A stretch of DNA of 35,897 nt from Saprospiraceae bacterium (GTDB lineage Bacteria; Bacteroidota; Bacteroidia; Chitinophagales; Saprospiraceae). Both the position numbers and the translations under genes were made by a program. Below are positions 1 to 35,897 of the stretch, piece by piece (positions within the stretch are counted from its first letter, which is position 1; every line of letters starts with the position of its first letter). The DNA is taken from assembly GCA_030728245.1 (NCBI GenBank), contig JANQZX010000030.1, positions 3,282 to 39,178 of the forward strand, in the 5' to 3' direction. A model generated the notes under the pieces. That model ran no database searches. It was not told where the DNA came from and was given only the letters and a program-made list of their open reading frames with translations.

Positions 1-5
1 ATTTT

Positions 6-37
6 AATATGTCCAAATTTTTAAAAGTGGACATATT
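6..37. promoter_or_regulatory. Perfect inverted repeat, putative activator site, copy A
   Basis: A 10-base perfect inverted repeat: AATATGTCCA at 6-15 and TGGACATATT at 28-37, separated by 12 AT-rich bases. The same TGTCC-N14-GGACA core recurs at 570-593. In both places it lies 45 bases upstream of a TATTTTTG promoter element. Its centre would sit near -66 relative to the predicted start, a usual place for an activator rather than a repressor. The binding protein is unknown. This is inference from symmetry and conserved spacing. Confidence 0.5.
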
Positions 38-73
38 ATGCATAAAAAATGGCTTAATGCTTGAACAGTTGTT

Positions 74-81
74 TATTTTTG
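74..81 (+). promoter_or_regulatory. Candidate -7 element TATTTTTG of small RNA unit A
   Basis: TATTTTTG matches the Bacteroidota -7 consensus TAnnTTTG exactly and is preceded by TTG two bases upstream, as in copy B (TTGnnTATTTTTG). No TTG is found at the usual -33 distance, which fits an activator-dependent promoter using the inverted repeat at 6-37. The predicted start is near base 88. Confidence 0.5.
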
Positions 82-87
82 GTTTAT

Positions 88-180
88 CAAATTTTAAGAT
101 AGATTAATAATAATTCTAAGATATTTAACTGGGAGTAATTTTAAAGGAGGGAGACATTTTGTCTTACCTCCTTTTTTGTT
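88..180 (+). ncRNA. Candidate small RNA A (duplicated unit)
   Basis: The predicted transcript is about 93 nt, running from the TATTTTTG promoter to the terminator at 143-180. Its 3' two-thirds (118-182) repeat at 671-735 with one substitution and one single-base indel, while its 5' end differs between copies. The shared single-stranded block is 118-142 (core AACTGGGAGTAATTTT), just 5' of the hairpin; this is where a pairing seed could be. No open reading frame of note lies inside. I do not recognise the family. It could alternatively be a repeated element carrying only a terminator. The start position is inferred and the 3' end is better supported. Confidence 0.45.
143..180 (+). terminator. 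Rho-independent terminator of small RNA A
   Basis: A hairpin pairs AAAGGAGG at 143-150 with CCTCCTTT at 167-174, with an inner AGAC/GTCT stem and a TTTT loop, followed by TTTTTTGTTTT. The T tract lies on the + strand only, so it terminates rightward transcription. Confidence 0.75.
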
Positions 181-184
181 TTCT

Positions 185-569
185 TAATATTATTAATGCT
201 AGTTTATGGAATGCTAAAAACTTGATAATCAGCTAAATAAAATTATAAGAAAGTTATATTTTGAGCTTAACTTGTTAATTTTGGGTGAGTTAAATGCAAA
301 AATTTCCCAATCAGTCAAAAATGCAACAGAGCAAGGTTATTAAAAATATCTCTGAAGCGGGTGAATATTGATTTGAGTCAAATAACTCAACAAGGTTATT
401 ATTTTCTTGAAATTAATGCAAGTTGGGAAGTATATCAGTTTAAACGGATAGAAAATAAGATAAACACAGGAATAAAATTGGTATGATAATTTGATCCGAA
501 AATGTATTTAGTTATTAATTCTAGTTTGGCTGCTTTGATTCCTTGTTCAATTATTTACAGAATTTTATT
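185..569. other. Non-coding AT-rich spacer between the two repeated units
   Basis: I see no convincing gene on either strand in these 385 bases: all frames are broken by frequent stops and no domain is recognisable. One short direct repeat is present, CAAGGTTATTA at 332-342 and 391-401. The stretch could be the remnant of decayed sequence between two duplicated small RNA units, but nothing identifies it as a known insertion sequence. Confidence 0.5.
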
Positions 570-593
570 TGTCCTGATATTAAAAAGTGGACA
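570..593. promoter_or_regulatory. Inverted repeat, putative activator site, copy B
   Basis: TGTCC at 570-574 and GGACA at 589-593 are spaced exactly as in the copy at 10-33. The right half (AAAAGTGGACATATT) is nearly identical between copies, while the left half keeps only the TGTCC core. The distance to TATTTTTG (45 bases) is the same as in copy A. The conserved geometry amid diverged flanks argues for a protein-binding site. Confidence 0.45.
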
Positions 594-633
594 TATTGTT
601 TCTTTAGAATCAATATTACTGCCTAAAATTGAC

Positions 634-641
634 TATTTTTG
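634..641 (+). promoter_or_regulatory. Candidate -7 element TATTTTTG of small RNA unit B
   Basis: An exact TAnnTTTG match with TTG two bases upstream, as in unit A. No -33 TTG is seen at the usual distance. The predicted start is near 648. Confidence 0.5.
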
Positions 642-647
642 ACTCAT

Positions 648-735
648 TAAGCAAGAAAAAATTTAATTTAAAGATATTTAACTGGGAGTAATTTTTAAGG
701 AGGGAGACATTTGTCTTACCTCCTTTTTTGTTTCT
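648..735 (+). ncRNA. Candidate small RNA B (duplicated unit)
   Basis: The predicted transcript is about 88 nt, from the promoter at 634-641 to the T tract ending near 732-735. Positions 671-735 nearly equal 118-182, whereas the upstream 5' segment is unlike copy A. The 3' end overlaps the last codons of the convergent haloperoxidase-type gene (stop codon at 716-718), so the two transcripts share about 20 antisense bases. Family unknown. As with copy A, the start is inferred from the promoter match. Confidence 0.45.
697..732 (+). terminator. Rho-independent terminator of small RNA B
   Basis: AAGGAGG at 697-703 pairs with CCTCCTT at 719-725, with an inner AGAC/GTCT stem, followed by TTTTTTG. 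The T tract is on the + strand. The hairpin overlaps the 3' end of the minus-strand gene ending at 716, and no comparable T tract exists for that strand. Confidence 0.75.
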
Positions 736-2020
736 CCAATAAGTGTAGATGAGATTTCAATCGATTGGTTACAAATTGACCCACTTGTTTACCTTGCCAT
801 ATTCCCTGTTCTATGGCATCACGAAAATGAATACCTCCATATAGTCTTGACATGGACGCCTCCAAGGCGGCTTCAGAGAAAGAGCCGAAGGAGCGCACAG
901 GTAGTCCGAATTCGACTTCTACATCGTCATCAAAAGGAAATGAATCTCCAAAAATTTTAATTAAAACAATGGAGGCCGCAGATGAAGCCACACTGTGACC
1001 TGACAGGTATTCGGGAAATGGAGGTGTCTGTAGAATAGGTTTCCACGATTTATCTATGAATTCGCGAATGGTTGTCTCTGGCCGAACCCGATGACTCCTG
1101 TATTTTTCATCCCAACAAGCAATAAACGCATCATGTAAGGTCATGGCAACTAAGTTATGAATTAAGGCGGTTTCTTCAATAGATCGCTTTTCTTTTTTAC
1201 AGGCAATACCCGTTATGCCGATCCAATGTCCACCCGGGGATATTTTTTTAGTACCAAATTCAACATGACCAATCTGGGAAATATGATAGGGGTTACAGTC
1301 CCAGAAATTAGCTATGGCCTCTTTTTCTTTATCTTTGGAACGCACAATGTCATACACTTCCTTTAAAAGGAGATAAAAAGGCGCATTTTTATCCATATTA
1401 AAGGGAATAGGGGGTAGAGGTACAAATTGATTGGCCGAATCAAGTACTAAAGGCGAAATGCTATTCCAGTGTGGCTCAACCGGAGGCATGAACGCTGGTC
1501 CGGTAGGTTGCCAAAATCCTGAACCTCGCTTTGGGGTGTACCGTTTTAGATTGTTTAATTGAAGGAATCCATCTTTCATGGCCATTGAAACGACCTCGCC
1601 AACAATCTGGTCAATAACTTGTAAGATGGGCTTAGGCAGGGATTTTGATAAAGAATCAATTTCTGGTAAAAGAGTTCCCCCTGATGGCAGCAGCGCAGCA
1701 GCCGTTTTCCACATACCTAAAATAATCCCGTTTATTACCTCTTTTTCTTTGGTTAGGCCTCTAGGAAATGATGTTTTGGATTTACTTATTTTGCCGATAG
1801 TATGAAAATGGTCAGGACGCAAGGCAACAACTACCTCATAAGAGGAAAGGGTCGTATAGGCGTAATAACGTGACGCAGCAACAGGGGAAGTCACATCATT
1901 TACCATAATATCGGTAACTTTTTTTAGGGCGGAAACATATATATCTGCCTTATCTGGATTATTTGCGCTTGAATATGACAGGCAGCTAAGAAAAAGGAAA
2001 GGTAAATAAAGCCACTTCAT
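716..2020 (-). CDS. Vanadium-dependent haloperoxidase-type PAP2 family protein, secreted
   Basis: This 434-residue protein belongs to the PAP2/vanadium haloperoxidase superfamily. Family members use the same pocket either to bind vanadate (halide oxidation by peroxide) or as acid phosphatases. All vanadate/phosphate-binding residues are visible in the right order: Lys306 and Arg313-Pro314 (K-x6-RP), Ser340-Gly341-His342, then Arg392 and His398 (R-x5-H). The spacings match those known for vanadium chloroperoxidase. A hydrophobic N-terminus (residues 1-19) looks like a Sec signal peptide, with cleavage probably after SSA, so the enzyme should be exported. It starts 8 bases after the VCBS gene, as its operon partner. 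Its last codons are encoded inside the duplicated terminator block at 697-735. Whether it is a haloperoxidase or a phosphatase cannot be told from sequence alone. Confidence 0.88.
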   Translation of the reverse strand: MKWLYLPFLFLSCLSYSSANNPDKADIYVSALKKVTDIMVNDVTSPVAASRYYAYTTLSSYEVVVALRPDHFHTIGKISKSKTSFPRGLTKEKEVINGIILGMWKTAAALLPSGGTLLPEIDSLSKSLPKPILQVIDQIVGEVVSMAMKDGFLQLNNLKRYTPKRGSGFWQPTGPAFMPPVEPHWNSISPLVLDSANQFVPLPPIPFNMDKNAPFYLLLKEVYDIVRSKDKEKEAIANFWDCNPYHISQIGHVEFGTKKISPGGHWIGITGIACKKEKRSIEETALIHNLVAMTLHDAFIACWDEKYRSHRVRPETTIREFIDKSWKPILQTPPFPEYLSGHSVASSAASIVLIKIFGDSFPFDDDVEVEFGLPVRSFGSFSEAALEASMSRLYGGIHFRDAIEQGIWQGKQVGQFVTNRLKSHLHLLEKQKRR

Positions 2021-2028
2021 ATTGCTAT

Positions 2029-5000
2029 TTAATTTGATGTTTTTAGAATCAATGGGGATTGGTTGTTAATGCCAATCAGAACTACTTTGGATTTATCTAA
2101 TCTTTGAATCGATTTTAAACTTCTGACGGCCCCTTTTATACTTAAACCCGATGTTAATTGTGGAAGGTAAGTGAAGGAAGCGTTTTTTCCTGAACCTTTT
2201 AATAAAACCCCATAATTAGCATCTGTTTTCCCAATTCTTATGCGGGTATATTCTACATTCCCTGCCAGTAAAATATCTAATGATCCATCCCCATCAAAAT
2301 CCTCCGTTAAAATGGCATGAACAGGAGAAAAGTTTGCTTCAGCAGGTAAACTTCTTGGAACGAATCGCCCATTAACATTTTCAAGCCAGATAGTTTCTAA
2401 AGTATTGACCTCTAATTTGGGACTTTTCGACAATTGGTCAGGGGTAAATATATTTTGTATGGTCACATTAGCATAAGAATCATAGGTGACAAACTTTTTT
2501 CTTAAACCTACCATTTGATCTGTCATTTCGTCCCTGGTTGAAAAGGGATAGGAAATTCCATCCATATAATAACACAGGACAGGATCTATAAAACCGTTTT
2601 TATCAAAATCGTCATAATATAGCTCAATGGGTTCTTTTTCAGAAGCTTTGCATGGGGCATTCAATCCCCAATTGCCGGCAATCAGGTCTTTGTCTCCGTC
2701 TCCATCCAGGTCAGCTGCATGTAATATGTTCCACCATCCTTTTAACGGGCTGGATAACACCTCGTTTGAAATATCTTGACATTCTCCATTTTTAAAAGAA
2801 AAATATTGGATAGAGGTCCATTCACCGCAAACAACTAATTCTGACTGCCCGTCCATATCGATATCCAAAGCCAACGCATGGGTAATCATACCCAGTTGTT
2901 TACGCCACTTGATGGTGAAAGATCCTTTTCCATCATTTTCTAACCATATACTTTCCGGAGCATAAGGGTATTTACCTTGTTCTACGCGTGCGCCAACAAA
3001 TAAATCAATATCACCATCGAGGTCGAAATCCAGGGGTACAACGACGGAGCCAGAAAATGATATATCGGGTAGGGTTCCCGCCGGGGCAGTAAAAAACAGA
3101 CCGCCCTGATTTAAATACAGACGATCTTTTAAAGGTAATCCTGAATCTGTGTCTCCATAACCCCCTGATACAACATAGAGATCGAGATCTTTATCTCCAT
3201 CGGCATCAAAGAATGTAGCATACGTGTCTTCGTAGCCCGCATCGGCCAATAAGGCAGGTTGATTTGTTGGAATGAACTGACCATTTTTCAACTGTATAAA
3301 AATATTTCCAGCCTGCCCTTCTGGTCCACAAATATAAAAATCTTCCAAACCATCACCATTTATATCCCCAACGGCCGTTTCTGGACCATGGTAGGATATC
3401 ATGTTGGGGATGAGCGGCTGTACTTTGAAATCATTAACCATCAACTCTTTATGCTTGTAATTTAGAGTGTCAGGAATGGAATTGAAAATAGAAGTTGTTT
3501 TGGTCAGACTCCCTTTTTGTGGTTGGGTAGTGATGGAATCAGTAAAAAAATAGGTTTTATTTATTTGTACATTTTCTTTCAGATAACTTAAATTTCCTGA
3601 AGGCCAGGCAACCTTTATGGAATCAATTTTATCACCGGACAGTCCAATATGAACGGGGCCTGACATAGATGATTGAAAGCCGTGGACCGGATTATTTTCG
3701 ACACTAAAAATGCCTTCAGGGGTATATACGATTATCTTGGCGCCTAACGCGTAGGTGTTTTTACTATTCGATGAAAGTTTAACGCGAATAAATCCTTTAG
3801 ATTTATTTTGTTCAATATTATTGTTTTTATAAATGCCGGCTGCAGCATTCATTCTGTTGAAAATAAGATCCAGGTCTCCGTCATTATCTAAATCTGCATA
3901 AGCAGCACCGTGAGCATAATCGGCACCAGTTAAACCCCAATCTACCGTACGATCTTTGAAGAAAAATCCTCCCTCATTCTCAAATATAAAATTTTGGAGA
4001 GGTGTAGATTTGATAGATTGAAGTAAGCCAAACATTTTATCATCGGTATTACCTTGAAGATGTTTAAGGCGCTCATTCGCGTAAAATTTTATAAAATCGC
4101 GATTAATCATATCTCTGCCGTAACCATTTGTCACAAAAAGGTCCTTTTTTCCATCATTATTGTAATCGGCCAAGAGAGCTGACCAGCTCCAATCTGTATT
4201 AGAAATGCCAGCTAATTGTCCGATTTCACTAAATGTACCATTGCCATTATTTAAGTGAAGCATATTTCGCATGAGTTGATGATGGAATCCATTATCAACG
4301 GTGTTGTTATAAACTTCAAAATTATCGGGCGCATAGAGTAGTTTTTGTCTTTTATTGTCTTTTGGAAGCATATCAAGAGTGAAAATATCTTGCCAGCCAT
4401 CATTATTAATATCTGCAATATCGAGACCCATCGAAAAATTGGAAATATGGGGTATTTGTTCTTTAAGAACTTCTCTGAAAGTTCCATTTTGGTTGTTAAG
4501 GTAGAGATAATCCTCTTCGACATAATCATTTGAAACATAGATATCCTGCCAGCCGTCCCCATCTATGTCAGAAACGTTAAGGCCTAGTCCATATCCTAAT
4601 GGGTTCGATTTAATACCCGCTTGTTGGGTAATATTATGAAAAATGCCATTGCGATTTTCATAAAGCCGATCGCCTGCATCGGGATCTATCTGATTTTTCA
4701 AAAAAGCGGCATCAAAATTTCGAAATTGCTTAATGTTATGATTCAAAATGTAGGCATCAAGGTCACCATCCTTATCCATGTCAAAAAAGGCAGCCATAGT
4801 GGTGTGTCCCGGGTCAGCCAGTCCCACTTCAAAGGCCTTTTCAGTGAAGGTCAAGTCCTTATTGTTGATGTATAAAAGATTTTTTCTTTTTTCCGGAGGT
4901 ACATTCCCTGATTGACAAAGATAAATATCGAGCCAGCCATCTCCATTGACATCAGCTACAGATACCCCGGTGGCCCAACCTGTATTGGGAAGAATACCTG

Positions 5001-5316
5001 CTTTCTTTGTGATGTCTTCAAATTGGAAATTTCCTTTATTCAGATATAATTTATGTTGGCTGATATTGGAGCTGAAAAAAATATCGATAAGCCCATCCTT
5101 ATTAAAATCACCGACGCCTACACCCCCGCCATTATAGAAGTATTCATAAGTAATAATATTCAACGCAGGTGTTTCAGGAAGGGTATTTTCGAAAGTTATG
5201 CCAGTCGAAGAAGAAGGCATTGCCTGAAATAAAGATTGGGCATTGCTACTTTTTCCCAAAAAAAAGGATAAACCTAATATAAAAGGAAGTGGAATGGACA
5301 TTGAAAATCGTTTCAT
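2029..5316 (-). CDS. Secreted ASPIC/UnbV and VCBS/FG-GAP repeat protein (CRTAC1-like)
   Basis: A 1095-residue exported protein with a signal peptide ending near SSNAQ (residue 27). About 14 calcium-binding loops of the DxDxDGxxD type are visible, for example at residues 70, 122, 180, 250, 302, 384, 475 and 651. They mark FG-GAP/VCBS repeats that fold as beta-propeller blades in two groups. Between the groups, residues about 523-590 fit the ASPIC/UnbV domain (GAKIIVYTPEG, SGPVHIGLS, KVAWPSG). Such proteins are extracellular or surface-bound; their ligands are mostly unknown. The downstream haloperoxidase-type gene follows after 8 bases, so the two are probably co-transcribed. Upstream lies a 390-base repeat-rich spacer. 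No C-terminal sorting domain is recognisable. The domain call is secure; the role is not. Confidence 0.9.
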   Translation of the reverse strand: MKRFSMSIPLPFILGLSFFLGKSSNAQSLFQAMPSSSTGITFENTLPETPALNIITYEYFYNGGGVGVGDFNKDGLIDIFFSSNISQHKLYLNKGNFQFEDITKKAGILPNTGWATGVSVADVNGDGWLDIYLCQSGNVPPEKRKNLLYINNKDLTFTEKAFEVGLADPGHTTMAAFFDMDKDGDLDAYILNHNIKQFRNFDAAFLKNQIDPDAGDRLYENRNGIFHNITQQAGIKSNPLGYGLGLNVSDIDGDGWQDIYVSNDYVEEDYLYLNNQNGTFREVLKEQIPHISNFSMGLDIADINNDGWQDIFTLDMLPKDNKRQKLLYAPDNFEVYNNTVDNGFHHQLMRNMLHLNNGNGTFSEIGQLAGISNTDWSWSALLADYNNDGKKDLFVTNGYGRDMINRDFIKFYANERLKHLQGNTDDKMFGLLQSIKSTPLQNFIFENEGGFFFKDRTVDWGLTGADYAHGAAYADLDNDGDLDLIFNRMNAAAGIYKNNNIEQNKSKGFIRVKLSSNSKNTYALGAKIIVYTPEGIFSVENNPVHGFQSSMSGPVHIGLSGDKIDSIKVAWPSGNLSYLKENVQINKTYFFTDSITTQPQKGSLTKTTSIFNSIPDTLNYKHKELMVNDFKVQPLIPNMISYHGPETAVGDINGDGLEDFYICGPEGQAGNIFIQLKNGQFIPTNQPALLADAGYEDTYATFFDADGDKDLDLYVVSGGYGDTDSGLPLKDRLYLNQGGLFFTAPAGTLPDISFSGSVVVPLDFDLDGDIDLFVGARVEQGKYPYAPESIWLENDGKGSFTIKWRKQLGMITHALALDIDMDGQSELVVCGEWTSIQYFSFKNGECQDISNEVLSSPLKGWWNILHAADLDGDGDKDLIAGNWGLNAPCKASEKEPIELYYDDFDKNGFIDPVLCYYMDGISYPFSTRDEMTDQMVGLRKKFVTYDSYANVTIQNIFTPDQLSKSPKLEVNTLETIWLENVNGRFVPRSLPAEANFSPVHAILTEDFDGDGSLDILLAGNVEYTRIRIGKTDANYGVLLKGSGKNASFTYLPQLTSGLSIKGAVRSLKSIQRLDKSKVVLIGINNQSPLILKTSN

Positions 5317-5406
5317 AGATTTGGCTAGACTTGATTATCAAAACCTAAAAATAGAACTTTTTAATGAACCCTACCTCATATTTTAATAGGTATATTGGAG
5401 AAAGTG

Positions 5407-5501
5407 TTATCGCAAGGCGCAAATGGTATAATGAAAACATTTATTATCGCAAGGCACAAATGGTACAATGAAAACATTTATTATCGCAAGGCGCAAAATG
5501 G
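5407..5501. repeat. Tandem repeat, 37-base unit, about 2.5 copies
   Basis: Unit 1 is 5407-5443, unit 2 is 5444-5480 (two substitutions) and a partial unit 3 starts at 5481 and diverges after about 17 bases. Each unit begins TTATCGCAAGGC and ends ATGAAAACATTTA. It lies about 90-185 bases upstream of the ASPIC/UnbV gene start. The GCAAGGCGCAAA core resembles GCAAAG-rich dispersed repeats that I recall from other Bacteroidota genomes, but that link is unverified. Confidence 0.85.
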
Positions 5502-5610
5502 CCATAAACATGTGACCCCTCCGGGGTCAGGACAAAAATAAACCGACCCCGGAGGGGTCGCATATTTCTAGCAACAAAAATAAACCGATCCCGGAGGAGT
5601 CGCATGTTTA
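5502..5610. repeat. Cluster of three GACCCC-type palindromic repeats
   Basis: There are three palindromes. The first is TGACCCC/GGGGTCA at 5513-5529. The second is CGACCCC/GGGGTCG at 5544-5560. The third is an imperfect copy, CGATCCC/GGAGTCG, at 5586-5602. Copies 2 and 3 share both flanks (AAAAATAAACCGA before, GTCGCAT after), and copy 1 is the same element inverted (ATAAACATG before it). This looks like a small mobile palindromic repeat family of the REP/BIME kind. The whole 5317-5706 spacer contains no protein gene. Confidence 0.8.
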
Positions 5611-5611
5611 T

Positions 5612-5643
5612 AAAAAAGAGGCTATCTGGAAAGATAGCCTCTT
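5612..5643 (-). terminator. Rho-independent terminator of susC-susD
   Basis: A perfect 12-base stem pairs AAGAGGCTATCT at 5616-5627 with AGATAGCCTCTT at 5632-5643 around a 4-base loop. On the minus strand it is followed by a run of six T. It sits about 65 bases after the susD stop codon. Confidence 0.88.
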
Positions 5644-5706
5644 CAAAATTAATAGTAAGTATTTAAAAATCAGAGATTAATAAGATAAAAATCCCTGATA
5701 TATAAT

Positions 5707-7281
5707 TTATTTACCACCATCCCACCAAACGCGGGTAGAGAATTTATCACCGCCCATACGGGTTACGGCTGCGGTAAAATTCGCTGGATTTGAACCAGCT
5801 TCATTTTCCCAATAGATTAAACGACGAGGTATAACATTACCGTCAAATGCGTTAGGATCCTTTGTTGGTACAAGCACTGGATAGCCAAGTCTTCTCCAGT
5901 TAGCATAAGATTCCATATCGTTTAAGTAAGTAGCTGCCCAAAATTCTTCTCCAATAAGACGAAGTTTATCTTCTGTTGCAGCAGCTGCAAATTTACGACC
6001 TGCGATATAAGCATCTACATCAGCAGCAGGGCGAGCAAAAGAAGCATCGAAAGCGGTCCATGCCTGAATAGCTGCTCTGGTACCATTATTGAAATGCGTT
6101 TCTGCATTGCCAGTAACCCAACCTCTCACTGCAGCCTCAGCAGAAAGTAATTCTGTTTCAGCATAAGAAATAAGGTAGTATGGGTCTTCCCAATCCATGT
6201 ACTTTATGTTTAACATGGAGAACATACGCGTACCGACACCAGCTGTTTGGAATTTTGCCTTATTGTCAGCAGAAAGAACATTAAGTAGTGTTGAACTAGT
6301 GTAACCGTTTGGTAAACCTATAGCTGAAGCAGGATTTACATCCCAGGTAGAAGAAACCTCTGGATTTCCTGTTCCACCTGTAACGATCATCAAACGAGGA
6401 TCATTATTAGCTTTCATCCAGTTTACAAAAGTTTCACTCACTTTACAGTCTCTTGAATACTTGTAAGTATTCCAGTATCCGTCATTTAAACCGTTACGGT
6501 TATGACCTTGAGGGCCATTTAAATATTTGATGGTACCGTTATCAGCATTTGAAGAGAAGGTTCCAGAAGCGTAAGCTTCAGCAAAAATGGCTTTACCAGT
6601 ATTTGCATCAACTTTTTGCATTCTCATGGCAGCACGCATAAGGAGAGCATTGGCAAATTTTTTCCATTTTGCAATATCACCATTGTAAACTACATCCTGG
6701 GCACCAAGATTACCACCTGTTGCGCTTAATTTATCTCTCGCTGCTTTAACATCTTTCACGATAGCCGCATAAACATCCTTTTGTGATTCGTAGGCAGGAA
6801 ACCAATTTTCAGGATCCTGCAAACCATAACCAGCCTTAGTGTAAGGAATATCACCATAAAGATCTGTCATACGGTGAAGATCGAAAGCACGTAGAATGGT
6901 AGCTATGGAGTTTAAATTTGACCTAGTAGCATCAGATTTTGTTTGCTCAATAATATTTGAATAAAGGCGAACCACATCAGTAAAATGCCTTTCCATATAA
7001 GCGCCACTATACTGACCATTATAGTAGTATTTATCACCACTGAAATAACTGGCGGTAGAAGCAGTATGCTGAATCATAGTAGCAGCATAGAGCATATTTG
7101 CTCTGGTGTTTTCATATTCGCCGCCAATTCTTAAGGTAGCGGTGGTAAGTAAGAAAGCAGGATCCATAGCGGTCACTGCATTTTTGTTGGTATTTAACTC
7201 AATCAGTTTATCCTCATTACAAGCATTCAAGACGAAGAGACTTGCGAGAATAAACCCTGTTTTGACCAATTTATTTTTCAT
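5707..7281 (-). CDS. SusD/RagB-type outer membrane lipoprotein
   Basis: About 524 residues. This is the nutrient-binding surface lipoprotein that caps its TonB-dependent SusC partner. The N-terminus from the ATG at 7281 (MKNKLVKTGF) is a lipoprotein signal peptide with lipobox LNAC, giving Cys21 as the lipidated residue. The open frame extends upstream to an in-frame ATG at 7287 and a TTG at 7305; 7281 gives the most typical signal peptide. Segments such as FANALLMRAAMRM and SYAETELLSAEAA are typical of the SusD-like (SusD_2) family of TPR-rich proteins. It lies directly downstream of susC on the same strand, and a strong terminator follows. No glycoside hydrolase or regulator is adjacent, so the substrate is unknown. 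Confidence 0.93.
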   Translation of the reverse strand: MKNKLVKTGFILASLFVLNACNEDKLIELNTNKNAVTAMDPAFLLTTATLRIGGEYENTRANMLYAATMIQHTASTASYFSGDKYYYNGQYSGAYMERHFTDVVRLYSNIIEQTKSDATRSNLNSIATILRAFDLHRMTDLYGDIPYTKAGYGLQDPENWFPAYESQKDVYAAIVKDVKAARDKLSATGGNLGAQDVVYNGDIAKWKKFANALLMRAAMRMQKVDANTGKAIFAEAYASGTFSSNADNGTIKYLNGPQGHNRNGLNDGYWNTYKYSRDCKVSETFVNWMKANNDPRLMIVTGGTGNPEVSSTWDVNPASAIGLPNGYTSSTLLNVLSADNKAKFQTAGVGTRMFSMLNIKYMDWEDPYYLISYAETELLSAEAAVRGWVTGNAETHFNNGTRAAIQAWTAFDASFARPAADVDAYIAGRKFAAAATEDKLRLIGEEFWAATYLNDMESYANWRRLGYPVLVPTKDPNAFDGNVIPRRLIYWENEAGSNPANFTAAVTRMGGDKFSTRVWWDGGK

Positions 7282-7307
7282 TTGCATTAGATTAAAGTTT
7301 AACAAAA

Positions 7308-10300
7308 TTAGAAGCCAACGGAAAGATTAATTCCTACGTTTCTTGATAAAGGCATTGCAAAGAATTCAAGACCTTGATCAGCACCTGAATTAGAATAAGC
7401 TGACTCTGGATCCATGTTAGGAGTGCTAGACCATAGAAGCGCTAGGTTTCTTCCAACTAACTGAATAGCAAGACTTTCGATAGGCAACTTTTTGAAAGAA
7501 CTCTTAGGTAATTTAAAGCCAATAGAAAGCTCTCTTAATTTTGCATAAGAAGCATCATAAACAAGATTTTCAGTAATATCGCTATATCTGCTCCAGTAAT
7601 CAACCAAACGAGTGACAGGAACGGTAACGTTAACTGGTGCACCTGTTGCAGTAACACCACTCACTTTTAAACCAGATTCACGTCCTTCCAATGTTTCTTG
7701 TTGAAGTCCCCAACGGTAAGCAAGCCAGTTTGTTCCTGAGAAAATAGAACCTCCATGACGAACATCGATCAAGAAAGAAAGAGTGAAATTCTTGTAAGAG
7801 AAAGAGTTTATTAAACCTGCAGAAATAGGTTGACGACCAAAACCAAGGATATTGTTGGCATTTGCCGAACGCACTGGCATTCCATCTTCAGTATAAATCT
7901 TAGTTCCATTAGCATCAGTTGCATGTTTCCAACCTACGATGGCTCCTAATTGTTCCCCAACAATGTGACGAATTCTTTCTCCCTGGCGAACACGAGATTC
8001 GTTATAATTCAAAAATTGGATAGGATTACCTTTCGCATCAACACCTAAATTTACTGCCTCACTAATATTGTTTGCAAAGTTTAAGGTTACATCCCACTTG
8101 AAATCTCTTGTATCAACAGCTGCTACATTCAATAATAATTCAAAGCCTCTGTTAGAAAGTTCTCCAACGTTAACCTGTGTGCTACCAAAACCTGATATAG
8201 CTGAAATACCTGCATTCAAGATATCATTCGTAGTAGTACGGTTGTAGTATGCAAAGTCAACACCAAATCTGTTATTGAATAAACGCACATCGGCACCTAT
8301 CTCAATTTCAGAAGAAGTATAAGGGCTTAAAGTCGGGTTAGGAATAGATCCGTTTGAAATTAAACCTGCGTTAGCTGACCCGTGAGGTGCACTTAAAAGA
8401 CCATACTGAACATTTAAAGCATAAGGATTTGGTCCGCCGCCACCTACTTGAGCCCAGGAAGCACGTACCTTGGCAAAATTAACGAAAGATGGTAATTTCA
8501 ATACATCAGAAAGTACTGCGCTTAAACCTGCAGAAGGATAAACCAGAGAGTTATTTTCAGGCGCTAGTGTAGAAAATTGATCTTGGCGACCTGTCAGGTT
8601 AAGATATAACCAGTTTTTATATCCTACATTTGTAGAAGCATAAATGGAGTTAATACCAATTTGTGAGAAACCAAAGATACGACCTGGTGCTCTAACGTTA
8701 TTTACACTGTGGAAAAATGGAACCACTAAATCGTTGCCACCTGTACCTTTTGTTTTGCTCTGATTTCTCATCTGATTTCCTCCAATTAAGTAGTCAAATG
8801 AAATATCACCAAATTGTTTTTGACCACCAATCATGAACTCGATATTGTTCTCAAGTCTGTTGATGAATTGTTCGTTATAATCGCCTAACGGTTTGTACGC
8901 AGTACCATAAGCTTCTGAACTTGAGGCATCACGATTACTAAAGTCAGTACCTACACGACCCATTACATACAACCAGTCAGTCAAGTCATATTTAGCTGAC
9001 ATGTTACCAAATAGACGGTTAGAAATGTCTCTTCTGTAGAATTGGTACGCAGCCCAATAAGGGTTTGTTGAGAAGGTGTTTCCTTGAAAACGCAGTTCTG
9101 TTAAATCTTCTTTGGCACCTAACTTTTCACCAGGTCCTTGAATAACACCAAATGGAATTTCACGTGGCTTGGTTACTACGGCAAAGTTTGCGTTACCAGG
9201 TGAGTCAGATAATCTTGGACGGTTTTTAGCATCCTGGTAAGCATAGTTAGCTGAAATATTTAAAGTAAGTTTTTTTAACTTGCTATTAATATTTAAAGCG
9301 ACAGTTTGACGATTAAAGCTGGCATTAGGCATGATATCTGAATTTCTTAAATCAGATACAGCTAAACGATAATTGCCTGATTCATTTCCTCCAGAGAAGG
9401 CTAACGAGTTATTCAACGTAGAACCATTACGGAAGAAATCACTAATGGTTTCCCCCAAATAAGAGTAAGGACGGCTTATTCCATCAAACTGAATGGTATT
9501 CGATCCATCGTATTTTGGACCCCAGGCAAGACTTGAGTTAGCCAAAGCTTCGTCTTGAGATACAAATTTCTTTCCCTGTACACCCTGTCCGTATTCAGTT
9601 TGGAAATTGGTCATGTCAATAGCTTGATCTATTGTTAGATTAGAATTGAACTGAACGCCAATACCTTTACGGGAAATACCTGATTTTGTGGTGATGATGA
9701 TTACACCATTCGCAGCACGGGCACCATATAAAGCAGCTGCAGTGTTACCTTTTAATACAGAAATATTCTCTATATCATCTGGGTTTAATGCTGCAAGACC
9801 ATCGCCTCCATCATTTCCACCCCAAAGACCCGCTTGTCCAAAGTTACTTGTTTCAATGGGAACACCATTTACTACATACAATGGTTGGTCATTTCCTCCT
9901 AAAGAAGAACCACCACGAATGATAACACGGGTTGACCCTGCAGCACCTGATGCAGGTGGAGATACGTTTACACCCGCAATCTTGCCTGTAAGGGCGTTTC
10001 CTACGTTTGCAGTACGTACTTCTTGTACCATCTCACCCTTGATTTGCTGAATAGAGTAAGAAAGAGATTTCTTTTCTCTACTCATTCCTAACGCAGTAAC
10101 TACTACCTCACTTAACGCTTCTCCTTCTTCTAAGGAAATCTGAAGTGTTTGTGTGGCAGAAGTAACTTCAACCGACTGACTGGCAAAACCGATATAGCTG
10201 ATTTCCAAAGTAGCTGGAAATGCTTTTACCTGAATGCTGAATTTACCGTCCAAATCGGTTATTGTACCATTAGACGTTCCTTTCTCTAGGATAGATGCGC

Positions 10301-10463
10301 CAATGACAGCGCTTCCATCAGTAGTTGAAGTAACTGTTCCTGAAACAGTTTGAGCATTTAGCGTGCCCACCATTGAGCATAAAGCAATGATTGTGGAGAG
10401 ATCTTTAACACCGGAAATGTTAAAAAACCTCTGCCAAATACTTAGCTTTCGAATTTTCATCAT
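7308..10463 (-). CDS. SusC/RagA-type TonB-linked outer membrane receptor
   Basis: A 1051-residue TonB-dependent transporter. In order: a signal region with a longer than usual basic start, a carboxypeptidase-regulatory-like beta-sandwich (about residues 40-115, starting VSGTVTSTTDG), a TonB-box-like segment (SEVVVTALG), and a plug domain. Diagnostic SusC plug features are GKIAGVNV, TRVIIRGGSS and PLYVVNGVPI. The long C-terminal region is the beta-barrel and ends in an aromatic residue (SVGF), as outer membrane proteins do. It forms a complex with the SusD lipoprotein encoded immediately downstream. Two ATG codons in a row (10463, 10460) could start it. The substrate is not indicated by neighbours. 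Confidence 0.95.
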   Translation of the reverse strand: MMKIRKLSIWQRFFNISGVKDLSTIIALCSMVGTLNAQTVSGTVTSTTDGSAVIGASILEKGTSNGTITDLDGKFSIQVKAFPATLEISYIGFASQSVEVTSATQTLQISLEEGEALSEVVVTALGMSREKKSLSYSIQQIKGEMVQEVRTANVGNALTGKIAGVNVSPPASGAAGSTRVIIRGGSSLGGNDQPLYVVNGVPIETSNFGQAGLWGGNDGGDGLAALNPDDIENISVLKGNTAAALYGARAANGVIIITTKSGISRKGIGVQFNSNLTIDQAIDMTNFQTEYGQGVQGKKFVSQDEALANSSLAWGPKYDGSNTIQFDGISRPYSYLGETISDFFRNGSTLNNSLAFSGGNESGNYRLAVSDLRNSDIMPNASFNRQTVALNINSKLKKLTLNISANYAYQDAKNRPRLSDSPGNANFAVVTKPREIPFGVIQGPGEKLGAKEDLTELRFQGNTFSTNPYWAAYQFYRRDISNRLFGNMSAKYDLTDWLYVMGRVGTDFSNRDASSSEAYGTAYKPLGDYNEQFINRLENNIEFMIGGQKQFGDISFDYLIGGNQMRNQSKTKGTGGNDLVVPFFHSVNNVRAPGRIFGFSQIGINSIYASTNVGYKNWLYLNLTGRQDQFSTLAPENNSLVYPSAGLSAVLSDVLKLPSFVNFAKVRASWAQVGGGGPNPYALNVQYGLLSAPHGSANAGLISNGSIPNPTLSPYTSSEIEIGADVRLFNNRFGVDFAYYNRTTTNDILNAGISAISGFGSTQVNVGELSNRGFELLLNVAAVDTRDFKWDVTLNFANNISEAVNLGVDAKGNPIQFLNYNESRVRQGERIRHIVGEQLGAIVGWKHATDANGTKIYTEDGMPVRSANANNILGFGRQPISAGLINSFSYKNFTLSFLIDVRHGGSIFSGTNWLAYRWGLQQETLEGRESGLKVSGVTATGAPVNVTVPVTRLVDYWSRYSDITENLVYDASYAKLRELSIGFKLPKSSFKKLPIESLAIQLVGRNLALLWSSTPNMDPESAYSNSGADQGLEFFAMPLSRNVGINLSVGF

Positions 10464-10555
10464 AAGTTATTGATTTTGTTAATTAGTTTACAGTTTTTAT
10501 ATAGCAAAGTTGAGTAATGCCTGGTTTGTTTTGCGTCGTATTTTGTTTCAGCCCT

Positions 10556-10563
10556 CAAATTTA
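10556..10563 (-). promoter_or_regulatory. Candidate -7 element for susC
   Basis: TAAATTTG on the minus strand fits TAnnTTTG and lies about 93 bases upstream of the susC start. No TTG is found at the expected -33 spacing, so this is a weak or regulated candidate. Confidence 0.35.
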
Positions 10564-10697
10564 GTATGTTTTTTCTTGTTTCATACTTAATCAAGTACTA
10601 AAGTAAACTTTTTAAAAAAAATTACAAATAGTTACTAATTATTTTATTTAATAATAAATATTATGTTCCGTAAACTTTCCTAACTTGTGAGTAAAAA

Positions 10698-10883
10698 ATG
10701 AACATTTCAGATAAAAAAATAAGGTCCGGAGATGAAATTGGAGTAGGTATCGCCTTAGGTGTTGCTTTAGGTGCCGCCTATGGAGGTTATTCGGGTGACT
10801 TTCAAAAAGGTATTACCTGGGGTATAATTATCGGGATTCTTTTCGGTGCCATTATCGGGATTATAAAAAATAAATTAAAATAG
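10698..10883 (+). CDS. Small glycine-rich membrane protein
   Basis: A 61-residue protein with an ATG start. A charged N-terminus (residues 1-13) is followed by two hydrophobic segments, about 14-32 and 37-56, and a basic tail (KNKLK). The segments are rich in glycines spaced as in glycine zippers (GVGIALGVALGAAYGG; GILFGAIIGII), which favour close helix packing in membranes. It stands alone between the divergent susC and the minus-strand tRNA, and its own terminator follows within about 10 bases, which supports it as a real gene. Similar short glycine-zipper proteins are common, but no function can be assigned. Confidence 0.7.
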   Translation: MNISDKKIRSGDEIGVGIALGVALGAAYGGYSGDFQKGITWGIIIGILFGAIIGIIKNKLK

Positions 10884-10893
10884 TTTTATTCTC

Positions 10894-10930
10894 ACCATTT
10901 GCGTAAAGATGTTTCAAATGGTTTTTTTTT
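10894..10930 (+). terminator. Rho-independent terminator of the small membrane protein gene
   Basis: ACCATTTG at 10894-10901 pairs with CAAATGGT at 10915-10922 and is followed by a run of T to 10930. It starts 11 bases after the stop codon. Confidence 0.8.
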
Positions 10931-10952
10931 GTTTAATTTTTATCTAAATAAA

Positions 10953-10984
10953 AAAGAGTCCTCAATTTTTATTGAGAACTCTTT
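10953..10984 (-). terminator. Rho-independent terminator of tRNA-Gln
   Basis: A 14-base stem with one mismatch (10953-10966 with 10971-10984) surrounds a 4-base loop and is followed on the minus strand by a T-rich tract. It begins three bases after the tRNA 3' end. Confidence 0.85.
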
Positions 10985-10987
10985 GAG

Positions 10988-11058
10988 TAGACCCACTAGG
11001 ACTCGAACCTAGAATGACGGTACCAAAAACCGGAGTGTTACCATTACACCATGGGTCT
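10988..11058 (-). tRNA. tRNA-Gln (anticodon TTG)
   Basis: The 71-base cloverleaf on the minus strand has acceptor stem AGACCCA/TGGGTCT, D arm GTGTAATGGTAACAC, anticodon loop TTTTGGT (anticodon at 11024-11026), T arm CTAGG-TTCGAGT-CCTAG and discriminator base A. The first anticodon-stem pair is a C-T mismatch and the variable loop has only four bases. CCA is not encoded. The anticodon reads CAA. Confidence 0.95.
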
Positions 11059-11081
11059 ATACCACTTTTTGTAAAGCGATG

Positions 11082-11112
11082 CAAAAATAAGCAACGAATC
11101 GCTATAAAACAA
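11082..11112 (-). promoter_or_regulatory. Promoter of tRNA-Gln
   Basis: On the minus strand TTG (11110-11112) is followed after 20 bases by TATTTTTG (11082-11089), which matches the Bacteroidota TTG/TAnnTTTG promoter. Transcription would start near 11075, about 17 bases before the tRNA. This is the cleanest promoter in the window. The rest of the 10884-11207 gap holds the two terminators, the tRNA and the leader of the protease gene. Confidence 0.65.
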
Positions 11113-11207
11113 GTACCTTTCAAAAAATGTTTTATTTTTCTTTATTTCCTCCTCAGAAATCAGTAATTTTCAGATTATTACTGAAAAATTTTCAAGCTCA
11201 TTTTATC

Positions 11208-13640
11208 ATGAAAAGATTATTTATTCCCGTTCTATTTGCATTATTTACCCTGTCTGCCTTCGCTCAGAATACTACAAGTAGTCTAACCAGTTTTAATTCG
11301 TTAGTGAAAAATGCGTCGAAACAAGAAGGTTTTTTTACTTTTTATCATGACGATGCCGCAGGTAAAATTTGGCTTAGTGTGCCAGTCAGTTTTTTAAACA
11401 AAGAATTCCTATATGTTAATTCCTTACCAGCTGGGGTGGGCTCCAACGATATTGGTCTAGATAGGAATCAGCTAGGGAATACCAGAATAGTCTATTTCAC
11501 AAGAAATGGGTCAAAATTATTAATGGTTCAACCCAATTATGATTATCGCGCAGTTAGTTCTGATGCAGCAGAAATGGCTTCCGTTCGCGATGCTTTCGCT
11601 TCATCAGCTATCGCAGGATTTAAAGTTGAAGCGGAAGAAGATGGAAAGTTACTCATAGACTTGACGCCTTTCCTGATGAGAGATGCTCACAGTGTGGCCG
11701 CTAAATTGAAAAGAGCTAACCAGGGAACCTATAAGGAAGATATCTCCCGTTCTATGCTTTATCCTGAACGGATTAAAAATTTCCCTAAAAATACAGAATT
11801 TGAGGCCATCATTACTTTTGCAGGGGAAGCTACTGGCAACTATATCCGTTCGGTAACACCTTCACCCGATGCGATTACCGTTAGAATGCATCATTCATTT
11901 GTAGAGTTACCTGATAATGATTTTAAACCGAGGATTTCGGATCCACGTGCTGGTTATTTCACTACAGATTATATGGATTATGCCACTCCTATTTCCTCTC
12001 CAATCATGAAAAGGCTTATTAACAGACATCGATTGGTAAAGAAAAATCCGGGTGCTGAAAAAAGTGAAGCAGTTGAACCTATTATATATTATCTGGATAG
12101 TGGTACGCCGGAACCAATCCGTTCTGCCCTGCTCGAAGGCGCTCGCTGGTGGAATGAGGCTTTTGAAGCTGCTGGATTTATCAATGCATTTCAAGTGTAT
12201 GTTCTACCCGCCGATGTAGATCCGATGGATGTCCGATATAATGTCATAAATTGGGTACACCGTTCTACCCGGGGCTGGTCTTATGGTAGCTCCGTGACAG
12301 ATCCCAGAACAGGTGAAATCATAAAGGGACATGTTGCCTTAGGGAGTCTTCGGGTTCGTCAGGACTTCATGATTGCTCAAGGTATGCTGGAGTCTTACCA
12401 GGATGGTTCTAATCCTGATCCCCGTTTGCTGGAAATGGCTTTGTCTCGTTTGCGCCAATTAGCTGCTCATGAAGTAGGACATACCCTGGGGGTTGCCCAT
12501 AATTTTGCCGCAAGCATTAACAATAATTCGTCCGTTATGGATTATCCTCATCCTTTGTTTCAATTGACGAATGAAGGGAAACTGGACTTCAGTAAAGTAT
12601 ATGACAAAGGAATAGGGGAGTGGGATAAAATGGCCATCAGATATGGTTATGCCGAGTTTTCACAGGACGAAAAGGGAAATCTGTTAAAAATATTACAGGA
12701 AACCAGAGATAAAGGTCTTCACTATTTAACAGATCAGGATGCCAGACCTATGGGCAGTGCTCATCCTCTAAATCACATGTGGGATAATGGGGCTTCTCCC
12801 ATAGACGAATTAATAAGAATTTCTGCGGTACGGGAGAAAGCTTTACAATCTTTTGGTGAAAAAACCATTCCTAAGGAAGCACCTATGGCCTCTTTGGAAA
12901 ATGTGCTGGTTCCTCTTTATTTGAGCCACAGATATCAGGTTGAAGCCGTGGCAAAAATGGTTGGAGGTGTATATTTTTCTTATGCGGGTAATGGGGACGG
13001 TCAAGTGACTAATAAAATGATTGAGGACGAGGTCCAACGGAAGGCTTTTACTGCGCTTCTTAATACGCTTCAGCCAGCTTTCTTAAGCATTCCGGAAAGA
13101 ATCATCCAACTCATTCCGCCTCAACCACCTGGTTATGAAAGGGATAGAGAATTATTTAAAATCTATACTGGAAATACTTTCGATCCCTTGGCGGCAGCTG
13201 AAGCTTCAGCGGAACATACCCTGAAGTTTTTACTGGCTCCTGAACGTTTAGCTCGAATGGTTGAACAATCGGCGCGTAGCAATGCCGCAAGACTTTCTGT
13301 GAATGAGTTATTTTCAACGCTTTTAAATAAAGCCACTCAATGGAGTTCATTACCAGCTTTCGAACAAGAAGTTGGACGCATTGTCCATAAAAGAATGGTA
13401 AATCATTTGCTAAATATTGCAGGTGATAAAAATATTATGCAACAGGTTTCTGCTATCGCTTTAGATGAAATCAGGAAATTGGAAACAAAATTACTAGCTA
13501 ACTTGCCCTATTCTCCAGCACAGAGAGCGCACATCAATTACATTTTACAACGAATTAAAATTTTTAAAGAAAATCCAGCAGATTTTTCCATACCTCCTGC
13601 TCCTTCTTTGCCCGATGGAGCTCCTATTGGTTGCGAATGA
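11208..13640 (+). CDS. Secreted zinc-dependent metalloprotease (DUF5117/DUF4953-type)
   Basis: An 810-residue exported protein. The frame is open upstream to 11127, but the ATG at 11208 gives a standard signal peptide (MKRLFIPVLFALF, cleavage near AFAQ), so this start is preferred. The metzincin-type zinc site HEVGHTLGVAH occupies residues 421-431 (ligands His421, His425, His431; catalytic Glu422). A Met-turn, SVMDY, follows at Met444. Long N- and C-terminal flanks are typical of the large Bacteroidota zinc-dependent metalloprotease family that carries DUF5117 and DUF4953 regions; the domain names are from memory. The natural substrate is unknown. The helicase gene begins 9 bases downstream, but a functional link is doubtful. 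Confidence 0.9.
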   Translation: MKRLFIPVLFALFTLSAFAQNTTSSLTSFNSLVKNASKQEGFFTFYHDDAAGKIWLSVPVSFLNKEFLYVNSLPAGVGSNDIGLDRNQLGNTRIVYFTRNGSKLLMVQPNYDYRAVSSDAAEMASVRDAFASSAIAGFKVEAEEDGKLLIDLTPFLMRDAHSVAAKLKRANQGTYKEDISRSMLYPERIKNFPKNTEFEAIITFAGEATGNYIRSVTPSPDAITVRMHHSFVELPDNDFKPRISDPRAGYFTTDYMDYATPISSPIMKRLINRHRLVKKNPGAEKSEAVEPIIYYLDSGTPEPIRSALLEGARWWNEAFEAAGFINAFQVYVLPADVDPMDVRYNVINWVHRSTRGWSYGSSVTDPRTGEIIKGHVALGSLRVRQDFMIAQGMLESYQDGSNPDPRLLEMALSRLRQLAAHEVGHTLGVAHNFAASINNNSSVMDYPHPLFQLTNEGKLDFSKVYDKGIGEWDKMAIRYGYAEFSQDEKGNLLKILQETRDKGLHYLTDQDARPMGSAHPLNHMWDNGASPIDELIRISAVREKALQSFGEKTIPKEAPMASLENVLVPLYLSHRYQVEAVAKMVGGVYFSYAGNGDGQVTNKMIEDEVQRKAFTALLNTLQPAFLSIPERIIQLIPPQPPGYERDRELFKIYTGNTFDPLAAAEASAEHTLKFLLAPERLARMVEQSARSNAARLSVNELFSTLLNKATQWSSLPAFEQEVGRIVHKRMVNHLLNIAGDKNIMQQVSAIALDEIRKLETKLLANLPYSPAQRAHINYILQRIKIFKENPADFSIPPAPSLPDGAPIGCE

Positions 13641-13649
13641 CATTGAAAA

Positions 13650-16097
13650 ATGACATTTAATAATTGGTCAAAACCTGCTCTGAATTGGTTTGAAAAAAAT
13701 CATTGGCGTCCGCAAGTGTTTCAGTCGGAGGCTTGGGAAGCTATATATAATGGTTATTCAGGATTACTTTCCGCCCCAACCGGGACGGGAAAGACTTATG
13801 CTTTGTTAGTTCCTTTTCTTTTGAAAGGATTGTCTGAGTGTAATAAAAATTCAGCAGAAGGCCTTCAACTTATCTGGATTACTCCCATCAGGGCGTTGGC
13901 AAAGGAAATTGAGCTATCTGCTCAACGGGCGGTGGAAGGGCTCGGATTAAATTGGCAGATTGGTATCAGGACGGGCGATACGGCTCAGAATATTCGAAAG
14001 CAACAACTAAAAAGTTTTCCGCAAATTCTTATTACCACCCCCGAAAGTCTGCATCTGCTGATAACCAATCCTTCGTATCCTCAAATTTTTAAACATTTGA
14101 AAGGTATTGTTGTAGATGAATGGCATGAAATGGTAGGCTCTAAACGGGGCGTTCAAATGCAACTTGCCCTGGCCTTGCTTTCGTCGCTGGTTCCAAAATT
14201 ACAGGTATGGGGTATTTCAGCGACTATAGGCAATATTGACGAAGCTGCCGACGTGCTTCTGGGTACTTATACGGAATCTGAGAAAAGAAAATGGATAAAG
14301 TCGGACATTGAAAAAAAAATAGATGTTCACACTATTATACCTGATAAAGTGGCTTCTTATCCCTGGGCAGGCCATTTAGGCATTAAAATGGCCGATAAAT
14401 TGATTCCGCTTATTTTGTCCAGTAACAGTACGCTCATTTTTACAAATACACGGGCTCAATGCGAAATTTGGTACAGGCATTTATTAGAAATTATACCTTC
14501 CCTTGCAGGTCAATTGGCCATGCACCACGGCTCTATGAGCAGAGAGATTCGCGATTGGGTTGAAAATGCTCTCTATCAGGGTACTTTAAAAGCAGTGGTT
14601 TGTACTTCCAGTCTCGATCTTGGTGTCGATTTTCGTCCCGTTGATACCATCATTCAGATAGGCAGCCCAAAGGGAATAGCTCGTTTTTTACAGCGCGCCG
14701 GTAGAAGCGGTCATCAACCTGGAGGATTAAGTCAAATCTATTTTTTACCCACCCATGCTTTGGAAATGCTGGAAGCTGCCGCTTTAAGGGAAGCCGTAGC
14801 TGAAAATAAGGTGGAAGCAAGGATTCCTCCCATCCGATGTTTTGATGTGCTGGTCCAGTATTTGATTACCAGAGCACTGGGCGTTGGATTCAAACCAGAT
14901 CTTCTTTTTGAAGAGATTAAACAGACTTATGCATTCGCCTCCCTTTCTGCAGAAGAATGGCAATGGGCTCTTTTATTTATTCGCTTTGGAGGAAATTCTT
15001 TGCAAGCTTATCCCGAATATGCTAAAGTGGAGGTTCAAGATGGTATCTGGCTTGTTACAGACCGATTAGTGGCAAAAAGACATAGATTGCAAATAGGTAC
15101 TATTGTGAGCGATCCCGTTTTACAGGTGAAATATGTAAAAGGTGGCTTTTTAGGAACTATTGAAGAATGGTTTATTTCTTCCCTAAAACCTGGAGAGGTG
15201 TTTTGGTTTGCTGGTCAAGCCTTGTCCTTAGTTAGAATAAAGGATATGACGGTTCAGGTTAGAAAAAGTAAAGAGCAGAAAGGTAAAATTCCCAGCTGGC
15301 AGGGTGGACGCTTACCGCTTTCAAGTGAGCTTGGTACCTTTCTCAGAAATCAAATCTATGCCCTTCATAACCATGAAAATAGTCGCATACCTGAAATTCG
15401 GGCTTTAAAACCTTTAATTAATATTCAAACACTGACTTCTGCTATTCCCCGGGAAAATGAATTTTTAATTGAATCTTTTGTAAGTAAAGAGGGGTATCAT
15501 CTAACATGTTATCCGTTTGAAGGTAGATTAGTTCACGAAGGCCTCGGCGCTTTAGTAGCCTGGAGATTGTCAAAAATCAAACCTCAATCTTTCTCTATTG
15601 CTATGAATGATTATGGCATTGAATGGCTTTCTGATACCCCGATTGATGTAGATGTTAATCTTTTAAGACAGCTTTTTTCCGTGGAACAATTATTTTTACA
15701 CAGCAGGGAAAGCATACATTCTACCGCATTGGCTTCCCGACGATTTAGGGATATTGCAACTATTTCAGGGTTACTTTTCAAGGGCTATCCAGGTAATCAT
15801 AAAAAAGATAGACACTTGCAAGCGTCAGGAACCTTGTTTTTTCAGGTTTTTCAAGACTATGAACCCGATAATCTTTTGTTACTCCAGGCTTATGAGGAAG
15901 CTCTTTTATTTCAAATGGAGGAACATAGGATGTTCGATGCTCTAAAACGAATAGAGAATCAACAGATTTTATTAAAGGTCTGCAACAAAGCAACCCCTTT
16001 TGCATTCCCTATTATGGTTGACAGGTTAAGAGAGAAATTAAGCTCAGAAAAACTGGAAGACAGAATAAAGAAGATGACCTTACTCCTTGAAAAATAG
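13650..16097 (+). CDS. Ligase-associated DEXH-box DNA helicase (Lhr-like)
   Basis: An 815-residue superfamily 2 helicase. Visible motifs are Walker A APTGTGKT (42-49), motif Ia TPIRALAKE (about 78-86), motif II DEWH (156-159), motif III SAT (190-192) and motif VI LQRAGRSGHQPG (about 349-360). The DEWHEMVGSKRGVQ context is typical of the bacterial 'ligase-associated DNA damage response DEXH box helicase' family, related to Lhr. The C-terminal half (about 400-800) fits the Lhr winged-helix and core regions. It is followed 2 bases later by pdeM, its usual partner. The ATP-dependent ligase and the exonuclease that often complete this cluster are not here. The role in DNA repair is inferred from the family. 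Confidence 0.93.
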   Translation: MTFNNWSKPALNWFEKNHWRPQVFQSEAWEAIYNGYSGLLSAPTGTGKTYALLVPFLLKGLSECNKNSAEGLQLIWITPIRALAKEIELSAQRAVEGLGLNWQIGIRTGDTAQNIRKQQLKSFPQILITTPESLHLLITNPSYPQIFKHLKGIVVDEWHEMVGSKRGVQMQLALALLSSLVPKLQVWGISATIGNIDEAADVLLGTYTESEKRKWIKSDIEKKIDVHTIIPDKVASYPWAGHLGIKMADKLIPLILSSNSTLIFTNTRAQCEIWYRHLLEIIPSLAGQLAMHHGSMSREIRDWVENALYQGTLKAVVCTSSLDLGVDFRPVDTIIQIGSPKGIARFLQRAGRSGHQPGGLSQIYFLPTHALEMLEAAALREAVAENKVEARIPPIRCFDVLVQYLITRALGVGFKPDLLFEEIKQTYAFASLSAEEWQWALLFIRFGGNSLQAYPEYAKVEVQDGIWLVTDRLVAKRHRLQIGTIVSDPVLQVKYVKGGFLGTIEEWFISSLKPGEVFWFAGQALSLVRIKDMTVQVRKSKEQKGKIPSWQGGRLPLSSELGTFLRNQIYALHNHENSRIPEIRALKPLINIQTLTSAIPRENEFLIESFVSKEGYHLTCYPFEGRLVHEGLGALVAWRLSKIKPQSFSIAMNDYGIEWLSDTPIDVDVNLLRQLFSVEQLFLHSRESIHSTALASRRFRDIATISGLLFKGYPGNHKKDRHLQASGTLFFQVFQDYEPDNLLLLQAYEEALLFQMEEHRMFDALKRIENQQILLKVCNKATPFAFPIMVDRLREKLSSEKLEDRIKKMTLLLEK

Positions 16098-16099
16098 AA

Positions 16100-16789
16100 A
16101 TGATTAGCTTCGATTTATCTATTGCAAATACGATATTAACGTTAGATGCACGAAAAGTAATTTTTTGGAAAAACACGGCTGCATTGTTTATTGCCGACCT
16201 TCATCTGGGAAAAATTTCCCACTTTAGAAAATCAGGTATGGCCATCCCCGCAGCGGCGGCAACGATGAATCTCGATGTTTTAGAATCACTTTTTATCGAT
16301 TATGAGCCCAAAAACTGTTATTTTCTTGGCGATCTTTTTCATAGCGCTACCAATGAAGAATGGTTCGATTTCCGACGTCTATGTCTTAAATATAATCACA
16401 TTCATTTTACTTTAGTTACAGGCAATCACGATGCTAAATTGGTGAAGTATCTAAAAACCAGTGAAAATGATTGGTTGAATAGGTGTGATACCTTTGAATT
16501 ATATCCATTTTTGCTTGCTCACGAACCTCTGGACCACCTACCCGATAATAGTTTAGTTGGGGAGCAAAAAAACCTTTTCAGACTATGTGGGCATTATCAT
16601 CCAAAAGTTAAACTGGTAGGACTTGGTAAGCAGCAAATAAGTATGCCTTGCTTTCATTTTTCAGAAAATCAAGGCATCCTCCCTTCTTTTGGACAGTTTA
16701 CGGGAGGATGCTTTATTAAAGTTAGGGAAGGTGACCGGGTGATTGGAGTAATGAATGACAAAATTTACCCTATTGGTCTTTCCGGGTAA
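16100..16789 (+). CDS. pdeM: Ligase-associated DNA damage response endonuclease PdeM
   Basis: A 229-residue calcineurin-like metallophosphoesterase. Metal-site motifs are in order: ADLHLGK (Asp33, His35), GDLFH (Asp78), GNHD (Asn109, His110), His141 in AHEP, and GHYHP (His165, His167). The segment between the first two motifs (FRKSGMAIP) matches the PdeM family, which accompanies the ligase-associated helicase encoded just upstream. The 2-base gap implies one transcript and translational coupling. The stop codon touches the stop of the convergent Dabb gene (16789 and 16790), leaving no spacer for a terminator. Confidence 0.9.
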   Translation: MISFDLSIANTILTLDARKVIFWKNTAALFIADLHLGKISHFRKSGMAIPAAAATMNLDVLESLFIDYEPKNCYFLGDLFHSATNEEWFDFRRLCLKYNHIHFTLVTGNHDAKLVKYLKTSENDWLNRCDTFELYPFLLAHEPLDHLPDNSLVGEQKNLFRLCGHYHPKVKLVGLGKQQISMPCFHFSENQGILPSFGQFTGGCFIKVREGDRVIGVMNDKIYPIGLSG

Positions 16790-17107
16790 TCAGATATCTA
16801 TAGAATCATAAACGACGACCCTTTCCCAAAGATGTTTACATTCATCGATAAAGGCTAAGTGAAGTGGGTCAATCTGGTAGGCATCCTGAGCTTCAGACGT
16901 ATCAAAAAATATACACAATGAAATATCGTAGGAACTGTCTATGACCGGACGATCTGTAACGGCTGGAATACCTATATGAAAGCCGGTAATATCAGCAATA
17001 GCACGTAATTTTTCTAGTCCGGCGACTAATTTTGCCTGATCTTCCTGGTTTTTAGCATTTTTAAGCCAAAAAAATACGTGGTGGATAAAAGATTGGTGTC
17101 GTGACAT
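16790..17107 (-). CDS. Dabb (stress-responsive alpha/beta barrel) domain protein
   Basis: A 105-residue cytoplasmic protein matching the Dabb dimeric ferredoxin-like fold: an N-terminal strand with paired histidines (IHHVFFWLK), a helix of charged residues, then a second strand-helix unit containing SLCIFFDT and YQIDPLHLAFI. Most members are uncharacterised; a few are cyclases or stress-induced. It stands alone on the minus strand. The 150-base gap upstream holds no further gene and presumably contains its promoter and that of the symporter. Confidence 0.85.
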   Translation of the reverse strand: MSRHQSFIHHVFFWLKNAKNQEDQAKLVAGLEKLRAIADITGFHIGIPAVTDRPVIDSSYDISLCIFFDTSEAQDAYQIDPLHLAFIDECKHLWERVVVYDSIDI

Positions 17108-17257
17108 GATAATTAGATTTTAGTTGTTCATTCAAATGTAAACAATTGTTTTTAAAAATGAAATTTCATTCACTTAATGCAAAAAAACAGGTCTTATTTC
17201 AAGGATTAAACGCCTAAATTCTTATCTTTCATAAGCTAAAATCATAAATGAATAATT

Positions 17258-19012
17258 ATGAATGTACTTTCCACCTTAGACTGGTTAATAATACTGGGAT
17301 ATTTTACCTTGATAATAGGTATTGCCTGGTTAGTAATAAAGAATAAAAAAGATACCTCTGACGACTATTTCCTTGCCGGCCGAAATTTAGGTTGGTTTAT
17401 CGTTGGTGCTTCCATTTTTGCTTCAAACATTGGTTCTGAACATATTGTAGGATTGGCCGGATCAGGAGCTACCGATGGTGTCGCTATGGCACATTATGAA
17501 TTACATGCCTGGTGTCTATTAGTTTTGGGATGGGTATTAGCTCCATTTTATATGAGATCGAAGGTTTTTACTATGCCTGAATTTTTGGAAAAGCGTTTTT
17601 CGCCTGTCTCACGATATGTTCTATCCATCATCTCATTGGTTGCTTATGTATTGACAAAAGTAGCCGTTGGCATTTTTGCCGGAGGTATTGTCTTTGGCGT
17701 CTTACTTCCCGAAGTAAATTTTATGGGTTTGAATAGCTTCTGGATTGGTTCAATTTTGGTTATTGTGCTGACCGGTCTTTATACCATTGTTGGCGGATTA
17801 AGAGCTGTGGCCTATACGGAGGCCATTCAAACGGTCATATTAATCATTGGCTCCCTTTTAGTGACTGTTTATGGACTGGATGCTTTAGGTGGTTGGGGAG
17901 AGTTACAGAAAATAGCTGGTTCTGAGATGTTTAATTTGTGGAAACCTCTGGTTCCTGATGGTTTGACGGGAACTTGGGCACCGATAAAAACAGAAACGCA
18001 TCTGGCCTGGTATTTTAATAGTAACTATCCATGGCTGAGTATGTTGTTTTGTGCTCCTATCATTGGATTATGGTATTGGTGTACAGACCAATATATTGTT
18101 CAACGAATGTTAGGTGCCGCTAGTTTAACGGAAGCCAGGCGGGGAACTATTGCTGCTGCTTTCCTTAAGCTTTTGCCCGTTTTTATTTTCATTATTCCTG
18201 GTATTATCAGTTTTGCATTGGCTGCAAGTGGTAAAATGCCCGTTATTGGTCAGGCTTTATTAGATGAAAATGGGGTATTGGTTAAAGCAAATGCCCAACA
18301 AGCTTTTCCTTTACTGGTCGCTCATATTTTGCCTTCTGGCATTAGAGGCTTAGTAGTGGCAGGTCTGTTAGCCGCATTAATGAGTTCACTGGCAGGGGTT
18401 TTTAATGCCTCTTCCACTTTATTTACCATGGATTTATATTCAAAATTTAAACCTGGTGCCTCTGAAAAAACCTTAGTGAGGGTCGGACAAATAGCTACTG
18501 CAGTGATGGTAGTTATTGGGTTATTATGGATCCCTGTCATTCAGGGTAGTAGAGGACTTTATGATTATCTGCAAAGTGTTCAGGGATATTTGGCTCCTCC
18601 CATTTTTGTAGTCTTCTTTTTTGGCATTTTTAATAAAAGAATGAATGCTCAAGGGGCTTTGGCCGCTCTTGTAGTAGGATTTATAATGGGATTATTTCGC
18701 CTGGCTGTCGATACGCCAGTCATGTTATTTGAAGGTTTTTCCTACGCTTCCGGCTCTTTTTTATGGATCGTTAATAACTTTTTCTTTCAATATTATAGTT
18801 TGCTTATTTTAATCGTCAGTGGCTTGGTTATGGTTATGGTAAGTTATGCCACGCCCGCTCCAGATTATGCTTCCTTCGCTGGATTAACCATGGATACCGT
18901 CAACGAGGAACAAGCGCTTGAAACGCGTTCCAGTTATAATAAAATGGATATATTCGCCACTTTGTTGGTTCTGGTACTTATTTTAGGGGCATATTTATAT
19001 TTTAATGGCTGA
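17258..19012 (+). CDS. Sodium/solute symporter, SGLT type (sugar)
   Basis: A 584-residue multi-pass membrane protein of the SSS family with the LeuT fold and about 14 predicted helices. N-terminal SGLT hallmarks are DDYFLAGR, IFASNIGSEHIVGLAG and ATDGVAMAHYE. The SSF signature GGLRAVAYTEAIQ is present near residue 180. The SGLT subgroup carries glucose, galactose or related sugars with sodium, and the mutarotase-like gene 43 bases downstream supports a sugar substrate; which sugar is open, and xylose is possible given xylBA elsewhere in the window. The start is the ATG at 17258; another ATG ten bases earlier is out of frame. A weak -7-like TATCTTTC lies at 17223-17230. Confidence 0.92.
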   Translation: MNVLSTLDWLIILGYFTLIIGIAWLVIKNKKDTSDDYFLAGRNLGWFIVGASIFASNIGSEHIVGLAGSGATDGVAMAHYELHAWCLLVLGWVLAPFYMRSKVFTMPEFLEKRFSPVSRYVLSIISLVAYVLTKVAVGIFAGGIVFGVLLPEVNFMGLNSFWIGSILVIVLTGLYTIVGGLRAVAYTEAIQTVILIIGSLLVTVYGLDALGGWGELQKIAGSEMFNLWKPLVPDGLTGTWAPIKTETHLAWYFNSNYPWLSMLFCAPIIGLWYWCTDQYIVQRMLGAASLTEARRGTIAAAFLKLLPVFIFIIPGIISFALAASGKMPVIGQALLDENGVLVKANAQQAFPLLVAHILPSGIRGLVVAGLLAALMSSLAGVFNASSTLFTMDLYSKFKPGASEKTLVRVGQIATAVMVVIGLLWIPVIQGSRGLYDYLQSVQGYLAPPIFVVFFFGIFNKRMNAQGALAALVVGFIMGLFRLAVDTPVMLFEGFSYASGSFLWIVNNFFFQYYSLLILIVSGLVMVMVSYATPAPDYASFAGLTMDTVNEEQALETRSSYNKMDIFATLLVLVLILGAYLYFNG

Positions 19013-19055
19013 TTTTGATTATCCATTATATTTTTAAACCATTAACTGAACAAAA

Positions 19056-20216
19056 ATGAAACAATATATCTGGACATTATGCTGCATTTCAATCTTAATG
19101 AATTGGGGATGTCAGTCAAACACAAACAAGGAAAATACCATGAGTAAACTTTCGGTCAGTTCAACATCCTTTGGCAATACGCCTGAGGGAGAAGCACAAC
19201 TCTTTACATTAAAAAATATAAACGGTTTAGAGGTGGATATCTCTACCTTTGGTGGTTCCATTACCAGATGGTCAGCGCCTGATAAAGAAGGAAATTTTGA
19301 TGACGTTATTTTAGGCTTCAAAGATTTGTCATCCTATCAGGGCACACATCCTTACTTCGGATCTTTAGTCGGCCGTTATGCCAATAGAATTGCTTCGGGG
19401 AAATTTACCTTGGAAGGCAAATCCTATTCTTTAGCGATTAATAATCCACCCAATGCTTTACACGGAGGCCCCTTAGGATTTCATAAAAAATTATGGAGCG
19501 CTAAATCGTTGGAAGAAAAGGATGCCGTTGGGGTTATATTAACGCTGAATAGCCCTGATATGGAGGAAGGTTATCCAGGAAATTTACAAGTGGAAGTCAC
19601 TTACAGGTTAAATGATAAAAATGAACTTTCCATCGATTATAAAGCGTCCACGGATAAAACGACCGTAGTCAATCTTACAAATCACGCCTATTTTAATCTG
19701 AAAGGCGAGGGGAATGGAGATATTTTAGATCATCAGTTAAAAATATTTGCCAATCAGTTCACCCCGGTGGATAGTACCCTAATCCCATTGGAAAATCATG
19801 CGGAAGTTGCTAATACTCCTTTTGATTTTAGAGAATGGCATCTTATCGGCGAAAGGGTCAATACCGAATTTGATCAAATAATAAGAGGGAAGGGCTATGA
19901 TCATAATTTTGTACTAAATAAGGATGGTGATGAACTTTCTGTTGCCGCTCAGGTTTGGGAAGCTTCAAGTGGTCGTTTGTTGGAAGTGAAAACTACACAA
20001 CCCGGCATGCAATTTTATTGTGGAAATTTTCTGGATGGTAGTTTAACAGGTAAAAAGGGGAATAAATACGCTTTTAGAAATGGATTTTGTCTTGAAACCC
20101 AACACTTTCCTGATTCCCCAAATCATCCAACTTTCCCTACAACGGTGTTAAAACCAGGAGAAACATTTCAAAGTAAAACTATTTATTCTTTGAATGTCAG
20201 TAAAGTGAAACCATGA
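19056..20216 (+). CDS. galM: Aldose 1-epimerase (mutarotase), putative lipoprotein
   Basis: A 386-residue GalM-type epimerase, interconverting alpha and beta anomers of sugars. Recognisable sites are GRYANRI (107-113), HGG with His136, the catalytic acid His210 in TNHAYFNL, Asp282 in GYDHNF, and the catalytic base Glu347 in LETQ. The N-terminus is hydrophobic and carries Cys19 in MNWGC, a non-canonical lipobox, so it is probably anchored in the envelope, as in many Bacteroidota homologues; an internal start at Met29 would give a cytoplasmic form. It follows the symporter and overlaps the next gene by four bases (ATGA). Confidence 0.92.
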   Translation: MKQYIWTLCCISILMNWGCQSNTNKENTMSKLSVSSTSFGNTPEGEAQLFTLKNINGLEVDISTFGGSITRWSAPDKEGNFDDVILGFKDLSSYQGTHPYFGSLVGRYANRIASGKFTLEGKSYSLAINNPPNALHGGPLGFHKKLWSAKSLEEKDAVGVILTLNSPDMEEGYPGNLQVEVTYRLNDKNELSIDYKASTDKTTVVNLTNHAYFNLKGEGNGDILDHQLKIFANQFTPVDSTLIPLENHAEVANTPFDFREWHLIGERVNTEFDQIIRGKGYDHNFVLNKDGDELSVAAQVWEASSGRLLEVKTTQPGMQFYCGNFLDGSLTGKKGNKYAFRNGFCLETQHFPDSPNHPTFPTTVLKPGETFQSKTIYSLNVSKVKP

Positions 20217-21106
20217 AAAACAGGAGAGAATTTTTGAAGCAATCTGCTGCAATCGCTGGATTTGCCTGGTTAAATCCTTTGATTGGTCATTTTTCATTTG
20301 CTGGAAATATGACGATGATAAGAGGGAATGTTGGCTATTATACCGAAAGAGGAGGTACCATTGGTTGTTATCTGACGAAAGACCAGTCTGTGGTTATTGA
20401 TACCCAGTTTCCTGAACAAGCGGCTAATATGTTGGCGGAGATACGTAAAGTGAATGCCAATAAAATAAATCTCCTTATCAATACCCATCATCACGGGGAT
20501 CATACTGCCGGAAATATTGTTTTTAAGGATGTGGTTGACAGGGTGGTCTCGCATGAAAATTGTCGGATTAATTTAGAAAAAACGGCGCTTGCTCAAAATG
20601 CCTTAGATAAAAATCTGCTCGCCGACACGATTGTTATAGATAAGGCCTCATTTAAACTAGCTAAGGAGTACGTCGAATGCCGTTATTTTGGCAGGGGGCA
20701 TACCAATGGGGATATTGTGGTGCATTTTGAAAATGCAAACATTGCTCACGTGGGTGATTTGGTTTTTAACCGTAGATTTCCATTTATTGATGTTCCCGGA
20801 GGTGCTTCCATTGATCAATGGATAGAAACCCTTGAGAAAATTGTAAAGTACTACGATAAAGATACCATCTTTATTTGTGGTCATGCAAATGAAAAATATC
20901 CGGTTCAAATCAATAAATCTGATATTAGAGCAATGCAAAATTATTTGGATAAATTACGCATTTATATAAAGCAGCAAGTTAAGGATGGCTTAACTGAAGA
21001 AGCGGTAATTGCCAAAACAACTATTATACCTGGTGCCGAAGAATGGACTGGTGATGGTGTTGTGCGATCTATAAAAGCAGGATTTGCAGAGTATAAAACG
21101 ATGTAA
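20213..21106 (+). CDS. Tat-signal metallo-beta-lactamase-fold hydrolase
   Basis: A 297-residue MBL-fold protein. The zinc motif HHHGDH is at residues 92-97 (HxHxDH). Further ligands are likely the His and Asp in AHVGDLVF and the His in ICGHANEKYP. The N-terminus NRREFLKQ plus a short hydrophobic segment is a twin-arginine signal, so a folded, metal-loaded enzyme is probably exported. It overlaps the mutarotase gene by ATGA and is followed by a terminator, making a three-gene operon with the symporter. The reaction is not evident; the fold covers lactonases, thioesterases, sulfur enzymes and nucleases. A sugar lactonase would suit the context but is speculation. Confidence 0.85.
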   Translation: MKNRREFLKQSAAIAGFAWLNPLIGHFSFAGNMTMIRGNVGYYTERGGTIGCYLTKDQSVVIDTQFPEQAANMLAEIRKVNANKINLLINTHHHGDHTAGNIVFKDVVDRVVSHENCRINLEKTALAQNALDKNLLADTIVIDKASFKLAKEYVECRYFGRGHTNGDIVVHFENANIAHVGDLVFNRRFPFIDVPGGASIDQWIETLEKIVKYYDKDTIFICGHANEKYPVQINKSDIRAMQNYLDKLRIYIKQQVKDGLTEEAVIAKTTIIPGAEEWTGDGVVRSIKAGFAEYKTM

Positions 21107-21112
21107 AGTGGA

Positions 21113-21151
21113 AGGTGTTTTGACATAATGTTAAAACACCTCCTATTTTTT
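21113..21151 (+). terminator. Rho-independent terminator of the symporter-galM-MBL operon
   Basis: AGGTGTTTT at 21113-21121 pairs with AAAACACCT at 21133-21141 and is followed by CCTATTTTTT. It starts seven bases after the stop codon and reaches the stop codon of the convergent hisS. Confidence 0.8.
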
Positions 21152-22445
21152 AGTTCTTTAAGAAAGATATTAATTCGTCTAGTGAATAACTTTTCTGTTC
21201 GCCCGTCTCAAGATTTTTCAACATAAACTGATTATTTTCCATTTCCGTTTCTCCCGCTATGGCGATGAAAGGAATATTATTATCGGACGCGTATTTAATT
21301 TGTTTTTTTAGTTTCGTCGGATCGGGATATATGTCGGAACAAATGCCATTTTCTCTAACCTTTGCAAGGGCTTTAAAGGCATAAAGATGGGAAGCTTCGT
21401 CAAAAGCGACAAAAAGAACCTTAATGCGTTCTGAAAATTGGCTTGGGAAGAGTTGTAAAGTTTCCATTACATCATATATTCTCTCTGCACCAAAAGAAAT
21501 ACCAACGCCAGGCATATTCGGCAAGCCAAATATTTCTGTTAGATTGGCATATCTTCCTCCGCCACCAATACTTCCCATTTCGACCGTTGTCGCTTTTACT
21601 TCAAAAATACAACCTGTGTAATACCCAAGCCCTCTGGCTAAAAGGGGAGAGAAAATGATTTTATTTGTCGGATTAAAAGCGGACAAATAGCGCCAAAAGG
21701 TATCCAGTTCATTAATACCAAGTTGACCTGTTTCACTTTTCTCAAGTAAGTTTCTATAAAATTCAAGGTCATTATTCCCGAGAACATCAATTAATTTCCC
21801 TGCAATTTCCTCTGAAATTCCTCTTTGAATCATCTCTTTAGCTACACCTTCCGGGCCAATTTTGTCCCATTTGTCAATAGCCATGGTCATGGCTGTAAAA
21901 TGACTGGAAATGCCAAAGACTTCTGCAATACCACTAAGAATTTTCCGATTATTAACTTCTATACAAACGGGAATACCTAATTTGGCAAAAACAAGATCAA
22001 ATATTTGAGCCAATTCCGCTTCGTACATCAAGGAAGGGGAGCCAACAATATCAGCATCACACTGATAAAATTCCTGGTATCTGCCTTTCTGAGGGCGATC
22101 GGCGCGCCAAACAGGTTGTATTTGAAATCGTTTGAACGGAAAATGTAGTTCGTTTTGATGCATAACCACAAAACGGGCAAATGGTACCGTGAGGTCATAG
22201 CGCAATCCTCGTTTTGCCGGTCCGCTTTCCTCTCCACTTACATTGGTCAAAACCTTGAAAAGTAGTTTGTCACCTTCTTCACCATACTTTCCTGTGAGCG
22301 TCGATAAATTTTCAAGGGTGGGAGTCTCTATCGGTTGATAGCCAAAACGAATAAAAACTTCTCTTATAATGGAAAAAAGATAATTACGTTTTTGAACTTC
22401 TTTAGGTCCAAAATCACGCGTACCTTTTGGGATACTCGGTTTCAT
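21150..22445 (-). CDS. hisS: Histidine--tRNA ligase
   Basis: A 431-residue class II aminoacyl-tRNA synthetase. Visible are the N-terminal KGTRDF, a motif 2 region around QPVWRADRPQKGRYQEFYQCD (split around residues 110-130), the histidine-binding segment RGLGYYTG, and motif 3 GISFGAERIYD. The C-terminal part is the anticodon-binding domain. Length fits the family. It lies 9 bases downstream of pheS on the same strand, so the two synthetases are likely co-transcribed. Confidence 0.97.
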   Translation of the reverse strand: MKPSIPKGTRDFGPKEVQKRNYLFSIIREVFIRFGYQPIETPTLENLSTLTGKYGEEGDKLLFKVLTNVSGEESGPAKRGLRYDLTVPFARFVVMHQNELHFPFKRFQIQPVWRADRPQKGRYQEFYQCDADIVGSPSLMYEAELAQIFDLVFAKLGIPVCIEVNNRKILSGIAEVFGISSHFTAMTMAIDKWDKIGPEGVAKEMIQRGISEEIAGKLIDVLGNNDLEFYRNLLEKSETGQLGINELDTFWRYLSAFNPTNKIIFSPLLARGLGYYTGCIFEVKATTVEMGSIGGGGRYANLTEIFGLPNMPGVGISFGAERIYDVMETLQLFPSQFSERIKVLFVAFDEASHLYAFKALAKVRENGICSDIYPDPTKLKKQIKYASDNNIPFIAIAGETEMENNQFMLKNLETGEQKSYSLDELISFLKN

Positions 22446-22454
22446 AATAAAAAT

Positions 22455-23492
22455 TTATCTGGCAGAGGTAAATTGACGTAAGAATCGCACGTCATTTTCA
22501 AAAAGTAATCTTATGTCCTGAATACCGTATAGCATCATTGCCTGACGCTCAATACCCATTCCAAAAGCAAAACCTGAATATTCTTCCGGATCAATGCCAC
22601 AGTTGATTAGAACCTGAGGGTCAACCATGCCACAACCCATTATTTCCACCCAACCAGTGTATTTACAAACATTACATCCTTTACTGTCGCAAATAAAACA
22701 AGAAACATCCATTTCTGCACTGGGTTCAGTAAAGGGGAAATAGGAAGGTCTCAGTCGAATTTTTGTATGAGGACCATACATTTCTTTGGAAAAATGTAGC
22801 AGCGTCTGTTTTAAATCGGCAAATGATACCTTTTTATCAATATATAAGCCTTCAACCTGGTGAAACTGGCAATGGGACCGTGCAGAAATAGTTTCGTTTC
22901 TATATACTCTGCCCGGTGCAATGATTCTAATGGGAGGCTTTTGAGACATCATTATTCTTGCTTGAACGGAAGAGGTATGCGTTCTCAATAACATATTCGA
23001 ATTATCTCTGAGATAATAGGTATCCTGCATATCTCTGGCAGGGTGATCTGCCGGCGTATTCATGGCAGAAAAATTATGCCAGTCGTCTTCAATTTCCCGC
23101 TCTTCCGCAACCACAAATCCCATTCTATCGAATATTTTTATGATGCGGTTCATGGTAATTGACACAGGGTGTCGTGATCCTATGTCAACGGGTTCACCCG
23201 GAGCAGTTAAATCCAGATGTAAAGAGTTACCTGATGCATTCGACGCATCAAAAATTTCTTTTTGGCTTTGAAAAACCGTCTCTGCCAGGTCTTTTACTTC
23301 ATTCAAAAGTTGTCCAAATTCCTTTTTCCTTTCATTCGGTACATTACGAATTTCACCCATCAAAGGTTTGAGTATATTCTTAGTACCGATAAATCGAATA
23401 CGGAATATTTCTAATGCCTCACTATCGGTGGGTTTCCAGGAGCTTATTTCTTCCTTAAGAGCGGTAAGATTATCAAATACGTTCAGAGACAT
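22455..23492 (-). CDS. pheS: Phenylalanine--tRNA ligase alpha subunit
   Basis: About 345 residues. The catalytic alpha subunit of the (alpha-beta)2 enzyme. Motifs seen are HPVSITMNRI, DDWHNFSAMNTPADHPARDMQD (residues in pieces near 110-150), LRTHTSSVQARIM, FPFTEPSAEMDV and GCGMVDP. The frame is open to an ATG at 23528, but the ATG at 23492 (MSLNVFDNL) matches the usual start and length. The beta subunit pheT is not in the window. hisS follows after 9 bases. The 60-95 bases upstream separate it from the divergent O-antigen ligase-like gene. Confidence 0.96.
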   Translation of the reverse strand: MSLNVFDNLTALKEEISSWKPTDSEALEIFRIRFIGTKNILKPLMGEIRNVPNERKKEFGQLLNEVKDLAETVFQSQKEIFDASNASGNSLHLDLTAPGEPVDIGSRHPVSITMNRIIKIFDRMGFVVAEEREIEDDWHNFSAMNTPADHPARDMQDTYYLRDNSNMLLRTHTSSVQARIMMSQKPPIRIIAPGRVYRNETISARSHCQFHQVEGLYIDKKVSFADLKQTLLHFSKEMYGPHTKIRLRPSYFPFTEPSAEMDVSCFICDSKGCNVCKYTGWVEIMGCGMVDPQVLINCGIDPEEYSGFAFGMGIERQAMMLYGIQDIRLLFENDVRFLRQFTSAR

Positions 23493-23588
23493 AATTTTTT
23501 GAATTGAATGTAAAGGTAGGATTTCCATTTCAAAATGGGAAGTATTTTTTAGGATTCCTATAAATGTATATCTTTAGTCCCTTAATTA

Positions 23589-24818
23589 ATGATGTTGAAA
23601 AATACGCCTTTTATTGTAGGTTTTATTGCCTTCTTCCATGTAATAGGGATGATCTTTTCCCCCTTTTTACAGTCTTTTACCTTATTACTCCTGGGTGGTA
23701 TAGCTTTATTTTACTTTTTTGTGGTAACAAAGGACAAAAAGGCTTTTTGGAATACCTACCAACGGAACTTGGATTATTGGGTTTTCGGGTTCATTTTCTT
23801 AGAAGTTGCTTTAGGTATATTTGTCGCCCTTGACTGGGAATATATGTTGGAAAGAATCAGATTAAGAGTGCCATTTATTGGCTTACCCTTTGCTTTCTTT
23901 TTACTTCCTTCCTTATCTCTTATTTGGTATAGAAACTGGTGGTTGGCTGTTATTTTAGTCATAGATATAGTGGCGGTAGGGGTTTTAGTGTATTATTTTA
24001 ACCATCAACAAGATATTCAACTTCTATTAGAACAAGGAAAGGCCATACCTACACCGGCTAATCATATACGATATGCCTTACTTCAGGTAGTTGCTTTTTG
24101 TGCATCGGTTTATTGGGGTTGGTTGCATAGAGGGCATTCAAACCCACCGAGTATCACTAGTTTTTTCAAGTTTTCATCCATTTTCCTATTTGTTTTCATT
24201 CATTTTTTAGCGGTTAGAAGCGGTTTATTCTCTTTGTATCTGATTATCGTTTCAATGGGTGTTCCCTATTTGTTTAAGAAAAGGGCTTATGCGACATTGA
24301 TGTTATTTTTAGCTGGCGTTATCATTTTACCTTTTTTGGGGATGAAGTTAATACCTAGTTTAAAAAAGAAAATTGAATATGTATATTACGATGTAGATAT
24401 GTTCTTAAAAGGTGAGGCGACGGACCAATTGTCCGATGCTTCGCGGCTCATTTCATGGAAATTAGGATTGGAACTATTTGTGGATAATCCTACGTTTGGC
24501 GTGGGAGCAGGAAATATCAGAATTAAGATGAATGAACTTTATAAAAGAGATTATCCAGCATTTGAAAAGAAATTAACACCTCATAATCAGTTTATTATGG
24601 TTCTGGCTAGTTCTGGCGTAGTTGGTTTGATTCTTTTTTGTGTTGGATTTTTTATTCCCTTATTTTACGGCAAAAATTATCAGGATCCATTTATTTTGGC
24701 TCTATATTTATCCTTTTTCGCTTCTTTTTGGGTTGAAGCTACTTTTGAAAATGCAATGGGCGTCGCTATTTTTCTATTTTTCACCTTATTTCACCTGAAA
24801 CACAAAAAGGTAAGCTGA
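23589..24818 (+). CDS. O-antigen ligase/polymerase-like membrane protein (Wzy_C family)
   Basis: A 409-residue integral membrane protein with about 10-12 hydrophobic segments and a larger hydrophilic loop at about residues 258-325. That loop contains SRLISWKLGLELF, FGVGAGN and TPHNQFIMVLASSGV, the typical loop of O-antigen ligase/Wzy_C proteins, with a conserved His followed by Asn. Family members join or polymerise surface glycans on the periplasmic side. No other glycan-assembly genes are nearby, so its substrate is unknown. Two ATGs in a row (23589, 23592) could start it. A near-consensus TATCTTTA at 23569-23576 would leave a very short leader. Confidence 0.85.
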   Translation: MMLKNTPFIVGFIAFFHVIGMIFSPFLQSFTLLLLGGIALFYFFVVTKDKKAFWNTYQRNLDYWVFGFIFLEVALGIFVALDWEYMLERIRLRVPFIGLPFAFFLLPSLSLIWYRNWWLAVILVIDIVAVGVLVYYFNHQQDIQLLLEQGKAIPTPANHIRYALLQVVAFCASVYWGWLHRGHSNPPSITSFFKFSSIFLFVFIHFLAVRSGLFSLYLIIVSMGVPYLFKKRAYATLMLFLAGVIILPFLGMKLIPSLKKKIEYVYYDVDMFLKGEATDQLSDASRLISWKLGLELFVDNPTFGVGAGNIRIKMNELYKRDYPAFEKKLTPHNQFIMVLASSGVVGLILFCVGFFIPLFYGKNYQDPFILALYLSFFASFWVEATFENAMGVAIFLFFTLFHLKHKKVS

Positions 24819-24862
24819 AAATCAACTTTTTTAATCCTTGACTGTATTTCCTTAAACGATTA

Positions 24863-25711
24863 ATGATGATGAATAAATTCAAATTTCTATTGTTTTTTAC
24901 TTGCTGCGGTGGTGTTTTATTTTTGCTATTATCCAATGCAAGTGGCGCGGGAAATGCACAGGGTGCCGATAGAACAGGCTCACCTTTAGGAATTGGGACT
25001 TGCGGCTCATGTCATAGTGGCGGTAACTATTTGCCCGTTTTAAATGTTGCCATAGTTGAGGGAGATCAGCAAATAACCCGCTATATCCCGGGAAAACAAT
25101 ACCAAATAAAGGTGACCTTAGAGGGAAAAAATAATCCTCGTGAATATGGCTTTCAATTGACAGCCTTAGCAGGTGCAAATAATCAAACAGCAGGTATTTT
25201 TGGACAAGCTCCCAATGGATTCAGAAAGATATTACTTGACAACAGGCGATATATTGAGCAATCAACACCAAGTGTTACCAACAGTTTTGTCATCCCATGG
25301 ACGGCACCGGTTTCTGGTTCAGGTCCCGTTCGTTTTTATGCCTCGGGATTAATTACCAACGAAAACGGAAGTACAGGTGGTGATTCTCCTGTGCACCTGA
25401 CCTCACCCGTCATCCTTAGTGAATCGATTTCATCTTTTATTTCAACTATTCCCGAACTAAAGGGTGAGGTAAAGATTTTTCCAAATCCCATTTCCTCTTT
25501 TCTTCAAATTCAGGCAAATGCCTTACCTGTTGGTAAATTAAACTTTCAAGTGTTAGATGTTTTTGGCAGAATATGTTGGGAAATGGAAAATCTCATGGTG
25601 GAGGAAAATTTCACGTTAAATGTTCCAGCGAGTAATTGGTTTCCAGGTGTTTATTATTTTAAAATAACAGATAATAAGGCCATTAAAACCGTTGCATTTG
25701 TAAAAAATTAA
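24863..25711 (+). CDS. Exported choice-of-anchor V-type protein with CxxCH and T9SS sorting domain
   Basis: A 282-residue protein. A signal peptide (residues about 5-30) precedes a segment with GTCGSCHSGG, a CxxCH motif that can bind c-type haem. The following region (about 60-185) is a beta-sandwich of the kind named choice-of-anchor V/Reeler-like. The last 80 residues (from VKIFPNPISS to KTVAFVKN) are a type A C-terminal domain recognised by the type IX secretion system, so the protein should reach the cell surface or medium. One CxxCH is seen; haem attachment is not proven. The start may be any of three consecutive ATGs (24863, 24866, 24869). ligA follows after 6 bases. Confidence 0.85.
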   Translation: MMMNKFKFLLFFTCCGGVLFLLLSNASGAGNAQGADRTGSPLGIGTCGSCHSGGNYLPVLNVAIVEGDQQITRYIPGKQYQIKVTLEGKNNPREYGFQLTALAGANNQTAGIFGQAPNGFRKILLDNRRYIEQSTPSVTNSFVIPWTAPVSGSGPVRFYASGLITNENGSTGGDSPVHLTSPVILSESISSFISTIPELKGEVKIFPNPISSFLQIQANALPVGKLNFQVLDVFGRICWEMENLMVEENFTLNVPASNWFPGVYYFKITDNKAIKTVAFVKN

Positions 25712-25717
25712 TAATTT

Positions 25718-27895
25718 ATGGCCGATTTCAAGACTTTTCCCCATTGGGATACTATCACTGAGGAGTTCATTAATGGGCAGCGAAAGGTAGAAGATGTCAA
25801 TCAATATGAACTTCTCATAGAGTTAGTAGCTTTTCATGAAAGATGTTATTATGTCTATAACGACGCGCTCATTTCCGACTTGAAGTTTGACCAGCTTTTT
25901 AAGTTATTGAAAGTTTTTGAGCAGTCTCATCCAGAAAGATTATTGGAACATAGTCCCACACAACGAGTAGGTAGCGATTTATCGGAGGAGGCGCCTTCTG
26001 TGGAACATCTGAATCCCATGCTTTCCCTTGAAAATTCCTATAATGCAGAAGATTTATTAGAATGGGATCAACAAATTAAACGCTTACTTCAGTTACCTGC
26101 AAACATGGCTATTGAATATGCCATTGAGCCTAAGTTTGATGGGGGGAGTATTGCCCTTGTGTATGAAAATGACTTGTTAGTTAGGGCGGCAACCAGGGGA
26201 AATGGTGTTTTAGGAGAGGAAATTACTGCCAATGCCAAGGCTATTCGTTCTATCCCCATGTCTGCAAAATTTAGTGACTTAGGTATTCTTAAGGCAGAAT
26301 TAAGAGGGGAAGTTTTAATTAGGAAGGATGTTTTTGCCAGCTTAAATGAAAAAAGAAAAGAGGAAAATATAGCTTTTTTCAATGAAACGGGAAAGGAAAA
26401 TAAAATACCCTTATTTGCCAATGCCAGGAATACTGCCACTGGTGGATTGAGGATGAAAGATCCTAAAGAGGTGGCTAAAAGGGGAATGGAAGCATTTATC
26501 TATACTTTTGGGTATGCCGTTGATGCGAATAACGAAAATGTTTTATCTAAATTTACTTCTCATCATGAAAGCATGGATATTCTGTCCAATCTTGGATTTA
26601 AAGTTCCTGGTGCAGAAAGGGAGGTTTGTAAAAATATAGAGGAAGTCATTAAGAAATGTGAAAACTGGCAAATTCAACGCGATACTTATCCTTATGAAAT
26701 TGATGGCATGGTAGTGAAAGTTGATGCCAGAGATTTACAGGAAAGAGCTGGATTTACTGCACATCACCCCCGATGGGCCATTGCCTTTAAATTCAAAGCC
26801 CAACAAGCGCAAAGCGAATTATTGGATGTGGAGTATCAGGTGGGTAAAATTGGAACCATAACACCCGTTGCTAAAATTAAACCTACAGAACTCGCTGGTG
26901 TGACTATTCGCTCCATTTCACTCCACAATGAGGATTTTATCACTTCAAAAGATTTGAGGATTGGCGATGCTATTCTTATTGAACGTGCGGGTGATGTTAT
27001 TCCCTATATCTCAAAAAGTTTTCCAGAGCTAAGAGACGGCTCAGAAAAAATGATCCAATTTCCTGTTCACTGTCCGGTAAATCAGACGGAAACCCTTGTA
27101 CTTTTGGTTAGGGAACAGGGTGAATCAGCCTGGCGATGCCCCCAATGTGTTTGTGGGGCTCAAAATTTACAGAGAATTATTTTTCATGTGTCCAAAGAAG
27201 CCATGGATATTGATGGTCTTGGCGCGTCTATTGTAGAAAGATTTTTTGATTTAGGATTTATTAAATCGTTACCTGATATTTATAATTTACCTTACGAGAA
27301 GTTGATTCAGTTGGATAATTTTAAGGAAAAATCAATTAATAACCTTAAAAACGCGATCGATAAGGCTAAAACTAATCCAATTCATCGATTTTTATATAGC
27401 TTAGGCATTCACCATTTAGGTAAAAAAGCATCCAGACTTTTAGCTTATGAAATAGATAATGTACTGGAATTGGCTTCCTGGAATAAGGATCGCTTTCTTC
27501 AAATAAAAGATATTGGTCCTGTTGTCGCGGATAATGTCATTGCGTTTTTTCAGGATCAGGCGAATATTGCTCTGTTGGAAAAACTGGAAGAACTGGGCGT
27601 TAATCTGAAGGCCACCATTGAAGACCGACCAAAAGAGGTTAATGCAGATAGTCCGTTTAACGGAAAAACCATCTTATTTACAGGGACACTGATGGTGATG
27701 GGAAGGAAAGAGGCGCAGGAAAAGGCAGAAATGGCGGGAGCGAAAAATATAAGTGCCGTAAGTAGTAATCTGGATTTTCTTGTGGTGGGCGAAAAAGCAG
27801 GTTCGAAGCGCAAGAAAGCAGAGGAAATTCCATCTATTACCATTTTGACGGAAAATGAATTCATAGCCTTGCTAAACAGTGAGACATCATCATGA
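25718..27895 (+). CDS. ligA: NAD-dependent DNA ligase LigA
   Basis: A 725-residue ligase, longer than the roughly 670 usual for LigA. Domains in order are domain Ia (AFHERCYYVYNDALISD, residues 38-54), the adenylation domain with the nucleophile Lys139 in EPKFDGG, the OB fold (TPVAKIKPTELAGVTI), a zinc finger region (452-479), helix-hairpin-helix repeats, and a C-terminal BRCT domain (NGKTILFTGTLM onward). The zinc finger is odd: where CPxC is expected it reads CPVN (Cys452, Asn455), and the second half is RCPQCVC (Cys474, Cys477, Cys479). The extra length is at the N-terminus and before the adenylation lysine. It is the essential replicative ligase and should not be confused with the ATP-dependent ligase of the helicase/PdeM cluster. 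Confidence 0.96.
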   Translation: MADFKTFPHWDTITEEFINGQRKVEDVNQYELLIELVAFHERCYYVYNDALISDLKFDQLFKLLKVFEQSHPERLLEHSPTQRVGSDLSEEAPSVEHLNPMLSLENSYNAEDLLEWDQQIKRLLQLPANMAIEYAIEPKFDGGSIALVYENDLLVRAATRGNGVLGEEITANAKAIRSIPMSAKFSDLGILKAELRGEVLIRKDVFASLNEKRKEENIAFFNETGKENKIPLFANARNTATGGLRMKDPKEVAKRGMEAFIYTFGYAVDANNENVLSKFTSHHESMDILSNLGFKVPGAEREVCKNIEEVIKKCENWQIQRDTYPYEIDGMVVKVDARDLQERAGFTAHHPRWAIAFKFKAQQAQSELLDVEYQVGKIGTITPVAKIKPTELAGVTIRSISLHNEDFITSKDLRIGDAILIERAGDVIPYISKSFPELRDGSEKMIQFPVHCPVNQTETLVLLVREQGESAWRCPQCVCGAQNLQRIIFHVSKEAMDIDGLGASIVERFFDLGFIKSLPDIYNLPYEKLIQLDNFKEKSINNLKNAIDKAKTNPIHRFLYSLGIHHLGKKASRLLAYEIDNVLELASWNKDRFLQIKDIGPVVADNVIAFFQDQANIALLEKLEELGVNLKATIEDRPKEVNADSPFNGKTILFTGTLMVMGRKEAQEKAEMAGAKNISAVSSNLDFLVVGEKAGSKRKKAEEIPSITILTENEFIALLNSETSS

Positions 27896-27916
27896 TTTAC
27901 CCTTGAAGGACTTAAT

Positions 27917-29587
27917 TTATTGCATAAATCGGTCAAGATAAGGTGTCATTACGGTGGCAATAACGGCAGTGGCCATGTTTTTTGCATCGGCCCCAACCAT
28001 TCCTTTTTGAAGAAAATGATCTTCTATTCGGATAAAAGACTGGAAATAGGCAATTTTCAAGGCAGTCAGCATTCGCACATTAATTGGATCTTTTTTGCCC
28101 CATAGCTCTAGTTTTTCCCAGACCTGCGTCTCCCATTGTAAAGCATTTTTAGACGATGCGGCGTCTAGTGGCTGGGTACTATTATACAAAAAAGCTCTTT
28201 CTTCTGCCGCCTGGAATAATTCCTGTTGATCGGGTTGTTTTCCGCCTAAATAAACCATTATGTTATTTAATAAACGGAAATCCTGCCAATCCATAGCATA
28301 GTCACATCCGCTGATAGCTGGATTTTTTACTTTAGCATCATTGAATCTATTTACAGCAGCCTGGGTTTCTTTTCTGTGGGCATTAAATAACCAGCAGGGC
28401 GTAGGTATGGTATTATCGGGCGTACTGTGAATATAAAAAAGGTGTAGTATCAGCTGTTCAATATTTGGATAAGAATAAACTGCCTTAAAGTCAAAAAAAG
28501 GCATGTTGGGTGGCGATTTTGATAGTCCGGAAAAGGCGCCTTTGATAGCTGCATTCATTTTTAAATCAACCTCTTTTCCTGCTCCATTTTTTAAAAATGT
28601 CAAATAGGCGGAATATGCTTTTGCCAAGGGGTCTGAAAATTTATTGATAGCAACAAAAGGATCACTTATTTCTGGCATCCTGTCTATTATAGAAGATAAT
28701 TTGTCCAAATCAACAGGTAAACCTGTTTTCACCTCATTTTTTGAGGTAAAAGACTTCATTTCCGGGAGATTTTTCAAGGCATTTTCAAAAGAAACCCTGG
28801 TGGCATCATTGTAATATCCCGATAAGACACCTGGATAGTAGTTTTCGCTTTTTAATACTTTCTGTAAAGATAAAACGGAGGTTCTTTTGAGGGTAGAGAG
28901 AATATTTGGGGTAGCTCCTATTTTAGCATCCATAGTTTTTGGAGGCCAAAAAGAAGTTGCCTCTTCCGTTAATACAGAAGGTGCGTCACCTTTTACACTC
29001 AGTGGACTTATTGTATTTTGTTTAACATCGGAAAGCACCTGGTTCGATTCAAATGCGCCAACGGGAAAAGTAGCCATTTCATTCAGTTCCCGGGCAAAGG
29101 CATCAGAAAAGCCCTTGCTTTTTAAAAGCGCTAACTCATTTCTTGCTTCTTCCAGCGTTTGGAATGGACCCGCTACTATTTTTAATACCTCTGTTTGGGG
29201 AAAGGCAAATAAAGAGGGAACGGCTTCAAATTTAGACCAATTTACCTGCTTGTTCTTTTCAATAGAGCCCAGTTGAACATAATATTTTGCAGAGCCTTTG
29301 CTCACATCTTTACTGCCAAGATCTGCCTTAGTGAATCCAAGTCTTTTGATATTTGCCAGGGCTTCTTCCGCCTTTTCCCTGGTTTCAAATCCTAATAGAA
29401 AAACATCGGCACGGGTTGCGTCCGTTTTTTTTGCATGTAAAAAGCCTAAATGAGAAATTTTACTAAAATCATTATAGGAAGGGTTTGAAAAATTTCCTAA
29501 ATGCACATACAACTGAAAATTTTGCTGAGCAAAATTCACATTCATAAAAATAAAGAGACATAAAACGGCTGAAAATATTTTATTCAT
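27917..29587 (-). CDS. Exported SPOR-repeat protein with peptidoglycan-binding-like segment
   Basis: A 556-residue protein with a signal peptide (cleavage near NFAQQ, residue 20). Two SPOR-like units follow, about residues 24-90 (FQLYVHLGNF) and 101-168 (KYYVQLGSIE, KIVAGPF); SPOR domains bind denuded septal peptidoglycan. Residues about 235-272 (VLSLQKVLKSENYYPGVLSGYYNDATRVSFE) resemble a PG_binding_1 fold; this stretch is described, not proven. The C-terminal 280 residues are helical and unrecognised, with two Cys and repeated Trp. A cell-envelope role is likely. It converges on ligA with 21 bases between stop codons. Confidence 0.7.
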   Translation of the reverse strand: MNKIFSAVLCLFIFMNVNFAQQNFQLYVHLGNFSNPSYNDFSKISHLGFLHAKKTDATRADVFLLGFETREKAEEALANIKRLGFTKADLGSKDVSKGSAKYYVQLGSIEKNKQVNWSKFEAVPSLFAFPQTEVLKIVAGPFQTLEEARNELALLKSKGFSDAFARELNEMATFPVGAFESNQVLSDVKQNTISPLSVKGDAPSVLTEEATSFWPPKTMDAKIGATPNILSTLKRTSVLSLQKVLKSENYYPGVLSGYYNDATRVSFENALKNLPEMKSFTSKNEVKTGLPVDLDKLSSIIDRMPEISDPFVAINKFSDPLAKAYSAYLTFLKNGAGKEVDLKMNAAIKGAFSGLSKSPPNMPFFDFKAVYSYPNIEQLILHLFYIHSTPDNTIPTPCWLFNAHRKETQAAVNRFNDAKVKNPAISGCDYAMDWQDFRLLNNIMVYLGGKQPDQQELFQAAEERAFLYNSTQPLDAASSKNALQWETQVWEKLELWGKKDPINVRMLTALKIAYFQSFIRIEDHFLQKGMVGADAKNMATAVIATVMTPYLDRFMQ

Positions 29588-29622
29588 GATAATGGGGGCT
29601 AATCGCAGGAAAGTTTGAACAT

Positions 29623-29919
29623 TTAGTTCAGTGAAAATTGCATTAACTTTTCCGCAGTATGATAAAACATTAACTCTGACACAAATGGATGCATGTAATC
29701 TGCTAAGGGCATATTGGCAATGATTTCCATTACTTCAAACTCCGATTGAGCTTCAACGACCACCCATAAAACCGACCTATCCATAGACAGAGCATAAGAA
29801 CGAATTTTGCCAACGGCTAATAATTCGTCGATATGCAAGCGCTGACTTGGTATTAAAGCGATGAAATCATCATCAAATTCCTCTGGCAATTCAAATTCTA
29901 CCATAAAAGGCTTCTTCAT
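29623..29919 (-). CDS. Muconolactone isomerase-like ferredoxin-fold protein
   Basis: A 98-residue protein resembling the muconolactone delta-isomerase (MIase) family: a first strand FMVEFELPEE, a helix, LLAVGKIRSYALSMDRSVLWVVVEA, and a tail LADYMHPFVSELMFY. No other aromatic catabolism genes are near, so enzymatic isomerase activity should not be assumed; many such small proteins have no known substrate. It lies 35 bases upstream of the SPOR-protein gene on the same strand and may be co-transcribed with it. Confidence 0.7.
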   Translation of the reverse strand: MKKPFMVEFELPEEFDDDFIALIPSQRLHIDELLAVGKIRSYALSMDRSVLWVVVEAQSEFEVMEIIANMPLADYMHPFVSELMFYHTAEKLMQFSLN

Positions 29920-30005
29920 CGAGTATGGATTTAACCTTTAATTCTTGATTAACGAATAATTATTTAAATTTAGTTGATTTTTTTCAATTAATTTATTTTT
30001 ATAAA

Positions 30006-30863
30006 CTAATCGATGTAAAAACCCATCTTTCCCATTTGGTAATCTCTCATCGCTTTCATAATTTCTGTTTGAGAATTCATAACAAACGGACCGTACTGAG
30101 CTAAGGGTTCTTCAATGGGTTCACCGCATAAAACAAGTATTTCGGTGTCTGAAAGGCCTTCAATGCCTATACCATCTCCCTTGTTTGTGAAGTAAATCAT
30201 TTTTCCAGCTGGGTAATCAAAATTATCATTCAATATTATTTTACCTGATAAAATATAAATACAGGCATTGAAATTTTCGGGTATCGGGATGTGAGTCTTC
30301 CCACCAGATAAAATGCTTGTCTGAATAATAATCATAGGACTAAAAGTATCAACGATTCCTTTTTGCCCGTTCCAGTTACCACTTACCAAACGATGTGTTA
30401 CCTTGTTTTCCGCAATGATTGGGATGTCATTTTTTCTAATCTCCTGATACTTAGGTTGTGTCATTTTATTTTGGGCAGCTAAATTAACCCAAAGCTGAAT
30501 ACCTTCAATGGTTCCCCCATTTTCTAGGAAAAAATCACTTGCCCGCTCACTATGAATAATGCCTCGACCCGCTGTCATCCATTGAATATCACCCGCTTCC
30601 AAAATACCCTCATTCCCTAAACTATCTTTATGTCTTATGCCACCCTGGTAAAGGAAGGTCACCGGCTCGAATCCTCTGTGAGGGTGTGGACCGAGATCAA
30701 TGGGGTCAAAGCCGGGTTCAACTTTTATAGGCCCAAAATGATGAAGCAATAAAAAAGGACTAATCTGGGGTACTTTTTGTGTAGGTAAAGGCTGTTTTAC
30801 CTGAAAAGAACCCATGTCAATAATACTACTTTCCAAAATATGAGATACAGACCTATAATTCAT
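30006..30863 (-). CDS. Pirin family protein
   Basis: A 285-residue bicupin. The N-terminal cupin carries the pirin signature HPHRGFEPVTF and GRGIIHSE; metal ligands are His60, His62, His104 and Glu106, matching human pirin. A C-terminal pirin domain follows (about 165-270). Bacterial pirins are often quercetinase-like dioxygenases or regulators; the actual role here is unknown. It is divergent from the nucleotidase-xylBA operon, separated by about 110 bases, and has no close partner downstream. Confidence 0.93.
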   Translation of the reverse strand: MNYRSVSHILESSIIDMGSFQVKQPLPTQKVPQISPFLLLHHFGPIKVEPGFDPIDLGPHPHRGFEPVTFLYQGGIRHKDSLGNEGILEAGDIQWMTAGRGIIHSERASDFFLENGGTIEGIQLWVNLAAQNKMTQPKYQEIRKNDIPIIAENKVTHRLVSGNWNGQKGIVDTFSPMIIIQTSILSGGKTHIPIPENFNACIYILSGKIILNDNFDYPAGKMIYFTNKGDGIGIEGLSDTEILVLCGEPIEEPLAQYGPFVMNSQTEIMKAMRDYQMGKMGFYID

Positions 30864-30916
30864 GGTTTATTTTGATACACTAACAAATTAATTTTATTTT
30901 CGGTTTATGCCTATAT

Positions 30917-30924
30917 TAATTTTG
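30917..30924 (+). promoter_or_regulatory. Candidate -7 element for the nucleotidase-xylB-xylA operon
   Basis: TAATTTTG matches TAnnTTTG exactly. The start would be near 30931, leaving a leader of about 50 bases. No clear -33 TTG is seen, which may fit a regulated promoter. Confidence 0.4.
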
Positions 30925-30982
30925 TGGTCATGCCCTTTGTTTTTGTTAAATTCCCTCTATATTGTTCATCAAAATGTACAGG

Positions 30983-31528
30983 ATGAAAAAAAAGATTGCT
31001 TTGGACATGGATGAGGTGATTGTAAATATTTATGACCGTTTTATTTCTCTCTATGTGGAACAGTATAACGTCGTTCCAAATCCGGAGGATTATTTGGGCA
31101 GAAAGTTTTACAATGTCAAAGGGGCAGAAAATTTCAGAAACTATCTTTTTGAACCTGGATTTTTTTTGGATTTACCCATTTTTGAGGGTGCTGCTGAGGT
31201 AGTAGAGTGGTTAAATACCCATTTTGATTTATTCATAGTGACGGCAGCTCAGGAATTTCCACATTCCTTAATTGATAAATATCATTGGTTACAAAAACAT
31301 TTACCCTTTATTTCATGGAAGCAATTTGTATTTTGTGGGGATAAATCTATTATCAAAGCAGATTATATGATTGATGATCACGTCCACAATCTGAAAACTT
31401 TCGACGGGCTTGGATTATTATTTTCAGCATCACATAATATCAATGAAAATGGATATATTAGATTGAATAATTGGAATGAGGTGAAGTTGTTTTTTGAAAA
31501 GGAATTAGAAAATGAGCCTGTGAGGTAA
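30983..31528 (+). CDS. 5'(3')-deoxyribonucleotidase-like HAD protein
   Basis: About 181 residues from the ATG at 30983 (MKKKIALDMDEV); an in-frame ATG at 30974 and a TTG at 30962 are alternatives. The HAD-fold motif I is DMDEV with two aspartates, motif II has the Thr in FIVTAAQ, and motif III/IV is the Asp pair in YMIDDH. The length and sequence fit the NT5C-type 5' deoxynucleotidase family, which removes phosphate from deoxynucleoside monophosphates. It precedes xylB by 14 bases on the same strand. Its link with xylose use is unclear and may be only shared transcription. Confidence 0.85.
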   Translation: MKKKIALDMDEVIVNIYDRFISLYVEQYNVVPNPEDYLGRKFYNVKGAENFRNYLFEPGFFLDLPIFEGAAEVVEWLNTHFDLFIVTAAQEFPHSLIDKYHWLQKHLPFISWKQFVFCGDKSIIKADYMIDDHVHNLKTFDGLGLLFSASHNINENGYIRLNNWNEVKLFFEKELENEPVR

Positions 31529-31542
31529 ATTAAACAGAAAAA

Positions 31543-33027
31543 ATGAAGTGCATTGGGTTTGATTTAGGCAGTTCTTCCATTAAAGCTGCCATCATTGATA
31601 CGGAATCAGGGGTATTGTTGGGTACTTGCCAATATCCTGATTCGGAAATGGCGATTGATTCTCCAGAACCGGGATTTGCTGAACAAGACCCAAACGTGTG
31701 GTGGGAAAATTGTCAGAAAGTTTCCCGGAAATTGTTGGCTCAAACGGGTATTGATCCCAATGAAATAAAAGGTATTGGTATCGCCTATCAAATGCATGGC
31801 CTGGTTTGTTTGGATAATGAGGGGGAAGTCTTGAGACCTTCTATCATTTGGTGTGATTCCAGAGCGGTCTCTCAAGGTGAATTAGCGTTTAACGCATTAG
31901 GATCAGACTATTGTCTGTCCCATTTATTAAATTCCCCGGGTAATTTTACAGCATCAAAATTAAGATGGGTGCAGGAAAATGAGCCTGAAATTTTTGCAAA
32001 AATTAAAACCGTTTTCTTGCCTGGAGATTATCTGGCCTGGTGTATGACTGGTGAAAAGAATACCACCATCACTGGATTATCAGAGGGTGTTTTTTGGGAT
32101 TTTAAAAATAAAGAAATTTCAAGTGAACTGTTGGAGCACTGGCAAATACCAGCTACGTTACTTCCGCCCATTACCAATGTTTTTGGGGAACAAGGTTTTC
32201 TGTCGGAAAAAGCTGCTAATTTATTGGGACTCCCAGAAGGAATTCCAGTGGCCTATAGAGCTGGAGATCAGCCAAATAATGCATTGTCTCTTGGTGTTTT
32301 AGAACCTGGTGAAATTGCGGCAACAGGTGGAACTTCTGGCGTGGTATATGCCGTGGCCAATGAAATTATACCTGACAGCGAATCGAGGGTTAACTCTTTT
32401 GCCCACGTGAATTACACAATAAATGATCCTAAAATTGGGGTGTTACTTTGTATCAATGGAACGGGAATATTATATAGCTGGCTGAAAAACCAATGGGGAA
32501 AGGGGCTTTTGTCTTATGCGGAAATGGAGAATGTAGCTGCAGGAATCCCTGAAGGTTCTGATGGATTAACCATTATTCCCTTTGGAAATGGGGCGGAAAG
32601 AATTTTAAAAAATAAACAATTAGGAGCCTCTATTTCAGGGCTGGATTTTAATAGACATACATCGGATCATTTTATTCGCGCTGCCCTGGAAGGCATTGCT
32701 TTCTCCTTTCAATATGGTATGTCTATTTTAAATGAAATGGGCATTCAGGCAAATCGAATAAAAGTGGGGAATGATAACTTGTTCCAATCTACTATTTTTT
32801 CTCAAACGCTTTCTAATATTTCTTCCTGCTCCATTGAAATTGTTAAAACAAATGGTGCCGAGGGTGCCGCAAGAGGCGCTGCCTTTGGTTGTGGATTTTA
32901 TACAACATTGGCAGAAGCAGTCGGACAAACAGAATCAATCCATACTTTTCATCCAGAACCTGTTTCTGATGCTTTATCCGCAGCGGCATTAAAATGGAGA
33001 CAAATACTTAAAAACAACCTACAATGA
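31543..33027 (+). CDS. xylB: Xylulokinase
   Basis: A 494-residue FGGY-family kinase that phosphorylates D-xylulose. The phosphate-1 motif FDLGSSSIK is at the N-terminus (Asp7). MHG at 84-86 and WCDSR (Asp105) form the sugar site. The catalytic base is Asp242 in AGDQPNNA, followed by the GGTSG nucleotide loop. Its stop overlaps the xylA start (ATGA), so the two are translationally coupled. Together they carry D-xylose to xylulose 5-phosphate, entering the pentose phosphate pathway. Confidence 0.95.
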
Positions 33028-34361
33028 GTTCAAAAAATGTATTGACGGGTGCTAAAACCTTTTTTCCGGAAGTTGAAGTTGTACCTTTTGAAGGTAAAGA
33101 TTCAGATAATCCTTTCGCTTTTAAATATTATAATCCAGACCAGCTTATTTCTGGAAAATCGATGGCTGATCATTTTCGGTTTGCAATAGCTTATTGGCAT
33201 TCCTTCTGTGGAAATGGAGCTGACCCATTTGGTATGCCTACCAGGAATATGCCTTGGTTAAATGCCAGTAATCCAATGGATAGGGCAAAGGATAAAATGG
33301 ACGCTGCCTTCGAATTTATAACAAAAATTCAGGCGCCCTACTTTTGTTTTCACGATTTCGATTTGATTGAAGAGGGTCACTCTTTGGTGGAATCTGAGAA
33401 AAGATTACAATTTATCGGAGATTATGCCAAGGAAAAAATGGCTGCTTCTGGGGTGAAAGTTCTATGGGGAACGGCTAATCTTTTTAGCCATCCAAGATAT
33501 ATGAATGGTGCAGCAACAAATCCCGATTTTTCGGTAGTTGCTTATGCCGCCGCTCAGGTTAAACATGCCTTAGATATTTCTATTCAGCTCGGTGCTGAAA
33601 ACTATGTATTCTGGGGTGGAAGAGAGGGTTATTTGTCCTTGTTAAATACAGATATGAAAAGAGAGGTAGCGCATTTGGCTACTTTCCTTCATGCAGCTAA
33701 AGATTATGCAAGAAGTCAAGGCTTTAAAGGACATTTCTTCATTGAGCCAAAACCAGCAGAACCTACAAAACATCAATATGATTATGATTCCGCTACCGTG
33801 ATAGGTTTCTTGAAGGCAAATGGCCTTGAGAATGATTTTAAATTGAATATTGAGGTGAATCATGCGACCCTTGCCCTGCATACTTTTCAGCATGAATTAA
33901 CGGTTGCCGCAGCCGATAATATGATTGGTAGTATAGATGCCAATAGAGGTGATTATCAAAATGGATGGGATACCGACCAGTTCCCCAATAATTTGGGTGA
34001 GTTGACAGAAGCCATGCTGGTGATTCTTCAAGCGGGTGGATTTCAAGGTGGGGGCGTCAATTTCGATGCCAAAATAAGAAGAAATTCCACAGATAATACA
34101 GACTTGTTCCTGGCACATATTGGAGGCATGGATACTTTTGCGCGCGCACTCATTGCTGCGGACAAAATAATCAATAAATCTGCCTATGTTTCTCTTAGAA
34201 ATGAGAGATATGCGTCATTTGATTCAGGTGATGGAGCCCTTTTTGAAAAGGGAAAATTATCCTTGGAAGACTTGCATAAATTAGCTGGATCTTCTGCCGA
34301 TCCTGTTCAAAAAAGTGGAAAGCAGGAGCTATTTGAAAATATTTTAAATCAATATATTTAA
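33024..34361 (+). CDS. xylA: Xylose isomerase
   Basis: A 445-residue class II-type xylose isomerase converting D-xylose to D-xylulose. Active-site residues read directly: His110 and Asp113 in CFHDFD, Glu241 and Lys243 in [11 protein letters not shown], Glu277 and His280 in EVNHA, Asp305, and Asp316/Asp318 in [15 protein letters not shown] (196-203) is also diagnostic. It overlaps xylB by four bases. No xylose regulator or dedicated transporter is adjacent; the SGLT-type symporter 14 kb upstream could serve. An inverted repeat just after the stop may end the transcript. Confidence 0.98.
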
Positions 34362-34373
34362 ATAATAATGCTT

Positions 34374-34423
34374 TTGGGGTTCAGTGGATGCTGTTTAAAA
34401 ATCAAGCGTCAACTGAACCCCAA
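34374..34423. terminator. Inverted repeat between convergent xylA and dinB
   Basis: A perfect 12-base inverted repeat, TTGGGGTTCAGT at 34374-34385 and ACTGAACCCCAA at 34412-34423, encloses a 26-base loop. The right arm lies in the 3' end of dinB (stop at 34395-34397). On the + strand T-rich sequence follows after a few bases. It may act as a terminator for xylA, though the long loop makes this uncertain. Confidence 0.45.
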
Positions 34424-35474
34424 CCATTGTTTGTTCTTTTTTCAAGTTGGAAACGGAAACACCTAAAAGGCGAATCGAGAAAATATCTCCGGTAAGTTCT
34501 TTCATTAATTCTTCTGCAACAGTATAAAATAATTGATAATCATTTAGTTCTGTTGTAAATGTTTTGCTTTTTGTCTCGAGGACAAAATTAAAATGCTTGA
34601 TTTTAATCGTTATTGTTTTTCCAAAATTATCGTCGATATCCATAAAACGGAATAATTTTTCACAGAGGGTTTCCAGCGTTAATTCTAAAAAATGGAGATC
34701 GCTACAATCTTCTGAAAAGGTTCTTTCGGTGCCAATAGATTTTCGGTGCCTGATTGGATTTACCAATCGTCGGTCATCCCCTCTGACTATTTGATAATAA
34801 TAAGATCCTGCCTTACCAAATACCTTCATCAGGTCTTGCTGGGACCATTTTAATAAATCCTCACCTTTATAAATGCCCATTCTTTTGCACCTTTCAGCCG
34901 TTATTTTACCTATTCCATGGAAGCGGGAGATGGGTAGTTGTTTTAAAAAATCAGGCCCTTCAATGGGAGTGATTACTTTTATACCATTCGGCTTATTGAC
35001 ATCAGAGGCTACTTTAGCTAAAAATTTATTGTAAGAAACACCGGCTGAAGCAGTTAGCCCTGTTTCTATTTCAATTCTTTTCCTAATTTCCATGGCGATT
35101 AATGTGGCCGACGGTAGGGAAAGTTTATTGTGAGTGACATCGAGATAAGCTTCGTCCAGAGAAAGCGGTTCAACCAAGTCTGTAAAATCTTGAAATATCG
35201 TTCGAATGACTTTTGAAACCGCCTTGTATTTGTCGAAACTACCTCTAACAAAAATAATTTGGGGGCATTTTTTACGCGCAAGCATTCCTGGCATAGCTGA
35301 TCTAACGCCATATTTTCTGGCTTCATAAGAAGCAGAGGCAACTACACCGCGGTTACCACCTCCACCTACCGCTATTGGCTTCCCTCTCAAAGAAGGATCA
35401 TCTCTTTGTTCAACGGAGGCAAAAAAGGCATCCATATCAATATGAATGATTTTTCTTATTTCAGGGGGTGACAT
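34395..35474 (-). CDS. dinB: DNA polymerase IV (Y family, translesion)
   Basis: A 359-residue error-prone polymerase. Catalytic acids are visible: Asp13 in HIDMDAFFASVE and Asp107-Glu108 in SLDEAYLD. KPIAVGG, SYEARKYGVRSAMP and the helix-hairpin-helix region PISRFHGIGKITAERC are typical of DinB. The little-finger domain follows. The extreme C-terminus, QLTLDF, is a beta-clamp-binding motif. Its start lies 14 bases inside the end of the inhibitor gene, implying co-transcription. The product handles damage bypass during replication. Confidence 0.96.
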   Translation of the reverse strand: MSPPEIRKIIHIDMDAFFASVEQRDDPSLRGKPIAVGGGGNRGVVASASYEARKYGVRSAMPGMLARKKCPQIIFVRGSFDKYKAVSKVIRTIFQDFTDLVEPLSLDEAYLDVTHNKLSLPSATLIAMEIRKRIEIETGLTASAGVSYNKFLAKVASDVNKPNGIKVITPIEGPDFLKQLPISRFHGIGKITAERCKRMGIYKGEDLLKWSQQDLMKVFGKAGSYYYQIVRGDDRRLVNPIRHRKSIGTERTFSEDCSDLHFLELTLETLCEKLFRFMDIDDNFGKTITIKIKHFNFVLETKSKTFTTELNDYQLFYTVAEELMKELTGDIFSIRLLGVSVSNLKKEQTMVGVQLTLDF

Positions 35475-35871
35475 TTACGGTGAATTGACATAATTTTTCG
35501 GGTTTCCTGGAGCCAAATGGACGCATATATTCCAAGACTATCTGGGAACTTCCTGTTTTCAATCCTTTGCATGTTAAAATTTGCTGGGTGGCAGAACCTA
35601 CCATTTCAGGCTTATTAGCATTGGAATCAGTTAATACTTTTTCGTATTTCTCCTCCTCATCCCATGATAAGAGCGCCGATGATTTAGGAATCCATAAATA
35701 ACCAGTTCCCTCAATTGCGGGTAATTTGAGTGTGTAGGATTGCCCTAATTTAATGCTTATGTTTTCCGGGCATCCTTCTGTTGAGAAAGAATTTTTCATG
35801 GCTGATTTCTGGGAGGAAGAGCAGGAATAAGTAAAAATGGTAATGGATATTAAGAAGGAGATAGCATTCAT
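35461..35871 (-). CDS. Chagasin-type cysteine protease inhibitor lipoprotein (I42 family)
   Basis: A 136-residue protein with a lipoprotein-like signal (hydrophobic start, Cys17 in TYSC followed by serines). The mature part has the inhibitor I42/chagasin loops: GTGYLWIP (loop BC, family consensus TTGYxW) and MRPF within the DE/FG loop region (family RPW/F), on a strand-rich scaffold. Members block papain-like cysteine proteases; in bacteria they may guard against own or foreign proteases. Two further cysteines (in EGCPEN and LTCKGL) could form a disulfide. It overlaps dinB by 14 bases. The start at 35871 is an ATG 26 bases from the window edge. Confidence 0.82.
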   Translation of the reverse strand: MNAISFLISITIFTYSCSSSQKSAMKNSFSTEGCPENISIKLGQSYTLKLPAIEGTGYLWIPKSSALLSWDEEEKYEKVLTDSNANKPEMVGSATQQILTCKGLKTGSSQIVLEYMRPFGSRKPEKLCQFTVNVTP

Positions 35872-35897
35872 AATTGTCGTATTTAAGCTTTAACCAT

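Follow-up and report, generated by a model that had tools for sequence, protein, structure and literature searches.

Two predicted members of a previously undescribed small regulatory RNA gene family in a lake bacterium of the Saprospiraceae

Two similar intergenic units at the left end of the window (the whole stretch of 35,897 nt analysed here) raise the question of whether they are small RNA genes, and of what their RNAs would do. A preliminary description had proposed that they share one architecture. The inverted repeat, the Bacteroidota-type -7 box, the near-identical block and the terminator are indeed all present in both units, and each could be placed at exact coordinates:

10..33, plus strand: putative operator 1, TGTCC-N14-GGACA, 40 bp 5' of the -7 box, kept in five species
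74..81, plus strand: -7 box TATTTTTG (TAnnTTTG) of unit 1, with a weak -33 element
89..181, plus strand: predicted sRNA 1 (class A1), about 93 nt, its ends predicted from the promoter box and the terminator
128..139, plus strand: seed ACTGGGAGTAAT of sRNA 1, common to all five locus classes
146..177, plus strand: Rho-independent terminator of sRNA 1, arms 146-156/160-171
570..593, plus strand: putative operator 2, TGTCC-N14-GGACA, a perfect repeat
634..641, plus strand: -7 box TATTTTTG of unit 2
649..735, plus strand: predicted sRNA 2 (class A2), about 87 nt, ends predicted
681..692, plus strand: seed ACTGGGAGTAAT of sRNA 2
699..729, plus strand: Rho-independent terminator of sRNA 2, arms 699-709/712-723, overlapping the last PAP2 codons
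L011:1915-3063, minus strand, just outside the window: membrane AraC/HTH_18 regulator gene, with an HTH_18 domain

In both units 40 bases separate the inverted repeat from TATTTTTG, where 45 had first been given. TAnnTTTG is the -7 element of Bacteroidota promoters, and the weak -33 side fits an activator-dependent promoter with activation from the operator. The only perfect copies of TGTCC-N14-GGACA in the window are those at 10-33 and 570-593; with up to one mismatch there are three matches against 0.60 expected, a number reached by 3 of 100 shuffles. The block folds better than its shuffles (z -2.1 to -2.5). The stop codon of the convergent PAP2 gene (716-2020, minus strand) lies at 716-718, inside the terminator of sRNA 2. 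In contig C30 an assembly gap directly precedes the window, and an exact 55-bp copy of positions 1-55, followed by 100 N, lies just upstream (L011:3127-3281). This copy is probably a scaffolding artefact, since the relatives lack the duplication upstream of unit 1.

Several observations support the proposal that these are duplicated small RNA genes, which is their best reading. A search of the window against Rfam 15, strict and permissive, gave nothing relevant. At gathering score the one match was a tRNA outside the units, and the units themselves had none; the preliminary description, too, could not match them to a known RNA family. The predicted RNAs contain no obvious ORF. Nine class A units from four species have repeat, seed and terminator in combination, and a fifth species has one more unit, truncated at a contig end; because the three are conserved together across species, the units are not a product of chance. 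A terminator block without promoter and repeat, which would speak against the proposal, was sought across the genus and none was found for class A. The third class A unit of one species, at a contig end (L027, G003:C55), has the repeat variant TGTCT-N14-GGACA. Pairing in the terminator stems of class A, and also of class C, is kept through two-sided compensatory changes.

When the 68-nt block was used as query, three relatives showed a pair of copies spaced by about 230 nt, and there were weaker matches that share only its first part. This common part is ACTGGGAGTAAT, and the terminator behind it differs from case to case. Of the 65-nt block in the preliminary description, the conserved core amounts to only 12 nt. 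Five locus classes, A-E, contain ACTGGGAGTAAT ahead of unrelated terminators, with six copies in this genome and 3-7 per species in seven species of the genus. The 16-mer around the seed, with at most one mismatch, has 2-7 matches per genome in 7/7 species (reversed control, 0-2). Alignment of 32 members sorted into these classes gave exactly 12 invariant columns between diverged flanks and before five unrelated terminators, an invariance that is partly built in because the members were selected by exact seed. A one-mismatch search, however, found core mismatches only at sites without a terminator, and a profile made from the alignment added just two members, with seed regions changed to ACTAGGAGTAAT and ATTTTGGGAGTAAT. 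At E < 1e-4 this profile gives 3-7 strong members in each genome of the genus, 34 in total; its match to sRNA 1 has an E value of 3.1e-14, sRNA 1 being a member by construction. No base pair is common to all classes in an RNAalifold consensus, as expected from unrelated class terminators. Several intergenic promoter-terminator units with one invariant seed are, at the level of sequence, what a family of sibling sRNAs would look like, and the two units are predicted to belong to such a family, previously undescribed.

The family appears confined to the genus. The profile gave nothing convincing in 142 genomes outside it (best score, 20 bits), and the eight extra-genus loci inspected among exact seed matches in 150 genomes of the family have no terminator and look coding or unrelated. 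Extra-genus sites of the exact seed across GTDB likewise all lack a terminator, and viral contigs hold one seed site of unclear context and no copy of the candidate sponge described below. These genomes of the genus are metagenome-assembled; the close GTDB relatives are environmental MAGs, several of them labelled Saprospiraceae or Haliscomenobacteraceae. Absences in G003 and G004 carry little weight, since these genomes are 88-90% complete.

The neighbouring genes suggest different inputs for the classes, with a regulator or sensor gene adjoining three of the five (A, B and C). Class A lies between a divergent regulator gene and the convergent PAP2 gene. The regulator has 382 aa, a hydrophobic N-terminal part and a C-terminal HTH_18/AraC domain (HTH_18 E 2.6e-16), and among 120 genomes of the family it was found in this genus alone. 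Given its proximity, it probably binds operator 1. Class B follows a gene for an apparent membrane sensor with a probable C-terminal HTH; its product has no Pfam match, so this identity is read from the sequence. Class C follows a propeller histidine kinase, for which HATPase_c was matched while HisKA and Reg_prop fell just under the cut-offs. Class D is flanked by an ABC-F-like and a TIM-barrel gene, and class E precedes a VWA gene; no obvious regulator adjoins either class. Classes A and C each have a conserved upstream operator of their own. The class-specific repeats are TGTCC-N14-GGACA in A, a TCACC direct repeat in C, and a TTGATA..TATCAA palindrome at three of the seven loci of D; all of these end about 84-97 nt before the seed. 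On the 3' side of class E, before the VWA gene (L066 ~2700-2760, G000:C11), there is a palindrome TTGACAAGGTTGTCAA with a TACATTTG box, conserved across species, which is likely the operator-promoter of the VWA gene.

A genus search with the anti-seed ATTACTCCCAG returned the sRNAs themselves and other sites. In this genome (G000) the sole exact 11-mer complement outside the sRNAs is C116:6230, which begins a promoter-to-terminator unit conserved in 6/7 species. Its promoter has a palindrome of the type CTGCATnATnATGTAG and a TAGATTTG or TAAATTTG box (TAnnTTTG) 6-7 nt 5' of the anti-seed. The 11-nt anti-seed AATTACTCCCAGACACTTTT, with one change in G004 and two in G006, lies at the predicted 5' end and complements the common seed of classes A-E. 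A second site, AATTACTCC, is often present and is degenerate in G002 and G004. The terminator is strong (z -5.8) in five of the six species and deleted in G006. Downstream of the unit is a DUF2461 gene with its own promoter-like box. The predicted duplex with A1 has an energy of -31.0 kcal/mol, equalled by 4 of 500 mononucleotide shuffles; that with C1 is not unusual (53/500). An independent unit complementary to the seed is thus conserved alongside the sRNAs, as expected of an RNA sponge at this level of evidence, and the unit is probably a sponge that counters the family. A narrow literature search found no report of a sponge in Bacteroidota.

Two further kinds of anti-seed site were seen. 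In G003, G004 and G006 (L055, L061, L146 ~1565), a cupredoxin/CARDB gene has ATTACTCCCAG in its 3'UTR, directly behind the stop codon and ahead of a terminator; this is a possible second, 3'UTR-derived sponge, and a weaker lead. Intergenic copies of TTACTCCCAGTTATTTT in G001, G006 and G005 (L226, L233, L239) have no clear promoter or terminator, and the G005 copy is near a transposase-like gene.

Among mRNAs the best candidate is that of the MADGNSLLNGDVL... gene, whose conserved 5'UTR has the anti-seed about 30 nt 5' of the start codon, between a TATATTTG box and that codon. The site CTCCCAGT is invariant in six species and forms a perfect complement of up to 11-12 nt. The gene itself (MADGNSLLNGDVLIITF...) has no Pfam match. 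The leader is a suggestive target, as one such site may arise by chance and the duplex energies are not unusual: mononucleotide shuffles were as good as the two leader duplexes in 60/500 and 168/500 cases. Genome-wide, anti-seed sites before start codons show no excess (157 against 143 in the reversed control), so a broad regulon is not supported, and target scans with ACTCCCAG..ATG and TTACTCCCAG placed nearly all sites in coding sequence, with no enrichment. Predicted accessibility of the seed, computed on RNAs given a constant 70 nt of upstream sequence in place of mapped starts, is only moderate, GGGAG being often partly paired.

If the 12-nt element is not a pairing seed, it could be the site of an RNA-binding protein, for example one of the RbpB-type RRM kind, which the RNAs would titrate or carry. 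CsrA is the classical protein for GGA-decoy RNAs, and RsmX/Y/Z and CsrB-type systems resemble the loci described here in that multiple sRNA genes with GGA lie downstream of a palindromic activator site. The genus differs in lacking CsrA (PF02599 is absent from 7/7 genomes, with three control genomes positive), so the units are not decoys of the Rsm type. A short, G-rich motif that is invariant across otherwise unrelated RNAs would suit a protein site, and a Bacteroidota RRM protein does bind multicopy sRNAs (PMC11697453). Such a site nevertheless leaves two conserved features unexplained, a separate RNA unit whose predicted 5' end is an 11-nt complement and a complementary 5'UTR. The absence of CsrA and the conservation of complementary RNA units argue for base pairing over titration, and a protein site is an unlikely explanation.

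The elements might also act in cis, as terminators or attenuators of neighbouring genes with a common pre-terminator motif. The position of class C between histidine kinase and FtsX-like genes, that of class E 5' of the VWA gene, and the overlap of the unit 2 terminator with the end of the PAP2 gene would all agree with this. Most members, however, have a -7-like box, mostly 35-53 nt 5' of the seed, and operator-like repeats are conserved upstream of classes A and C; class A stands between divergent and convergent genes with nothing there to attenuate, and an identical 12-nt stretch would be needless before five unrelated terminators. A cis role is accordingly quite improbable. Several copies per genome, the tandem arrangement of A1 and A2 and the third class A copy in one species could point to a dispersed or mobile repeat copied by chance beside terminators. 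Within each class, though, the species keep terminator and flanks in common, the terminators show compensatory changes, and between classes the shared sequence stops at about 12-16 nt. The conserved class-specific flanks largely refute the repeat, which has very little chance of being the explanation. Base pairing in trans, checked by a sponge, fits the loci better than protein titration or attenuation in cis.

With a probability of about 0.72, then, A1 and A2 are trans-acting, base-pairing sRNAs of a sibling family that would funnel several signals into one seed and be kept in check by a sponge. The members carry the 12-nt seed ACUGGGAGUAAU directly 5' of their own terminators, and class-specific signals would switch on class-specific sRNAs through their own upstream regions. 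The classes share the seed and differ in upstream regions and in sensor or regulator neighbours, which suggests that the signals differ and the targets are the same. We infer that the units are transcribed and that the neighbouring regulators activate them. The seed may then form duplexes with mRNA leaders, the MADGNSLLNGDVL... 5'UTR being the best candidate, and the likeliest effect of pairing there would be reduced translation or stability. The candidate sponge, with a promoter of its own and one or two anti-seed sites at the 5' end, would soak up the family. There is perhaps an even chance that these parts form a genus-specific RNA hub, in which the AraC regulator, the propeller sensor with its HTH and the propeller histidine kinase each drive an sRNA with the common seed and the separately controlled sponge sets a threshold. 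If so, the transcriptional signalling of several unrelated systems would converge at the RNA level.

Similar designs have been described in other bacteria. In Vibrio cholerae the sibling sRNAs Qrr1-4 are countered by the QrrX sponge (PMC9732341). The likeness, which is one of architecture, lies in sRNA genes of one family set against one sponge with its own transcriptional regulator. That system is Hfq-associated and gammaproteobacterial, whereas the siblings here have only 12 nt in common, their operators, 5' ends and terminators being different. In Caulobacter crescentus the four sibling sRNAs SisA-D are inactivated by one sponge sRNA, CrfA (PMC12559287), again a family facing one sponge and again comparable in architecture; it is alphaproteobacterial and Hfq-associated, while the candidate sponge here has up to two anti-seed sites. 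Closer in lineage are the multicopy sRNAs FopS/GibS of Bacteroides, studied with RbpB, for which common induction by bile salts rather than one regulator per gene is described (PMC11697453). They too are Bacteroidota multicopy sRNAs with Bacteroidota-type promoters and an unstructured part, containing the common seed, before the terminator. In FopS the seed lies at the 5' end, with the sequence GTGTTTTTCATAGTATTAGATTTAAGG..., in contrast to ACTGGGAGTAAT. The units do not share the R1 seed expected of FopS/GibS near the 5' end, as comparison with the published FopS consensus shows (PMC11697453), and the families in the Rfam 15 copy searched gave no match.

The proposed network would be compact and genus-wide, built on one defined seed and five classes of source loci, together with a sponge and a candidate target. 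To our knowledge, post-transcriptional regulation in Bacteroidota is understood almost only from Bacteroides, and we know of no earlier circuit of this kind outside the gut lineage. Exact sequences are now available for testing base-pairing sRNAs and sponges in Bacteroidota. The family also suggests that sRNA families can have a 12-nt seed in common and nothing else.
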